Origin: Thermoplasmatota archaeon
GTDB taxonomy: Archaea; Thermoplasmatota; E2; DHVEG-1
Assembly: GCA_030601705.1 (NCBI GenBank)
Contig: JAUWBM010000004.1
Location: 1-62,378, forward strand
DNA length: 62,378 nucleotides
Reading direction: 5' to 3'
Below the pieces are notes generated by a model. That model saw nothing but the letters and a program-made list of their open reading frames with translations, did not search any database and was not told the DNA's origin. Of this stretch, positions 1 to 62,378 are shown one piece after another; positions within the stretch are counted from its first letter, which is position 1, and each line of letters opens with the position of its first letter. The translations under genes and the position numbers were made by a program.

Positions 1-44
1 TTGGTTTTTTAAAGAAAAAGATGTTTAGGCACTTGGGAATTTAG

Positions 45-485
45 ATGAAGGTTTATATTGCATATGAATCGAAATATGGGAATGGAAAAAAATGCATAGA
101 ACACTTACAAGGCATTCTTAGCAAAAAAGGTCACGACGTAGAAACTTCTTCTATTCGGGAGATAAAACCAAACGCTTTACCACAAGCAGATCTGTATATT
201 TTCAGTTCTCCTACTCATATCGGTAATCCTCCTATGAAAATGAGAAAATTCCTGAAAAACTTGGAGGTTAAGCAAGAGGGAGCAAAATATGCTCTTATGG
301 CAACCTGTATGGATGCCAAGTTCTATGATAGAACAAAAGCTCTTCAAATCATGGAGGCGCTTCTTCAATCCAAAGGGATGATTAAGGTTTCAGATGGGAT
401 TAAAATTAAAGTAACTGGTATGAAAGGTCCTTTGGAGACGGGTTACGAGGAGAAACTTGACGCATTCGTCAAAGAGATATTGTAG
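45..485 (+). CDS. flavodoxin-like protein
   Basis: MKVYIAYESKYGNGKKC flavodoxin-type N-terminal FMN loop; SSPTHIGNPP region; complete ORF. Confidence 0.75.
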   Translation: MKVYIAYESKYGNGKKCIEHLQGILSKKGHDVETSSIREIKPNALPQADLYIFSSPTHIGNPPMKMRKFLKNLEVKQEGAKYALMATCMDAKFYDRTKALQIMEALLQSKGMIKVSDGIKIKVTGMKGPLETGYEEKLDAFVKEIL

Positions 486-954
486 ATGAAAGACAACTCG
501 TTTTTCAACCCCTTTTTATCCTCCCCAAAACCAAAACATTATCTTTATCTACCAAAAAACAATAACAACTATGGAGGTCATCTGGAATTGAATTCTTAGT
601 TAAATTCTTTCCTCCCACCTTTGACCCCTTTGTTTTTTACTTGGTAGAAAACGTTTAAAGATGTTTCAAATGTAAAAATGCTACAGATGTTGCAATGATA
701 AAACCACAAATCAGGAGAAAAATAAACTCTTCAGAAATACATTAAGTTCCTAATTAAAATTTGATATGCATAGAAAGATTCATTTGACTATTTATCAAAA
801 AAGCAAATCGGCCAAATGTGATGTTAAACATCCGAAAAATAAGTCTTAAAGGTTATACGAAACTACGCATAACTTAGACTACAGATCTCTAAAAGATATT
901 GCGCCCAAACAACGAAGCGAATGAATATAAGTACATAAAAAGAATACAAAAGAA

Positions 955-2082
955 GTGACTATCAGAGAAATTAAAGCGAAATCCATACTTCGAAAATACA
1001 AGAAAGTTGAAACGTGGTTTCTCACATGTTATGGAATGAATTTATATCGTGGATGTCACCATAACTGTGTGTATTGTGATGGTCGATCTGAGAAGTATCG
1101 GGTAGATGGAGAATTTGGAGAAGACGTTGCTGTCAAGGTAAATGCTATCGAGCTTTTACGAAGAGAGTTGGATCCAAAAAGAAAAAGAACTCCATTTAAA
1201 AGGGGATATGTGGGAGTTGGTGGTGGCGTTGGTGATAGCTATCAACCTGTAGAAAAAAAGTATGAATTAACTCGCAAAACCCTTCAGATTCTTTATAAGA
1301 AGAATTTTCCTGTTCACGTTCTAACAAAATCAACCCTTGTAGAAAGAGACGTTGATATTTTAAAAGAAATCAATGAGCAACAGAGAGCGATTGTGAGCTT
1401 TAGTTTTTCATCAGTAGATGATAAGATAAGCAGTATCTTTGAACCTGGTGTTCCGCCACCAAGCGAGAGATTGGAAACACTCTCTTTTTTTAAGAATGAG
1501 GGTATCGCATGTGGTATGTTTTTACTTCCAGTTATTCCTTTTCTTACTGATAAACCAGAATTAATGGAAGAAAGTATTAGAACAGCAAGTGAAGTTGGTG
1601 TGGACTTTATCGTCTTTGGAGGCATGACACTAAAAGATGGGAGACAGAAAGATTACTTTTATAACACCATTAACAAAGCATATCCCGAGCTTATTACAGA
1701 ATATCATACCATTTACAAAGGAGACAAGTGGGGAAATGCAATAGGAGCATATTATGAATCGATACATAGAACGTTTAATAGTATCGCAAAAAAATACAAA
1801 ATACCAAAGCGCATCCCCCCTCATCTTTATCGAGATATTTTAAGTGAGAATGATCGTGTGATTGTTATATTGGAACATATTGATTATCTTTTGAAAGTAC
1901 AAGGAAAACCCTCGCCCTATGGTTATGCTGCCTATTCTATCTCAAAATTACAAGGGCCTTTATCAGATATGAAAGGGGATTTGCAAAGACTGAAAGGAGT
2001 CGGCAAAGTAACAGAAAAAATTATACTCGAAATACTCAAAACAGGGAGTTCGTCGTATTACGAAAAATTGTTAATAGGATAA
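955..2082 (+). CDS. radical SAM protein, SPL/Rv2578c-like, with C-terminal helix-hairpin-helix-like segment
   Basis: YRGCHHNCVYC (CX3CX2C); LKGVGKVTEKIILEIL HhH-like C-terminus; GTG start. Confidence 0.75.
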   Translation: MTIREIKAKSILRKYKKVETWFLTCYGMNLYRGCHHNCVYCDGRSEKYRVDGEFGEDVAVKVNAIELLRRELDPKRKRTPFKRGYVGVGGGVGDSYQPVEKKYELTRKTLQILYKKNFPVHVLTKSTLVERDVDILKEINEQQRAIVSFSFSSVDDKISSIFEPGVPPPSERLETLSFFKNEGIACGMFLLPVIPFLTDKPELMEESIRTASEVGVDFIVFGGMTLKDGRQKDYFYNTINKAYPELITEYHTIYKGDKWGNAIGAYYESIHRTFNSIAKKYKIPKRIPPHLYRDILSENDRVIVILEHIDYLLKVQGKPSPYGYAAYSISKLQGPLSDMKGDLQRLKGVGKVTEKIILEILKTGSSSYYEKLLIG

Positions 2083-2092
2083 ACAAAAAATC

Positions 2093-3133
2093 TTATTGAA
2101 TAATTCCCGCTTCTTTCATCTTTTTATAATTCTCTGGATGTTTTTCAAAATATTGATGAACTGGCTCAAGAATCTTATTTACATAACTCGCCGTAGCATT
2201 TTTCAAATCAAGAGGATGAAGACCATCAACAAAAGCATTTTCCAGATCCTCATAAGAATTAAACTCTAGATTTCCACCAAATTTTTCAGGTCGTTCAATC
2301 AAAAACACTTCACTATGTAGCTCAGGAAAAATAACATACTTACAAATCTCGAGAACAGGATTTCCTTCAACCTGTTTTTCAGGACAAAACGCCTTGCTCA
2401 TCTTCTTCTTCACACTGGCAGAATCATCATGAATCGAAAGCATGGCATCAGGTTTACTCTTACTCATCTTTGCTTCAACTGGGTCCATACGTCCACCAGC
2501 CTGCAAACCAGTTAACAATGGCGTATGCATGGCAACAGGAGTTTTACGGCCAAGTTTTTTAGAAACTTCTCTAGCTAACATATGTGCACGACGTTGATCC
2601 ATCCCGCCATATGCGACATCTAAATCAAGATAAAAAATATCAGAAACCTGCATGGCCGGATAAAAGAGCTTTGATAAATCCTTCTCCGCTTCCTCTGCAC
2701 TTCTACCCATGATATCCATCGCACGTTTCACGCGTGCAACAGACATAGATTTAGCTGTTCTAAGCACAATCTCCCAATATGCAGGGTCGCTTACATAATC
2801 ACTGGCATACACAAACTTTACTCTATCCTTGTCAACTCCCATGGAAGCAAAACAATCTTCCATATACTTTCCACAAAGCTTGATTTTCTCGATATCTCCA
2901 TCAAGCTTGTCGTTGATATATGCATGCCAATCAGCAAGAAGCACCGTAAAATCAAATCCACAATCAAGGAAATCCTTGATCTTATTCGTGCAAATCTTCC
3001 AACCAATATGAACCGAGCCAGACGGCTCAAAACCGATATACGCCTTTGGCTTTTCTTTGTTTAAAACATTTTTCAGTTCTTCGTCTGTCACGATTTCTTC
3101 AACATTGTTTGTCAATATCTGTAATTTATCCAT
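2093..3133 (-). CDS. tyrS: tyrosyl-tRNA synthetase
   Basis: PSGSVHIGWK (HIGH), KMSKSKPDA (KMSKS), archaeal TyrRS length and architecture. Confidence 0.93.
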   Translation of the reverse strand: MDKLQILTNNVEEIVTDEELKNVLNKEKPKAYIGFEPSGSVHIGWKICTNKIKDFLDCGFDFTVLLADWHAYINDKLDGDIEKIKLCGKYMEDCFASMGVDKDRVKFVYASDYVSDPAYWEIVLRTAKSMSVARVKRAMDIMGRSAEEAEKDLSKLFYPAMQVSDIFYLDLDVAYGGMDQRRAHMLAREVSKKLGRKTPVAMHTPLLTGLQAGGRMDPVEAKMSKSKPDAMLSIHDDSASVKKKMSKAFCPEKQVEGNPVLEICKYVIFPELHSEVFLIERPEKFGGNLEFNSYEDLENAFVDGLHPLDLKNATASYVNKILEPVHQYFEKHPENYKKMKEAGIIQ

Positions 3134-3266
3134 ATCAAAAAGTAGAATGCAACATGGTATTTATGGTTATTTCGATGTAAACGCAGGAACTTATTGTCGA
3201 TAACACAATAATATTTAAATAAAGCTATTATTTATTTGTTTATAAATAAAAACTGTTTGTGATAAT

Positions 3267-6200
3267 ATGAAAAGGAAAAAAATAGCCTATAGCCTTATTT
3301 TCATACTTTTGTTAACAAGCCTATCTTCAATATCAGCAAATGCTGCAACATCACAAAAAATAAAAAGAACCGAAACAGAAAGCTCATCTATTCTTGAAAA
3401 TGATTTTTCACATAACATTGAGCCACTTCTTTTTGGACCTAGTCAAGTTGCATCAAACCTAGCTATTGAAGGAATCATCGAGGATAAAAAAATACCTTCC
3501 TATAGCAAGGACGAGGTTAAAACGAAAGAATTTCACTTTGATCCGTCTCAGTGCATTATTCATCAAATAAATCAGAAACAAGTTTATCTGGAGATAGAGG
3601 AGTTAAAACCGTTTGGCTCACCGGGCGATCCAATGCTGCCGATGAAAACGTTCGTAATAGAAATTCCAAAAAACTCTGAAGTACTTGGGGTAGGAATCAC
3701 AGATGGATATTGCAAAGAAATTATGAATAGATTGAATATTGTTCCGAACCCCGAACCTGTTTTCTGGACCAACGACAGATTGGAAGCAGAAAAGATCATT
3801 GATTCATTACTTCCAAACATGAAAGTTTACAACAGTGATCGGTTTTTCCCTGGTATTTTTGCCTCATATGATGTAGGGGAAGACAATGAGAAGAAATTGG
3901 TTTTTGTACGAGTATATCCTGTACAATATGTACCAAAACTCAAAAGGACTATTTTGCTAACCGACGGTTTAGTCAAGGTTTTTTATAAACATGAAGGAAC
4001 TTCTGTTCCGTCATCACTTTCCAAAGATCCTGGTGTTGTAAATGTCATTATAACGCCTCCGCCACTTTTTGATCAAGCCGTGGAGCTGAAAACATTCCAT
4101 GATACAGAAGGGACATCTACCGCTGTCGTAAATACGACCTGGATTTATGCCCAGTATGGAGAAGCTGGTGATCCTCCTTATGATGGATACAGTGATCCTA
4201 CTCTTCCAGGGTGGGAAACGATCCATGATTACAACTATAGTCTTGCAAAGCGGATCATTAATTATTTGAGCGATAGTGACGAGCATCCAAATCTACAGTA
4301 TGTCACGCTCTTGGGAAATGCACTAATAGTGCCGCCAAGCTATTACTATTACGATAGTTGGACGCCGACAGATTTTTTCTACGCATCACCAGATTATGAT
4401 TTAGTACCGAACTATTTTGTAGGCAGACTTCCTATTAATGATGCGATAGAAGCCGCTCATGTGATCGATAAGATAAAACACTGGAATGCCACATCGGATT
4501 TATTTAGAAATATTACTGTTGCAGGGGGGAAACCATTTGGTACACCCTATGATATAGGAGAAATGATTGCAACAGATTCAATAAACCGAGGATTTTTTGG
4601 GGGAGTAAATCCCACGAAGTATTTCAAAACTGAAGAATCCTTTGATAGAATCAATCTAACACATGCATTAATGGGAGATACAGGATTGTTGTACCATATT
4701 GGTCACGGTAGTGGTACTGCATGGTCGTTAGAGGGAGATCCACTTGATGTCGATGACGTTATGAACCTTCCCGCAAGCGATACCTCACCGATAGTGGTGT
4801 CAATTGCCTGTATGAATGGCGCATTTGACACTAATTTGATGGACATGGGATTTAACGTTTCATTTGGGGAATCAATTTTATTATCAGATGCTGGAGGGGT
4901 AGCATATATTGGCGGGTCAAGAAGTAATGCTGGTGTCCCCTATTTTAATCTGGATGAGGGATATGTCACCATTTCTAAGGAACCATATATGGCTGGAATG
5001 CTCACATATCTAATAGAGGCATATCATGAGGGAGGCTCTACACTCGGCAATCTCACAGCTCATGCAATGATGACCTACATTGAGCATAATAATCTCTCTG
5101 ACCCCACCGACAGTTTTACATTTTTTGCTTTTGTTTTATTGGGCGACCCAGCATTACAGTTGCCGCCACGACCATCGGAAAGCGAATACCAAACACCTCA
5201 TTCCTCTATAGAAGATCCAATAGCTCATATCGACGTACAATTCTTACAACAGCTATTTATGACTATGGAGAGCGGTGAAATTCCTTTAGGAGTTGTAGGA
5301 GAAAATATGACCATGATATCGACTACTAACTCGCCAACCGTGGATATAAAACTCATCGATGCTCTGAAGTTTGATGAAATGGTTCTAGAAAAGAGTAGCA
5401 TGCCTACAGTAGGTAATAGTGTCTCATATGAGTTTCTTCCCACCTACGGAACATTGTATTCTATCAGGACCATTACTGAGGATGGTAGGGAGGGATGGCT
5501 CTATGCAACAGCTGCTCGAATTGTCGATGATGACTACGACGAAACAACTCCGGGTTGGCAGGTGACACGATGGGCGGTTATTCAAGATGCGGTTGACAGT
5601 TCTAGTGGGGGTAAAACATCTGATCTAATTTTTGTCTTTAATGGCACCTATCAGGAAAATATACTACTAGATAAGTCAATAAAATTATTTGGAGAGAACA
5701 ATATTATAACGATCATTGATGGCGGTGGAGATGGGTCTGTCGTCGATGTTATCGAGCAATCATGTAGTATATCTGGATTCACGATAACGAATGGTGGTGA
5801 ACAAGAAGGAGATGCGGGAATTGCAATACGAGCAGATATGGCAGTTGCGAGTAATAATATCATTGCACATAATAATATGGGTATCCTCGTATCAGATGGA
5901 AGTATGCCTATCATACAATATAATTTTGTATCGAATAATACCCATGGTCTTTATATAAAAAACAAGTACTTTGGTTATATTATCGGTAACACCATCCAGA
6001 AAAATCAGTTCGGTCTTTATCTATCGGAATCAGAAAATCAATATCCTATTGGCAATACAATCAACGCTAACACGTATGGTGCTTATTTAGAAAAATCTAA
6101 TATGAACGCTATTGTCCTTAATAATATTACAAATAATGAACAAGGCGTCTATCTGAAAAAATCAAATAATAATGCAATTATGTCCAACAATTTTATCAAT

Positions 6201-6407
6201 AACAAAAGACACGCTCAATTTTACAAATGCTACATAAGCACATGGCAACAAAACTATTGGGATAATTGGATAGGGTTAAAACTCAACTTAAATATATCAT
6301 TGCCAAAACTTATATTTGGAAGGATTGGCATAGTTGGGTTGATCCCCTGGATAAACATGGATCGTGAACCAGCAAATATATTGTGGAATATTGATCTCCC
6401 CTTCTGA
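3267..6407 (+). CDS. secreted C25 (gingipain-type) cysteine peptidase fused to NosD-like right-handed beta-helix repeats
   Basis: N-terminal signal peptide; YHIGHGSG (catalytic His) and VSIACMNGAFD (catalytic Cys); C-terminal NN..GI.L..SNNN beta-helix repeats. Confidence 0.8.
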   Translation: MKRKKIAYSLIFILLLTSLSSISANAATSQKIKRTETESSSILENDFSHNIEPLLFGPSQVASNLAIEGIIEDKKIPSYSKDEVKTKEFHFDPSQCIIHQINQKQVYLEIEELKPFGSPGDPMLPMKTFVIEIPKNSEVLGVGITDGYCKEIMNRLNIVPNPEPVFWTNDRLEAEKIIDSLLPNMKVYNSDRFFPGIFASYDVGEDNEKKLVFVRVYPVQYVPKLKRTILLTDGLVKVFYKHEGTSVPSSLSKDPGVVNVIITPPPLFDQAVELKTFHDTEGTSTAVVNTTWIYAQYGEAGDPPYDGYSDPTLPGWETIHDYNYSLAKRIINYLSDSDEHPNLQYVTLLGNALIVPPSYYYYDSWTPTDFFYASPDYDLVPNYFVGRLPINDAIEAAHVIDKIKHWNATSDLFRNITVAGGKPFGTPYDIGEMIATDSINRGFFGGVNPTKYFKTEESFDRINLTHALMGDTGLLYHIGHGSGTAWSLEGDPLDVDDVMNLPASDTSPIVVSIACMNGAFDTNLMDMGFNVSFGESILLSDAGGVAYIGGSRSNAGVPYFNLDEGYVTISKEPYMAGMLTYLIEAYHEGGSTLGNLTAHAMMTYIEHNNLSDPTDSFTFFAFVLLGDPALQLPPRPSESEYQTPHSSIEDPIAHIDVQFLQQLFMTMESGEIPLGVVGENMTMISTTNSPTVDIKLIDALKFDEMVLEKSSMPTVGNSVSYEFLPTYGTLYSIRTITEDGREGWLYATAARIVDDDYDETTPGWQVTRWAVIQDAVDSSSGGKTSDLIFVFNGTYQENILLDKSIKLFGENNIITIIDGGGDGSVVDVIEQSCSISGFTITNGGEQEGDAGIAIRADMAVASNNIIAHNNMGILVSDGSMPIIQYNFVSNNTHGLYIKNKYFGYIIGNTIQKNQFGLYLSESENQYPIGNTINANTYGAYLEKSNMNAIVLNNITNNEQGVYLKKSNNNAIMSNNFINNKRHAQFYKCYISTWQQNYWDNWIGLKLNLNISLPKLIFGRIGIVGLIPWINMDREPANILWNIDLPF

Positions 6408-6428
6408 TGAATTCTCTTCAGTGACCTT

Positions 6429-7778
6429 TCATCTCGTCAGTTTTTTGACAATGTTATCTACGATCTTATCTGATGCACCAAGATAATTTCTCGGGTTCAT
6501 TATTTCTTCTAATTCATTCTTTCTGAGTAATTTAGAAACGTTTTTATCTTCCAATAGTGTAGTTAGCAAATCCTTATCTTTATCAGATGCCTTAAGCGAA
6601 CATTTTCTGACAAGTTCATGTGCATCTCCACGACCCATCCCTTTTTCAACGAGTTTTATCATTACTGCTTCAGCCATGGGCAGACCTTTTGATTTTTCAA
6701 GATTATCCAGCATTTTCTCTGGATTAACTTGAAGATTTTTGAACACATTATTCATCTGATAGACAATCCAGTCTGTAAGTATCAAGGAATGAGGTAAAAT
6801 AAAACGTTCAGATGATGAATTACAAAGATCTCGTTCATGCCACTGAATTGCGTTTTCATAAGCAGGTATTACAAAGCTTCTTGTCACCCTAGCAAGTCCA
6901 CAGATCTGTTCACAAATGATAGGGTTTCTTTTATGTGGCATCGTTGAAGAGCCAACCTGTTTTTTGGATTCAAACGCCTCTGCAACTTCCCCAATTTCAC
7001 TTCTCTGAAGATTTCTAATCTCAGTTGCGAACTTTTCCATGCTAGCAGAAATATTTGATAGAGTTGACAAAAGCTCTATGTATCTATCCCTTCCAACAAT
7101 TTGTGTTGCCCCTTCTTCTATTCCTAATTTTAAATCTCGCATTACCAATTCTTGAATTTTTAAGATATGTTTACCCATGGCCGCACCAGTACCCACTGCA
7201 CCAGACATTTTGCCAACTAAGATGCGTGATTTGCCTTCATGCATGCGTTCTAGGTGTCTGTCAACTTCCATGGCATAAACAGCCATTTTCAAGCCAAAAG
7301 TAATTGGGATGGAAAATTGCCCATGTGTCCTGCCGTGCATGATTGTTTTCTTGTGTTCCTTTGCAAGGTTTACCAAATTTTTCCTAAGTTCTTTTAACTC
7401 TCTTTTAATGAAATCTGTTGATTCTGAAAATTGTAGGGCATTAGCTGTATCTACAATATCATAGCTCGTGGCACCGAGATGAACATATTTGCCTGCATCT
7501 CCACTGCAAACTTCACTAAGAGCTTTTGTTATCGCCATTATGTCATGTCTGGTTTCTTTTTCAATTTCTTTCACTCTTTCGACTTTAACAAACTTTACAG
7601 AAGCTTTTTTAGAAATTTCATCAGCAGCTTTTTTCGGGATGTTACCAACTTTAGCATGTGCTTTAGCTAGTGCAGCCTCCACATCTAACAAATATTGAAG
7701 TTTGCTTTTTTCACCGAAGACTTCTTTTATTTCTCTCCTTCCGTATCTAAAATCTATAGGGCAAACTGGATTATCCAT
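6429..7778 (-). CDS. purB: adenylosuccinate lyase
   Basis: GSSTMPHKRNPI fumarase/ASL signature; TRHDIMA; full length. Confidence 0.95.
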   Translation of the reverse strand: MDNPVCPIDFRYGRREIKEVFGEKSKLQYLLDVEAALAKAHAKVGNIPKKAADEISKKASVKFVKVERVKEIEKETRHDIMAITKALSEVCSGDAGKYVHLGATSYDIVDTANALQFSESTDFIKRELKELRKNLVNLAKEHKKTIMHGRTHGQFSIPITFGLKMAVYAMEVDRHLERMHEGKSRILVGKMSGAVGTGAAMGKHILKIQELVMRDLKLGIEEGATQIVGRDRYIELLSTLSNISASMEKFATEIRNLQRSEIGEVAEAFESKKQVGSSTMPHKRNPIICEQICGLARVTRSFVIPAYENAIQWHERDLCNSSSERFILPHSLILTDWIVYQMNNVFKNLQVNPEKMLDNLEKSKGLPMAEAVMIKLVEKGMGRGDAHELVRKCSLKASDKDKDLLTTLLEDKNVSKLLRKNELEEIMNPRNYLGASDKIVDNIVKKLTR

Positions 7779-7827
7779 AGGCTCTCCAAATCAGAATAAA
7801 ATAATAGTTAATGTCTTTTTGGGCTTA

Positions 7828-8214
7828 CTAACATATGTCATTCAATAAAACTGATAATTCCTTTGCAATATCCTTTATTCTAGGATAATGTCTATTGAGC
7901 TTTTCAACAAGATCATGTAATTGTTTTATTGTCCCCATAACGAGAATATCGGCACGTTTCTCTTTTAACTCAAATGCATCCTTAGGAATAGCTACTTCCC
8001 CCCCTATTGAAAGCATATCCTGCTTAATAATAATCGCATCTTGAAGTACTACGTTTTCTACTTTAATGACTTTAGAAATCGCTTTCGGCGCCATGATTTC
8101 AATGCTTTTAGGATCACTTCCTATCTTTTGGATTTCATTCTTTGCCTCTTCTAGAGATACGATGTCTATAAATCTAAAATTGTGATCACTCATATTTGAA
8201 AGAAAATATGTCAA
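7828..8214 (-). CDS. stand-alone homolog of the N-terminal domain found on some dihydropteroate synthases
   Basis: IGSDPKSIEIMAPKAISKVIKVENVVLQDAIIIKQDMLSIGGEVAIPK resembles the FolP N-terminal extension; no pterin-binding barrel present. Confidence 0.55.
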   Translation of the reverse strand: MTYFLSNMSDHNFRFIDIVSLEEAKNEIQKIGSDPKSIEIMAPKAISKVIKVENVVLQDAIIIKQDMLSIGGEVAIPKDAFELKEKRADILVMGTIKQLHDLVEKLNRHYPRIKDIAKELSVLLNDIC

Positions 8215-8272
8215 TCTTATAATAAATTATTCAAATAATGCATAGTATTCTCTTTTTGTGGTAGATTGTGAA

Positions 8273-8683
8273 ATGAGGGGTAGCTATCTTTTATTAGTGG
8301 AACTAAAAAATACTGAAATAATTTCAGTAGGTAAACTGGGAAAAATAGATTTCAAAAAAGGTTTCTATATGTATGCCGGCTCAGCACTAAATGGATTGGA
8401 CCAACGAATACAACGGCATCTTAGAAAACAAAAAAAGACGCATTGGCACATTGATTATCTGTTGAATCATGCAAAAATTGTAAACGTTTTTTACAAACAA
8501 AGCGAGGTCAGGGAGGAGTGTTTTATTGCAAAAACATTAGAGAAAGAACTATCTATAATCCCCGGTTTTGGTTGTAGTGATTGTGCATGTAAAAGTCACC
8601 TTTTTTACGGCTCTTATAAAGCAATAAAAAATGCTATTGCTAATCTGGAAATGAAACAATATCTGATTAATGCAAAATATTAA
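8273..8683 (+). CDS. DUF123 / GIY-YIG-like protein
   Basis: GSYLLLVEL...GFYMYAGSALNGLDQRIQRHLR...HWHIDYLL...GCSDCACKSHLFYG; upstream GTG at 8258 also possible. Confidence 0.85.
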   Translation: MRGSYLLLVELKNTEIISVGKLGKIDFKKGFYMYAGSALNGLDQRIQRHLRKQKKTHWHIDYLLNHAKIVNVFYKQSEVREECFIAKTLEKELSIIPGFGCSDCACKSHLFYGSYKAIKNAIANLEMKQYLINAKY

Positions 8684-9023
8684 AACTGCTTTTAATTATA
8701 AGGATGAAAAGATGATTGCTGCAATTTATTCTACCATGGGCAATATAGAAGATGCAAAGAAAATCGCACATTCATTAGTTGAAGAAAAACTGGTTGCATG
8801 TGTTAATATAATCCCTAAAATCGAATCAGTTTATAGGTGGCAAGGAAAAATTGAAGAAGATAGTGAATGTGTTTTAATAGCAAAAACAACCGACAAAAAT
8901 GTAGATAAAACGATACAAAAGATACAGGAACTCCATCCTTATGACCTACCAGATATCATTGTTCTGCCAATTATTGGGGGGCTAAAAGAGTATCTTAATT
9001 ATGTTAAAGATGAGACAAAATGA
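8670..9023 (+). CDS. cutA: CutA1 divalent ion tolerance protein
   Basis: ARKIA..LVEEKLVACVNIIPKIESVYRWQGKIEEDSE...HPYDLPDIIVLPI; likely start is the internal ATG at about 8712. Confidence 0.9.
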   Translation: MQNIKTAFNYKDEKMIAAIYSTMGNIEDAKKIAHSLVEEKLVACVNIIPKIESVYRWQGKIEEDSECVLIAKTTDKNVDKTIQKIQELHPYDLPDIIVLPIIGGLKEYLNYVKDETK

Positions 9024-9649
9024 AATTCGTATCTTTGATTTCAAGTGGTATAGATTCTCCAGTTGCTACCTATCTTCTTTCAAAAAAAACAGAGAACATG
9101 CTTCTTGTTCACGGTGATGACAGACCCTTTACAGATGATAGAGAGTTAGAGAATTTTATCAGCATTGCTAGACATCTAAAGAAAAAAATTTCTGGCAGTG
9201 TTAAAACATTTATTGTACCACATGGGAACGCCCTTTCATCGTATAAAAAAAATTGTGCGAATAGGTTTACCTGTGTTTTTTGCAAACGTATGTTAGTTCG
9301 ATATGCTGAGAAAATAGCTGAAAGAGAAAATGCAGTTGCTATTATCATGGGCGACTCCTTGGGGCAGGTTGCATCACAAACGCTTCAAAACCTTCGTGTG
9401 GTAGAACAAGCAGTTTCCCTCCCCATTTTAAGACCTTTAATTGGACTTGATAAAGAAGATGTAATACGAATAGCAAAAAACATTGGCACATATGATATTT
9501 CCGTTCTACCATCAGATGGATGTACCGCTGTTCCGTCTAAACCTGCCACTAGAGCACGACTTGAAGACGTATTAACTGAGGAAAAGAAAATAGATGTAAA
9601 CAAAATTGTTGATCAGGCGATAAAAAACGCAGAGTTAATCTCCTTTTAA
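9020..9649 (+). CDS. ThiI-type PP-loop sulfurtransferase domain, lacking a THUMP domain
   Basis: SLISSGIDSPVA PP-loop; CVFCKRMLVRYAEKIA; GDSLGQVASQTLQNL. Confidence 0.85.
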   Translation: MKFVSLISSGIDSPVATYLLSKKTENMLLVHGDDRPFTDDRELENFISIARHLKKKISGSVKTFIVPHGNALSSYKKNCANRFTCVFCKRMLVRYAEKIAERENAVAIIMGDSLGQVASQTLQNLRVVEQAVSLPILRPLIGLDKEDVIRIAKNIGTYDISVLPSDGCTAVPSKPATRARLEDVLTEEKKIDVNKIVDQAIKNAELISF

Positions 9650-10087
9650 ATCTGTTTTTTCCAGCCACCCTGAAACAGCATGTGTTTTCATGTCAAATTT
9701 TTTAACATATGGTTTTATATCCATCACTGGCGTATCATCTATGGCATCCAACCCTTTAACTTTTAGGATGTTGCCTTTTCGTTCAACTAGTTCTACAGTT
9801 GTGTGGCCTATTGGATTTGGCCGGTGTGGTGATCGTGTAGTGAACAATCCACGTGGAGAATCATCCCAAGGTGTATTTACATGGAGGGAGTATCCCGTTG
9901 ATTTGTGGAGCCAGTATAGAATATGAATATGGGTAAATCCTTCAATATCTTTCAGACCTTGTTCATATTCTTTATATATCTCTATTTCCGAAATTTCCTT
10001 TTTACACCGACGTGGTACGTCTTTAGTTATCTTATATGGTGAGTGAACAACGCCTATGATTCTAAGATCAACTGATATTTTTTTCAC
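9635..10087 (-). CDS. TsaA/TrmO-like tRNA methyltransferase
   Basis: GVVHSPYK...PRGLFTTRSPHRPNPIGHTTVELV...GLDAIDDTPVMDIKPY TsaA family pattern. Confidence 0.88.
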   Translation of the reverse strand: MKKISVDLRIIGVVHSPYKITKDVPRRCKKEISEIEIYKEYEQGLKDIEGFTHIHILYWLHKSTGYSLHVNTPWDDSPRGLFTTRSPHRPNPIGHTTVELVERKGNILKVKGLDAIDDTPVMDIKPYVKKFDMKTHAVSGWLEKTDLKGD

Positions 10088-10092
10088 AATTT

Positions 10093-10896
10093 TTACGGCT
10101 CCAGTCTCCTTCTTTTAATAAGTTCTAGCTTATCCATGGGATCTGTCATAGGTTTTGGACTATGATAGACAGAGATTGTATTCAGTCCGATAAACTTTTT
10201 TTCTATCTCGTCCAATTCTTCCATTGGCAACGGTTTTACGTTACATGGTCGAAGAGGAGTATTAATTTGTACTTCATCTGGTTGAATCTCCCTTGCCAGT
10301 TTTGCGAGTTCATGTGCATAGTCTTTGTTTTCTCCCATAAACATTATTTGAAGATCGAATTTTCCACGGAAATCTCTTCGTAATTCTTTGATGCCCCTGA
10401 GCGTTTGTTCAAATGTTATTTCTTCTGCAGGGCGGCTTATTTTCTGGAAGAGCTCTTGATTTGGTGCATCGAGTTTTGCAACTATTATATCTAGTTTTTT
10501 AAGATCGCTTTGAACATTTTTATCATACATTAAAGAAGAATTGGTAAGTATTGCAAGTGGCAAATCTGTTAGTTCTCTAATGATTTGTATTGCTTTACTC
10601 ATGTTTTTTGCCAAGGTAGGTTCCCCCATCCCGGAGAGCGTGATTACATCAGGTGTTGTTTGATGGAGGGCATGTTGTAGATCTTTTTTGAGTTTATCTA
10701 GTGAGATAAAAGATTTTCTTTGTCTTGTAATTCTATCGGTTTCTTCTAGTTGGCAATAAATACAATCAAAAGAGCATATCTTTTTTTCTGAACAAATGAG
10801 ATCAACACCTAATGATTTCCCTAGCCTCCACGATGCAACAGGCCCGTAGATAATTTTCATGATGTTTAATAAAACCATTCTTTGGTATTTAATCAT
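10093..10896 (-). CDS. radical SAM protein (COG0731-like)
   Basis: KKICSFDCIYCQLEET CX3CX2C; LSGMGEPTLAKN; likely start is the internal ATG at about 10860. Confidence 0.8.
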   Translation of the reverse strand: MIKYQRMVLLNIMKIIYGPVASWRLGKSLGVDLICSEKKICSFDCIYCQLEETDRITRQRKSFISLDKLKKDLQHALHQTTPDVITLSGMGEPTLAKNMSKAIQIIRELTDLPLAILTNSSLMYDKNVQSDLKKLDIIVAKLDAPNQELFQKISRPAEEITFEQTLRGIKELRRDFRGKFDLQIMFMGENKDYAHELAKLAREIQPDEVQINTPLRPCNVKPLPMEELDEIEKKFIGLNTISVYHSPKPMTDPMDKLELIKRRRLEP

Positions 10897-11083
10897 GACG
10901 TATTTGAGCTAAAAGTGCTGTTTGGGGGTTATTCGTGAATAGGTTTTAAGGTTATTCGCGGTGAATTACTTTTATGGGAGGAATAGCTCATGAGTGAGTT
11001 TCTGTAGGCGAGTTTTCTGGAAAATTAGATACCCAATATTCCCAAAAATTTGAAAGAAAAAACGTAAATAAAGTACTGAAGCC

Positions 11084-12205
11084 ATGTTAAATGTTTATAC
11101 TTTGACTAATCTTTGTAAAGCTACTTCCAAAGGTATAAAAGCATTTTGTAGTATATTATTTCAGATGAAAAATAATGAAGATCTTGCCCCGGGTCTAGTG
11201 ATTTGGGAGATTACCCTGAAATGCAATCTAAGATGTCGACATTGCGGTTCATCTGCAGGAAACGCAAGACCTAATGAATTAACGACCAAAGAGGGTCTCA
11301 GATTATGTAACGACCTTGCGAGATTAGGTTTTAGGGGTGTAACTTTGTTTGGTGGTGAACCGTTTCTTCATAAGAATTGGGATATTTTAGGTAAAAAAAT
11401 TAAAGATTTGGGCATGAAACTCTCCATTGTGTCAAATGGATTTGTAAATGCAAGGAATGTACTTCCTAAGTTAGCAAGATTACATGTTGATTCTGTGCAG
11501 ATTGGTTTAGATGGAGCTTCTTCAAAAACACACGACTATATACGAGGAGTTAGCGGATCTTTTGAAAAAGCTATTGACTTTTTACGTCTATCAAAAAAAG
11601 CCGGTTTATCAACTGGAGCTATAACAACGATGAGTAAAATGAATTTTAAGGAACTGCCAGCGTTAAGGGATCTTATTATCAAGGAGGGAATTGATTGGCA
11701 AATCCAAGAAGGTGTTCCGATAGGTAGATTCCCAAAAGATAAGGTTTTATCTCAACAGGAATATTATTCTATGGGGCTTTTTATCGCTGCCACTCGGAAA
11801 AAATATTCTTTTAAAAAGATTTTGATAGGCGGATCTCATAACCTTGTTTTTCATTCACAATTTCTTCCAAATATGTCTGCTCCTATAGAATGGAAAGGTT
11901 GTTGGGCAGGAAAAAGAGTCCTAGGAGTACAAAGTGATGGCGGAGTGAAAGGTTGTCTTGCATTATCTGATGAATTCATTGAGGATAACATCAGGGACAG
12001 AAGTATTGTCGACATTTGGAATGATCCAAATTCCTTTTCGTACAATAGAAAATTTAAGAAAACTGATTTAGGGGAAAATTGTAGGGATTGCAAATATGCG
12101 GATACATGTAAAGGTGGCTGTTCGACCCGATCGAATGCATTGGCGGGTATATTCCATAACGATCCTTTCTGCTTTTATAGAATTGAACAAACATTATTTG
12201 ACTAA
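11084..12205 (+). CDS. radical SAM/SPASM peptide maturase 1
   Basis: CNLRCRHC, FGGEPFL, C-terminal SPASM CRDCKYADTCKGGC...C; adjacent to small precursor-like ORFs. Confidence 0.85.
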   Translation: MLNVYTLTNLCKATSKGIKAFCSILFQMKNNEDLAPGLVIWEITLKCNLRCRHCGSSAGNARPNELTTKEGLRLCNDLARLGFRGVTLFGGEPFLHKNWDILGKKIKDLGMKLSIVSNGFVNARNVLPKLARLHVDSVQIGLDGASSKTHDYIRGVSGSFEKAIDFLRLSKKAGLSTGAITTMSKMNFKELPALRDLIIKEGIDWQIQEGVPIGRFPKDKVLSQQEYYSMGLFIAATRKKYSFKKILIGGSHNLVFHSQFLPNMSAPIEWKGCWAGKRVLGVQSDGGVKGCLALSDEFIEDNIRDRSIVDIWNDPNSFSYNRKFKKTDLGENCRDCKYADTCKGGCSTRSNALAGIFHNDPFCFYRIEQTLFD

Positions 12206-12262
12206 GCTAGAAATTGAAATTCATGCGAAAAGTTTTTTAACTAATATTTAATACGTGTTTTC

Positions 12263-12475
12263 ATGAAACATGCTAGCAATAATACCATGAATGAGCTGAT
12301 AAAAATAGGAAGCATGCTCGGAGTTGAAAAAGAGGATATCTACCAACTAAAAAAGAAAGCCTCGAATAAAGAAATGACGAACCTACAGATACTATTCCCG
12401 CACGATCCAACAGATTGCTACAAGGATCCTTGTGGCGGTTACTATGGTACCATAAGCATAAACGATTTTCAATAA
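12263..12475 (+). CDS. candidate modified-peptide precursor 1 (C-terminus GGYYGTISINDFQ)
   Basis: Small ORF between two rSAM/SPASM genes; leader IGSMLGVEKEDI and core YGTISINDF shared with four further ORFs. Confidence 0.75.
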   Translation: MKHASNNTMNELIKIGSMLGVEKEDIYQLKKKASNKEMTNLQILFPHDPTDCYKDPCGGYYGTISINDFQ

Positions 12476-12525
12476 ACCGTAGTCCTCTCCTTTAAATACC
12501 AAAGTATAGATCGGTAATAAGGAAA

Positions 12526-13563
12526 ATGAGCCTGAAAAACACCTATGCCCCAAGCCAGGTGGTCTGGGAACTTACCTTGCAGTGTAATCTAAAATGTATT
12601 CACTGTGGTTCATCCGCCGGAAAAGCCAGGCCTAACGAACTTTCTACTGCAGAAGCTCTTAACCTCTGCAAAGACCTGGCAGAAATCGACTCTAAAGAAG
12701 TCTGCTTCATGGGAGGTGAACCATTTCTTCGAAAAGAATGGTACAGACTCGGCAGAGAGGTTAGAGATTTAGGGATGAGACTCTTAGTTATCTCAAACGG
12801 CTTCATCGGAAATGAGGACATTATTTCTAAACTTGTTAAATTGCAGCCTTATGGTGTCTCAATAAGTCTCGATGGAGCAACAGCTCAGACTCATGATCAT
12901 ATCAGGGGAGTAGAGGGGTCTTTCAAAAAAGCAATGGAATTTATCTTTTTGTCTAGGAAAGCGGATCTACCAACAGCAGTTATCACAACGGTGAACAAGT
13001 TGAATTTTAAAGAGTTACCCATGATCAAAGAGTTATTGCTTGGGAAACATGTTGCTTGGCAAATTCAAACTGCTTCCCCCGAAGGAAGATTTCCAGAGAA
13101 ATTACTGTTATCGGAAGAAGAATTCTATTCTCTTGGCCTCTTTATTGCTTCTCTCCAGACAAAATATTCTACAAAAGAACTACCCGTCGTTGGTGCACAC
13201 TGTTGTGGGTACTATTCCAGATACATACCACATGTAGGATTATCTTCTGATTGGAGAGGATGCCAAGCAGGCATATCAATTTTAAGTGTTAAAAGCAATG
13301 GCGATGTAATAGGTTGCCTTGCAACATCAGATAAGTACATCGAAGGTAACATTCGAAACAGGAGTATTATTGAAATCTGGAATAATCCAAATTCTTTTGC
13401 ATATAACAGACATTTTAAAACAACTGATTTAGGAGATAACTGTATTGATTGCAGGTATGGAGAAAAATGTAAAGGTGGCTGTATGGGTATGTCAATCGCT
13501 TTAACCGGTAAACCTCACAATGACCCCTATTGTTACTATAAAATTGAACAAAAATTGTCTTAA
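12526..13563 (+). CDS. radical SAM/SPASM peptide maturase 2
   Basis: CNLKCIHC, MGGEPFL, SPASM CIDCRYGEKCKGGC...C; paralog of 11084..12205 throughout. Confidence 0.87.
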   Translation: MSLKNTYAPSQVVWELTLQCNLKCIHCGSSAGKARPNELSTAEALNLCKDLAEIDSKEVCFMGGEPFLRKEWYRLGREVRDLGMRLLVISNGFIGNEDIISKLVKLQPYGVSISLDGATAQTHDHIRGVEGSFKKAMEFIFLSRKADLPTAVITTVNKLNFKELPMIKELLLGKHVAWQIQTASPEGRFPEKLLLSEEEFYSLGLFIASLQTKYSTKELPVVGAHCCGYYSRYIPHVGLSSDWRGCQAGISILSVKSNGDVIGCLATSDKYIEGNIRNRSIIEIWNNPNSFAYNRHFKTTDLGDNCIDCRYGEKCKGGCMGMSIALTGKPHNDPYCYYKIEQKLS

Positions 13564-13626
13564 AATAAACAATTTATTGAAAGATAATCTTTTTATATAT
13601 ATTTAGACATTATAAACTGATAAAAT

Positions 13627-13806
13627 ATGATCCCAACAAAAATATTTGAAATTGGATCTATGCTTGGACTTAATGTTAAAGATATCAGGGATCTTGAGTC
13701 AAACTGGGACAAATCAGATATACCAAAGGCATCAATCGCCTTTCCATTAGATAATTATAAAGATGGCATATTCTATGGTACCATAAGTATAAACGATTTC
13801 AAATAA
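13627..13806 (+). CDS. candidate modified-peptide precursor 2 (59 aa; MIPTKIFEIGSMLGLNVKDIRDLESNWDKSDIPKASIAFPLDNYKDGIFYGTISINDFK)
   Basis: Translated by hand (below the ORF-track length cutoff); leader and core shared with neighbouring precursors. Confidence 0.75.
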   Translation: MIPTKIFEIGSMLGLNVKDIRDLESNWDKSDIPKASIAFPLDNYKDGIFYGTISINDFK

Positions 13807-13824
13807 CTAAAGAGGCATGAAGGG

Positions 13825-14034
13825 ATGGTTTCAGATAAACTATACGAGATAGGGGGGGACCTTGGCTTAAACAAAAAAGATATTGATGATGTTTTGTCAA
13901 CTAGACCAGTCAATAAAGACAATGTTGAATCTATCTCTCCAGTAGAAGTATACAAAGCGATTGGTAGATATGGCACTGTAAGCATAAACGATTTCCAAGA
14001 GGCAAGGAGACATCACGTATATGTTTCCAAATAA
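13825..14034 (+). CDS. candidate modified-peptide precursor 3 (core RYGTVSINDF, extension QEARRHHVYVSK)
   Basis: Leader KLYEIGGDLGLNKKDIDDVLS and core YGTVSINDF. Confidence 0.75.
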   Translation: MVSDKLYEIGGDLGLNKKDIDDVLSTRPVNKDNVESISPVEVYKAIGRYGTVSINDFQEARRHHVYVSK

Positions 14035-14230
14035 ACTTTATGAGATAGGTCAGAATCTCGGTTTAAACAAAAAAGATGTCGAAAGCGTTTTGTCTACTAC
14101 GCCAGCCAATGAACGTGATATCAAATCTATCCCTCCCACGGAAATCTATAAGGAATTCGGTAAATATGGCACCGTTAGCATACATGATTTCTCAAGAGCA
14201 AAAGGATACCGTGAATATGATTCCAAATAA
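14021..14230 (+). CDS. candidate modified-peptide precursor 4 (core KYGTVSIHDF, extension SRAKGYREYDSK)
   Basis: Leader KLYEIGQNLGLNKKDVESVLS and core; overlaps precursor 3 by 14 nt. Confidence 0.75.
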   Translation: MFPNKLYEIGQNLGLNKKDVESVLSTTPANERDIKSIPPTEIYKEFGKYGTVSIHDFSRAKGYREYDSK

Positions 14231-14390
14231 ACTTTATGAATTAGGTCAGTGTCTCGGCTTAGATAAAAGAGATATTGACAATGTTTATTCCTCCTTGGCA
14301 ACAAAGAAAGGCGATGCTAGCTTTACCTCACCGTTAGAAGTATATAAAGATTCATGCCATTACGGTACCATAAGCATAAAAGATTTCTAA
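14217..14390 (+). CDS. candidate modified-peptide precursor 5 (core HYGTISIKDF)
   Basis: Internal ATG of the 14076..14390 ORF; MIPNKLYELGQCLGLDKRDI leader aligns with precursors 2-4; overlaps precursor 4 by 14 nt. Confidence 0.75.
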   Translation: MIPNKLYELGQCLGLDKRDIDNVYSSLATKKGDASFTSPLEVYKDSCHYGTISIKDF

Positions 14391-14455
14391 TAGATCCTTA
14401 TTTCTGGGCAGTTATTTTTCTATACTACAACAAAGATTATGTTAACTGAGTCACC

Positions 14456-15775
14456 ATGAAACTTAATTTAGGCTGCGGAGGCGTTTATAAAAAAGAGTAT
14501 CTAAACATCGATGCCTTTGATAGTACCGTCGCAGATAAAATAATGTCAGCTGTTGACCTTGACCTAAAAGACAACAGTGTCGAAGAAATCATTGCTTCTC
14601 AACTCATTGAGCATCTAGGTCTTATGAGTAGCATATACACATTAAGTGAATGCTATAGAGTTTTAGAGTCAAAAGGAACACTTATCATTGAAACTCCAGA
14701 TATTAAAACCTCGTTTAAAAAATATATAACCGGTGGTCGTGAAGATAGAAAAAACATATTACCATGGATTTATGGATTAGAGAATCCAGGTTTGCAACAC
14801 AAATTTTGCTTTCCGGACGATCTCCTTGGAGAAATCTGTAAAAACATTGGTTTTACCAATATCAAAACAGAACATATTGAACCCGATGAATATCAACCAA
14901 TCTTAAAGATGACCTGCAACAAACCAATTGACCATCAATATCCACAATTCATTACTTTTCTCAGGAAACAATTACTTCGAAAAAAAGCAGTAGATTTACA
15001 CAACCAAATACTAGGATTAGAACAAGAAAGACTAATTGATTTTTTCTCATCGAAAATGAACCAACTCGATGAAAAGGTGAACAATGTCATACTAAATGAA
15101 ATAACAATAGAAGGAGCAGTTTCCAGCCCAGAAATAACAAATATTTTTCTCGAATCCCTCCTCAAAAAAAGAGTAGTCCCTCAGAAGAGAATCGATAAAC
15201 ATCTCAAAACAATAAAGTCACTAATCAAATTAGATTTTCTCGATATCCTCTGTTACAGCATGAGAGAAATACCCGACTTGGTCGGAGAACAAAAAAGAGT
15301 ATTTCATACAATAACTGATCTAGGAAAAAGCACGGTAAAAAACCTGTTAGACGACACAAAAAAATCCACTGTTATCAAGTCCCTTTCAAAAACAAAAAAG
15401 AAATGTAGAACCTATGATACAATTGATTTTTTCTCAGAAAAAATGCTACTCAAAAAAGCAAATCGGCTCTTCCAACGTGGATCAAAGGAATTTGTTTTAC
15501 AAAGATACGACGAAGCCATTAACAACTTCAAAATTTCAATTGGTTTTTATCGAGACCAAATTCTCACCTATTGGAACCTTGGAAGACTCTACACCTTAAC
15601 CAATAATAGAAAACAATCAAAAAAGTATTACAAGAAAACCCTTGATCTCCTCAAACTACTCGACTATAACAACAAAGAAATTATCAAAAATAAAATTGAA
15701 GAAGAAGTAAGCAAACTAACTAGAGAAACACCCAAAAATCCAATCACTTCGTTGGAAAATATTGTTGATGGCTAG
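14456..15775 (+). CDS. SAM-dependent methyltransferase with C-terminal TPR-like region; candidate tailoring enzyme
   Basis: KLNLGCGGVYKKEYLNIDA; CYRVLESKGTLIIETPD; C-terminal tandem helices ANRLFQRGSKEFVLQRYDEAINNFKISI. Confidence 0.75.
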   Translation: MKLNLGCGGVYKKEYLNIDAFDSTVADKIMSAVDLDLKDNSVEEIIASQLIEHLGLMSSIYTLSECYRVLESKGTLIIETPDIKTSFKKYITGGREDRKNILPWIYGLENPGLQHKFCFPDDLLGEICKNIGFTNIKTEHIEPDEYQPILKMTCNKPIDHQYPQFITFLRKQLLRKKAVDLHNQILGLEQERLIDFFSSKMNQLDEKVNNVILNEITIEGAVSSPEITNIFLESLLKKRVVPQKRIDKHLKTIKSLIKLDFLDILCYSMREIPDLVGEQKRVFHTITDLGKSTVKNLLDDTKKSTVIKSLSKTKKKCRTYDTIDFFSEKMLLKKANRLFQRGSKEFVLQRYDEAINNFKISIGFYRDQILTYWNLGRLYTLTNNRKQSKKYYKKTLDLLKLLDYNNKEIIKNKIEEEVSKLTRETPKNPITSLENIVDG

Positions 15776-17157
15776 ATATACGTTTTCTTTTTTATCTTGC
15801 TCCGATCAACCTTAGAGATGATACCCGCGGTGTGTGGTTTGATTTTATCCACTTCTTTTACATTTACCTCTATATCTGATCCAAATCTTTCTTGAAAACG
15901 GTGTTGTATTTCAGAAAATAACTTGTCAACTGGAAGATCGGTGTTTCTCAACTCGCTATCAAGTACTGCAAATATCTCTATCTTATTGATCCTGGGCTGA
16001 ATTATTTGAAACCGCTCAATACAATCGATATTAAACGAGCAACTAAGCTCGCCAATAAATTCATCAAGAGTGGAAGGAAGAACTATTGTTCCATTTGGTA
16101 AAACGATCGAATGACTTTCTCTCCCATAAATCTTAGAGATAAGTCCACCCGCTAGCCCACAAGTACACTTATCATCAGCAGGCGTTACGATATCATCAAG
16201 CCCCATATATCGAATTATAGGAGTTCCTCTTCCATAGAGTCTTGTCACCACTACATGACCGGGTTCACCAGGAGAAACAGGTTCACCAGTATCATCTATA
16301 AATTCTAGATATACAAAATCGGAATGGACATGATATTTTCCCTGCTTACATTGAAAGGCCATAGGGCCTGATTCCATGGCACCATATGTATCAAACACCT
16401 GCGTCTCAAACGAATTTTCAATATAATTTTTTAAATACTTATCTAATACAGACCCGGTTGATAATATACATCTCGGCTGTATATCTTTTCCAAATCCCCC
16501 TCTTTTAAGAAGGGCTAGTTGTCTTAGCATCCCGGGATAGCCGCCAATAAACTCAGGTTGAAAGCTAGTGATTTTCTTCATGATCTTTTTTGGATCATCA
16601 TACGTGTGAAAAATCTGTATATTGTCAAGAGAAAAAAATGGCTTTAATTTTGGAATCACCCCATCAGTGAGGTATTCCCTCTCGGCGCTATGTTCAGAAA
16701 GATCTGCAATAACCGTCATTCTGGTTTTTCTCCAGTCGACATTATGTTCTTTTATCACCCGTACATATCCTAACACTCCACGAACAATTGCAAACATGTC
16801 AATATAAATCGAGACTGATTTCCCTGTTGTACCAGAAGTATAACTCCTAATGATTTTTGTTTTGTCTGTAGTAGATGAAATAACTCTATCTGGAAAGTTT
16901 TTTCTTATATCGTCCTTACTTATAAATGGAAGTTTACCAATATCTTCAATACCTTTTATATCATCTGGATGGATACCTGCTGCCGTATATTTTTCATGAT
17001 AAACTGGAACAGTATATGCATATTTTACTAGCTTCCGAAGTTGTTTATCTTGAAATTTTTTCAAATTGTCGGCATTCATCCTCCGCAGTCTGTTCACATC
17101 AACCAAGTAACATTTTAAAACTCGAAAAATGAAAAAGGGATTGAGAAATGGATTCAT
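15772..17157 (-). CDS. CapK/PaaK-like adenylate-forming enzyme
   Basis: SYTSGTTGKSVSIY AMP-binding P-loop; DTYGAMESGPMAFQC; TRLYGRGTPIIRYMGLDD. Confidence 0.85.
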   Translation of the reverse strand: MNPFLNPFFIFRVLKCYLVDVNRLRRMNADNLKKFQDKQLRKLVKYAYTVPVYHEKYTAAGIHPDDIKGIEDIGKLPFISKDDIRKNFPDRVISSTTDKTKIIRSYTSGTTGKSVSIYIDMFAIVRGVLGYVRVIKEHNVDWRKTRMTVIADLSEHSAEREYLTDGVIPKLKPFFSLDNIQIFHTYDDPKKIMKKITSFQPEFIGGYPGMLRQLALLKRGGFGKDIQPRCILSTGSVLDKYLKNYIENSFETQVFDTYGAMESGPMAFQCKQGKYHVHSDFVYLEFIDDTGEPVSPGEPGHVVVTRLYGRGTPIIRYMGLDDIVTPADDKCTCGLAGGLISKIYGRESHSIVLPNGTIVLPSTLDEFIGELSCSFNIDCIERFQIIQPRINKIEIFAVLDSELRNTDLPVDKLFSEIQHRFQERFGSDIEVNVKEVDKIKPHTAGIISKVDRSKIKKKTYI

Positions 17158-17409
17158 CTTGTTAAAAGAATCATAGGCAATCTATTAAACTTATTCGATG
17201 AAAGTGTTACTTTTCTCGGATACACTGGCCTAAATCGCTCCCTTCTCTTTTTTTCTTTGAAATACAATATCATCCAATAGTACCTTTTCAATACCATACC
17301 TCTCAAAATTCACTATCTTTGTATATTTGACCAATAGCCTCTGACTCTATTCATGAATAATTCCTGCTATTAATTTTTGGTAAAATGGAAAGATTTAAAA
17401 AGTCTTAAG

Positions 17410-17458
17410 TTATACCATATAGTGTAGGTTTGTATTTTTAATATACAATATATAGTAT
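17410..17458. promoter_or_regulatory. putative tandem NrdR boxes upstream of nrdR-nrdD
   Basis: ATACAATATATAGTAT (17443-17458) matches the recalled consensus acaCwAtATaTwGtgt at 14/16; a weaker site ends ATATAGTGT (17410-17425); centres 33 bp apart. Confidence 0.55.
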
Positions 17459-17471
17459 CTGATGTGTTGGA

Positions 17472-17942
17472 ATGAACTGTCCATATTGCAACCATATTGA
17501 GACGAAAGTAACAGACTCCCGCGATACAGGGAATTACACAATTCGCAGAAGACGGGAATGCCTGAACTGCAACAAGCGATTTACTACGTATGAATATATC
17601 GAGATGACACCAGTATATGTCATTAAAAAAGACGGTAGAAGAGAAAAATTTGATAGAAAGAAGATTAAACACGGCATAATGAAAGCATTAGAAAAACGCC
17701 CAATTAGCCATGATAAGATCGAAGAAATGCTCGACTCAATTGAAGAGAAAATAAGAAGAGCCGGTATGGAGGAAATCAAGAGTTCTATTATAGGAGAATA
17801 CGTTATGGAGCGTCTCAAAGAAACAGATCAAGTTGCCTATATCAGATTTGCTTCTGTTTATAGATCATTTACTGACGTTACTTCATTTGAAAAAGAGGTC
17901 AAAAACCTGATAGAGCAATATAAAGGAGAGATTAAAAAATGA
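17472..17942 (+). CDS. nrdR: transcriptional repressor NrdR
   Basis: MNCPYCNHIETKVTDSRDTGNYTIRRRRECLNCNKRFTTYEYIE zinc ribbon plus ATP-cone. Confidence 0.95.
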   Translation: MNCPYCNHIETKVTDSRDTGNYTIRRRRECLNCNKRFTTYEYIEMTPVYVIKKDGRREKFDRKKIKHGIMKALEKRPISHDKIEEMLDSIEEKIRRAGMEEIKSSIIGEYVMERLKETDQVAYIRFASVYRSFTDVTSFEKEVKNLIEQYKGEIKK

Positions 17943-19966
17943 TACGGAAAGTTAGAAAAAGAGATGGGAAAATAGCCGATTTCAACCCAATACAAATAAC
18001 AGAAGCTATCTGGAAAGCAGCACAAGCTGTTGGGGGAAAGGATTACAGAAAATCAGCCGAACTCACCAACAAAGTAATGGATCTTCTCGAAAAACAAACC
18101 AAACGCGGGCAAATGCCAACTGTTGAACAAGTACAAGATGCCGTAGAAAAAACACTTATTGAAGAAGGACACGCAAAAACTGCAAAAGCATACATTCTGT
18201 ATAGAAAACAACACGCAGATATCCGAGAAATAGGTGGACTTCTTAAAGACATAGATGTAGTCGATGGATATCTCAGCATGATGGACTGGAAGGTCAAGGA
18301 AAACAGCAACATGAGCTATTCACTCCAAGGATTAAACGTCTATGTAACAGAAAACATTGTCTCAAATTATTGGCTTCATAAAATCTTTCCACCGGAGATT
18401 GGAGATGCTCACACCAATGGCCAATTTCACATTCATGATCTTGGAACACTCGGTGCGTATTGCGTCGGCTGGGATCTCAAAGATATACTCCTTATGGGTT
18501 TTAAAGGAGTATCTGGAAAAATTGAAAGCAAACCTGCAAAACACTTTGGAACTGCGCTGATGCAAATAGTCAATTACCTCTATACGTTGCAAGGGGAAGC
18601 AGCAGGAGCACAGGCGCTATCAAACTTTGATAGCCTACTTGCTCCGTTTATTAAAAAAGATGGTCTTAATTATGGTGGTGTCAAGCAAGAAATTCAGAAA
18701 TTCCTTTTCAACATGAATGTACCAACAAGAGTTGGTTTTCAAAGCCCATTTACAAACATAACCATGGATCTCACAGTTCCAAGTTACATGACCGATGAAC
18801 CAACAATCATTGGTGGAGATCTTATGGATGACAATTACAGTGACTACATTGATGAAATGGATATGATGAATCATGCATTTGCAGAGATCATGCATGACGG
18901 CGATGCAAAAGAACGTCCATTTACATTTCCTATTCCAACATATAACATTACAAAAGATTTTGATTGGAATAACGATGGACTTGAACCCTTATGGAAGATG
19001 ACTGCAAAATATGGAATACCCTATTTTTCAAATTTCATAAATAGCGATATGAAACCTGATGATGCTAGGAGTATGTGTTGTCGTTTGCGCTTGGACAATA
19101 GGGAGCTGCGTAAACGTGGTGGTGGACTATTTGGTGCAAACCCAAAAACTGGATCTATTGGTGTTGTCACCATTAATATGCCAAGAATTGGGTATCTTGC
19201 TAAAAACGATGACGATTTCCTCGAACGACTAGACGGTCTTATGGTGCTTGCAAAGCAAAGCCTTGAGATCAAACGAGAAATAATCGAAAACTTGACGGAT
19301 AGCGGTCTGCACCCATATTCACGAGTATATCTATCTGATGTGAAGAAGACATTTGGTGAATACTGGAAAAATCATTTTTCAACAATAGGTCTTATTGGGA
19401 TGAACGATGCAATGCTGAACTTTATGAACAAGAGCATCGGTGATCCTGAGGGTAAGCAGTTTGCTGAAAAAGTACTTGATTATATGAGAAAAAGGATGGC
19501 AGATTTCCAGGAGGAAACGGGTAATATTTTTAATCTCGAAGCAACACCTGCGGAAGGAACGAGCTACCGTTTAGCAAGGATTGATAAGGTGCAATATCCT
19601 GATATTAAAACATATAACCAAGAAGCATACTCAAACAATGGCGGCAGAGGTATAGAACCATACTATACCAACTCAACACAACTTCCTGTAGGATACACAA
19701 CTGATGTTTTTGAAGCACTTGATTTGCAGGATGCTCTTCAGTCAAAATATACTGGTGGTACTGTTTTACACATTTTTCTTGGTGAGGAGGAACCATCCCC
19801 AGAGGCGACTAAAAGACTTGTAAGAAAAGTGGCAGAGAACTATAGTTTACCGTATTATACAATAACTCCAACCTTTAGTATATGCCCAATACATGGATAT
19901 ATACCTGGTGAACATAAGTACTGTCCAAAATGCGATGAAGAAATAGGCTATAAAGGAGGTGAATAA
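17939..19966 (+). CDS. nrdD: anaerobic (class III) ribonucleoside-triphosphate reductase, catalytic part without the glycyl-radical loop
   Basis: N-terminal ATP-cone; NrdD core; ends CPIHGYIPGEHKYCPKCDEEIGYKGGE-stop, just before where the glycyl-radical loop is expected. Confidence 0.92.
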   Translation: MIRKVRKRDGKIADFNPIQITEAIWKAAQAVGGKDYRKSAELTNKVMDLLEKQTKRGQMPTVEQVQDAVEKTLIEEGHAKTAKAYILYRKQHADIREIGGLLKDIDVVDGYLSMMDWKVKENSNMSYSLQGLNVYVTENIVSNYWLHKIFPPEIGDAHTNGQFHIHDLGTLGAYCVGWDLKDILLMGFKGVSGKIESKPAKHFGTALMQIVNYLYTLQGEAAGAQALSNFDSLLAPFIKKDGLNYGGVKQEIQKFLFNMNVPTRVGFQSPFTNITMDLTVPSYMTDEPTIIGGDLMDDNYSDYIDEMDMMNHAFAEIMHDGDAKERPFTFPIPTYNITKDFDWNNDGLEPLWKMTAKYGIPYFSNFINSDMKPDDARSMCCRLRLDNRELRKRGGGLFGANPKTGSIGVVTINMPRIGYLAKNDDDFLERLDGLMVLAKQSLEIKREIIENLTDSGLHPYSRVYLSDVKKTFGEYWKNHFSTIGLIGMNDAMLNFMNKSIGDPEGKQFAEKVLDYMRKRMADFQEETGNIFNLEATPAEGTSYRLARIDKVQYPDIKTYNQEAYSNNGGRGIEPYYTNSTQLPVGYTTDVFEALDLQDALQSKYTGGTVLHIFLGEEEPSPEATKRLVRKVAENYSLPYYTITPTFSICPIHGYIPGEHKYCPKCDEEIGYKGGE

Positions 19967-20125
19967 ATGAAAGAAAATTTAGAAAGTAAAAGAACTGAGT
20001 GTGAGGTATATTCGCGAGTTGTTGGTTATCTCCGTCCTGTTAACCAATGGAACCGTGGCAAACAACAGGAATTTACTGATAGAAAAACATTTGATATGAA
20101 GAATAAGATACTGGTTACAAAATGA
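19967..20125 (+). CDS. small glycyl-radical domain protein completing NrdD (52 aa)
   Basis: MKENLESKRTECEVYSRVVGYLRPVNQWNRGKQQEFTDRKTFDMKNKILVTK; RVVGYLRPV..WN.GK..EF..RK is the NrdD C-terminal glycyl-radical motif; SD AAAGGAGGTGA upstream of ATG. Confidence 0.88.
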   Translation: MKENLESKRTECEVYSRVVGYLRPVNQWNRGKQQEFTDRKTFDMKNKILVTK

Positions 20126-20814
20126 AGATTGGAGGATTTCAGAAAACATCACTTTTAGATTATCCCGATCGGATTAGTGCAATAGTTTGGACTGTCGACT
20201 GTAACTTCAAGTGCCCCTTCTGTTATAATAAGAACCTTGTCGATGGTAATGTAGAGTTATTTAATGAAGATGAGGTTCTTTCCTTTCTTAAAAAACGAAA
20301 AGGATTGCTTGAAGCTCTTTCTATTTCTGGTGGAGAACCATTTTTACAAAAGGATATTTTAGATTTTACGTCGAAAGTAAAGAAACTTGGATATCTTGTA
20401 AAAATTGACACAAACGGTACTTTTCCAGAGAGACTCAAAGAACTTATCGATAAAAAACTTGTTGATTATGTATCAATGGATATAAAGGCTCCAAAAAATA
20501 AATACAGTAAATTAGCTGGAATTAAAGCAAATCTTAAAAAGATTGAACAATCAATTGAAATTATAAAGAATAATGCACCTGATTATGAATTTAGAACGAC
20601 GTTTGTTCCTGATTTACTGAAAAAGGAAGATATAATTGAAATAGCAAAATGGTTGGAAGGATCTAAACGATTTTACCTTCAGCAGTTCAAGAGCGATACG
20701 CCATTAATTTCATCAAAGCTAGACAATGTTGCACCATATTCTAAGGAAGATATCATTAAAACATTAGAGGAGATAAAACCATTTTTCAAAAGCTGTGATG
20801 TGAGGGGAGTTTGA
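20122..20814 (+). CDS. nrdG: anaerobic ribonucleotide reductase activating protein (radical SAM)
   Basis: TVDCNFKCPFCYNKNL; SGGEPFLQ; 4-nt overlap with the preceding ORF. Confidence 0.9.
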   Translation: MKIGGFQKTSLLDYPDRISAIVWTVDCNFKCPFCYNKNLVDGNVELFNEDEVLSFLKKRKGLLEALSISGGEPFLQKDILDFTSKVKKLGYLVKIDTNGTFPERLKELIDKKLVDYVSMDIKAPKNKYSKLAGIKANLKKIEQSIEIIKNNAPDYEFRTTFVPDLLKKEDIIEIAKWLEGSKRFYLQQFKSDTPLISSKLDNVAPYSKEDIIKTLEEIKPFFKSCDVRGV

Positions 20815-21257
20815 TTATGGTACGCCAAGAGATTATCGATGATATGGATAGGGCCCGAGAAATACTGTCAACAACAGATTGTTCCATAGTGGTTGTGAAA
20901 AATGGTGCTATATTAACTAAAAAACAAGGAAATGGGATCAAACCTATTTTGGAGGCAATTGAAGAGTTAGGGCAAGATACAAAAGGTTCCACAATTGGCG
21001 ATAGAATTCTTGGAAAAGCATCGGCTTTACTATGTGTCTACTCCAAGGTAAGTGGCGTTTATTCTAGGCAGGCAACGAAGACTGCGATTGCAGTGTTGAT
21101 AAGAGCTGGAATACCTGGTCAAACAGATGAGATGATTCCATATATAAAAAACAAGAGCAGAGACGGTCTTTGTCCTTTTGAAAAAATGCTTTCAGATACG
21201 GATTCTCCTGAAGAAGCATATAGAATTTTGAAAAAAACCTTAAATGAAATACAATAA
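20811..21257 (+). CDS. DUF1893-family protein
   Basis: CSIVVVKNGAILTKKQGNGIKPILEAIEELG...GDRILGKASALLCVYSKVSGVYS. Confidence 0.75.
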   Translation: MIMVRQEIIDDMDRAREILSTTDCSIVVVKNGAILTKKQGNGIKPILEAIEELGQDTKGSTIGDRILGKASALLCVYSKVSGVYSRQATKTAIAVLIRAGIPGQTDEMIPYIKNKSRDGLCPFEKMLSDTDSPEEAYRILKKTLNEIQ

Positions 21258-22212
21258 AAAGACTAAATATCATATGGGTGTTTGGGAAATTATGGACTAT
21301 GAGTTAGCGATCATTGGAGCTGGACCAGCTGGTTATTCAGCAAGCATTTATGCAGGCAGATCAGGTATTAAAACAGTCGTATTTGATAAAATCGGCGGTG
21401 GAGGATTAGCGCTTGTCTCCCCGAATATTGAAAACTATGCTGGTTTTGAATCAATCTCTGGCGCTGATCTCATGGATAAAATGCAAAAGCATGCCAGCAA
21501 ATATGCCGATATTCATTTTATTGAGGAAGTCAAAAACATTACGAAAAAAGATAATCTGTTCACTATTGAAACCACTAATAAAATATACACATCTAAGGCT
21601 GTAATCCTTTGTATGGGAACAGAATATCGAAAACTCGGTATCCCTGGAGAACAAGAACTACAAGGTAAAGGAGTTTCTTATTGTGCAACCTGTGATGGAT
21701 TCTTTTTCAAAGGGAAAAAAGTAGCGGTTGTAGGTGGTGGAAACTCTGCCTTAATAGAAGCCATTTTTTTGAAACAAATCGGATGTGAAGAAGTATACCT
21801 TATTCACAGGAGAGATCAGTTGCGTGCAGAGACGGCATATGAAAATGAAGCACGAGGAAAAAAAGTTCAAATTCTGCTTAACAAAATTGTAGAGAAAATA
21901 AATGGAGAACAAAAAGTTGAATACCTTGAAATGTATGATACGAAAAGTGGTAATAAGTCCAAACTATCTGTCGATGGATTTTTTGTCTCAATTGGTGAAA
22001 TACCACAAAATACCCTCGCAAAAGATTTAGGGGTAAAACTCGATGAAAGAGGATATATTATTGCCGATAAACAGCAGAAAACAAACGTTAGAGGGGTGTA
22101 TGCAGCGGGGGATATCACTGGAGGATTACGACAGGTTATCACTGCCTGTGCTGAGGGGGCAATTGCTGCGTTATCAACAACTGAAGTGCTAGGCAAGGCA
22201 TATCCCTATTGA
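21244..22212 (+). CDS. trxB: thioredoxin reductase
   Basis: GAGPAGYSASIYAGRSG; CATCDGFFF; GDITGGLRQVITACAEGA; likely start is the internal ATG at about 21295. Confidence 0.93.
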   Translation: MKYNKKTKYHMGVWEIMDYELAIIGAGPAGYSASIYAGRSGIKTVVFDKIGGGGLALVSPNIENYAGFESISGADLMDKMQKHASKYADIHFIEEVKNITKKDNLFTIETTNKIYTSKAVILCMGTEYRKLGIPGEQELQGKGVSYCATCDGFFFKGKKVAVVGGGNSALIEAIFLKQIGCEEVYLIHRRDQLRAETAYENEARGKKVQILLNKIVEKINGEQKVEYLEMYDTKSGNKSKLSVDGFFVSIGEIPQNTLAKDLGVKLDERGYIIADKQQKTNVRGVYAAGDITGGLRQVITACAEGAIAALSTTEVLGKAYPY

Positions 22213-22222
22213 AATCAATGTA

Positions 22223-22663
22223 TTATTGAAGCAACTCAATCTGTTCTATTTTATTATTTTTTATAAATTCCACTAATTTTTCTCCACTATTCTGAACATT
22301 TTTACTTAGTTCTCCAGACATTTTCTCTGGCTGTATTCCAATAAAAAATATGTTTCCTACGTATTTTTCAAGATAATCCATTAAAACCGATAGGGGAATG
22401 CCATGAGTGCTAATATGCATCCTTCCAATTTTTTCTTTTGGGACAATTCGCATTTCACCAGGAGTTAGATTCATCTCTACTGCATCGACGATTACAAGTT
22501 GTTTTGGTTTGTATCGCTTTACAATAGATGTATAATTCTCAGGGACAGTACCACAATCGATGACAGCAATATTTTCATCAGATTCTAATTTATCAGCAAC
22601 ATAAGGGCCTATTGCATCGTCGCCCCCGTTCCTATTACCAACGCACAGTATCAGATAATCCAT
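22223..22663 (-). CDS. hydrogenase maturation protease (HycI family)
   Basis: LCVGNRNGGDDAIGPYVADKL; IVDAVEMNLTPGE; STHGIPLSVLMDYL. Confidence 0.88.
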   Translation of the reverse strand: MDYLILCVGNRNGGDDAIGPYVADKLESDENIAVIDCGTVPENYTSIVKRYKPKQLVIVDAVEMNLTPGEMRIVPKEKIGRMHISTHGIPLSVLMDYLEKYVGNIFFIGIQPEKMSGELSKNVQNSGEKLVEFIKNNKIEQIELLQ

Positions 22664-22755
22664 TGTTCACTCTAACATGCTAAGATTAGATAAAATTTAC
22701 GAAAAAAGATACCGGCGCATCTACGACTGTTGCTTTCGATCGATATTGTAATTAG

Positions 22756-23553
22756 TCATGGATGAATTGTTGTTTCTGTTTCTCTGAGTTGTTCCAGTGC
22801 TATGTTACCTCCCTTCTTTCCCGAGAACAACATTGCACCAAATGTAGGCCCCATCCTAGGTAAGCCATAAGTAGTTGAAACAGCCATACCAACAGCGATA
22901 AGGCCAGGATGAACCAAACCTGTTTTTTCAACAACAAGTTCTTCAGATTTCTCAACCCACATACTACCATGTCCTGGTAGCTTATTAATCACACCTCTCT
23001 CTTCAAGTTTTTTAACCACGACAGCATCATGTCCCGTTGCATCAATAACAAGCTTTGATTCCAATGCTATAGGATCAACACACGTTATCTGTCTAGGGAG
23101 ATGGGAAACAGGTGTCCAGTTAATAACCACTCCCTTTACTTTATTGTCTTTGAGTATTACATCATCAAAGCTCGTCATATTAAGAATTTTCACACCAGCA
23201 TCACAAGATGATGCAATCAATTTGGAGCATGCATGTGGACCGTTCGTTGTATAGAGATTTTCATTAAAGTGGTTATAGGGTATATGTAATTCTTCAAGGA
23301 TCTCTTGTCCAGGAGATCGAACTGTAACCGTATTCATCAAATAGCCGCCAATCCAAAAACCACCACCGAGATAATTATTCCTTTCAACTATAAGCACCTT
23401 GATCCCATTATTTGCAAGTTCTCGTGCCGCCATAAGCCCACTGGGTCCACCACCAATGATGATTATATCGGTATTTGCAAACTGTTTCATATCTTCAGCA
23501 AAATTACTCACTATAGCATTAGTTATTTCACTCTCTGATGTAGTTTTAAACAT
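22756..23553 (-). CDS. Thi4-type thiazole synthase
   Basis: DIIIIGGGPSGLMAARELANNGIKVLIVER; ATGHDAVVVKKL; start trimmed to MFKTTSESE with an upstream GGAGGGA. Confidence 0.85.
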   Translation of the reverse strand: MFKTTSESEITNAIVSNFAEDMKQFANTDIIIIGGGPSGLMAARELANNGIKVLIVERNNYLGGGFWIGGYLMNTVTVRSPGQEILEELHIPYNHFNENLYTTNGPHACSKLIASSCDAGVKILNMTSFDDVILKDNKVKGVVINWTPVSHLPRQITCVDPIALESKLVIDATGHDAVVVKKLEERGVINKLPGHGSMWVEKSEELVVEKTGLVHPGLIAVGMAVSTTYGLPRMGPTFGAMLFSGKKGGNIALEQLRETETTIHP

Positions 23554-23575
23554 ACTTTTTTCCCTCCAATTTAAT

Positions 23576-23591
23576 CTTACCAATTGGTAAG
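23576..23591. promoter_or_regulatory. perfect 16-bp palindrome CTTACCAATTGGTAAG, candidate operator
   Basis: Self-complementary; between divergent Thi4 and HTH genes; abuts TATA-like tatttatatata. Confidence 0.7.
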
Positions 23592-23638
23592 TATTTATAT
23601 ATAGGATGGTTGTTATATATAGCTTACGGTGAAAGTTT

Positions 23639-23965
23639 ATGAAAACTCCATGTGAAATTATCGTATGGAACGTAGTACCGATTATCCGAAAGGAGTTTGC
23701 TAAAAGTCTAATCGAAAACCATGATCTTACACAAAGGGCAGTTGCTGATAAGTTAGGGATAACAGAAGCTGCAGTTTCACGATATATATCGGGAAAAAGA
23801 GGGGCATTAGAGATTACCGACGACGGGATCTTAGAAGAGATTAAAGAATCTGCAAAACGAATTGTAAAAGAAAATGGCACTACTGTTATAGAAGAAACCT
23901 GTAGAATTTGTAGAATTTTAAAATCTCGTGAATTTATCGATGGTATCAATTATGCCTGTGAATGA
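23639..23965 (+). CDS. archaeal XRE/HTH transcriptional regulator (paralog of 41858..42196)
   Basis: LTQRAVADKLGITEAAVSRYISGKRG HTH; ETCRICRIL Cys pair. Confidence 0.85.
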   Translation: MKTPCEIIVWNVVPIIRKEFAKSLIENHDLTQRAVADKLGITEAAVSRYISGKRGALEITDDGILEEIKESAKRIVKENGTTVIEETCRICRILKSREFIDGINYACE

Positions 23966-24962
23966 GAGATACAGTAGACAGACATTGTTGAAAAACATTC
24001 AAAAAGATGGTCAAAAAAAGCTTGCAAAGAGTCGTGTAGTTGTCATTGGTTGCGGAGCACTCGGCACCACAATTGCTAATAATCTGGTGAGAAGTGGTAT
24101 TGGACACGTTAAACTCGTTGATAGAGACGTTATCGAATTAAATAATCTCCAGCGACAGAATCTTTTCAATGAACATGATGTAGGGTTGCCAAAAGCCTCC
24201 ATTGCAGCAGAGAAGTTAAAGGAAGTTAATTCAGGAATAAAAATTGATTCTGTTATCGATGATGTGACTCATAAGAACATTGAGAGTCTGATCAAAGACG
24301 TTGATGTGGTTCTTGATGGAACAGATAATATGCTTGTTCGTTTTTTGATAAACGATGCCTGTGTAAAACATAATATTTCTTGGGTGTATGGTGGAGCGAT
24401 AGAAACCTATGGAATGACTATGAATATCATCCCAAATAAAACACCATGTTTTAGATGCATAATCCAGGATCTTCCCGCTGCAGGATTTTTACCAACGTGT
24501 GATACGGTTGGTGTGTTGAACTCGATACCAACTATTATTGCATCTATACAAAGTACTGAAGCGATAAAGATTCTCCTAAAAAAAGAGATCAATAAAGATT
24601 TATTAATATATGATGTTTGGAGCCATGATTTTCAAAAAATAAAGATTAAAAAGAAGAAACATTGCGAATGCTGTGGTAACCATACGTATGAGTTTTTACA
24701 TGCTAAAAAGAAAGAGACGATGATTTCGTTATGTGGACGAGGGGCAATCCAGATTACTCCAGCTAAAAGCATGAACATCTCGTTTGATGAGTTAGCAAAC
24801 AAGCTACAGAAAGTAGGTGAGGTGGAAAATCGTAAGGCTATTCTTCGATTCAAGATTCCTAAGTATGAACTCAATGTATTTAGGAATGGTAGAACAATTA
24901 TTATTGGTACAAATGACAAGAAGATTGCAAAATCGCTTTATGCAAAATATATTGGCTTATGA
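23952..24962 (+). CDS. ThiF/MoeB/HesA (E1-like) adenylyltransferase with C-terminal extension
   Basis: RYSRQTLL..I...GQKKLAKSRVVVIGCGALGTTIANNLVRSGIG; DGTDNMLVRFLINDACV; start trimmed to MPVNERYSRQ. Confidence 0.9.
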   Translation: MPVNERYSRQTLLKNIQKDGQKKLAKSRVVVIGCGALGTTIANNLVRSGIGHVKLVDRDVIELNNLQRQNLFNEHDVGLPKASIAAEKLKEVNSGIKIDSVIDDVTHKNIESLIKDVDVVLDGTDNMLVRFLINDACVKHNISWVYGGAIETYGMTMNIIPNKTPCFRCIIQDLPAAGFLPTCDTVGVLNSIPTIIASIQSTEAIKILLKKEINKDLLIYDVWSHDFQKIKIKKKKHCECCGNHTYEFLHAKKKETMISLCGRGAIQITPAKSMNISFDELANKLQKVGEVENRKAILRFKIPKYELNVFRNGRTIIIGTNDKKIAKSLYAKYIGL

Positions 24963-25936
24963 AAAAGAATTCGGGCATCAAAACTGTAGGCTTACTTTCT
25001 GGTGGTCTGGATAGTACTCTTGCTGTTAAACTAATGATTGATCAAGGTGTAGAGGTTCATGTTCTTAATTTTGTTACTCCTTTTTGTACGTGTACTCGTA
25101 AAGGATGTAAACATGAGGCGAGTCGGGTTGCAGAGCTTTTCAATGTTCCTGTAAAAATAATTTCAGCAGGAAAAGCGTATATTGAGATGATAAAAAATCC
25201 GAAACATGGGTATGGTAGCAATATGAATCCCTGTATTGATTGTCGAATATTTTTGTTTCAAAAAGCAAAAAAATATATGGAGGAGATCGGTGCTCGTTTT
25301 ATTGTTACAGGCGAAGTGCTTGGTCAACGACCGATGTCTCAACATAAAAAAGCGCTCAATATAATTGAAAAAGAATCTGAAACAGAAGGACTTGTTGTAA
25401 GACCATTATCAGCCAGACTTTTACCCCCGACAATACCTGAAGAAAAGAAATGGATTGATAGAAAAAAACTACTATCTATTCAGGGGAGACGACGCATTCC
25501 TCAGATGGAACTTGCAAAGGAATTTGGAATTAATGACTATCCCTGTCCTGCTGGTGGATGCAGACTGACAGATCCTGGATTTGCTAAAAGACTACGAGAA
25601 GCATTTGAACACGACGAGGATACCATCAAAGACATCCGTCTTTTAAGATACGGAAGACATTTTAGATTGGAGAGCGGTGCTAAGGTTATTGTTGGAAGAA
25701 ATGAAGAAGAAAACAAGATTCTAAACGGATTTTTTGATGAAAATGATGTTTTAATGGAAGTAATGGGCGTGGGTAGTCCAATTGTTTTGCTAAAGAAAAC
25801 CAGAGGAAAGAGCGACATTAAAAAAGCTGCAGCTCTTTGTGTCCGTTATAGTGATGCAGACAAAGATGAAGAAGCGAATATTAAAATGAAATATAGTGGT
25901 GATCATGAGGAATTTGTAAAATTATGTTCTTTGTGA
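24959..25936 (+). CDS. PP-loop tRNA-thiolation-like ATPase (MnmA/ThiI-like)
   Basis: GLLSGGLDSTLAVKLM; NPCIDCRIFLFQKAKKYMEEIGARFIVTGEVLGQRPMSQ. Confidence 0.8.
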   Translation: MKKNSGIKTVGLLSGGLDSTLAVKLMIDQGVEVHVLNFVTPFCTCTRKGCKHEASRVAELFNVPVKIISAGKAYIEMIKNPKHGYGSNMNPCIDCRIFLFQKAKKYMEEIGARFIVTGEVLGQRPMSQHKKALNIIEKESETEGLVVRPLSARLLPPTIPEEKKWIDRKKLLSIQGRRRIPQMELAKEFGINDYPCPAGGCRLTDPGFAKRLREAFEHDEDTIKDIRLLRYGRHFRLESGAKVIVGRNEEENKILNGFFDENDVLMEVMGVGSPIVLLKKTRGKSDIKKAAALCVRYSDADKDEEANIKMKYSGDHEEFVKLCSL

Positions 25937-26051
25937 TTTTGTAGCAATAATTATTGTGTAAAACGAGTATTTATCGGGTCAGTCTAATTAGCCAAAATCA
26001 TATGGCGGTGAACATTTATATATTATACACATTATAGTAATAATAATAAAA

Positions 26052-28109
26052 TTGGGAGAAATTACCCCGATGAAAAAGAGCTTAGCAATCGGAATTATAG
26101 CATTGTTCATTGGAATGAGCGTTATTCCATCAATTGGAAGTATAGTAGTAGAAAAATCATCTATCGTATTCTTCGATGGCAATATCTGGTATGTTGGAGG
26201 CAGTGGCCTAGGTAATTATAGCAGTATTCAGGATGCTATTGATAATGCGAGTGATGGGGATACGATTTTTGTTTATAACGGCACCTATTATGAGAATATC
26301 ATCATAGATAAAACTATCAATCTGACGGGAGAAATCAGGGAAGAAACCGTCATAGATGGGCTGTACAATGACAATATAGTTCACATATCATCTGAAAAAG
26401 TTTCTTTACAGAATTTTACTATCAGAAATTCAGGCGGTTTTACAAAAAATGCAGGAATTATCATAGAATCTGAAAATAATACGATAAAAAACTGTATTTT
26501 CTATAGAACGAAGACAGGGCTAATGTTGAATAATACAAAAAACAATAGGATAGATAATTGTACATTTCATACAAATGGCGAAGGAATACTTTTTGAATCA
26601 TCAAACTATAATTCAGTTATTTCATGTTGTTTTGGACATAACGCAATTGGTTTACATTTTGAAAGATCCGAAGAAAATTCTATAAGTTATTGCTATGCAC
26701 ATACAAATGGCATTGCGTTTTTATTGAACGGTTCCTCAAAAACTAACATATTTCATTGCAATATCAGTGATAACAGTGCTAATCTAGGTGGAATTTTCAT
26801 TGTTGGATGTTCAGAACTAAATCTTACCAATAGCATCATTCGTCATAACGGTGCAGGAGTCCACATATTTTCTTCTGAAAAAATACAAATCACCACTTGT
26901 GAGTTTATTTTCAATACACATTTTGCAGTAGTAATGCGAACGGCTTCTGATAAAGTAGAAATTACTCAATGTGAAATAAAAAACAATCTAAGATATGGAG
27001 TTTATATCGAAAAAGGTAATGATTGTAAAATAACGAAAAACAACATCGAGAAAAATACTTTATATGGCATATATTCCATCCTTTCTGGTTGTAAAGCTCG
27101 TTATAACTGGTGGGGATCCTCTTTTGGACCTTCATACTTCGAGAGGAAATCAAAGGATAGAATTACATTATTACTAGGCAAATTAAGATGCTTTCCATGG
27201 CTGTTAAAGCCCCTAGAAAACACAGGATCAGACTGGAAAGAAAACGAACCTTATATGATAGATGAAACAAATGATTCAACAGAAAAACAAATCAATTTAC
27301 CAGGAAATGATACCGATGGAGATAGTGTTCCCAACTGGTGGGAGGAAAAATGGGGGTATGATCCATTCTCTTGGGATGATCATAAAACTCTTGATCCAGA
27401 TAACGACGGATTGAACAACATTGAGGAATGTTTTACTGATAAATGGAATTCAAGCCCATTCCATAGAGACATATTCCTTGAAATTGACTGGATGGAATCA
27501 TTTAATCCATCTCACTCAAATAAACCGCCAAAAAATCTAATAGAAAAAGCGATTTCTATTTTTAATAAACAAAATATAAACTTGCATATTGATCTTGGCA
27601 ATCTTGATGGCGGCGAAGAGATACCATATTGCACACCTACTTTTTCATTTGCCAAATTAAGAGATATTTACTGGGAATATTTCCTTTATAATGATATTAA
27701 CAATCCTCGAAAAGGTATATTTCATTATGGAATTATTTGTAACTATTGTCCTGATCTTAATTTTCCATTTTTCGGATGGGATCAACTTGACTCATTTGCA
27801 ATATCTGCGAAATGGTTGAAAGAAGAAAATCCTCTATTTGATGTAGGTCGTCTTATAGTCGGAGCAATTGTTCATCATCTTGGACATTCTTTAGGACTCC
27901 TAGCAGATACTTATGGGGGCATTGATAACACAGGCACTCAAATTCCGTTCACTCTACAATGGTGGAAATATCGAAACTACAAAAGTTGCTTGAACTACTA
28001 CTATAAATACAAAATATTTGATTACTCAGATGGAACGCACGGTTGGGGCGATTTCAATGACTGGGAGCACCTCAATTTCAGTTTTTTCAAAAACAGTCAT
28101 TTCACATGA
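26052..28109 (+). CDS. secreted NosD-like beta-helix protein with C-terminal metalloprotease-like domain (HHLGHSLGL)
   Basis: Signal KKSLAIGIIALFIGMSVIPSIG; YSSIQDAIDNASDGDTIFVYNGTYYENI beta-helix; C-terminal VHHLGHSLGL. Confidence 0.8.
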   Translation: MGEITPMKKSLAIGIIALFIGMSVIPSIGSIVVEKSSIVFFDGNIWYVGGSGLGNYSSIQDAIDNASDGDTIFVYNGTYYENIIIDKTINLTGEIREETVIDGLYNDNIVHISSEKVSLQNFTIRNSGGFTKNAGIIIESENNTIKNCIFYRTKTGLMLNNTKNNRIDNCTFHTNGEGILFESSNYNSVISCCFGHNAIGLHFERSEENSISYCYAHTNGIAFLLNGSSKTNIFHCNISDNSANLGGIFIVGCSELNLTNSIIRHNGAGVHIFSSEKIQITTCEFIFNTHFAVVMRTASDKVEITQCEIKNNLRYGVYIEKGNDCKITKNNIEKNTLYGIYSILSGCKARYNWWGSSFGPSYFERKSKDRITLLLGKLRCFPWLLKPLENTGSDWKENEPYMIDETNDSTEKQINLPGNDTDGDSVPNWWEEKWGYDPFSWDDHKTLDPDNDGLNNIEECFTDKWNSSPFHRDIFLEIDWMESFNPSHSNKPPKNLIEKAISIFNKQNINLHIDLGNLDGGEEIPYCTPTFSFAKLRDIYWEYFLYNDINNPRKGIFHYGIICNYCPDLNFPFFGWDQLDSFAISAKWLKEENPLFDVGRLIVGAIVHHLGHSLGLLADTYGGIDNTGTQIPFTLQWWKYRNYKSCLNYYYKYKIFDYSDGTHGWGDFNDWEHLNFSFFKNSHFT

Positions 28110-28197
28110 CCAAAAACATACCCTTTCTACATTAACCACTTATAATATAAACGCATAAAAAAAATAAAAGGACAGTTGCATTACCTACCTCTTAGAT

Positions 28198-29154
28198 ATG
28201 AATGTAAAAAAACTCCTACCGATAATCGGCATTGCTCTCTTGCTCTATATTTTATTAACCATGGATGTCGGAAAAATTATCGATGTATTCTCACGCATCA
28301 ACATATGGTATGCTCTTTTATCCCTCTTTGCCATCGTCCCTGTTCTTTTACTTGCTAACTATGAATGGCAATTGATCCTAAAAAAACACAACATCCGAGT
28401 CAGCTATACGTATTCGTTAAAAAATATCTTCATCGGATATTTTTATGGATTTGTGACACCAGGCGGTCTGGGTGGTTACACCCGCGCTCTCTATCTCAAG
28501 GATGAAAGCGGAGAGACCATCCAAAAATGTTTCGTCAATCTTCTCATATTTACCACTATCGACTACCTCCCCTTACTTTCCCTCGGTGTCCTTGGCGGAT
28601 TTCTACTCAGCAGTAGATTTCCCAACATATTTCCGATCTTCCTCGCCCTCTTTATTTTCATAATTAGTTTACTAGTACTCTTTATTCGAAAGAACACGGG
28701 AAAATTGTTTTTCACGAAACTGTTAAAATCAAAATTGTTAATCTCGTACAAAGATAAATGGCACGGGCATATTAACAACTTATATGAAGACCTTCCAACA
28801 GTTAAAGATCTTATTCCTCCATTTTTTGTCTCGTTCTTTGGATGGATCCTCTGGCTGTCAGAACTCTATCTCATCTCAACCTTGTTCTCGATAGACGTAC
28901 CATATCATTACTTTATTTTAATCATCGCTGTTGCCAATATCATTGCTTCATTACCGATAACCATCTGCGGTTTAGGCACACGAGAGATAGCCATGATAGG
29001 GTTGTTTTCAATATTCAACATCGGGCAAGAAAACGTCTTAGGTTTTTCACTTTTTTGGTTTTCCATTTCTTGGCTAATTCCAAGTCTCATTGGTGCAGGT
29101 GTTACTGTTCATGAAACAAGAAAAAATCCTACACTTTTCAACAAAAAAACTTAA
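28198..29154 (+). CDS. UPF0104/lysylphosphatidylglycerol synthase TM-region (AglD-like) integral membrane protein
   Basis: Multi-TM; FYGFVTPGGLGGYTRALYLKDESG; ASLPITICGLGTREIAMIGLF. Confidence 0.82.
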   Translation: MNVKKLLPIIGIALLLYILLTMDVGKIIDVFSRINIWYALLSLFAIVPVLLLANYEWQLILKKHNIRVSYTYSLKNIFIGYFYGFVTPGGLGGYTRALYLKDESGETIQKCFVNLLIFTTIDYLPLLSLGVLGGFLLSSRFPNIFPIFLALFIFIISLLVLFIRKNTGKLFFTKLLKSKLLISYKDKWHGHINNLYEDLPTVKDLIPPFFVSFFGWILWLSELYLISTLFSIDVPYHYFILIIAVANIIASLPITICGLGTREIAMIGLFSIFNIGQENVLGFSLFWFSISWLIPSLIGAGVTVHETRKNPTLFNKKT

Positions 29155-29378
29155 CTCGTGAGCAGAAAGTATTTTTATAAATAAAATGTTTGCCAATCAA
29201 ACGGTTATAATGCTATCTAGCTTCGTGTTATTGAAAATATGATTCAAAAAACCTATCTTAGGCCAAGAACAACTGATTTTTTCCATTTTTACTTAAATTT
29301 TAAACTTCTATTAAATATACAAGCAGAACATTTATCTAACTAATACTTTTTAGGACAAATACAAACAGGAGAAAAAGC

Positions 29379-30050
29379 GTGTACGACAAAAAACAAGATT
29401 TCGTCATTGATAAGACATCAGCAGAGCAATTTACAAGATATATGGAAAAATATTCAGAATTATATCGCTCTCTTGCAAAGAAGGCAAGAGAACATATCCC
29501 AAGATCAGTAAAAAAACCAGTTATTGTTGATCTCGGCACAGGACCTGGTCTGCTATCTATAGAACTAAATAAATTACTACCTGATGCACATATATTAGGT
29601 GCAGATCCATCTATTTACATGCTTTCAATAGCTAAAAACAAATTACTCGATATCGGTTGCAAACATAGTAACTTTGTGATGGCAAATGCCGAAAATATTC
29701 CCCTAAAGAGCCACTATGCAGATATCATAGTAAGTCGATTCAGTCTCTCATCCTGGAAAAAACCAAAACAAGGTTTTTCGGAAATTTTTCGAGTTTTAAA
29801 ACCGGGAGGTAGACTAGTCTTAGAAGCTCTCAACAAGGACTTCCCAAAATGGAAACTCCTGCTAACAAAACTCCATATGATAGTTAATGGAGCAGAGAAA
29901 AACGTTATCAAATATCATATTGACTACTATAAAAACGCTTTTTCTATCAAACAACTTGAACAAATTTTAATTGAAACTGGTTTCACCATAATTAAAAAAG
30001 AAGGGGAGAGAACGGAATGGAAATTTTTAATAGTCGCAGCAAGAACTTAA
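29379..30050 (+). CDS. class I SAM-dependent methyltransferase (UbiE-like)
   Basis: VIVDLGTGPGLLSIELNKLLPDAHILGADPS; FRVLKPGGRLVLEAL. Confidence 0.85.
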   Translation: MYDKKQDFVIDKTSAEQFTRYMEKYSELYRSLAKKAREHIPRSVKKPVIVDLGTGPGLLSIELNKLLPDAHILGADPSIYMLSIAKNKLLDIGCKHSNFVMANAENIPLKSHYADIIVSRFSLSSWKKPKQGFSEIFRVLKPGGRLVLEALNKDFPKWKLLLTKLHMIVNGAEKNVIKYHIDYYKNAFSIKQLEQILIETGFTIIKKEGERTEWKFLIVAART

Positions 30051-30123
30051 AACGTTATATCAACAAAAAATATAAATAGTTATAAAAATTAATTTAATAT
30101 TATAAATTAAAAAGGAATATATT

Positions 30124-31401
30124 ATGAAGGACATTGTAAAAAGTACTCTAGTAATCACAACAATTCTTCTATTACTCACGTCAGGTGTGATACCTGTATT
30201 GGCTTCCATTGATATTAACACGCAAGAAACAAAAATTGACACAGATAAAGAACTTTATCTACTGCGAGGAGAACACTATCTCTACCTTAACGCATCAGAT
30301 AGTGTCAACGAATTTCACCTCCGATTCGCTTTTCCACCAGATTATCTATATCAAGTCCCAACTCTCCTAGAAATTTACAACGACACCACAGCAGATATCC
30401 GTCATTATCAAATAGAAGATGATACAAACGAACCAAACAAAGTCATCAATTTCATCATCGGACCGATGCACAAAGATGAAAGCGTTTTACTTCATTTCTC
30501 ATGTTGGGTCCTCGTTAAAAATCATGAGTTTGAGGATTTACCAAACTACGTTAAATTTCCAAAGAAACGGGACCTCCCTGAAGAGACAAAAATATGGCTC
30601 ACCTCCACCAAGGTCGTACAAGTACACAGCATCCTCATCAAACACAAAGCACGACAATTACACGGGCTTAACAATAATCTCATACGATTTGCAGAAAGAG
30701 TTGCACCATTTATCAAAAAACATAGATATCCCTTGTTTCTTATACAACTAACACTAGGCATTTTCTTCTCTCAAGATGCCCTTACAACCCTTCTTATAAA
30801 TGGCGAGAATGTTGGACGATCACATTTGGCCTGTGCATTTTTCAGAGGATACAACGTCCCAGCACGAGTGCTACTCGCTCATAACGATCAAGGTTTTTGG
30901 ACTCAAATGCACTATATGGTTGAATATTACTGCCCGGGATACGGATGGGTATTGATCGATTCAACAAGAGGAGAAACACCATATGCAACAAAAAGACAAA
31001 TCATAAACAGAATCTGCTTCCCTGAAGATGAAGAAAATACCAAAGCTGATTACATCATACCATTTATGAAAGGAGAAGAACGATGGCTGTGGATAGAAAA
31101 TGAAAACATCTACCCATATTATGTAGATTGTAAAACAGGAAGTAAATCCCAAATGTTTTATGAAGGTGATATCGAAACCGACTCATTTACTGCAGACTAT
31201 GCCTTTCTACTGACACAGCTGGTATTTCACCAATATGAACAATATCTGGGGGCTAATCTAACTGGTGAAAACCTTGGACATTTTCAAAATGCTACAATAT
31301 TTCATAACAATGCGATATCTGCATTTCAACATTCAAACATTCAGGTATATATAGATAATATGAATCTGGCATATGATGAATATCTTAACATTATCCCATG
31401 A
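30124..31401 (+). CDS. secreted transglutaminase-like protein
   Basis: Signal peptide; RSHLACAFFRGYNVPAR...MHYMVEYYCPGYGWVLIDST transglutaminase-like His/Asp region. Confidence 0.7.
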   Translation: MKDIVKSTLVITTILLLLTSGVIPVLASIDINTQETKIDTDKELYLLRGEHYLYLNASDSVNEFHLRFAFPPDYLYQVPTLLEIYNDTTADIRHYQIEDDTNEPNKVINFIIGPMHKDESVLLHFSCWVLVKNHEFEDLPNYVKFPKKRDLPEETKIWLTSTKVVQVHSILIKHKARQLHGLNNNLIRFAERVAPFIKKHRYPLFLIQLTLGIFFSQDALTTLLINGENVGRSHLACAFFRGYNVPARVLLAHNDQGFWTQMHYMVEYYCPGYGWVLIDSTRGETPYATKRQIINRICFPEDEENTKADYIIPFMKGEERWLWIENENIYPYYVDCKTGSKSQMFYEGDIETDSFTADYAFLLTQLVFHQYEQYLGANLTGENLGHFQNATIFHNNAISAFQHSNIQVYIDNMNLAYDEYLNIIP

Positions 31402-31469
31402 GGTAGCAAGGCATTTTAGTTTGTTTTTAACATAACATTATTATTGTTTTAAGTTACTACCCATCAATA

Positions 31470-32240
31470 ATGGCAACTACGAAAAATAAGACAATTAATA
31501 AATCCACCAAAAAAACTTCAAAATCAAATATTCGATCGTTTCTTTTCACATTTGTTTCTTTGGTTGTTTTTTCAATCGGTTTAGTACCGCTTATTGTATG
31601 GATAACATTCGTTTTCTATTTGATGATGCCATTTAGTACAATAGTTCATTTTATCGTGCTGCCGTTCATACTCATCTTATCATTATGGATTTTACTTGTT
31701 TCAGAAATCCTTATATCGGGTGTTATAGTCAGATTGTTCAACATAAAGTATGTGGAGGGGATGTATGAATATTCAGTAAAGAACAACATGGCTTTTAAAT
31801 GGATGCTTCTTTGTCAGCTTTATACTCCAATTAGAAAAATCTTAGAAATCGTTCCCATGGGATACATAAAAATAGTTTATTTGAGATTATTGGGGATGAA
31901 AATTGGGAAAAATACCCTTGTAGGTGGGGTAATTAAAGACCCGTGTGTAACAGAAATTGGTGACAATGTAACGATAGGTGAATATGCAGTATTGTATGCT
32001 CATATTCAAAACTATGCAAAAGGAACGATAACAATTAAAAAAATAAAGATAGGAAATAACTGCATTATAGGAGCGGGGGCCATTATTATGCCTGGTGTCG
32101 TGATGGAAGATAATGCAATTCTTGCTGCTGGGGGACTAGTCACAAAAAACCGTGTATTAAAGAAAAATAAAGTATATGGCGGAAATCCTGCAGAAGAGAT
32201 ACCAATAACTAAGAAAAACAAAGAGCAAAAAAACATCTAA
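31470..32240 (+). CDS. membrane-anchored hexapeptide-repeat (left-handed beta-helix) acyltransferase-like protein
   Basis: IGDNVTIGEYAVLYAHI...KIGNNCIIGAGAIIMPGVVMEDNAILAAGG hexapeptide repeats; N-terminal TM segments. Confidence 0.82.
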   Translation: MATTKNKTINKSTKKTSKSNIRSFLFTFVSLVVFSIGLVPLIVWITFVFYLMMPFSTIVHFIVLPFILILSLWILLVSEILISGVIVRLFNIKYVEGMYEYSVKNNMAFKWMLLCQLYTPIRKILEIVPMGYIKIVYLRLLGMKIGKNTLVGGVIKDPCVTEIGDNVTIGEYAVLYAHIQNYAKGTITIKKIKIGNNCIIGAGAIIMPGVVMEDNAILAAGGLVTKNRVLKKNKVYGGNPAEEIPITKKNKEQKNI

Positions 32241-32487
32241 ATAATGGCAACCCTACAAAGAGAGAGAGATTAAACAACTAAAAAGCACAAATACAGTTGT
32301 TGCTCATCTGATAAGAATATAGTTTTTGTTGTATTTATTGAGAAGGTGAGTCACTTAATATGTCCACACTGCGGCTCCATTGAACTAGGGGAGGTAGCTT
32401 AATGAAAGGGCAATGCATAAATGAACAAATAACATAAGTAAAACTTATACATCGCATAAAATAAAAAACAACATTTGGGAGATAAGT

Positions 32488-33540
32488 ATGACAGAAAAAA
32501 TAAAACTTGCCCAGGGAGCAGGCGGAGAGTTAATGGACAATCTAATCAAGGATAAAATTTTGAAATATTTTGTAAAACAAGATGCTTCAGAAGTATCTCT
32601 TTCCATGTTAGATGATGCTGCAGTAATTGACGATATTGTTTTTTCTACCGACTCTCATACTATCCAACCCATTATTTTTCCAGGTGGAGATATAGGTTCC
32701 CTTGCAGTTTCTGGAACAATAAATGATATAGCTGTTATGGGGGCAAAACCTCTTGCTCTTTCAACAGGCTTTATTATTGAAGAAGGCTTCTCCATCGAAA
32801 CATTTGAAAAAATTGTAATGAGCATGGGCCAATGTTCAGAAGATGCAGGCGTTCCTATTATTACAGGTGATACAAAGGTGGTTGAAAAGGGAGCAATACA
32901 AGAATTTATGATTAATACAAGTGGTATAGGAAAAAGAAGTAAATCTCTTGATAGCAATATTAAGGAAGTGAAACGACATAGACCATTCAATCAGAGGTGG
33001 CTTCTTGATTCAAATTTGGAGAAAGGAGATAAGATTATTCTCTCTGGTAATATCGGTGAGCATGGTATAGCATTGATTTCTTTTCGTGAAGGTTATGGAT
33101 TTGAAACCAAGGTAAAATCAGATGTTGCACCGATAAATGCGCTCATGGAAAAAGCGCTACTCCTGGGAGGTATTGTATCTGCAAAAGACCCTACGAGAGG
33201 AGGGCTTGCAAATACGGTAAATGAATTCAGTGAAAAATCACATATTGGAATTATGCTTGATGAAGAACGCATTCCTATACCAAATGGTGTACGATCTGCA
33301 TGTGATATGCTCGGGATTGATCCTTTAGAGATTGGAAATGAAGGAAAGGTTGTTTTTGGAGTTGTCAAAGAGAAAGCAGAAGGTGTTCTTTCTATTCTTA
33401 AAAAACATCCGCTTGGTAAAAATGCAGCGATTATTGGTGAAGGTACAGATAAAGTAAGAGGTGTAGTTTTGCAGACAACTGTCGGCGGGAGACGGATTTT
33501 ACATAAGCCACTTGGAGATCCTGTTCCAAGGATTTGTTAG
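32488..33540 (+). CDS. hypE: hydrogenase expression/formation protein HypE
   Basis: AQGAGGELMDNLI...DDAAVIDDIVFSTDSHTIQPIIFPGGDIGSLAVSGTINDIAVMGA; ends GDPVPRIC. Confidence 0.95.
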   Translation: MTEKIKLAQGAGGELMDNLIKDKILKYFVKQDASEVSLSMLDDAAVIDDIVFSTDSHTIQPIIFPGGDIGSLAVSGTINDIAVMGAKPLALSTGFIIEEGFSIETFEKIVMSMGQCSEDAGVPIITGDTKVVEKGAIQEFMINTSGIGKRSKSLDSNIKEVKRHRPFNQRWLLDSNLEKGDKIILSGNIGEHGIALISFREGYGFETKVKSDVAPINALMEKALLLGGIVSAKDPTRGGLANTVNEFSEKSHIGIMLDEERIPIPNGVRSACDMLGIDPLEIGNEGKVVFGVVKEKAEGVLSILKKHPLGKNAAIIGEGTDKVRGVVLQTTVGGRRILHKPLGDPVPRIC

Positions 33541-33616
33541 AACACATAATCCGGAAAATTTTTAATACTTTGTTAGATTACCTCCCTAACAGATAATTTC
33601 AAGGAGTAGTGTTTTT

Positions 33617-34051
33617 ATGGCAAAAGGACTCACAAAAGCATTTAAAAAAGCGTTATGGGTTTATCATTGCAATTCTGGTTCATGTAACGGGTGTGATATT
33701 GAAATTATTGCTGCACTTTGTCCTCGATATGATGTGGAACGTTTTGGTATTAAGCTTGTTGGATCACCGCGTCACGCTGATGCATTATTGGTTACCGGTC
33801 CCGTGACTAGGCAGATGGTCGATAAGGTAAAGCGCATATATGAACAGATGCCCGATCCCAAGGCTGTTATATGCGTTGGTAATTGCGGCAATACAGGTGA
33901 TGTTTTCTATGAGTCATATAATCTTGTAGGTCCAATTGATAATATCATTCCTGTAGATGTTCATGTGATTGGCTGCCCACCACGACCTGAGGCCATTATT
34001 AATGCAGTTGCTAAAGCATGGGTTAAACTTGAAACGTTGGAGGCGAAATAA
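33617..34051 (+). CDS. group 4 [NiFe] hydrogenase small subunit (NuoB/EchC/MbhJ-like)
   Basis: HCNSGSCNGCDIEIIAAL; GNCGNTG; GCPPRPEAII. Confidence 0.92.
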   Translation: MAKGLTKAFKKALWVYHCNSGSCNGCDIEIIAALCPRYDVERFGIKLVGSPRHADALLVTGPVTRQMVDKVKRIYEQMPDPKAVICVGNCGNTGDVFYESYNLVGPIDNIIPVDVHVIGCPPRPEAIINAVAKAWVKLETLEAK

Positions 34052-34584
34052 TGACCAAGCAGTTAACTCCTGAAGAAATAGTTAAATCTTTTAAAGACGA
34101 ATTTAAAATAAAAATTAAAGATACTCGTATTGAAAAGCATATTGCAGGAACTAAAAAGAATGAACTTATTCATATTTGGATGAGCGTAGATAGAAGTGTT
34201 TTTAAAAACGTTGTAAAGCATCTCATGACCCTTGAAAAATACCCTCATTTGGCTGTTACATCAGGTTATGACATGGGAAAAACCATCGAGCTCGTTTATC
34301 ATTTTTCTATATATTTTGGAGTGCGATATAGGGAGATTTCACTAAACATAACTGTTGAACTTCCAAAATCCAATCCAACAATTGAAACAATCACTGATCT
34401 TATTCCTGGCGCACTTATTACTGAGCAGGAAAAACAAGAGATGCTTGGGATAAAAGTCAAAGGTATTCCAAAAGATGAGAGAGTTTTTTTGTCAGATGAT
34501 TTTCCAAAAGGTGTTTATCCGTGGCGAAAGGACGAAACAGGACCCGAAAAAATGGTAAGAAATTTACATGAGGTGAAAAAATGA
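34051..34584 (+). CDS. hydrogenase NuoC/EchD-like subunit
   Basis: Operon position; FPKGVYPWRKDETGPEKMV C-terminus typical of 30-kDa subunit family. Confidence 0.85.
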   Translation: MTKQLTPEEIVKSFKDEFKIKIKDTRIEKHIAGTKKNELIHIWMSVDRSVFKNVVKHLMTLEKYPHLAVTSGYDMGKTIELVYHFSIYFGVRYREISLNITVELPKSNPTIETITDLIPGALITEQEKQEMLGIKVKGIPKDERVFLSDDFPKGVYPWRKDETGPEKMVRNLHEVKK

Positions 34585-35813
34585 AAGCAAAAACGACTTC
34601 CAAAACAACGTATCAGATTCCGATCGGTCCTATTCATCCTGCACTGAAAGAACCAGTAATGTTTGAGTTTGAAATCGATGGTGAAAAAATCGTAGATGTC
34701 GATGTTACGCTTGGACAAGTGCATAGGACCATTGAATGGACAGGAATGCGAAGAAATCCTATTCAGATTCTGTATTTAGCTGAGCGGATTTGTGGGATTT
34801 GCTCCTATTGTCATCCTATGGCGTTTGCTCTTGCTGTTGAACGTGTAGCAGGTATTGAGGTTCCCGAACGAGCTGATTATTTACGTGTTATACATGCAGA
34901 ACTTGAGAGGATCTGTTCGCATATTTTATGGGCTGGTGTTGCGGCACATGAGATTGGATTCGATTCAGTACTATTCTTTACATGGCAAATAAGAGAAAAG
35001 GCATTGGATCTCACTGAATATTTAACAGGTAATCGTGTCACGAAAGCGATAACAATGATCGGTGGAGTCCGCCGGGATATCACAAAAGACATGTATCCAA
35101 TGATCCATGAGACAATGAACTATTTCAAGGATAATTTTGAGAAACTTCGCCACATCTATTTAGATGATAAGACGTTTAAAATGCGCAGTCAGGGTTGTGG
35201 TATTTTAACAAAGGAAGATGCATTAAAGCTATGTGCATGTGGACCAACTACTCGTGCCTCTGGTGTTAAAAAAGATGTGCGTCTCGATCAGCCATATTTT
35301 GCATTTGGTGACCTTGACTTTGATTATGTAACACCTGATGTTCTCACTGGTGAAGTCAATGGTGATGTCTATGATAGAATTATCGTTCGTTTGTTAGAAG
35401 TGAAACAATCCATTGATTTAATTGAACAATGTCTTGATAAAATACCTGCTGGTGATATAGTATCTGAACCCAAGATTCCAAAGCTGCTTGCAACACTTAA
35501 GAAAGCAAAAGGAGAAGGCATTGGAAGAATGGAAGCACCCCGAGGTGAAGTATTTCATTATGTGAAACTAACTGAACAAGAGGCTCCTTACTCCTGGAAG
35601 GTTCGCGCTCCAACTTATAACAATATTCTTCCGTGGATACCCATGCTAAGAGGAGAGCAGATAGCTGATATTCCAATTGTTGCTGCTTCAACAGATCCTT
35701 GTATGTCTTGTACCAACAGGGTTGCAGTTGTTGATAATGGTAAAAAATATGCTTTGAATAAAGAAGAGCTTCATCGGATGAGTGTTGAAAAAACAAGGAG
35801 GCTTATGGCATGA
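34581..35813 (+). CDS. group 4 [NiFe] hydrogenase large subunit (EchE/MbhL-like)
   Basis: ERICGICSYCH and DPCMSCTNR Ni-ligand motifs; C-terminal extension after the second motif. Confidence 0.93.
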   Translation: MKAKTTSKTTYQIPIGPIHPALKEPVMFEFEIDGEKIVDVDVTLGQVHRTIEWTGMRRNPIQILYLAERICGICSYCHPMAFALAVERVAGIEVPERADYLRVIHAELERICSHILWAGVAAHEIGFDSVLFFTWQIREKALDLTEYLTGNRVTKAITMIGGVRRDITKDMYPMIHETMNYFKDNFEKLRHIYLDDKTFKMRSQGCGILTKEDALKLCACGPTTRASGVKKDVRLDQPYFAFGDLDFDYVTPDVLTGEVNGDVYDRIIVRLLEVKQSIDLIEQCLDKIPAGDIVSEPKIPKLLATLKKAKGEGIGRMEAPRGEVFHYVKLTEQEAPYSWKVRAPTYNNILPWIPMLRGEQIADIPIVAASTDPCMSCTNRVAVVDNGKKYALNKEELHRMSVEKTRRLMA

Positions 35814-36211
35814 GATTCTCAATGTTGCCCCAAGTGTTTGCACAGATGTTTAAAAAACCTTGGACAAACAAGTTTCCAGCGAAATATATCCCCCATTCTA
35901 CAACCAAGTTTTTAGATGATGTAGGAAGTGGTAAAGCAGAGATTATTCCCCCTATAGAAACGCCTGAAGGGTTTCGTGGGAAAATCCAATATGACACAGA
36001 AAAATGTACAGGATGTAAACTATGTATTAGGGTTTGTCCTACTGAAGCCATAGAATACAAAGAAAAAGAAAAGAAGATAAAGATCTATCTTGCGCGATGT
36101 TGCTTTTGTGCCCAATGCAACGATGTATGTCCTGTTAAATGTCTAAGCATGAGCAATGAGTTTTTACTTGCTGATGCTGACAAATATTCGAAGGATTTGA
36201 TTGTTGAATAA
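35810..36211 (+). CDS. hydrogenase 2[4Fe-4S] ferredoxin subunit (NuoI/EchF-like)
   Basis: CTGCKLCIRVCPTEAI and CCFCAQCNDVCPVKCL. Confidence 0.9.
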   Translation: MRFSMLPQVFAQMFKKPWTNKFPAKYIPHSTTKFLDDVGSGKAEIIPPIETPEGFRGKIQYDTEKCTGCKLCIRVCPTEAIEYKEKEKKIKIYLARCCFCAQCNDVCPVKCLSMSNEFLLADADKYSKDLIVE

Positions 36212-36220
36212 TGGTAAGAT

Positions 36221-38413
36221 TTGATGAAACTTATTTTTAAGGGTATTGTCCAGGGAGTTGGTTTTAGACCAACAATTTATCGGGTAGCTAAAAAGCTAGG
36301 CCTCAAAGGCTACGTTTTGAATAAGGGTTCCGAAGTAGAGGTAGTTATCGATAAAGATGTCGATCGCTTTATTGAACTGGTTAAAAAACAACTGCCATCT
36401 ATAGCTAATGTTACTGACATTATTGTGGAACCTGATGATAGAGCCTTTGATGATTTTCAAATTCTTCATAGCAGGAGGGGTGAGAGGCATTCACTTATCC
36501 CTATTGATATTGATATTTGTGATGGTTGTCTTAAGGAGATATTTGATAAAAAGAATAGAAGACATCTATTTCCCTTTACGAATTGTACGGTGTGTGGTGC
36601 TCGTTTCAGTCTCATCAAAGATGTTCCCTATGATAGAGAGCGTACAGCTATGGATGAATTTCATTTATGTGAAACATGCAAAAAAGAGTACAAGGACCCA
36701 TTGAATCGCCGGTACCATGCGCAGACAATATCTTGCCCAAGTTGTGGTCCAAAGTATAAATTGTACGATAAAAACCTACGTGATTTAGGTGAAAAAGATT
36801 CTATAAAACGCTTTGCAGAGCATATCGAAGATGGTAAAATTGGCGTGATAAAATCTTGGGGCGGTATGCATATCTGTTGTAGACTTGATGAAATAAAACG
36901 TTTTAGAGAATGGTACGGTCGCCCTCAGAAATCATTTGCTGTAATGGTAAAAGATATTGAAACTGCAAAGAGATATGGTGATATAACAGAGAACGAACGG
37001 AAACTGCTGCTTTCTAAGAGCAAACCTATTGTTCTTGTAGAGAAGAAAAAAGCAGAACAGATATCTCCAGGTTTGAATACAATAGGTTTGTATCTCCCTT
37101 ATACTGGTCTTCATCATCTTCTTTTTTCATTTCTAGAGATTGATGCGATGATTATGACCTCTGCAAATATCCCTGGCGAGCCAATGATGACCCATAACGA
37201 GGAGGCGTTTTCACTTAATGCAGACGTATATCTACTACATAATCGCGATATACCAAACAGGGTCGATGACTCAGTAGTGAGAATTTGGAAAGGTAACACC
37301 TTCTTCTTGAGGAAATCACGGGGTTTTGTACCAGAACCACTTGATGTATCCTATGATAAGCAAGTTCTGAGTGTTGGCGCTGGAGAGAATATCTGCGGGG
37401 CTATCTCGTGTGATAAAAAAGTGTATGCTACCCAGTACATAGGCAATTCAAAATATTATCCCAATTTAGAGTTTTTAGAGCAGAGTCTACGACATTTGAT
37501 GAAACTTACCATGAAGGAAGAGAGAATTGATGCTGTTTCTATGGATATACATCCTGGTTATAACACGAGGAAAGTAGCTAAACAGTTTTCTAAAGAGTTT
37601 TCAGTGCCCTGTTTTGAGGTGCAACATCATTGGGCGCATGCTACTTCGTTGTTGGTTGACAATAATATAAGCGAGGGTGTTGTGTTAACACTTGATGGAT
37701 TGGGGTATGGCAGTGATGGTACATTTTGGGGCGGAGAAGTCCTTGTTGCTGATTTTGAAGGTTTTAAACGTGTTGGACATTTGGAGAATATACCATTATT
37801 GGGTGGTGATCAGGCGACAAAGGATCCACGCAGATTGGTCTTTGCGATATTCAAAAAATTTGGTAATGAGAAGTATTTCGTAGGCGACGAAGCCGTTATT
37901 TTGAGTAAGATGATGGATAAGGCACCTTTGTCAAGTAGCATGGGAAGGGTGCTAGATGCTCTATCTTGTTATTTTGATATTTGTACAAAAAGAACATATG
38001 ATGGCGAACCTGCTATGAAGCTGGAAAAATATCTGGCCAATGGAGAAGATAAGTACCCTTTTGATATTGAAGTAAATAATGGTACTGTTGGTACAACTGA
38101 TCTTTTTAGACAGCTTGAAGAAAAAATAAAGAGTGATGTTACAGAAACACAGAAGGCAGATCTTTCTTATTCTCTTGTGAAAACAATTGTTGACAAACTA
38201 ACCGATATTGCAATTGAACATGCCGAAAGAAATAGTATTAAAGATATAGGTATGACAGGTGGCGTTTCATACAACATTCCAGTTACAGAGATGGCTGAAA
38301 AAAGAGTTAATAAGGCAGGATTAAGACTGGTTGTACATAACCGTGTTCCTAATGGAGACGGCGGTATAGCAATAGGTCAAAATGTTATAGCTAGTCATAA
38401 GTTATCGTCTTAG
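36221..38413 (+). CDS. hypF: hydrogenase maturation carbamoyltransferase HypF
   Basis: Acylphosphatase N-terminus GIVQGVGFRPTIYRVA; CDGCLKEIFD...CTVCGARF zinc fingers; HWAHATSLLVDN. Confidence 0.95.
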   Translation: MMKLIFKGIVQGVGFRPTIYRVAKKLGLKGYVLNKGSEVEVVIDKDVDRFIELVKKQLPSIANVTDIIVEPDDRAFDDFQILHSRRGERHSLIPIDIDICDGCLKEIFDKKNRRHLFPFTNCTVCGARFSLIKDVPYDRERTAMDEFHLCETCKKEYKDPLNRRYHAQTISCPSCGPKYKLYDKNLRDLGEKDSIKRFAEHIEDGKIGVIKSWGGMHICCRLDEIKRFREWYGRPQKSFAVMVKDIETAKRYGDITENERKLLLSKSKPIVLVEKKKAEQISPGLNTIGLYLPYTGLHHLLFSFLEIDAMIMTSANIPGEPMMTHNEEAFSLNADVYLLHNRDIPNRVDDSVVRIWKGNTFFLRKSRGFVPEPLDVSYDKQVLSVGAGENICGAISCDKKVYATQYIGNSKYYPNLEFLEQSLRHLMKLTMKEERIDAVSMDIHPGYNTRKVAKQFSKEFSVPCFEVQHHWAHATSLLVDNNISEGVVLTLDGLGYGSDGTFWGGEVLVADFEGFKRVGHLENIPLLGGDQATKDPRRLVFAIFKKFGNEKYFVGDEAVILSKMMDKAPLSSSMGRVLDALSCYFDICTKRTYDGEPAMKLEKYLANGEDKYPFDIEVNNGTVGTTDLFRQLEEKIKSDVTETQKADLSYSLVKTIVDKLTDIAIEHAERNSIKDIGMTGGVSYNIPVTEMAEKRVNKAGLRLVVHNRVPNGDGGIAIGQNVIASHKLSS

Positions 38414-38458
38414 GATTCTATAATTTTATTGACAGAAACAACTTTTTAATAGTGAATC

Positions 38459-38725
38459 ATGTATCGGTGGTTTGTTATGGGAAAAAACAGAGATTTAATA
38501 CAAATACTAACGCTTGTGTTGATTGGAATGTTTATACCATTTCTTATTTCAATCACAATTACTTATAGTTTAGATTTAACAAATATGAGTGATTTAATAA
38601 AGATAGGTTCAACATTTGGATATTTCTTACTTATATTTGGAATTGAGCTGTTAATAGTTTATTTATATTTTACAATAAGCAATAAGATGGCCAACAAAAA
38701 TATGGAAAGATACAAGCCAAAATAA
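38459..38725 (+). CDS. small two-TM membrane protein
   Basis: Two hydrophobic stretches; likely start MGKNRDL at about 38477. Confidence 0.5.
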   Translation: MYRWFVMGKNRDLIQILTLVLIGMFIPFLISITITYSLDLTNMSDLIKIGSTFGYFLLIFGIELLIVYLYFTISNKMANKNMERYKPK

Positions 38726-38772
38726 TATTTAGTTTTTTAAGGGTAAAAGATAAATATGAAAACTATAATCCG

Positions 38773-38961
38773 GTGCCAAAGAGGTTGATAGACATGGCAG
38801 TAAATATAGATAAAGAAAAATGTACAGCGTGTGGGGCATGCGAAGAAGCTTGTCTAGTTGATGCAATAAAAGTCGATGAAACGGCAGAAGTTGATGAAGA
38901 AAACTGTATTGACTGTGGCACGTGCGTCGATGAATGTCCGGTTGAGGCAATAAGCCTATAA
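38773..38961 (+). CDS. 2[4Fe-4S] ferredoxin
   Basis: CTACGACEEACLVDAI and CIDCGTCVDECPVEAI. Confidence 0.93.
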   Translation: MPKRLIDMAVNIDKEKCTACGACEEACLVDAIKVDETAEVDEENCIDCGTCVDECPVEAISL

Positions 38962-38998
38962 TCTCTACCTATAATTGGATACCCTAAAGTTTTATTCT

Positions 38999-39685
38999 TT
39001 AAACTTTCTTATTACGAAGTCTTATCTGTATTTTTTCACTAGTTAGTTCTCTCAATGCATCCCTAGCAATCCACTTTGCAGATTTTGAATCGATCTTTAA
39101 AATCTCCTCAGATAGTTTTATCATCTGGTTATTAAGGTCTAGATTACGCTTACCAATGTTTCTTAAAGCCCAGTTGACAGCTTTCTTAACGTAATTGCGA
39201 TCATCAATTGAGTGTTTTTTAATTAAAGGGAAAAATCGTTCAAACTTTTTGTCACTAGCTTTTTTATCATGAACTGCTAAACCAGCAATTAATGAGAAAG
39301 CACCCCGCTTAACAAACTCCTCGTCACGTTCTGCCCACTCAACAACCTTTATCCATGCAAGATGGGTTAAGTCAAAAAGACTAGTACACGCTTGATCACA
39401 AACATCCCATGAATCAAAATCTTTTGCCCAGGAATCCATTTGCTCCCCAGTAACCTTTGCAGGATCCTCAATAAAGCAAGCTAGTAATCTTGCATCATGA
39501 ATACCCGAATCCCATAGTTTTAAAGCAAGCTCGTGGTCTTTGCCGATCTCTTTAGCAATGGGCCTCAACTTATAAATTGAAATGCCAAGATTGTTCTTAG
39601 GATTGATTCCATATCGTGCCATACCCTTGACTGCTTCTGAATTGGATAAAGATTTTAACTTACTAATAATTTCTTCATAGTGCAT
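38999..39685 (-). CDS. DNA alkylation repair (AlkD-like) HEAT-repeat protein
   Basis: GMARYGINPKNNLGISIYKLRPIAKEIGKDHELALKLWDSGIHDARLLA; DYVKKAVNWALRNIGKRN. Confidence 0.88.
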   Translation of the reverse strand: MHYEEIISKLKSLSNSEAVKGMARYGINPKNNLGISIYKLRPIAKEIGKDHELALKLWDSGIHDARLLACFIEDPAKVTGEQMDSWAKDFDSWDVCDQACTSLFDLTHLAWIKVVEWAERDEEFVKRGAFSLIAGLAVHDKKASDKKFERFFPLIKKHSIDDRNYVKKAVNWALRNIGKRNLDLNNQMIKLSEEILKIDSKSAKWIARDALRELTSEKIQIRLRNKKV

Positions 39686-39706
39686 TTAATTTTTCCAACT
39701 CAGTAA

Positions 39707-40861
39707 TCATAGAAGCGTATTAAACAAATATCCTAAAATTAGAATTTGAGGAACTGTAATAATTGGAAGCCATAGTGCAGCTTTTTTCCCGATATTGTGC
39801 CATATAAGACCTATTTCTGTGTAATCTGTAGCTACTCCTGCCATAAGAAACGTAAAGCTATTCCCAAATGCTCCCGTTTGGTTAAATATCTCAAATGCAA
39901 GTGGAGAACTGCCCTCAGAACATACCTCAATAATTGTAGCAAAAAGAAGGGTTACTAATAACCCTAAAAATGTTGGTCCCATATATTCCATAAAAAGATG
40001 CTGGGGAACATACGCTCTAGCAAAAGATGCCATGAGCATACCAATTAAAAGCCACCACATAACCATTTTAGTAAGTGACCATGAACCTTTAATCGTTCCT
40101 TTTATCGCGTCTATATTGTTTTTTGCGGTAAAATCATATTCTTTCCATCTTCGTTTCACATCTTTTATTATAGAAAAATCTGTTAATACTGGTCTGTCTT
40201 CCCCCATTGCACAATGACTGCACTCGACCATTCCCTTTCGCTCCAAACTTTGATAGATTAAACCAGTTATCATTGCAATTATCAATGCAGATATAATAAT
40301 AAATGCAGCCTTCAAGCCAAAAAAACCAAAGAGGAGAACTGTGATTGGAAGATTTGCCCATGGTGATGCCAATAAGAAGGCTACAACAGAAGCGGTATTC
40401 GCTCCCTTTTTATATAACTCCATCGCTATTGCTAAGATTCCATGAGAACACGCGGTCATCAGAAAGCCAAATATGACGGCGTAAATTATGGTTCTTTTTC
40501 TATGTCTTGATAAATACTTCTCAATGTATTCCCTTGGTATAAAATAATCAATAATACCACCTACAAGAAATCCTAGTAGTACAGCCCACCATATTAGTTT
40601 CAGGTAATCAATAAAAGCATCGAAAAAATCATTTAAATATGGTATAAAATAGCCAATTATTAGTAGAACAATTACTACAATTCCTACCATAAATAATCGT
40701 TCTTTATACCATTTCTTAGGTTTTACAGCACATGAAAAACATTCTTCATGTTTAATATTGTGTTTTTTCTCATATTTTTCGATGCATCCTTTTGAACAAA
40801 AATAGTGACCATGAGCAGATATGGTTCCTTTCATCCCACAAATTGGATCAATTTTGTTCAT
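39707..40861 (-). CDS. DUF318/ArsP-like permease with N-terminal TRASH/YHS-like metal-binding segment
   Basis: PICGMKGTISAHGHYFCSKGCIEKY; multi-TM permease with SEGSSPLAFEI and LMAGVATDYTEIGLI. Confidence 0.82.
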   Translation of the reverse strand: MNKIDPICGMKGTISAHGHYFCSKGCIEKYEKKHNIKHEECFSCAVKPKKWYKERLFMVGIVVIVLLIIGYFIPYLNDFFDAFIDYLKLIWWAVLLGFLVGGIIDYFIPREYIEKYLSRHRKRTIIYAVIFGFLMTACSHGILAIAMELYKKGANTASVVAFLLASPWANLPITVLLFGFFGLKAAFIIISALIIAMITGLIYQSLERKGMVECSHCAMGEDRPVLTDFSIIKDVKRRWKEYDFTAKNNIDAIKGTIKGSWSLTKMVMWWLLIGMLMASFARAYVPQHLFMEYMGPTFLGLLVTLLFATIIEVCSEGSSPLAFEIFNQTGAFGNSFTFLMAGVATDYTEIGLIWHNIGKKAALWLPIITVPQILILGYLFNTLL

Positions 40862-40883
40862 TTACCAAGCCTATTGTAGTTTG

Positions 40884-41525
40884 TTATTTCAATATTTTGC
40901 CTGTTTCCATATACCAGAGATAAAGATCAAGTTCAGCCAAATTAAGACCTGATTTTTCAGCGATTTTTTTTAATATTTTTTCAATTTCTAAGTATTTTTT
41001 TCTAGTGAGAGCTTTAGGTTTTTCAATCAAATCATATTTTGCTAGGATATCTATTATATGAAAATCAATAATTGCAAAATCATCAAAACCAATGTTTCTT
41101 AAGAAGTGACTAGTTTCTTTATATCCGATTCCTTTAACATTTTTAACCAACCACTCTCTTAATTCGTCATTTTTATGTGATTCGACAACTCTTTTAAGCA
41201 TATCTTTGCAATTACGAGATTCAGATATGTATGATGCCCTCATGTTTGGAAAACGATGGCCCAATTCCTGTAATTTTTTTGCTAAATCCTCTTCAGAATC
41301 ATTTGAAAAACACTCTCCAATTTCATTCTGAATTTTTATGCTCTTTTCAGCGTTAAAATTTGCAGTTAGTATACAAAAACACATCTCATTAAACAGTTCA
41401 TTGGTTGATTTTTTATCTATGCTTTTGAACTCTTTGATTCTATTGTTTACTAACTTACCTATTTCGCCTTTTTTTAAAGATTCGATTTTATCTATAAGTT
41501 TTTCCATAAACTTCAGCCATTGCAA
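40884..41525 (-). CDS. N-glycosylase/DNA lyase (archaeal Ogg-type HhH-GPD)
   Basis: LVKNVKGIGYKETSHFLRNIGFDDFAIIDFHIIDIL. Confidence 0.88.
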   Translation of the reverse strand: MQWLKFMEKLIDKIESLKKGEIGKLVNNRIKEFKSIDKKSTNELFNEMCFCILTANFNAEKSIKIQNEIGECFSNDSEEDLAKKLQELGHRFPNMRASYISESRNCKDMLKRVVESHKNDELREWLVKNVKGIGYKETSHFLRNIGFDDFAIIDFHIIDILAKYDLIEKPKALTRKKYLEIEKILKKIAEKSGLNLAELDLYLWYMETGKILK

Positions 41526-41702
41526 AATTTAAAATTCATATTTACCTACTTATCGAATGATTGTTCAATAGATTTTCTGTGATAACAACAATACATCCCT
41601 AAAAATAGGATGGATGGAGACGTAAATCTGGCAGGGGTAAGAGTTGGTGAGGAGGAAAGGATGAAATACAAAAAAGATGCTTCCCCTGTTTTACATCTCC
41701 AG

Positions 41703-41716
41703 TTAACAATCGTTAA
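41703..41716. promoter_or_regulatory. inverted repeat TTAACAATCGTTAA, candidate operator copy 1
   Basis: TTAAC-N4-GTTAA upstream of HTH gene 41858..42196. Confidence 0.5.
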
Positions 41717-41813
41717 TACAACTTGAATATTTAAACTTTTCTATGGTTTTTGTTTTTGTTTTTCCTGTATTTTAATCGCTAAATGAAAATTATATGAATC
41801 TTTTTACATATTA

Positions 41814-41827
41814 TTAACAACCGTTAA
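41814..41827. promoter_or_regulatory. inverted repeat TTAACAACCGTTAA, candidate operator copy 2
   Basis: TTAAC-N4-GTTAA, 111 bp from copy 1 and 31 bp before the HTH start. Confidence 0.55.
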
Positions 41828-41857
41828 TTATAAGTACAAAAAGGTTGTTTTAAGTGT

Positions 41858-42196
41858 ATGAAACCCACTCCCTGTGAATACATGATGTGGAATGGATTAC
41901 CCGTCATAAGAAAGGAAATTGCAGAGAGTATGATCAATAATTTTGGGTTGAATCAAAAAGAAGCCGCAAAAAAACTTGGAGTAACGCCTGCTGCAGTATG
42001 CCAATACGTATCAAAAAAACGTGGAAAGATCAAAATTGTTGATAAATCTATACTTATAGAAATCAATAAATCTGCTGAAAGAATTATTCAAAGTGAAGTG
42101 GTAATTGTTGTATCAGAAACTTGCAGAATTTGCAAAATTTTAATATCAAAAGGAGTTTTTCCGTTCATATGTGATTCATGCTCGAGTGAGGAATAA
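41858..42196 (+). CDS. archaeal XRE/HTH transcriptional regulator with C-terminal Cys pairs
   Basis: LNQKEAAKKLGVTPAAVCQYVSKKRG; CRIC...CDSC; paralog of 23639..23965. Confidence 0.86.
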   Translation: MKPTPCEYMMWNGLPVIRKEIAESMINNFGLNQKEAAKKLGVTPAAVCQYVSKKRGKIKIVDKSILIEINKSAERIIQSEVVIVVSETCRICKILISKGVFPFICDSCSSEE

Positions 42197-42344
42197 CACT
42201 TTTTGTTATATTCAAATATCCACTGAAGCAACTTTTAGATCATGTGACAATGACCATTCCAGAGTCATACCTAATCACAATAACATCATATTTTTTCACA
42301 ATACTATATAGTTCCTTTTAGTTTTTATCCAATATGCATCTCTC

Positions 42345-42749
42345 TTAAGATTGTTTATGTGATATCATATCTAGATAAATTTTCCTGTTTCGCGGTCCAT
42401 CTCCTTCATAAAAAAATATGTGCTGCCATGTGCCCAAAACCAGTTTTTTATTTCTCACTATAACTGTAACAGATGACCCCAAGAGACTTGCTTTGATATG
42501 TGCGTCGCTATTTCCCTCCATATGGTTGTAGTCACCGTTTTCTGGTACAAGCCTTTTTAATGTTTCAATAATGTCTCTTTGTACGCTTGGATCTGCACCC
42601 TCATTAATTGTTATTCCTGCTGTTGTATGGGGGACATAGGCAACGACATAACCCTCTACTAAATTTCCCTCGTCTACCTCTCTTTGAATATCGTGTGTGA
42701 TATCAATCATTTCATTTTTCATATTAGAACGAATTTTTAACTCCTTCAT
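42345..42749 (-). CDS. YjbQ/UPF0047 family protein
   Basis: YVPHTTAGITINEGADPSVQRDI; HIKASLLGSSVTV; GTWQHIFFYEGDGPRNRKI. Confidence 0.92.
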   Translation of the reverse strand: MKELKIRSNMKNEMIDITHDIQREVDEGNLVEGYVVAYVPHTTAGITINEGADPSVQRDIIETLKRLVPENGDYNHMEGNSDAHIKASLLGSSVTVIVRNKKLVLGTWQHIFFYEGDGPRNRKIYLDMISHKQS

Positions 42750-42840
42750 AAAAAATCATCATTATCAAGATATTTAAACTATGTTCCTTCGGAAAGATTT
42801 TTGTGTCATTCTAATATACTCTGATTTCGGCTGCAAATCT

Positions 42841-43437
42841 ATGAAAATAAAACCAAGTGCGATTCTTTTCGACATGGACGGTGTTCTCGTTGATTCACTG
42901 GAATCCTGGTGGAAGTCTCTCAATCAGGCGTTCAAAGCCTTTGATCACAAAGAAATCAGCAAAGATGAATTTATTAAGATATACTGGGGACACGATCTCC
43001 GAGATAATATAGAAAAGATGCGACTTGACCCCGAGATAGGAAATTTCTGTAACATTATTTATGGTGAGCATATTGATGCCGTTAATATCTATACCGACAC
43101 AAAAGATACATTGCAAAAATTAAAGATGTACAAGAGGGCAATAATTACTAATACGCCAAGGAATTGGACAAGACAAATACTAAAGAAGTTTGACATTGAA
43201 ACATGTTTCAGCCATATAATTACGAGTGATGATGTACGAAAGGCAAAACCTGATCCAGAAATTATATTCAAAGCCTGTGAACGTTTAGATGTTTCCCCAA
43301 AAACTGTGTTATTAGTGGGAGATACAGAGAGTGATGTAAAGGCAGGAAACGCCGCTGGTTGTACTGTTGTTGGCATTGATATTGATGCCGATTATACTAT
43401 TGGAAAATTATCAGAATTAACAGAAATTGTAGAATAA
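42841..43437 (+). CDS. HAD-superfamily hydrolase (phosphoglycolate phosphatase-like)
   Basis: ILFDMDGVLVDSLESWW; TNTPRNWTRQIL; KPDPEIIFKACERLDVSPKTVLLVGDTESDV; start trimmed. Confidence 0.9.
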   Translation: MKIKPSAILFDMDGVLVDSLESWWKSLNQAFKAFDHKEISKDEFIKIYWGHDLRDNIEKMRLDPEIGNFCNIIYGEHIDAVNIYTDTKDTLQKLKMYKRAIITNTPRNWTRQILKKFDIETCFSHIITSDDVRKAKPDPEIIFKACERLDVSPKTVLLVGDTESDVKAGNAAGCTVVGIDIDADYTIGKLSELTEIVE

Positions 43438-43542
43438 TGCATTAACATTTTTCTATTTTTAGAGAAAAATAACGGCTATATTAGAACATTTATATCCAAA
43501 TTTTAAACAATATTTAAATACAAAACATCCGATTTTGAAGTC

Positions 43543-44310
43543 ATGGACGATATATCTATAATAGAGTATAAAGAAGTGGATCTTTCAAACTCGATGCTTG
43601 TTGTTGCATTTCCAACTGTGGGATTGGTTAGTTCTATTGCCGGACGTTTTATCATTGATTCGTTAAAACTCGATGAGATAGGAGCAATCGTTTCAAAAAA
43701 TTTTACGCCAACTACAATCATTCATAACTCCATTCCTTCGCCCCCTGTAAGGATATATGCTGGAAATAAGATATGTGGGCCAGATGACTCCTGTGAACAG
43801 ATAGCCGTGATAATCTCCGAGTTTATGCCCCCAATGGACATCATAAAGCTATTGGGTGACACCATCCTTGAATGGTCAGATAAGAAAGGATGCAAAACTA
43901 TCGTGGCATTAGAAGGAACACATGCTGTGGGCGATATAAAGAAACAAAAATTACAAATCTATGGAGTAGGTACCAATCCTGAGATGAGAAGCATTCTTAA
44001 AAAGTATAAAATCAGGGAAACCCAAGAAGGTATGATTACTGGCGTCACTGGTGTCCTCTTGTACGAGGGGGTCCTTATGAATCGCGATGTTCTCTGTCTG
44101 TTGGCAGAGGCTCATGCAGCATACCCGGATTCCAGGGCTGCTGGGAATCTATTGAAAAAATTAGACATAATGCTCCCCGAAATAAAGATTGATCCGAAGC
44201 CTTTGTACAAAGAGGCTGAGGAGATAGAGAAAAATATACGAAAACTCCTGGAGCAATCAAAGCCAACGGCTCCCTCAATGCCGCCGATTCCATATTCGAT
44301 GTACGGATAA
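43543..44310 (+). CDS. PAC2 family (proteasome assembly chaperone-like) protein
   Basis: MLVVAFPTVGLVSSIAGRFIIDSLKLDEIG; VTGVLLYEGVLMNRDVLCLLAEAHAAYPDSRAA. Confidence 0.85.
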   Translation: MDDISIIEYKEVDLSNSMLVVAFPTVGLVSSIAGRFIIDSLKLDEIGAIVSKNFTPTTIIHNSIPSPPVRIYAGNKICGPDDSCEQIAVIISEFMPPMDIIKLLGDTILEWSDKKGCKTIVALEGTHAVGDIKKQKLQIYGVGTNPEMRSILKKYKIRETQEGMITGVTGVLLYEGVLMNRDVLCLLAEAHAAYPDSRAAGNLLKKLDIMLPEIKIDPKPLYKEAEEIEKNIRKLLEQSKPTAPSMPPIPYSMYG

Positions 44311-44432
44311 GAAAACTCTTGTTCTTCTTTATAATTATTTAAATAGACAAGTTTTTCTTACGGTTTATTCAATATAGCAGGTCCAAGAGACAAAGAAAAC
44401 TATATGATATAGAAATAGCATTTAGGTGAATC

Positions 44433-44675
44433 ATGGCAATTGGATTCGCATTGGTGAGTATAAGCCCATTAAAAGAAAAAGAGGTATTTGAAAAACTCGG
44501 GACAATAGCAGAAATAGTTGAAGTACATCCACTCTTCGGAGAATTTGATATTCTCGTAAAAATAAATTGTAAGGATATCGATGAGATTGGGAGTATCGTC
44601 ATTAATAAAATCCGGTCAACAAATGGCGTAATGGATACAAAAACACTCATTGGAACCAAGAGTTTATCTGGATAA
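44433..44675 (+). CDS. stand-alone Lrp/AsnC ligand-binding (RAM) domain protein
   Basis: VEVHPLFGEFDILVKINCKDIDEIGSIVINKIRSTNGVMDTKTLIG. Confidence 0.85.
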   Translation: MAIGFALVSISPLKEKEVFEKLGTIAEIVEVHPLFGEFDILVKINCKDIDEIGSIVINKIRSTNGVMDTKTLIGTKSLSG

Positions 44676-44682
44676 AAAACGA

Positions 44683-44832
44683 TTCTATTCAATTATTTTT
44701 ACAAACAAAATTAGATTTAGTTTTTTCTATGAAAATTCCGATAGATCTCATGGCAAAGGAGATTTTGATGATTGGGGCAATCTAGATTTTACATTTTTTA
44801 AAAATACGCATTTAGAGATGCCCGAAAAATAA
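44683..44832 (+). pseudogene. decayed remnant of the C-terminal domain seen in 26052..28109
   Basis: NSDRSHGKGDFDDWGNLDFTFFKNTHLE aligns with YSDGTHGWGDFNDWEHLNFSFFKNSHFT. Confidence 0.65.
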
Positions 44833-44833
44833 G

Positions 44834-45958
44834 TTAATCTTCTTTCCACTTTGTAACAAATACACCTACGAGGAAAAATATAGCTGCAAATATAAGGACG
44901 ATTGCAGTGTTGAAAATGGTTTTATCAATGTTCGTGTAAATCATTGCGTTTCTCAGCCCTTCGTTAACATAATAGAGTGGGAGAATACGTGCTATTGATT
45001 GCATAAACTCAGGCATCATATCTAACGAGAAAAATGTCCCAGCTAGAAACATCATTGGAAAAGTGATTGCACCGCCTGCCATATCAGCGGTTTCTTCCTC
45101 CTTAACAAACCGTCCGATAATCATTCCAATTCCTGAGAATAAAAAACTTGTAGCTATTATTATCACGACCATGAAAACGATCATGAAAAGATTAATATGT
45201 AAAGAAACCCCCCAAACCAAGGTGCCAACTACTAGGATCACTAACGTTGATACAAATGAAAGAAACAGCATGAACAACATTTTCGCGAGAATCCATTCCG
45301 CTCGTGTAATGGGTGTAGTCAAAAGTTTACGAAGGATTCCATCTTTCCTAAACTTAGTATTCCGCTCGATGCTCCCGTAGATACAAGAAGTCATTATGGT
45401 AAAACCAATCATCCCAGGTATGAAAAAATCGATGAAATCGAAATCCTCTGTGATCGTACTGATCTGATCTACGCCAATTATACGTCGGCCACCTGAGAGT
45501 TGCATATTGAACTCCTGAAGACTGCTTGTAACAATGCTTCTCAAAATTGAAGCAGAAGAACCCTGTTCTGAAGGGTCGTAATGAAATGAGACATTAACAG
45601 TAATTTCTTCATCAAAAAACGATTTATCTATAGCTTCGCCAAATCCCCCGGGTATTACCAATGCTACTGAGAGAGTCTCTTTTTCTATAAATGCGGTGAT
45701 ATTTTCATCTGATGAGACGGTTTTAATGTCCACTACTGAAATGTTGTCTAGAATATTTATGAATGTATGAGACCAGTCAGAATCATCTAAATCCTGAACA
45801 TGAAATTCATAAGTGACTTCATCTGCACCTGAGAAAATCGCTCCGAAAATTAAAATAAGGAGGACTGGGAAGGCAATTGTCCAGAACATCGTACCTTTAC
45901 TTCTTTTCCAGGTCTTTAGGCTTGCATTGAAATCAGAGGCTATAATGCGAAGATTCAA
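44834..45958 (-). CDS. ABC-2 type transporter permease
   Basis: ABC-2 membrane topology; GMIGFTIMTSCIYGSIERNTKFRKDGILRKLLTTPITRAEWILAK. Confidence 0.9.
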   Translation of the reverse strand: MNLRIIASDFNASLKTWKRSKGTMFWTIAFPVLLILIFGAIFSGADEVTYEFHVQDLDDSDWSHTFINILDNISVVDIKTVSSDENITAFIEKETLSVALVIPGGFGEAIDKSFFDEEITVNVSFHYDPSEQGSSASILRSIVTSSLQEFNMQLSGGRRIIGVDQISTITEDFDFIDFFIPGMIGFTIMTSCIYGSIERNTKFRKDGILRKLLTTPITRAEWILAKMLFMLFLSFVSTLVILVVGTLVWGVSLHINLFMIVFMVVIIIATSFLFSGIGMIIGRFVKEEETADMAGGAITFPMMFLAGTFFSLDMMPEFMQSIARILPLYYVNEGLRNAMIYTNIDKTIFNTAIVLIFAAIFFLVGVFVTKWKED

Positions 45959-47016
45959 GCTTTCACCTCCGATAACTTAGCTCCTGTTAGCTGGAGAAAT
46001 ATCTCTTCAAGATTAGGGCGGCGTATATCAATGCTATCGTAATCAACACACTTGTGTCTCAGGTGGGATAACACTTCAAGCAAACGATCCTTATGCCCAA
46101 TTGTCACTGCGATATTGCCATTCTCCTTGGAGGTTGCATTAAATCCATTTTCCCTTAATAGTTCAACTGTATTGCCGGTTTTACAACCTTTAATATGAAG
46201 TAAGCTACCTTTTCCATATCTGTTTATTAGCTCTTCAAGAGAGCCTTCGGCAATAATCTTCCCTTTGTGAATGATGGCAATATGGTCAGCCAGATACTCT
46301 GCTTCTTCCATATAGTGTGTGGTTAGAAACACCGTTTTTCCCTTACTGCGGAGATTGGCAATGACCTCCCAGACTTCACGTCGTGCTTTTGGATCTAATC
46401 CGGTTGACGGTTCATCAAGGAAAACAATTTCGGGGTCATTTACAAGAGAGATTGCAACACCTACACGTTGCTTTAGACCCCCTGAAAGGTTTTTGTATAG
46501 CTTGTTTTGATTGTCTTTAAGATCCATTGCACCTATAATGTCATCGATATCTGCTCTTTTTTTGTAGAGCTTTGAGAAATATACAAGAGTTTCCTTCACT
46601 GTGAGCTTTTCAAACGATTGAAACTCTTGAGGAAGAATACCGATTTTTTCCTTCACTTCATTAAAAGAAGATGTGATATCCTTGCCAAATATTCTGATTG
46701 TACCCATTGTCGGCTCACGTATTGACTCGATGATTTCTACTGTCGTTGTTTTACCGGCACCATTTGGACCGAGGAAAGCAAAAATTTCGCCTTTCGGCAC
46801 CGAAAAAGAAATATCATCAACTGCAGCGAGGTCCCCATAAATCTTTTTTAGATGAGATACCTCTATTGCATAGTCTTGATCTATAGTTGATTTTTTGAAT
46901 GTGACTTTTCCCTGCGCACCACATTTTGGGCAGGTAACTGTTAGCCGCTCTCCAGGCTCACCAGAAAAGGTTACTATTTCATGACACTTCGGACAACGAA
47001 CATCCTTTTCAATCAT
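45955..47016 (-). CDS. ABC transporter ATPase with N-terminal zinc ribbon
   Basis: CPKCHEIVTF...CPKCGAQ ribbon; GPNGAGKTTTVE Walker A; LSGGLKQRVGVA signature. Confidence 0.92.
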   Translation of the reverse strand: MIEKDVRCPKCHEIVTFSGEPGERLTVTCPKCGAQGKVTFKKSTIDQDYAIEVSHLKKIYGDLAAVDDISFSVPKGEIFAFLGPNGAGKTTTVEIIESIREPTMGTIRIFGKDITSSFNEVKEKIGILPQEFQSFEKLTVKETLVYFSKLYKKRADIDDIIGAMDLKDNQNKLYKNLSGGLKQRVGVAISLVNDPEIVFLDEPSTGLDPKARREVWEVIANLRSKGKTVFLTTHYMEEAEYLADHIAIIHKGKIIAEGSLEELINRYGKGSLLHIKGCKTGNTVELLRENGFNATSKENGNIAVTIGHKDRLLEVLSHLRHKCVDYDSIDIRRPNLEEIFLQLTGAKLSEVKA

Positions 47017-47312
47017 AACGTCAAATCTCGTTTAATAGCTAAGTTGATATAAAAAATAGTATTTATGTTTTATCGAGACTTCGGCGGACCCAAATGTGAA
47101 TGGGAAGTAATCGTCATTCTTAAGAAGAGAAACGCTCTAAAAACCACACAATTTCTTTGTTTTGGTTTGAGGTGGATAAAAAGTCATTAAGAAAACAGTT
47201 GTTTTGCATTGTTTGTGATAAGAACAACAAATCGTTATAGTTTATAATTATCTATTTGGAAATTTCCAAACGATTTAGAAATCTTTAAGTTATCATAGAA
47301 ATATATGGTAGT

Positions 47313-48728
47313 ATGAACAACAAAATTGGTTTCTGTATTGCTCTTTCACTAGCATTTTTGATAAGTTTTCCTTTGATTTCTGGTGATGGTGGCATAATAG
47401 GTCCACCTCAGATTTATATACAAGAAAAGGCCCAGAATGCTATCGTTGCGTGGAATGGGACAGAAGAAGTACTCATTCTTTCGATAGATATTCAAAGCTC
47501 GGAGCCTACAAAGGTTCTCCGAATCATTCCATTGCCTTCGAGTCCCCTAGAAATCAAAGAAGGAAGTTTTGATTCATTTACAAAACTTCAAGATATTATG
47601 AATGAAAAGCTACTTGAAATCTGGAATCATTCTAAAGGAAATGCTTTGGATTACGACCAGGGAGGAACCCCTTCTAGAAATATAGAAATAACCTTCCAAG
47701 ATACAATCGGCGCTCACAATATTACCGTAGTCAAAATACTTAATGTAACAAACTTTAGTAATTGGGCAACAGACTTTTCCACGTCGGCAGGTCTTGCTGG
47801 TATAACTTTTTCATCAAACTTCCAAAGTATGGTAGAAGAATATCTTGAAGATAATATCTCTTTCTTTGTTTTTGACATTATTGATACAGCAGAGGATGAA
47901 CACAGTATTAATCCTATTATTTATAGGTTTAAAACAGATTTTCTTTTTTATCCTCTTAAGATAACTGCTGCCTCTGATGTGGGAGAGACCTATGCACAGG
48001 TGAATGTTTTCTGTATCGCTAAAGGTTTGATCAAAGAGGAAGTATTTTCTGATATTTCGTTTTACTCAAATTTAGGTTATTATTGGTATGACGACCTAGT
48101 GTATGATATTAATTTAACAGAAGAAGAATTAAATGAGATAGGCCCGGATATATACAACCTTTTTAAAGACGATCCAATTCTAATGAGTTACTATTACTAT
48201 GGAAGATATTCTGAATTAGGGGGTGACATTGTTGCATTTGAGGAAGATTTCGCTAGCCCTGATTTTGAGATTATTGCCGCGAATGAAGTTTTTACAGAAC
48301 GTGGTACAAAAAACGTGGTAAATCTAACAATGAGAAATAAAGGCAACACCCAAATTCGTGCTAGATTATATATAGAAAACGGAATTGAATGGTTGCAGCA
48401 TACCTGGTTTTCTATAGAACCCTCATGGTATGTAACTGTGAACGAGGGAGATGAAACTACTTTTGAAATTCTTTTTGATATCCCCAGCAATATTCCTCTA
48501 GGAGATTACAGCTTAACCTATGTTCTAGACTCATCAAATTATAACTTAGAAAAGCAAAAAAACATAACCTTGACAGTCTATGAGAAGACAGAGGGAGGGC
48601 CAGGATTATATCAAGAAATTGAAAATATTAAGACGAATATGAACTATCTATTAATCGGTTCGGTAATCTGTTTATTTTTGGTAGTTATTCTTACTGTTGT
48701 TGTAGTCATTGCAATCAAAAAGAAGTGA
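47313..48728 (+). CDS. secreted/membrane-anchored protein, possibly DUF2330-like, with C-terminal TM
   Basis: N-terminal signal; QIYIQEKAQNAIVAWNGTEEVLILSIDI; C-terminal TM then IKKK. Confidence 0.6.
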   Translation: MNNKIGFCIALSLAFLISFPLISGDGGIIGPPQIYIQEKAQNAIVAWNGTEEVLILSIDIQSSEPTKVLRIIPLPSSPLEIKEGSFDSFTKLQDIMNEKLLEIWNHSKGNALDYDQGGTPSRNIEITFQDTIGAHNITVVKILNVTNFSNWATDFSTSAGLAGITFSSNFQSMVEEYLEDNISFFVFDIIDTAEDEHSINPIIYRFKTDFLFYPLKITAASDVGETYAQVNVFCIAKGLIKEEVFSDISFYSNLGYYWYDDLVYDINLTEEELNEIGPDIYNLFKDDPILMSYYYYGRYSELGGDIVAFEEDFASPDFEIIAANEVFTERGTKNVVNLTMRNKGNTQIRARLYIENGIEWLQHTWFSIEPSWYVTVNEGDETTFEILFDIPSNIPLGDYSLTYVLDSSNYNLEKQKNITLTVYEKTEGGPGLYQEIENIKTNMNYLLIGSVICLFLVVILTVVVVIAIKKK

Positions 48729-48885
48729 AAAAATTTCAGTGCTTGAAACGCCATTTCATAAATTCAAAATCTACTTTTGGAGTGTTGTCTTTATCATAAC
48801 TTTTATTAGGGAAAATAGATTATTGGAATCATGTTTTAAGCGATAAAATAAACTGGTGAAGTTTAAGGGGAGAAGTGAGTTTGAT

Positions 48886-50091
48886 ATGGATTTAGATTTT
48901 GTTCGAAAGTTAATAAAACCTGCTGAAACAAAAGTTGTTATGTTAGTCATAGACGGGTTAGGTGGACTCCCTAGAGAATCAGATAATCTTACAGAACTCG
49001 AAGCAGCCAATACACCAAATTTGGATTCCCTGGCATCACGAGGCATATGTGGTTTGCAACAACCTGTATGTACTGGCATCACTCCAGGAAGTGGACCTGG
49101 ACACCTTGGCATATTTGGTTACGACCCTGTTAAATATCAAGTAGGACGAGGGGTACTAGCAGCACTTGGCATAGGTTTTGACCTACTACCTGATGATGTG
49201 GCAGCTCGTGGAAATTTTTGTACAATAGATAAAAACGGAAATGTTTTGGATCGGCGAGCAGGGCGTATTTCCACTGAGAAAAACGAAGAATTATGTGGAT
49301 TACTGCGTAACATTGAGTTGCCGGATGTAGATGTTTTTGTTGAGACAGTTAAAGAACATCGGTTATTACTGGTGTTGCGGGGTGAGGGGCTCTCCGGTGG
49401 CATCATCGACACGGATCCTCAGATGGTCGGTAAAAAACCTCTACAGCTAAAACCCTTATCATCAGAGGCGGAAAAAACAGTTAACTTGGTAGGAAAGTTT
49501 TTAGGCCAAGCAAGTGAAATTTTAGCAGATCACTATCCAGCCAACATGGTATTGTTACGGGGATTTTCCAAAAAACCAAGCTGGCCCACTTTTGAAGAGG
49601 CTTTCGGTCTTAAAAGCGCGGCAATTGCGGCTTACCCAATGTACCGTGGCCTAGCAAAACTATTGGGAATGAACATATTGGAAACGGGTACCCCGATAAA
49701 AGACGAATTTACAACATTAGAAAATAACTGGGATGATTATGATTTTTTCTATTTACATGTAAAAAAAACTGATAGCGCTGGAGAGGATGGTGATTTTAAT
49801 CGTAAAATAGCAGTAATTGAAGAGACCGATGGAGAAATACCACGACTCCTGAATTTAAACCCTGATGTAATAATTGTAACAGGTGATCATTCCACACCAT
49901 CACTTATGAAAGCCCATAGTTGGCATCCGGTACCTGTACTGCTTTATTCCAAATATTGCCGAGTTGATAAGGTAGATCACTTTGGAGAGTGTGCCTGTAT
50001 AACCGGTGGACTTGGCAGCCGACTCCCAGCTGTTGATATAATGCTGTTGGCCCTTGCAAATGCCAAACGTTTAGAGAAATTTGGAGCCTAA
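48886..50091 (+). CDS. apgM: 2,3-bisphosphoglycerate-independent phosphoglycerate mutase (archaeal)
   Basis: VVMLVIDGLGGLPRE...LEAANTPNLDSLA; GITPGSGPGHLGIFGYDP; VTGDHSTPSLMKAHSWHPVPVLLYS; start trimmed. Confidence 0.94.
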   Translation: MDLDFVRKLIKPAETKVVMLVIDGLGGLPRESDNLTELEAANTPNLDSLASRGICGLQQPVCTGITPGSGPGHLGIFGYDPVKYQVGRGVLAALGIGFDLLPDDVAARGNFCTIDKNGNVLDRRAGRISTEKNEELCGLLRNIELPDVDVFVETVKEHRLLLVLRGEGLSGGIIDTDPQMVGKKPLQLKPLSSEAEKTVNLVGKFLGQASEILADHYPANMVLLRGFSKKPSWPTFEEAFGLKSAAIAAYPMYRGLAKLLGMNILETGTPIKDEFTTLENNWDDYDFFYLHVKKTDSAGEDGDFNRKIAVIEETDGEIPRLLNLNPDVIIVTGDHSTPSLMKAHSWHPVPVLLYSKYCRVDKVDHFGECACITGGLGSRLPAVDIMLLALANAKRLEKFGA

Positions 50092-50101
50092 ATAAATCAA
50101 A

Positions 50102-51610
50102 TTATACGTCATAAAGAGGATAATATTTATCCTTTAGATAGCCAACGAATACTTTAGAATTTAACCCTTCATCACATGTATTTTTGATTAACTCCTCAGC
50201 ATTCATCAGACGGCCATGTTTGTGGACATGTTCTCTAAGCCAAGCAAGAATGTTCACAAAGTTCCCCTGTTCAATTTCATTGTATATATTTGGATTTTCT
50301 TCTGAAAGTTTTTTGAAAAGTTGAGATGCATAGATTGTTCCTATTGCATACGTTGGAAAGTATCCAAAACTCCCACCACTCCAATGCATGTCTTGTAAAA
50401 CACCTTCTCTATCATTTTTTGGAGTTATTCCAAGCATTTCAGTCATTTTTTCATTCCAAACATTTGGCAAATCAGAGATGTTTATTTTCCCATCAATAAG
50501 AGCCAATTCAAGTTCAAATCTCAGGATAACGTGCAGACAATATGTAAGTTCATCGGCTTCTATCCTAATACATGATGGTGCCACTTGATTTACATATCTG
50601 TACCAACTATCAACGTTTACGTCTTTCAACTGTTCAGGAGATATCTTTTCAAAAATTGGATAGAAATATCTCCAGAAATGTTTGTTACGAGCAATCATGT
50701 TTTCCCAGAAACGGGATTGAGATTCATGTAAACCTAACGATGGAGCATCAGAAATTACAGTATCTTTAAATTCACTCCTCGGGAGCCCCAATTCATATAA
50801 TGCATGACCTCCCTCATGAACGGTAGAAAAAAACGAAAAAAGAGGGCTTTTACGATCAAAGTTTGTTGTGATTCTCACGTCATCATTTCCCATGGAAGTG
50901 GTAAATGGGTGAGTGGAAACGTCAAGACGGGATCTTTCTTTAGGAAGATTCATTTGCTTTATGATTAAATGGCATATTTCTTTTTGTTTTCCAACTTCAA
51001 ATTTCCTGTTAATCTCCTTCTGTTTTTTATAGATATCACTCGAAGTAATTCTCTCCAATAGATGAATGAGTTGCGGCTTGAGATAATCGAATTCTCTCCT
51101 TAATTTTTCAACAGTTATACCCTCTTCGTAATCATCAAGAAGACTATTATAGGAAGGTCCCGGTAAGTCAATAAATTCACAATATTCTTTTTCAAGTTCC
51201 ACAATTTTTTCTAGATGAGGCGCAAACAAAGAGAACTGACTTTTCTCTCTTGCTTCCTCCCAAGCAGGGTAGGCAAGCGTTGTTGTTTTGGACATTTTTT
51301 CTACAAACTCGGACGGTACTTTTCGTGCTTTTTCAATATCTTTCTCCAGCCTTACGACAACGGCTGTGTCCTTTTCGTTTAGTTTTTCTAGATTGCTTTT
51401 CTCAGTGAGTTTTTTTACATGGGTGTATAGTTTTTCTGATGTAAATTTTTCATGTGCAAGACGTGAGATCAGCGATATTTGATCTGATCTTTCTGCCACT
51501 CCCTTAGTAGGCATATATGTCATCTGATCCCATCCAAGTAACGCACCTATGCCACTAAAAGTAGAGAGTTCCTTTTGTTCTTTATATATAAAATCAAGCG
51601 ATTCTTTCAT
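50102..51610 (-). CDS. M32 (Taq-type) carboxypeptidase
   Basis: TVHEGGHALYELGL HEXXH; SLGLHESQSRFWENMIAR. Confidence 0.93.
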   Translation of the reverse strand: MKESLDFIYKEQKELSTFSGIGALLGWDQMTYMPTKGVAERSDQISLISRLAHEKFTSEKLYTHVKKLTEKSNLEKLNEKDTAVVVRLEKDIEKARKVPSEFVEKMSKTTTLAYPAWEEAREKSQFSLFAPHLEKIVELEKEYCEFIDLPGPSYNSLLDDYEEGITVEKLRREFDYLKPQLIHLLERITSSDIYKKQKEINRKFEVGKQKEICHLIIKQMNLPKERSRLDVSTHPFTTSMGNDDVRITTNFDRKSPLFSFFSTVHEGGHALYELGLPRSEFKDTVISDAPSLGLHESQSRFWENMIARNKHFWRYFYPIFEKISPEQLKDVNVDSWYRYVNQVAPSCIRIEADELTYCLHVILRFELELALIDGKINISDLPNVWNEKMTEMLGITPKNDREGVLQDMHWSGGSFGYFPTYAIGTIYASQLFKKLSEENPNIYNEIEQGNFVNILAWLREHVHKHGRLMNAEELIKNTCDEGLNSKVFVGYLKDKYYPLYDV

Positions 51611-51619
51611 TTTTACACC

Positions 51620-52381
51620 TTACTGTATTTCTATTCCTACGGGACAATGATCTGAGCCCATAACATCCTGCATGATAAATGCTTTTTTGACGTGTGGCAA
51701 AAATTCCTTATTGACAAAAAAGTAGTCGATTCTCCATCCGACATTTCTTTCCCGAGCCCGAGATTTTAAATCCCACCAGGTATATTGATTCGGCTCTTTG
51801 TTGAAATGTCTAAAAGCATCAACGTAGCCATGATCGATAAAGGTGTCTATCCATGCACGTTCGATTGGTAAAAATCCAGAAACGTGCTCGTTTGCTTTCG
51901 GTCTTGCCAAATCAGTTTCCTTATGAGCTGTGTTAAAATCACCGCACACAACAATATTTTTTCCCTTTGCTTTCAAGTTGTCAGTATAGGCAAGAAAGGT
52001 GTCATAAAAGTCAAGTTTGTAGTCGAGTCTCTCTTGGTCTTTTTTGCCGTTAGGATAGTAAATGTTAAACAAGGTAAATAATGAGAAATCGGTAATGAGA
52101 ATTCTTCCCTCTCTGTCAAATTTTTCTATGCCAAAACCTTTTTCGACGTTTATTGGTTTTTCTTTCGCAAATGTTGCAACGCCGCTGTAACCCTTTCTTT
52201 CTGCGGGATTCCAGAAAATATGATAACCTGGTGTATTCCTGAGGTGTGGTGGTACTTGTTCCGGCAGGGCTTTTATCTCTTGTAGGCAAAGAATATCTGG
52301 CGATTCTTTTTTGAACCAGCCGAACAGTCCTTTTCTTTCAGATGCTCGTATACCGTTTACATTCCACGACAGAATTTTCAT
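51620..52381 (-). CDS. xth: exodeoxyribonuclease III
   Basis: [52 protein letters not shown]; start trimmed. Confidence 0.94.
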
Positions 52382-52530
52382 ATATTTCACTGTAATGTAC
52401 AGATTAAAGTGATAAAGCAATCTTGTTATTTGTTATAAATATTTATTTTTCTTGTCTTTTCAAAAGATGTTAGAAGCCGTGGGTAAAAGATTTATTGGGG
52501 TTGACGATTAAAAACAGTAATGATGAAAGA

Positions 52531-53469
52531 ATGAAAAATCTAAAATGCCCTGAGTGTAGTAGTAAATATATCATTAAAAAAGGGATGAGAAAGGGAAATT
52601 TTGGAGTTGCTCAATTATATCGATGTAAAGAATGCGGAACAACTTTTGCAGATAAAACCTTTAAGCATAGGACATATCCTGCCAGGGTTGTTTATAGTGC
52701 CATAAATTACTATAATCTTGGGCATACTTTAGATGAAACGAGCAAACTGTTAAATCAAAAATTCAAGGTAAAAACAAGTAAAACCACGGTTCACTCCTGG
52801 TTAAAAACGTTTCAGGATATCTGTCCGATTTCGTCTATCAGAACTAATTTTTCTTTTTATGATGAGGTTTTGTTTACCAAAAAATTTGAACATGAGAATC
52901 TTGACTATGAGTTCATGTATCATAAATACAAACTTGATGTTCTTGTGAGAAAGAGATTTCCAGGTCTGGCAACATATATAACTCGTTTTGAGAACGGGTG
53001 TCCTGATGAATTCTTTGAGATTGGGGAACGTTGCTCTCAGCCCAAGTTTACTACGAAGATAAAATCTAAAAGGAGAGTGAACTTGGCTTGCAAGATGGCA
53101 GGTTTTGCTGTCCAGTCTAAAAGGAATAACCGTGAACGGCACGATCTGGTTGAAAAGTTTATGATTATAAATGACAGGGCGACTATTGCATGTGAGGTGC
53201 CGGTATGGTATTGGGAAAAGAGCATAGACAGTGGAATTACAGGGCATATTGATATTTTACAGGAAAGAAATGATCATGTGTATATCCTTGACTATAAACC
53301 AGGTGCTATAAAGGATAAGAAGGCGCCCAAGCAGTTGTATCATTATGCAGTTGCTCTCTCTTTCAGGGCAAAGATACCATTTGAACATATTAGATGCGCA
53401 TGGTTTGATGACAAGGCATATTATGAATATAGCCCTAGTGAAGCGGATGTGAGATTGATAAAAAAATAA
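52531..53469 (+). CDS. transposase-type zinc ribbon + HTH fused to PD-(D/E)XK (RecB/Cas4-like) nuclease domain
   Basis: CPECSSKYIIKKGMRKGNFGVAQLYRCKECGTTF; HTH-like LDETSKLLNQKFKVKTSKTTVHSWLK; GHIDILQERNDHVYILDYKPG...QLYHYAVAL. Confidence 0.78.
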   Translation: MKNLKCPECSSKYIIKKGMRKGNFGVAQLYRCKECGTTFADKTFKHRTYPARVVYSAINYYNLGHTLDETSKLLNQKFKVKTSKTTVHSWLKTFQDICPISSIRTNFSFYDEVLFTKKFEHENLDYEFMYHKYKLDVLVRKRFPGLATYITRFENGCPDEFFEIGERCSQPKFTTKIKSKRRVNLACKMAGFAVQSKRNNRERHDLVEKFMIINDRATIACEVPVWYWEKSIDSGITGHIDILQERNDHVYILDYKPGAIKDKKAPKQLYHYAVALSFRAKIPFEHIRCAWFDDKAYYEYSPSEADVRLIKK

Positions 53470-53556
53470 ATTGAGCGGGGTTTTGGTTTGGCGTTTTGAA
53501 AAATTAAGATTTGGATGATTTGATTTTAGGAAAGTTTTGATTTTTGGAAATAGAAA

Positions 53557-53831
53557 AGCAACATATTTTGAACAAGTTAGGCGACACATTTTGGACGAAA
53601 AAGCGACGGATTTTGAACGCAAAGTAGGCGACACATTTTGGACGAGATTATATTAATGAGAAGATTTCAGGCGACAGATTTTGTACGAGGCTGAATGAGC
53701 TAATAGGCAACAAATTTTGTACGAGATTTTTTGTGTGGAAATTACATAATTTTCTACTGTTAAGCGCCTGTAAAATCTGGTTTGAATTCAGAATCGTTTG
53801 GGAGCTGCAAAAGCAACAGATTTTGGACGGA
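53557..53831. repeat. seven degenerate ~20-nt repeats, consensus AGGCGACANATTTTGGACGA
   Basis: Copies start near 53557, 53579, 53602, 53626, 53669, 53705 and 53811, all same orientation. Confidence 0.8.
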
Positions 53832-54020
53832 GCTGAGCAGGCTCCAAGTTCTGATGTTTTAATTGGCCCGTTGAAGGCTGTGATTAAAACAAAGATGGAG
53901 ATGAATAATGTAATAAATAAGTGACAAAGATGGACAGAGGCAGATACAGGTAGGCAAATAGGTGGCAAAAGATGGGATTAAGGATAGGATTTATATAACA
54001 CATCGTTGATAGATATTAGT

Positions 54021-55553
54021 ATGGGAGGCAAAACATTGGTTAAGAACACTCTTGTTTTTGGTATCATACTGTTGTTTATCATATCGGCTGTTACCCCATT
54101 GGTGATTGGGGACCGTGTCGGAATCAATAGTGAGACACAAGTAACTGTTTTAGAGGGACCCCCAAATGTTGAATGGATAAGAATATTTGACAGCATAAGT
54201 GGTTCAGAAGATGGAGATGCTGTAGCTGAGTCAGTGAAACAAGCCAATGATGGAGGATATATCATTGCTGGTCAAACTGGTTACCTAACTAGAGTAGATG
54301 CGTTTTTAATAAAAACAGATGCAAAAGGTCGAAAAGAATGGGATAAAATATATGGAAAACCAGGTGTTGGCATAACTGATTTTGCTCGTGACATTACCCT
54401 AACATCTGATGGAGGATATGCGTTTACTGGGCATTCGAATTCATATAATATTGATGAAGAAATGGAAGTCTGGCTCGTAAAAACAGATGCTGAAGGTGAC
54501 ATGCAATGGTATAATACATTTGGTTATGGTCGTGGTTTTTCCATAAAACAAGCAACGGATGGGGGATATATCATAGCTGGGGATAGTTGGCCAAAGGGTT
54601 TGTTGATTAAAACAGATGAAAATGGAAACGAACAATGGAGAAAGATACTATGGGGGTCTATTGACAGAGGATCGGTAAGTTCAGTTGATGTGACAAGTGA
54701 TGGCGGATTTGTTCTTACAGGTACTTTATATTATGCAGAACCTTATGTCGAGAATGACGTTTTTTTGATTAAAACTGATATAAACGGTACTGAACAAATC
54801 AATACGACATTTGGCGGTCCAAAAAATTCTGCACGGGGCGAGTCAGTTCAGCGGACAACAGATGGAGGATACATAATGACGGGGTTCATACATTATAACA
54901 ATACAAGTGGTACAAAAATGTGGTTGATTAAAACAGATGCCAATGGAACTGTTGAGTGGGATACCAGTTTTGGTGAAGATTCTGTCACATATTGCGGACA
55001 TGATTGTAGGCAAACGATTGATGGCGGGTACATTATTGCATGTGAGAGATTTGTTGATCTTGAAGAACCTTGGCTCATAAAAACAGATAGCAATGGAAAT
55101 GAGCGATGGCGTATCAAACTTGTGGATTTACCTTTTTATGATGAGACAATTAACTCCGTTGATGTAACTGATGACGGAGGATTTATCGTAGCAGGTGAAA
55201 GGTACTTGATGAATTGTGATGCATTATTGATAAAAGTTGAGGCTGTTAAAAGAGTAAGTATTACAAAACCAGAGAATGCATTATATCTATTCAACAATAA
55301 AATATTACCATTATTTTTCAGACCTCTGATAATAGGACCTATTGATATTGAAGTTGTTGACTTGGATGATGAATTCTATATAGACAGGGTAGAGTTCTAC
55401 ATAGATGACGAATTTCAGGCAAATGATACCACAGAACCCTATGGCTGGACATGGGATAAGATGTCGTTTTTCAGGCATACATTGAAAGTCACTGCGATAA
55501 ATACAAATAAAACCAGTGTCAGTGAAGAATTAATTGTGTGGAAGTTCTTATGA
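54021..55553 (+). CDS. secreted beta-propeller-like protein with TxDGGYIIAG repeats
   Basis: Signal GIILLFIISAVTPLVIG; repeated TDGGYI(I/V)AG / WLIKTDANG blocks; C-terminal Ig-like VEFYIDDEFQANDTTEPYGWTWD. Confidence 0.8.
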   Translation: MGGKTLVKNTLVFGIILLFIISAVTPLVIGDRVGINSETQVTVLEGPPNVEWIRIFDSISGSEDGDAVAESVKQANDGGYIIAGQTGYLTRVDAFLIKTDAKGRKEWDKIYGKPGVGITDFARDITLTSDGGYAFTGHSNSYNIDEEMEVWLVKTDAEGDMQWYNTFGYGRGFSIKQATDGGYIIAGDSWPKGLLIKTDENGNEQWRKILWGSIDRGSVSSVDVTSDGGFVLTGTLYYAEPYVENDVFLIKTDINGTEQINTTFGGPKNSARGESVQRTTDGGYIMTGFIHYNNTSGTKMWLIKTDANGTVEWDTSFGEDSVTYCGHDCRQTIDGGYIIACERFVDLEEPWLIKTDSNGNERWRIKLVDLPFYDETINSVDVTDDGGFIVAGERYLMNCDALLIKVEAVKRVSITKPENALYLFNNKILPLFFRPLIIGPIDIEVVDLDDEFYIDRVEFYIDDEFQANDTTEPYGWTWDKMSFFRHTLKVTAINTNKTSVSEELIVWKFL

Positions 55554-57601
55554 GAAAAGATAAAGGATATGTGAAGAAGGGTGTTGCTTTTGCTGTGATA
55601 CTGTTGTTTATCATAACAGCAGTCAGTCCTATGGTTATAGGATTCAAATTTGATGCTATAACAGATGTTGATAGTGAGATGGAGACTCTGTTAGATAATC
55701 TGGCATTCTATTGTTATGGTGTGAATGGTTTTGACTCTGCAAAGTATGAGTATATGAAGGAGCAACTATTGGAAGATAATTCTAATGATGATATAGAGAT
55801 TGTAGAGAATGTAGTACAACCTGTTCTACCAATACTAACAGCATCATCTGGTGGTCCGATGAATTCACCTTGGCCTATGCAATGCTATGATTTGCATCAT
55901 ACGAGTAGAAGTTCGTATAGTACTGCTGATAATCCTGGCGATGAGATATGGAGATTTGAAACAGACGGATGGATAGATGGCGGGCCTGTCATCGATGGGG
56001 ATGGAACTATCTATTTTGGAGGAAACCATGGTGGTCTTCCATGGTATCTCTTTGCAGTCTATCCAAATGGAACGGTGAAATGGAGATATAAAACGGGTGG
56101 TTTGATTTGGGCAACTCCTGCAATTAGTGAAGATGGTACAATTTACATAGGAACATATGGTGATTATTTGCATGCGATTAATCCTGATGGTACTAGAAAG
56201 TGGCGATTTCTTGCACATGCATCAATAACATCTTCTCCTGTAATTGCGGAGGATGGCACAGTCTACTTTGGAGTAATGGGTCCAAGTTACGACAAGGGTA
56301 GAATATATGCGGTTAACCCTAATGGTACTGAGAAATGGCATTACGATACTGGTTATTGGATTACTTCTGACCCAGCAATTGGTGATGATGGCACCATCTA
56401 CATTGGCTCAGAAGACACATATTTATATGCAATGAATCCTAATGGGACACTCAAATGGCGATTTAAAACAGGTGACTGGATAAAAGGACCACCTTCTATT
56501 GCAGATGATGGAACCGTGTATATTGGCTCATATGATAATTATCTCTACGCTATTTACCCTAATAATGGAACAATGAAATGGAAGTTGGGAGGAATGGGGA
56601 CCGAAACCAATCCGTCTATTGCAAGTGACGGTACTATCTATATCGGTAACGAAGACCTTTTTGCTATTTACCCCAATGGTACATTAAAGTGGAGTAACAA
56701 CTTGGGACCTGGAAGACATATCCATAAATCGTCTCCTGCAATTTCTGCTGATGGTACCATTTATGTTGGTACAAACATTGGTGAAGTTTCTGGGGGCGAT
56801 ATTATTGCATTTAATCCAGATGGTACTGAGAAATGGAGAAAGAAGATAGCCAACTTGTGGGTTGATTCATCACCCTGCATTGGGGAAGATGGAACTGTGT
56901 ATATCGGTTCAGCTTCTGAGGATGCTGGTGGTGAAACCTATGGTTATCTCTATGCTTTTAACAGAGGAGAATTAGAAGCGGATGCAAACGGTCCATACTA
57001 CGGACTAATTGATGAGCCTGTGCAGTTTAATGGTTCTGCAAGTAAAGGTTATCCACCTTATTCTTATGAATGGGATTTTGGAGATGGCAATACATCTGAT
57101 GAGCAAAACCCCACCTACACCTATACAGATGCTGGAAATTATACCGTCACTTTAACAGTTATAGATGATAGTGGTAACACTTCAGATGATACTACTTGGG
57201 CTTGGATACAGGAAACAAATGACCCACCAAATAAACCAAGTGTAGATGGTGAAACAAATGGTAATATAGAAACCAAATATGACTATAACTTCCTCACTTC
57301 AGACCCAGAAGGACTACAAGTTTGGTACTACATCGAATGGGGTGATGATACCAATACTGGATGGATTGGTCCATACCCTTCTGGCGAAGAAATTACTAAA
57401 TCACATTCATGGTCCAAAAAAGATACCTATATCATCAGATGTAAGGCTAAAGACCCCTATGGTGCTGAGAGCGAATGGGGAATACTGGAAGTAACTATGC
57501 CAAAGAACCAGCAAGCGAGTAATATGTGGTTCCTGCGGTGGTTGGAGCGGTTTCCATTGCTAAACCAGATGATAAATCTACTTCTGGAGAATGAGATATG
57601 A
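55550..57601 (+). CDS. secreted PQQ-like beta-propeller protein with PKD and Ig-like domains
   Basis: DGTIYIGS.D.YLYA.NPNGT.KWR repeats; PYSYEWDFGDGNTSDEQNPTYTYTDAGNYTVTLTV PKD; start trimmed to ATG overlapping the upstream stop. Confidence 0.87.
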   Translation: MRKDKGYVKKGVAFAVILLFIITAVSPMVIGFKFDAITDVDSEMETLLDNLAFYCYGVNGFDSAKYEYMKEQLLEDNSNDDIEIVENVVQPVLPILTASSGGPMNSPWPMQCYDLHHTSRSSYSTADNPGDEIWRFETDGWIDGGPVIDGDGTIYFGGNHGGLPWYLFAVYPNGTVKWRYKTGGLIWATPAISEDGTIYIGTYGDYLHAINPDGTRKWRFLAHASITSSPVIAEDGTVYFGVMGPSYDKGRIYAVNPNGTEKWHYDTGYWITSDPAIGDDGTIYIGSEDTYLYAMNPNGTLKWRFKTGDWIKGPPSIADDGTVYIGSYDNYLYAIYPNNGTMKWKLGGMGTETNPSIASDGTIYIGNEDLFAIYPNGTLKWSNNLGPGRHIHKSSPAISADGTIYVGTNIGEVSGGDIIAFNPDGTEKWRKKIANLWVDSSPCIGEDGTVYIGSASEDAGGETYGYLYAFNRGELEADANGPYYGLIDEPVQFNGSASKGYPPYSYEWDFGDGNTSDEQNPTYTYTDAGNYTVTLTVIDDSGNTSDDTTWAWIQETNDPPNKPSVDGETNGNIETKYDYNFLTSDPEGLQVWYYIEWGDDTNTGWIGPYPSGEEITKSHSWSKKDTYIIRCKAKDPYGAESEWGILEVTMPKNQQASNMWFLRWLERFPLLNQMINLLLENEI

Positions 57602-59349
57602 AGAAGGGCATAAGCATTGGAATCATAGCGTTGTTCATCATAACGGCAGTCAGCCCTATGGTAATAGGATTCGAATCTGATACTAAACCAGATGTTGATA
57701 GTGAGATGGAGACTCTTTTAGATAATCTGGCTTACTACTGTTATGATGCAAGTGGCAACAATGCGAAGTATGAGTATATGAAGGAACAGATGCTAAATGA
57801 TTATCCTAATAATGACATAGATGTTATAGAGGATGTTGTACAACCAGTTGAACCAATATCAACTGTATCATCTGGTGGTCCGATGGATTCTCCGTGGCCG
57901 ATGATGTGTTATGATACCCATCATACAAGCGGGAGTCCGTATAGCACTACTCATATAGATGGTCTGGAGAAATGGCGATTTAGATGTGACGGTGTGGATA
58001 GCAGTCCTGTTATAGATGAGGGGGGGACAATATATTTCGGAGATAAGGATAGGGATATTTATGCTATATATCCTAATGGTACATTAAAATGGAAATATCA
58101 AACAGGTGATTGGATTACTTCTGCTCCTGCTCTTGCTGAAGATGGGACTCTATATGTTGGTTCTTGGGGCCATAAATTATATGCATTTAATTCAACTACT
58201 GGAGTTTTGAAATGGAAGTTTAATGCAAAGGGTACAATAGCAACATCTTCTCCTGCTGTTGCTGATGATGGAACTATATATTTTGGTACAATGTGGGAAA
58301 GTGCAACTGGTCATAGAATTTGGGCTGTTAACCCAAATGGCACGGAGAAATGGCAATACAAAACAGGTAATGATATAACCTCTTCTCCTACAATAGCTAA
58401 TGATGGGACCATCTACATAGGTTCTATGGATGATTACTTGTATGCTATGAGTCCTAATGGAACTTTGAAGTGGCGATTTAAGACAGGCGACTATGTAAAA
58501 GGACCACCTTCTATTGCAGATGATGGAACTGTATATATTGGCTCTTTTGATGATTATCTATATGCTCTTTATCCAATCAATGGTACTATGAAATGGAAAT
58601 GTAAAGTAGGTTATGGTACAGAGACAAACCCCTCAATTGCAAGTGATGGCACTATCTATATAGGTGGCGAAAAACTCTATGCGATTTATCCTAATGGAAC
58701 AAAGAAATGGAGTTTCAACCTGGGTGAAGGAAGGCATATTCATAAATCGTGTCCTGCTATCTCTGCTGACGGTACAATCTATGTTGGTACAAATATTTGG
58801 GAAGTTTCAGGAGGTGACATTATTGCAATAAACCCCGACGGAACTGAGAAATGGATGAAGAAGCTTGTTGACGTGGGATGGATTGATTCATCACCTTGTA
58901 TAGCTGAAGATGGAACTGTTTATATTGGCTCAACTTCTGAAGCAGGTGGATACCTCCATGCGTTTGGACCAATAGAGTTAAACAGCCCTCCAGAAACACC
59001 CACGATTTCAGGTGAGACAAATGGAGAAGCAGGTGTGGGGTATTGGTATACTTTTAAAGTTATCGACCCTGAATTAAATCCTATTTCGTTTTACATCGAC
59101 TGGGATGATGGAAACGAGGGATGGAAATTTGAAATGGCATCTGGAGAGAAATGTTATTACTATCATAAATGGACTGAAGAGGGAGATTATACAATAAGAG
59201 CAAAAGCAAAAGATGTGCTGGGTGAAGAAAGCGACTGGGCATATCTTGAGGTCACTATGCCAAAGAACCAGCAGTCAAGCAACATGTGGTTCCTGCGGTG
59301 GTTGGAGAGGTTTCCATTGCTACAGCAGTTGCTGGGGTGGTTTGTATAG
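57598..59349 (+). CDS. secreted PQQ-like beta-propeller protein with Ig-like domain, paralog of 55550..57601
   Basis: Signal KKGISIGIIALFIITAVSPMVIG; same propeller repeats; MPKNQQ C-terminal motif. Confidence 0.88.
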   Translation: MKKGISIGIIALFIITAVSPMVIGFESDTKPDVDSEMETLLDNLAYYCYDASGNNAKYEYMKEQMLNDYPNNDIDVIEDVVQPVEPISTVSSGGPMDSPWPMMCYDTHHTSGSPYSTTHIDGLEKWRFRCDGVDSSPVIDEGGTIYFGDKDRDIYAIYPNGTLKWKYQTGDWITSAPALAEDGTLYVGSWGHKLYAFNSTTGVLKWKFNAKGTIATSSPAVADDGTIYFGTMWESATGHRIWAVNPNGTEKWQYKTGNDITSSPTIANDGTIYIGSMDDYLYAMSPNGTLKWRFKTGDYVKGPPSIADDGTVYIGSFDDYLYALYPINGTMKWKCKVGYGTETNPSIASDGTIYIGGEKLYAIYPNGTKKWSFNLGEGRHIHKSCPAISADGTIYVGTNIWEVSGGDIIAINPDGTEKWMKKLVDVGWIDSSPCIAEDGTVYIGSTSEAGGYLHAFGPIELNSPPETPTISGETNGEAGVGYWYTFKVIDPELNPISFYIDWDDGNEGWKFEMASGEKCYYYHKWTEEGDYTIRAKAKDVLGEESDWAYLEVTMPKNQQSSNMWFLRWLERFPLLQQLLGWFV

Positions 59350-60578
59350 TAAAGAAGTTGCTAGCAGTTGTAGCAGGACTTTTATTTATCGGCATAGCCT
59401 TAACATCGAGTATCAATGCAGATATATATAATAAATTACCGAGACTTGTAGGAAATCATCATGTGCAAGATATGCAAATCCAAATTTCTATGGAAGATTT
59501 TCTTGGCAAAGGTAAAACTTGTTATGGATACCAAGCCTATCCTAATCCTGATCTTCTTGTTTGGTTTGGAATAGATGATCCAGGGACTCTTAATATTATT
59601 GGAACACCAATTTCTTCAGACAAAATAGCTGGCGGTACCTGGGTTGATGGTGTATGGTGGTGTTGTGAATATACACCAGTTAATAATTCGAACATATGGA
59701 TAATAGATCATGTGACTGGTAATATGACCCTAGTTGGAGCTTCTGGTTCTAGCGAGGGTCTACATGGCTTAGCATATGACGATACCACGGGCACGATGTA
59801 TGCATGTGGTGCCACTAATCTGTTTACTATTGATATGGTAACTGGTGCTGCAACTTTAGTTGGTCCTTTCGGTATAAGCAGTGGTTTGATGATTGGTATC
59901 GCATGTGATGGTACTGGCAATATGTATGGAGAAGACCTGCATACTGATAGTCTCTATTCCATAGATCCTGCATCAGGTGCAGCTACTCTCATTGGACCGC
60001 TTGGCCTTGATCTCAACTATGGCCAGGATATGGCTTTCGATAAAGAAGACGGCATCTGTTATTTGTCAGCCTTTACTATTCATGCGGGTAACGAAGGTGC
60101 GTTGTATACTTGTAATCTCACCACAGGAGCGACAACAAAGATTGGTAACTTTGGTGCAGTACCTACTCAAATAACAGGGTTTGTCATTCCGTATAGTCTA
60201 AATGATCCACCAGCTGCTCCAACAATAGATGGTCCTACAAGTGGAAAAGTAGGTGAATCATATGACTACATCTTTAATACTACAGACCCTGAAGGAAATG
60301 ATATTTACTATGCAATTGCATGGGATTGGGGACAGATAACAGAATGGATTGGTCCATACAAATCAGGAGAAGAAATTACTCTTAAACACTCATGGGATGA
60401 AAAGGGCACGCATACAATTATTGCACAGGCCATGGATGTCTATCAAGAAGTTAGTGAAATAGCAACATTGGAAGTCACTATGCCAAAGAATAAACAAACT
60501 CAGAATATGTGGTTCCTGCGGTTTTTAGAACGATTTCCACGGATGTTTCCAATAGCCAGACATTTGCTTGGATTATAA
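59337..60578 (+). CDS. secreted beta-propeller-like protein with Ig-like domain; start uncertain
   Basis: Hydrophobic N-terminus VKKLLAVVAGLLFIGIALTSS; ITGAATLVGP repeats; C-terminal MPKNKQTQNMWFLRFLERFP; GTG at 59337 chosen, upstream GTG at 59286 also in frame. Confidence 0.72.
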   Translation: MVCIVKKLLAVVAGLLFIGIALTSSINADIYNKLPRLVGNHHVQDMQIQISMEDFLGKGKTCYGYQAYPNPDLLVWFGIDDPGTLNIIGTPISSDKIAGGTWVDGVWWCCEYTPVNNSNIWIIDHVTGNMTLVGASGSSEGLHGLAYDDTTGTMYACGATNLFTIDMVTGAATLVGPFGISSGLMIGIACDGTGNMYGEDLHTDSLYSIDPASGAATLIGPLGLDLNYGQDMAFDKEDGICYLSAFTIHAGNEGALYTCNLTTGATTKIGNFGAVPTQITGFVIPYSLNDPPAAPTIDGPTSGKVGESYDYIFNTTDPEGNDIYYAIAWDWGQITEWIGPYKSGEEITLKHSWDEKGTHTIIAQAMDVYQEVSEIATLEVTMPKNKQTQNMWFLRFLERFPRMFPIARHLLGL

Positions 60579-60651
60579 CTGGGTGTGTAGTCCATACTTG
60601 GTAGTAATACTACTATAAACATTTATATAACACATCGCTGATAGATATTAT

Positions 60652-62378
60652 ATGGGAGGTAAAGTTCTGAAGAACACTCTGGTGCTTGAAATCATTGCAT
60701 TGTTCATCATAACGGCAGTCAGTCCTATGGTTATAGGATATAATGTTAACGAGAATAGTTTGGTTCTTAGTTCTACCAACACTCTGGATTTATTATCTAA
60801 ATCCTCAGGATTGGAAAATCCAGATAAAGAGGAAGGTAAAACCGAACTAGAACTTGCTGATATCAATAATGATGGGCATTTGGACATTATCTCTGTGGGT
60901 GATCATGGTTCCCCATATGTCAACAGTGATGAACACGGAATTATGGTTTGGCTTGGCAATGGTGAAGGCTCCTGGACTGTCCATCAGAGTGGCAATTTTG
61001 GCTATGGTGGCTGTGCAATTGGCGATCTTAATTTAGATGGTTACCTTGATGTAGCCTGGGGAATTCATCATGACTGGGGAAGTGCAGGATTTGGTGATAC
61101 TCTAATAGGTGCTGCCTTGGGGGATGGCAGTGGTTCAAGTTGGACGCCATGGGCTACTGGGCTAGCTTCAAGCGGCGAAACGTGGGGCATGTTTGCAACT
61201 GCTCTTGTTGACTTTGATTGTAATGGGCGGTTGGATATTATTTCTCAATCGTTTGGAGGTGGTAACGGTTTACATCTCTATGAAAATCATGGGGATGGAA
61301 CATGGAGTCAAGCATGGGCTCTTACAGGCGATAATGCTCGATATACCATAGAAACATGCGATATTAATGCTGATGGATATCCTGATTTTGTCGCGACTAG
61401 AACTGGAGCTACAGTCCTTATTGGAGACGGAGATTTTGGATTTACAATTAACCATAATGGCCTCCCATCAGGAACAATTACGGCGATTGATAGTGGCGAT
61501 ATGAATAATGATGGATGCAACGATGTGGTTTTTGCTCTGGGATCATCTGGTATCTTTTGCTATATTTATGATAAAAATGACAATAAATGGGTGTCAGCTT
61601 CTAATGGTCTACCGTCTTCTGGCAGCTACTATATGACACAATTTGGAGATCTAAATGGAGATGGTTTTCTAGATATTGTAGCATATTCTGACCCTACAGG
61701 TTATGTTTTTCTTGGCGATGGTGACGGTAATTGGGAGGCAGATACAACATGGACTATGCCATCACCTGGAGGTTACTCCGCACTCCGCGTTGATGGCGAT
61801 ATTGATCATGACGGTCGGGAGGATATAACTGTGCAGGCGAAACAAAGTGGTTTCCCGTTTTACCGAAATCAGTTGAGAGTTTATTCTCCATGGTCAGAAC
61901 CAACCGAGCTAAGTGCACGAGTAACTACGCCTCATGGAGGAGAAACCTTTCGAAGTGGATCCATTCGAAATATCCGCTGGCTCTCTGCTGTTCCCCCGTC
62001 ACAGGGAGATGCAACTGTTGAAATCCAACTGTCACAAAATAGCGCTTCAGGCCCATGGACAACCATTGTATCGGGCATCCCTAATAATGGCTGTTTTCAA
62101 TGGTTAGTTGATGCGGGTGGATCTGGATATTGCCGAATTAAATTAATTGTAACAACATCATCAAGTGCCTCAGCAATTTCAGCATCCGATTTTACAATTA
62201 TTGGTTTTAACGTTGATGCACATGGACCTTACCAAGAATCAATAGGTGAGCCTGTGCAATTTACAGGTTCGGCAGAAAATGGAACGCCACCGTATGATTA
62301 TTATTGGGAGTTTGGAGATGGCGATACATCTGATGAACAAAACCCAACACATATTTATGATGATGCTGGAAATTTTAC
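60652..62378 (+). CDS. secreted FG-GAP/VCBS-repeat protein with PKD domain, truncated by window end
   Basis: Hand translation: MGGKVLKNTLVLEIIALFIITAVSPMVIG; GDLNLDGYLDVAWG / DINADGYPDFVATR / GDLNGDGFLDIVAYS repeats; PYDYYWEFGDGDTSDEQNPTHIYDDAGNF; no stop before the edge. Confidence 0.85.
   Translation, partial: MGGKVLKNTLVLEIIALFIITAVSPMVIGYNVNENSLVLSSTNTLDLLSKSSGLENPDKEEGKTELELADINNDGHLDIISVGDHGSPYVNSDEHGIMVWLGNGEGSWTVHQSGNFGYGGCAIGDLNLDGYLDVAWGIHHDWGSAGFGDTLIGAALGDGSGSSWTPWATGLASSGETWGMFATALVDFDCNGRLDIISQSFGGGNGLHLYENHGDGTWSQAWALTGDNARYTIETCDINADGYPDFVATRTGATVLIGDGDFGFTINHNGLPSGTITAIDSGDMNNDGCNDVVFALGSSGIFCYIYDKNDNKWVSASNGLPSSGSYYMTQFGDLNGDGFLDIVAYSDPTGYVFLGDGDGNWEADTTWTMPSPGGYSALRVDGDIDHDGREDITVQAKQSGFPFYRNQLRVYSPWSEPTELSARVTTPHGGETFRSGSIRNIRWLSAVPPSQGDATVEIQLSQNSASGPWTTIVSGIPNNGCFQWLVDAGGSGYCRIKLIVTTSSSASAISASDFTIIGFNVDAHGPYQESIGEPVQFTGSAENGTPPYDYYWEFGDGDTSDEQNPTHIYDDAGNF

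Follow-up and report, generated by a model that had tools for sequence, protein, structure and literature searches.

A putative splicease-like radical SAM locus with five precursor peptides in a Thermoplasmatota archaeon

What do two radical SAM (rSAM)/SPASM enzymes make of five small peptides that are encoded between and behind them in an archaeal genome? We analysed a window of 62,378 nucleotides from a Thermoplasmatota archaeon (the whole of the DNA stretch under study, contig JAUWBM010000004.1), in which a first-pass annotation had described a radical-SAM peptide-modification locus; all genes were found in the positions and order it had given. The conserved cassette holds a pair of genes for rSAM/SPASM enzymes, five for precursor peptides, one for a methyltransferase-TPR protein and, in convergent orientation, a CapK-like gene (X denotes the residue before Tyr-Gly in the core):

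11084..12205, + strand: rSAM/SPASM-1 (r1 clade), putative splicease-like maturase, with CX3CX2C and WQIQ signature
12263..12475, + strand: precursor peptide 1, core G-Y-Y-G-T-I-S-I-N-D-F, X = Tyr
12526..13563, + strand: rSAM/SPASM-2 (r2 clade), putative splicease-like maturase, predicted fold rSAM plus SPASM without N-terminal RRE
13590..13605, + strand: AT-rich, TATA-like stretch TTTTTATATATATT, read directly, ~25-35 nt upstream of peptide 2
13627..13806, + strand: precursor peptide 2, core I-F-Y-G-T-I-S-I-N-D-F, X = Phe
13825..14034, + strand: precursor peptide 3, core G-R-Y-G-T-V-S-I-N-D-F followed by a tail of 12 residues, X = Arg
14021..14230, + strand: precursor peptide 4, core G-K-Y-G-T-V-S-I-H-D-F followed by a tail of 12 residues, X = Lys; overlaps peptide 3
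14217..14390, + strand: precursor peptide 5, core C-H-Y-G-T-I-S-I-K-D-F, X = His; overlaps peptide 4
14456..15775, + strand: class I SAM-dependent methyltransferase domain with a C-terminal part that is all helical and contains TPR; conserved member of the cassette
15772..17157, - strand: CapK/PaaK-like adenylate-forming enzyme; conserved neighbour in Thermoplasmatota loci

The start of peptide 5 was taken as 14217, read directly inside a longer mechanical ORF (14076-14390), and the true start of rSAM-1 may be the ATG at 11165, because its relatives lack the first 27 residues.

The two enzymes are very probably the maturases of the precursor peptides. The search for co-occurrence that the first-pass annotation had proposed covered 99 further genomes, all relatives; 11 of them have peptide homologues (E<=1e-5), and all 11 encode the rSAM (p=6e-10). 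The core pattern matched 63 times among 4,627 ORFs around related loci and not once when the same ORFs were shuffled; given both results, the peptides are not chance reading frames. At locus L053 of genome G001, a peptide of the peptide 1 type adjoins an r1 piece. Homologues without a nearby rSAM had been named beforehand as a finding that would speak against a shared pathway: such lone peptides do exist (L050, L052 and L054), but every genome that has them encodes the rSAM as well. When the whole family was searched with a broader peptide model, no further genomes with full-length free peptides appeared. The co-occurrence is conserved, and a radical-SAM locus of RiPP type is supported. The earlier view that the precursors belong to no named family also holds, since neither Pfam nor NCBIfam has a family model for the five peptides, the single match being at chance level.

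To which class do the enzymes belong? Both carry CX3CX2C and every SPASM cysteine, as had been proposed, and both match the Pfam domain models (Radical_SAM E=1.7e-26 for rSAM-1 and 5.5e-22 for rSAM-2; SPASM 6e-9 and 1e-8), and they are paralogues with 53% identity. The best-scoring models for r1 and r2 are TIGR03913 and TIGR04103. TIGR03913 (rad_SAM_trio, 'GDL motif peptide-associated radical SAM/SPASM maturase') is the best named model for both, at 233 and 216 bits, and strongly cross-matches TIGR04103 proteins; nevertheless its cut-off of 592 is not reached, and no GDL-motif peptide was seen in the window. TIGR04103 ('nif11-class peptide radical SAM maturase 3'), to which PlpXY of Pleurocapsa corresponds, gives 204 bits for r2 and 192 for r1, that is, ~200 of the 725 bits of its cut-off, and the window enzymes lack a C-terminal part of ~75 residues; the cyanobacterial relatives L154 and L158, our positive controls, exceed the cut-off (833 and 802 bits). 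In a tree with the four other, heme-type rSAM/SPASM proteins of the same genome as outgroup, r1, r2 and the TIGR04103 relatives fall together, apart from these four with 100/100 support, and the order among the ingroup clades is not settled by the tree. HCGSxAG and WQ[ILV]Q are common to r1, r2 and the TIGR04103 relatives and missing from the heme-type proteins. By these sequence criteria, r1 and r2 share ancestry with TIGR04103, and we read them as a sister clade. A housekeeping role was set aside, the heme-type paralogues of the same genome lying outside the clade.

The first-pass annotation had listed sactipeptides, ranthipeptides, cyclophanes and mycofactocin/PQQ-type pathways as candidate classes; the best match, the spliceases, was missing from that list. 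Sactipeptides and ranthipeptides were rejected because the cores have no conserved Cys, and the mycofactocin/PQQ type because MftC (TIGR03962) reaches 119-129 bits against a cut-off of 265 and PqqE (TIGR02109) 92-97 against 381. The resemblance to PlpXY extends to the substrates: in both systems the precursors end in X-Tyr-Gly cores, a cluster has several of them, and some carry several XYG sites. PlpX reportedly works with PlpY. We found no PlpY-like partner in the window or in the archaeal loci, while a model of five cyanobacterial genes, assigned to PlpY by position and published description, finds nine cyanobacterial loci (E<1e-16). Without this partner, and with the TIGR04103 cut-off not reached, the window system is not a strict PlpXY/TIGR04103 member; it also differs from PlpXY in its two paralogous enzymes and in the added methyltransferase-TPR and CapK-like genes. 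Overall, the window probably holds a splicease-like RiPP system.

PlpXY excises tyramine at XYG (PMC10533398, PMC11002830, PMC10373908), the published PlpA sites being MYG and LYG, with the tags PIRPLYGLPI and AVAAGYGVVFP (PMC10533398). The cyanobacterial relatives in our set adjoin nif11 precursors ending in PLYGLPP, QIYGVV and QPMYGVV, which match the published sites. Unlike spliceotide precursors, those of the window have a short LGxxxGL leader (pattern [IL]GxxxG[LV]xxx[DE][IV]), not of nif11 or nitrile-hydratase type, and their C-terminal X-Tyr-Gly core continues as TxSxxDF. The alignable leader and YGT[IV]SI core attributed to the five peptides stand, with 14 columns identical in all of them (G10, L13, G14, D19, P39, Y43, K44, Y49, G50, T51, S53, I54, D56 and F57), except that peptides 3 and 4 run 12 residues beyond the core. 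All five window cores read X-Tyr-Gly-Thr-[IV]-Ser-Ile-x-Asp-Phe, and X-Tyr-Gly occurs in 41 of 42 distinct Thermoplasmatota cores, a set gathered with a pattern that accepted G, A or S behind the Tyr. In some outer subclades this Gly is exchanged (YAS, YSS, YST, YTG, YFT), so XYG is not strict there. Across the whole clade Tyr is the sole near-universal core residue and has no fixed partner, which favours chemistry on Tyr and the backbone over a crosslink.

The core is not wholly invariant, because the residue before YG differs in all five window peptides (Y, F, R, K, H). The earlier suggestion of an invariant core and a fixed rather than diversified product is contradicted by this diversification within genomes. 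X is repeated within a genome in only 2 of 89 pairs (p=0.002, one genome per lineage), and it is the sole position that is over-dispersed within genomes, with 25 of 27 distinct against 20.8 expected (p=0.002), in a post hoc test on few lineages that two added tandem-core genomes weaken to p=0.04. The Asgard sets give p=0.02 with close relatives and 0.16 without, and the stratified combined value is p=0.0007. All other core positions are under-dispersed or neutral, and the neighbours of X do repeat, a pattern expected if X were the specificity (P1) residue of an inhibitor panel.

How could such a system work? The rSAM enzymes would cut the precursor and rejoin it at one Tyr, releasing tyramine (C8H9NO, 135.0757 Da) at XYG; that the window enzymes do so is, by analogy with PlpXY, probable. 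Excision would leave a peptidyl alpha-ketoamide, a type of reactive group that also occurs in protease inhibitors, and spliced beta-residues give potent protease inhibition according to a review (PMC10373908). On this reading the inhibitor would be covalent and reversible, X would supply its P1 side chain and Gly-Thr-Ile-Ser presumably its primed side, and the five window peptides, with Tyr, Phe, Arg, Lys and His, would form a panel aimed at proteases that differ in the P1 residue they prefer. That the products form such a panel is a reasonable possibility, somewhat short of an even chance.

Could the conserved Tyr instead be crosslinked (as a cyclophane, through an ether or to another Tyr), so that the product is a cyclic RiPP? 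Aromatic residues are often crosslinked by rSAM/SPASM enzymes, and the Thermoplasmatota cores keep Y0, S+4 and D+7, together with a further Tyr upstream at -5/-6, at almost constant distances, all of which would suit a crosslink. YGT is also a possible aromatic-X-X motif of the three-residue cyclophane (triceptide) type. The r2 model resembles SuiB, SkfB and PqqE in overall rSAM and SPASM fold (TM-score 0.67-0.76 by query), yet identity is 15-24%, r2 has no N-terminal RRE, and the window cores lack the conserved Cys, Lys-Trp or Glu-Tyr motif of their substrates; searches of solved structures and folds with r2 gave nothing beyond generic RiPP maturases and further rSAM enzymes. However, outer clade members keep the Tyr alone (YGVYSRK, YGVFH, YDVYAK, MYGVVI, LYGLPP), which leaves no universal partner residue, the nearest family with published activity excises tyramine, and a crosslink offers no reason for a diversified X. 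We therefore regard it as unlikely.

A small redox cofactor of the PQQ or mycofactocin kind, built from the conserved Tyr, would agree with the several similar cores and with an adenylating enzyme and a methyltransferase close by. It is nonetheless very improbable, as the mycofactocin and PqqE models score far below TIGR03913 and TIGR04103, and a cofactor is a misfit with tandem cores, membrane-anchored and Kunitz-fused precursors, and genomes that encode as many as eight precursors with differing X. Alternatively, splicing might be right and inhibition wrong, the ketoamide serving in signalling, anchoring or attachment at a membrane or surface. Ketoamide units readily react with other groups (PMC10533398), and Asgard precursors have a membrane-helix-like segment between leader and core; still, the Kunitz-domain fusion and the one-of-each X within genomes point to proteases, and we find this use rather unlikely.

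Leader and core are common to relatives in Asgard archaea, Elusimicrobia, Nitrospirota and Syntrophus, with a linker, a membrane-helix-like segment or a Kunitz/BPTI domain in between; in the bacterial precursors with this domain (E 1e-13 and 6e-15) X is Lys in 4 of 4. In the related rSAM clades L128, L130, L134 and L163 no XYG precursor is visible. As far as a partial literature check could tell, the kit is undescribed in Thermoplasmatota, Asgard archaea and these bacteria. Taken at its widest, our tentative proposal is an archaea-centred splicease branch without RRE partner, with one precursor per P1 side chain and hence a matched panel of ribosomal alpha-ketoamide protease inhibitors that are free in Thermoplasmatota, anchored to the membrane in Asgard archaea and Kunitz-fused in bacteria. 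If true, archaea, the Asgard group among them, would carry out ribosomal backbone splicing without the known partner protein, and precursors with membrane segments or Kunitz domains would be substrates too. According to a 2022 review (PMC8868522), natural spliceotides had yet to be isolated and had no known biological role; an X that is hardly ever repeated within a genome would be a clue to their purpose, each genome naming its own set of predicted P1 residues. Moreover, substrates this small, made of leader and core, could be turned into tools that introduce ketoamides into proteins.

Regarding the rest of the locus, no leader protease or exporter is encoded within the cassette, and the window has no Rfam match. 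The structure model of the methyltransferase-TPR protein (pLDDT 93) matched generic methyltransferases and TPR proteins, and nothing else, in solved-structure and fold searches. The CapK-like gene was not found in the Asgard loci; our guess is that both enzymes might tailor the released peptide. Finally, TTTTTATATATATT is a possible promoter for peptides 2-5.

The locus described in the first-pass annotation is real and conserved, and it is best explained as a splicease-like system. Its gene content, co-occurrence, ancestry and motif are established from sequence; tyramine excision, a ketoamide product and protease inhibition are inferred. Every gene claimed for it is present among the ORFs read in the window:

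11084-17157: rSAM/SPASM-1, peptide 1, rSAM/SPASM-2, peptides 2-5, methyltransferase-TPR and a convergent CapK/PaaK-like gene

Searches of Pfam and NCBIfam confirmed the enzyme classes, and peptides 1-5 matched no family known to either database. Peptide 5 starts at 14217, inside a longer mechanical ORF, and the neighbouring peptide ORFs 3, 4 and 5 overlap by a few bases in an operon-like manner. By eye, the flanks look housekeeping: a further small radical SAM protein lies upstream (10093-10896, minus strand) and a NrdR-NrdD-NrdG-like run (anaerobic ribonucleotide reductase) downstream (17472-20814, plus strand). The window itself is a 62-kb contig from a Thermoplasmatota genome, whose named close relatives are Thermoplasmata/Thermoplasmatales MAGs.

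At a threshold of E<=1e-5 the peptides were found in 11 of 99 other genomes. All 11 encode an rSAM enzyme of the rSAM/SPASM-1 or rSAM/SPASM-2 clade (r1 and r2), present in 19 of the 99 (p=6e-10), which bears out the proposed co-occurrence. The methyltransferase-TPR gene follows the same distribution (11/11 peptide genomes, 13/99 overall; p=6e-13), and a broader whole-family peptide model, covering 46 genomes, found peptides in 13, each with an rSAM. Some peptides stand alone, distant from every rSAM gene (e.g. L050, L052, L054), though only in rSAM-encoding genomes. In one related genome, G001, four lone peptides (L050, L051, L052, L054) end YGTVSLKDFQ, the residue before YG (X) being K, M, K and L; the fetched flank of three of them contains no rSAM.

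The enzymes r1 and r2 form two old, separate clades. Three related loci (L061, L064, L067) show a single run of peptides, r2, r1, methyltransferase and CapK. Because another, L060, keeps the window order r1-peptide-r2-peptide, and because in G001 (L049, L053) an r1 piece adjoins a type-1 peptide while r2 and its peptides lie far away, we suggest that each enzyme had its own precursor set.

Scanning the enzyme alignment against GTDB species genomes gave 562 relatives, 80 of which were read. The nearest of these 80 (45-66% identity) come from Thermoplasmatota, Asgard archaea (Thor-, Loki-, Hel-, Heimdall- and Hodarchaeota), Elusimicrobia, Nitrospiraceae, Syntrophus/Smithella and one deltaproteobacterial MAG. 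Nearly all with enough flank adjoin a small protein whose ends are alike throughout: a leader [IL]GxxxG[LV]xxx[DE][IV] and a core with Tyr, then usually Gly. The stretch between them varies: Thermoplasmatota have a short linker there, Asgard archaea a segment resembling a membrane helix, and the Nitrospirota/Syntrophus group a Kunitz/BPTI domain (Pfam, E as low as 5.6e-15). Three loci (L055, L068, L071) have precursors with two to four tandem cores. In L095, L099, L102 and L103 the gene immediately upstream of rSAM encodes a Kunitz/BPTI-domain protein ending SKYG[AG]V[GS]xRDF, and in three of the four it runs a few bases into the rSAM start. In a Myxococcota MAG (L141:7863-9410), the C-terminal tail of a related rSAM protein itself contains XYG repeats (AVYYGIDSPTDPLDAPIPSDAVYYGIDSP), as though enzyme and precursor had been joined.

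More distant relatives of the archaeal enzymes are cyanobacterial (33-35% identity), and the two tested both exceed the cut-off of TIGR04103, which we take to be the family containing PlpX. Their loci hold nif11-leader precursors, ending in e.g. PLYGLPP, QIYGVV or QPMYGVV, and a small PlpY-like gene. The archaeal clade and TIGR04103 proteins have signature residues in common and group together in the tree, 100/100 apart from the same genome's other, heme-type rSAM/SPASM proteins; this support concerns the split between ingroup and heme-type proteins, not the branching order of the ingroup clades. PlpXY excises tyramine at XYG sites (PMC10533398; PMC11002830; PMC10373908), the PlpX family being given as IPR026482 (PMC11002830). 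The best reading is that the archaeal system works like a splicease. However, sequence comparison makes it a sister branch of TIGR04103 rather than a member of that known family, because the window enzymes score near 200 bits against a cut-off of 725, PlpY is absent and the leader is of another type. A review citing Scott et al. 2022 mentions only the bacterial kingdom (PMC10373908). The rSAM classes listed in a 2025 survey of RiPPs from archaea are ranthipeptides and sactipeptides, spliceotides not being among them (PMC12144867).

Across all clades, Tyr is the only near-universal core residue. The sequence after X varies (YGTIS, YGVYS, YGLPP, YGVVI; YAS, YSS or YTG in outer groups). In Thorarchaeota and Lokiarchaeota subclades (L097, L112, L118, L120), Ala or Ser replaces the Gly after Tyr (YAS, YSS, YST). 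Across the clades compared, Tyr has no universal partner residue at constant spacing, which argues against a crosslink as the reaction common to them all. Under tyramine excision, the enzyme would cut at X-Tyr-Gly of the precursor core and leave a peptidyl alpha-ketoamide, with X as its P1 side chain.

In window peptides 1-5, X is Y, F, R, K and H. In the eight genomes with at least three peptides, only 2 of 89 pairs from the same genome share X, although the paralogues agree at most other core positions. When each lineage is represented by a single genome, 25 of 27 X residues are distinct where 20.8 are expected (p=0.002, in a post hoc test designed once the data had been seen), and all other positions tested are under-dispersed or neutral; adding the two tandem-core genomes weakens this result (p=0.04). 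Asgard peptide sets lean the same way (p=0.02 with close relatives included, 0.16 after their removal), and stratifying over both phyla gives p=0.0007. The P1 side chain is the main specificity determinant for many serine and cysteine proteases. Since X would occupy P1, the spliced peptides of one genome might constitute a panel of protease inhibitors differing at this position. The Kunitz-fused bacterial precursors, with Lys at X in 4/4, point the same way.

The predicted rSAM-2 model (pLDDT 93) comprises rSAM and SPASM parts and lacks an N-terminal RRE; leader recognition must therefore differ from that of SuiB or PlpXY. Residue 226 of rSAM-2 (13201-13203) is an extra Cys in nearly all r2 proteins and Asn in r1 proteins, and could signal that the two enzymes differ in function. 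The methyltransferase adjoins rSAM in Asgard loci too and therefore is part of the system, whereas Thermoplasmatota loci alone showed the CapK-like gene. In the methyltransferase model (pLDDT 93), a class I methyltransferase domain is followed by a wholly helical C-terminal part with TPR repeats, and our guess is that this protein holds the precursor.

Follow-up and report, generated by a model that had tools for sequence, protein, structure and literature searches.

A radical SAM/SPASM gene cluster with short XYG-bearing precursors in a Thermoplasmatota archaeon: a candidate system for tyramine splicing

The window analysed here, i.e. the whole 62,378-nt stretch of contig JAUWBM010000004.1, contains a gene cluster composed, in this order, of rSAM2 (a radical SAM/SPASM enzyme), precursor peptide 1, rSAM1 (a second enzyme of this type), precursor peptides 2–5, a methyltransferase-TPR protein and a convergently oriented PaaK-like ligase, separated by 57, 50, 63, 18, −14, −14, 65 and −4 nt, respectively. 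All of these genes lie on the forward strand, with the exception of that of the ligase. rSAM2 (11084..12205, 373 aa, group A2) was recognized by its Pfam Radical_SAM and SPASM matches, and rSAM1 (12526..13563, 345 aa, group A1), the proposed modifier of the XYG site, by Pfam matches, its position in the enzyme tree, shared residues and a structural model. The precursors are (i) peptide 1 (12263..12475, 70 aa, core YYGTISINDF at 12440–12469), detected by a precursor HMM with E values in the 1e-20 range, (ii) peptide 2 (13627..13806, 59 aa, core FYGTISINDF at 13771–13800), (iii) peptide 3 (13825..14034, 69 aa, core RYGTVSINDF at 13966–13995), whose tail overlaps gene 4, (iv) peptide 4 (14021..14230, 69 aa, core KYGTVSIHDF at 14162–14191), whose tail overlaps gene 5, and (v) peptide 5 (14217..14390, 57 aa, core HYGTISIKDF at 14358–14387), which has a terminal F. 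The 439-aa methyltransferase-TPR protein (14456..15775), a conserved cluster member, has a class I methyltransferase domain (Methyltransf_11, E 2.6e-4) and weak matches to TPR repeats. The 461-aa AMP-forming ligase (15772..17157, reverse strand), identified by Pfam (AMP-binding) and the PaaK structures 4r1l and 2y4o, is a probable member of the cluster, as indicated by synteny.

A TATA-like element (TTTTATATATAT, 13591..13602, forward strand), a putative archaeal promoter, is placed approximately 25 nt 5′ of the ATG at 13627, upstream of the run of precursors 2–5, and a nearly identical sequence is present in the nearest named relative, CP070798 ('Thermoplasmatales archaeon isolate bin14'), whose rSAM1 is 87% identical. 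This arrangement suggests that precursors 2–5 may be transcribed separately. The TATA-like promoter region ahead of precursor 2 (window 13591–13626) is conserved at positions 7070–7105 of locus L056. Scans of the DNA for sigma-70 promoters and terminators gave matches at chance level. No protease or transporter gene lies next to the cluster, and a gene for either leader removal or export is absent from the adjacent positions.

The five forward-strand ORFs encode YYGTISINDFQ, FYGTISINDFK, RYGTVSINDFQ, KYGTVSIHDFS and HYGTISIKDF-stop. An earlier note on this DNA had described five peptides with a common YGT[IV]SI[NHK]DF core, which was borne out by the ORFs and by a genome-wide search: the back-translated core pattern gave exactly these five matches in the 2.84-Mb host genome, and the same pattern reversed, used as a control, gave none. 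Similarly, YGT[IV]SI.DF was found only in these peptides in the six-frame translation of the window (104,209 residues). The note had also placed the ends of peptides 1 and 2 at DF; each is in fact one residue longer (Q and K, respectively), and only peptide 5 stops at F. Peptides 3 and 4, to which removable followers had been ascribed, terminate 14 nt inside the following gene, with AAGGAG or AAAAGGA among their final codons, ahead of the next ATG. The follower hypothesis was rejected, since these tails encode the ribosome-binding site and start of the next gene and are most probably by-products of gene overlap; the fused and tandem precursors of relatives speak against it as well.

A single leader-core-leader-core ORF of CP070798, like that of L088, combines the counterparts of peptides 3/4 and 5; ORFs of this type were identified in both L036 and L088. 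The fused precursors include L056:7285–7662 and L088:6429–6812, and one core of the CP070798 fused copy has YST in place of YGT. A precursor of locus L046 carries three consecutive cores, YKAGTEYGTVSTKDV-YKAGTYYGTVSSKDL-YKAGTYYGTISVKDF. The tandem cores of this locus (three in L046:2905–3189, two in L046:5802–6062) follow the pattern YKAGTxYGT[VI]Sx[KA/IN]D/N[LFV]. Because relatives carry such internal cores, DF need not be the C-terminus, and a free C-terminus is not required.

Comparison of the window with CP070798 revealed 6 synonymous and no nonsynonymous differences in two orthologous cores (20 codons), versus 4 synonymous and 17 nonsynonymous differences in the leaders of the same two peptides (59 codons). 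Since the core changes are all synonymous and those of the leaders mostly nonsynonymous, the core is under selection and not just recently copied. The analysis was extended to precursors gathered beside homologous enzymes in approximately 20 archaeal genomes, the tallies being taken from a hand-curated core list. Among the 40 cores of group A (soluble, window-like precursors), Y and S are invariant, and G (39), T (36), I (33), D (33) and F (30) follow; nine different residues occur at the position preceding Y, and L, V or I occupies position 9 of 10 cores. In group B (n = 9), in which one hydrophobic segment precedes the core, Y, S, D and F are present in all cores, YG in a single one, and the residue at +2 from Tyr is Gly in five. 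Group C (n = 17), whose membrane precursors are longer and were drawn from four additional families of the phylum, has the pattern X-Y-G-[VA]-[YFH], with YG in 17/17 and SIxDF in none. By reading of the sequences, a leader resembling E[IL]Gxx[LF]GLxxxDI is common to all three groups. The strict conservation of YGT..DF proposed previously therefore holds in part: Y, G and S are near-fixed in the soluble precursors, T, D and F drift moderately (n = 40), and in the membrane-anchored relatives G is variable as well.

The group B precursors lie beside rSAM genes (loci L049, L050, L051, L052, L053, L087 and L090) and have a Y..S[IV]xDF core that is preceded by a hydrophobic segment and followed by a short tail, likewise hydrophobic; basic residues ahead of the hydrophobic segment would place the N-terminus inside and the core outside. 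The group C loci (L091–L095) contain runs of several membrane precursors each, all ending in xYG[VA][YFH], and in most of these precursors a loop holds another conserved motif, resembling YP[FY]A.

The best NCBIfam matches of the two window enzymes were to TIGR03913 (216 and 233 bits, cut-off 592), followed by TIGR04103 (193 and 204 bits, cut-off 725). Judging from these scores, the enzymes are related to both families without being members of either. Distant matches to the DynA and WgkB models were also obtained. The CxxxCxxC motif and the SPASM cysteines are conserved throughout the A1, A2, B and C enzymes. In a maximum-likelihood tree the archaeal enzymes formed a sister group to those of TIGR04103, TIGR03913, Agathobacter and Tropicibacter (support 96/89 for the joint archaeal-bacterial clade and 91/86 for the bacterial side alone), with MftC, TIGR04133, TIGR04053 and other SPASM proteins outside the joint clade; few cross-linking SPASM families were sampled in this tree. 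The archaeal A1, B and C enzymes have Q179, Q181, G228, Y229, W243 and Y335 in common with TIGR04103 and the GDL enzymes, and W72 is a further residue shared with the TIGR04103/TIGR03913 clade. Q179xQ181, G228-Y229, W72, W243 and Y335 are rare in other SPASM proteins, as judged from a small outgroup (n = 10). In 10 of the 11 A2 enzymes (the rSAM2 group) the equivalent of Tyr229 is Phe. The idea that rSAM1 and rSAM2 divide the work because they descend from group B and group C enzymes was rejected, as A1 and A2 branch together within the archaeal clade.

The AlphaFold model of rSAM1 (mean pLDDT 67.5, below 50 in the SPASM part) is suited to assignment of the predicted fold and not to active-site geometry. 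The predicted fold is nearest to SkfB, BlsE, SuiB and PqqE; a sequence search of the PDB matched SkfB, PqqE and BlsE, and no splicease. No relatives were found among viral contigs. Two enzymes of SIG29, a MAG assigned to Cyanobacteria (L059:6004–7116 and L098:1480–2499), grouped with the archaeal clade, and no XYG precursor was seen beside them.

IPR026482, the PlpX family, is presumably the same as TIGR04103. PlpX has been assigned to IPR026482 (PMC11002830); it excises tyramine at an XYG site (PMC10533398; PMC10373908), of which X may differ (PMC10533398). The TIGR04103 loci contain nif11 precursors with repeated XYG (QPLYGVVVSEEF-stop, QAMYGVVISDNL-stop, and one with five QPKYGLPMPI repeats), as well as a PlpY-like gene behind the rSAM gene, which was present at every cyanobacterial locus checked. 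KPYGVAISDAIVSGDL is among the further XYG-bearing precursors of the bacterial sister clade. The TIGR03913 loci, whose members were taken from plasmid records, encode DUF1843 peptides with a Y-x10-GDL motif; the residue next to its Tyr is usually Gly and sometimes Ala or Met. In the GDL-type clusters L133, L135 and L137 the Y-[GAM] of these peptides is close to the N-terminus, and in both Azospirillum and Aureibacter two or three DUF1843 peptide copies precede the rSAM gene. An Agathobacter rectalis plasmid carries a small unannotated ORF (L132:3701–3907) ending in GPVMYGTGVRM, followed by rSAM and MFS transporter genes, and is possibly a gut XYG RiPP cluster. On a Tropicibacter plasmid (L136:3692–5314) a related rSAM gene lies beside a second rSAM gene and genes for a trypsin-like protease and an M23 peptidase.

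The archaeal system resembles the spliceotide systems (PlpX/PlpY of the Pleurocapsa plp cluster; TIGR04103, nif11-class peptide radical SAM maturase 3) in its rSAM/SPASM enzyme, its XYG core with variable X, the presence of several cores per precursor in some members, and the residues QxQ, GY, W243 and Y335. It differs in its shorter enzyme (345 versus approximately 420 aa), its two paralogous rSAMs, the added methyltransferase-TPR protein and ligase, and the archaeal host. Unlike in PlpX systems, no nif11/NHLP leader was matched by Pfam or NCBIfam in the five window precursors, and PlpY was absent from the archaeal loci in both single-sequence and profile searches. With the GDL-motif/DUF1843 systems it shares the placement of several small precursors ahead of one rSAM/SPASM gene and a Tyr mostly followed by Gly (with natural YA and YM variants); however, the GDL enzyme is longer, and the Tyr motif of its peptides lies near the N-terminus before the DUF1843 helical part, whereas the archaeal motif is C-terminal. 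The window precursors gave no match to DUF1843, in contrast to the bacterial GDL precursors. SkfB, SuiB and PqqE, the nearest solved RiPP SPASM folds, have low sequence identity to the window enzyme and act on other cores (Cys thioether, Lys-Trp and Glu-Tyr chemistry, respectively). Cys, the hallmark residue of sactipeptide and ranthipeptide cores, was found in none of the 40 group A and 9 group B core 10-mers, and the mycofactocin (MftC) type is not matched, given the internal tandem cores and the position of MftC outside the enzyme clade.

The methyltransferase-TPR gene recurs at 13 loci. Within the family it was detected in 11/11 genomes with A-type enzymes and 0/34 others (Fisher p ~1e-10, relatedness among genomes being ignored). 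A survey of 389 genomes from the phylum located it in 17; these are the 12 A and the 5 C genomes and no others, i.e. those with XYG-type precursors, and in two of the C genomes it resides on a separate contig. It was found in none of the seven remaining phylum genomes that encode a close enzyme (in six all precursors are of the B type, and in one no precursor was found), nor in the genomes of the group B loci L049–L053, L087 and L090. The PaaK-like ligase adjoins the cluster at 11 group A loci; it belongs to a large family with paralogues, and the host genome has four copies.

Taken together, the cluster is probably of the RiPP type, and excision of tyramine at XYG by rSAM1 is the best-supported chemistry, which we favour with restraint. 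It is preferred because the minimal motif that groups A and C share with the bacterial sister families is X-Y-G with a free X. Splicing is supported by the frequency of YG in A (39/40) and C (17/17) and the variable residue before Y, and by analogy with spliceotides, which likewise have tandem and repeated cores. Counting against it are the absence of PlpY, the scores far under the family cut-offs, and group B, which retains Y, with YG in 1/9. The sister clade, including the GDL family, is only partly characterised. PlpY gave no match at the GDL loci either, and is therefore not universal in the joint clade. The lead of the earlier note, the likeness to the PlpX-type XYG site, was the best of the options it offered and gained independent support on four counts: the enzyme phylogeny, the residues held in common, the precursors found in bacterial relatives, and remote archaeal homologues having only XYG.

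The main rival, an rSAM cross-link at Tyr with a C–C or C–O bond from the ring to a nearby side chain (e.g. a three-residue cyclophane involving Thr, Val, Ser or Ala at +2, or a bond between Tyr and either conserved residue, Ser or Asp), would fit the invariance of Y in all groups and of S in A and B, as well as the +2 residue, which has a beta-carbon in every A and C core; many SPASM RiPP enzymes catalyse such bonds, and DynA and WgkB were among the distant model matches. We nevertheless regard it as unlikely: cyclophane formation makes no demand for the +1 G fixed in A and C, +2 is Gly in most group B cores, and the enzymes group with XYG-associated families and not with the few cross-linking families sampled. 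Another Tyr/Gly-directed rSAM reaction (e.g. epimerisation, C-alpha/beta oxidation or backbone cleavage at YG), of a type so far undescribed in this clade, is in our estimation doubtful too. The archaeal and GDL branches do lie outside the characterised TIGR04103 clade, PlpY is absent and group B dispenses with G; nonetheless, given residues shared with TIGR04103 around the same motif, the same reaction is the simpler guess.

Chemistry on DF at the C-terminus, either MftC-like oxidative decarboxylation or ligase-driven activation as the main step, is very improbable. D and F are indeed kept in the majority of A cores and in every B core, peptide 5 terminates in DF, and the ligase might be capable of activating a carboxylate at the C-terminus. 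However, DF is often internal (the three tandem cores of L046, the fused ORFs of L036 and L088), group C lacks it, the F position is occupied by L, V or I in a quarter of the A cores, and MftC falls outside the enzyme clade. The internal cores of L046 in particular make oxidative decarboxylation, listed as an alternative in the earlier note, unlikely as the general chemistry. That the peptides are small regulatory or structural proteins lying beside rSAM genes by chance would agree with the lack of adjacent protease and transporter genes, yet this is hardly credible, as the precursor-enzyme pairing is repeated in approximately 20 genomes, selection is stronger on the core than on the leader, and the methyltransferase co-occurs.

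If rSAM1 splices at XYG, leader binding by the rSAM enzymes would need no PlpY-like partner, and S-I-x-D-F following XYG would position the substrate. rSAM2, the paralogue in which Tyr229 is replaced by Phe, may be a partner or a second modifier, and the methyltransferase, perhaps with the ligase, would tailor the product. The latter would be a ketoamide peptide, bearing a group of the protease-inhibiting kind in the bacterial cases; protease inhibition has been reported for spliceotide products (cited in PMC11117315; PMC10373908). By analogy, a defensive or regulatory role of the product is possible. In aminopyruvatides the RiPP methyltransferase ApyS methylates an alpha-keto acid unit at its beta-carbon (PMC11117315). 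These peptides (apy; ApyHI, ApyS) are a precedent for a methylated alpha-keto unit, although there the keto group is formed by an MNIO on C-terminal Asp. A more far-reaching reading, advanced very tentatively, would combine PlpY-free archaeal backbone editing, tailoring of the alpha-keto-beta-amino unit by the methyltransferase-TPR protein and ligase, and related archaeal lines that use Tyr without a following Gly in membrane-anchored precursors and may display the product at the cell surface.

In the literature consulted, tyramine splicing is presented as a trait of bacteria (PMC10373908), and the archaeal rSAM RiPPs listed are ranthipeptides and sactipeptides (PMC12144867). The group B precursors constitute a natural test of the Gly requirement, and the tandem-core precursors of L046 would be useful for a multi-site mass test. 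If the proposal is true, tyramine splicing would extend to another domain of life, in an archaeal system with short cores and no PlpY; such a system would offer a compact enzyme to place ketoamides in proteins, and would bring to light a methyltransferase whose substrate may be the spliced unit.
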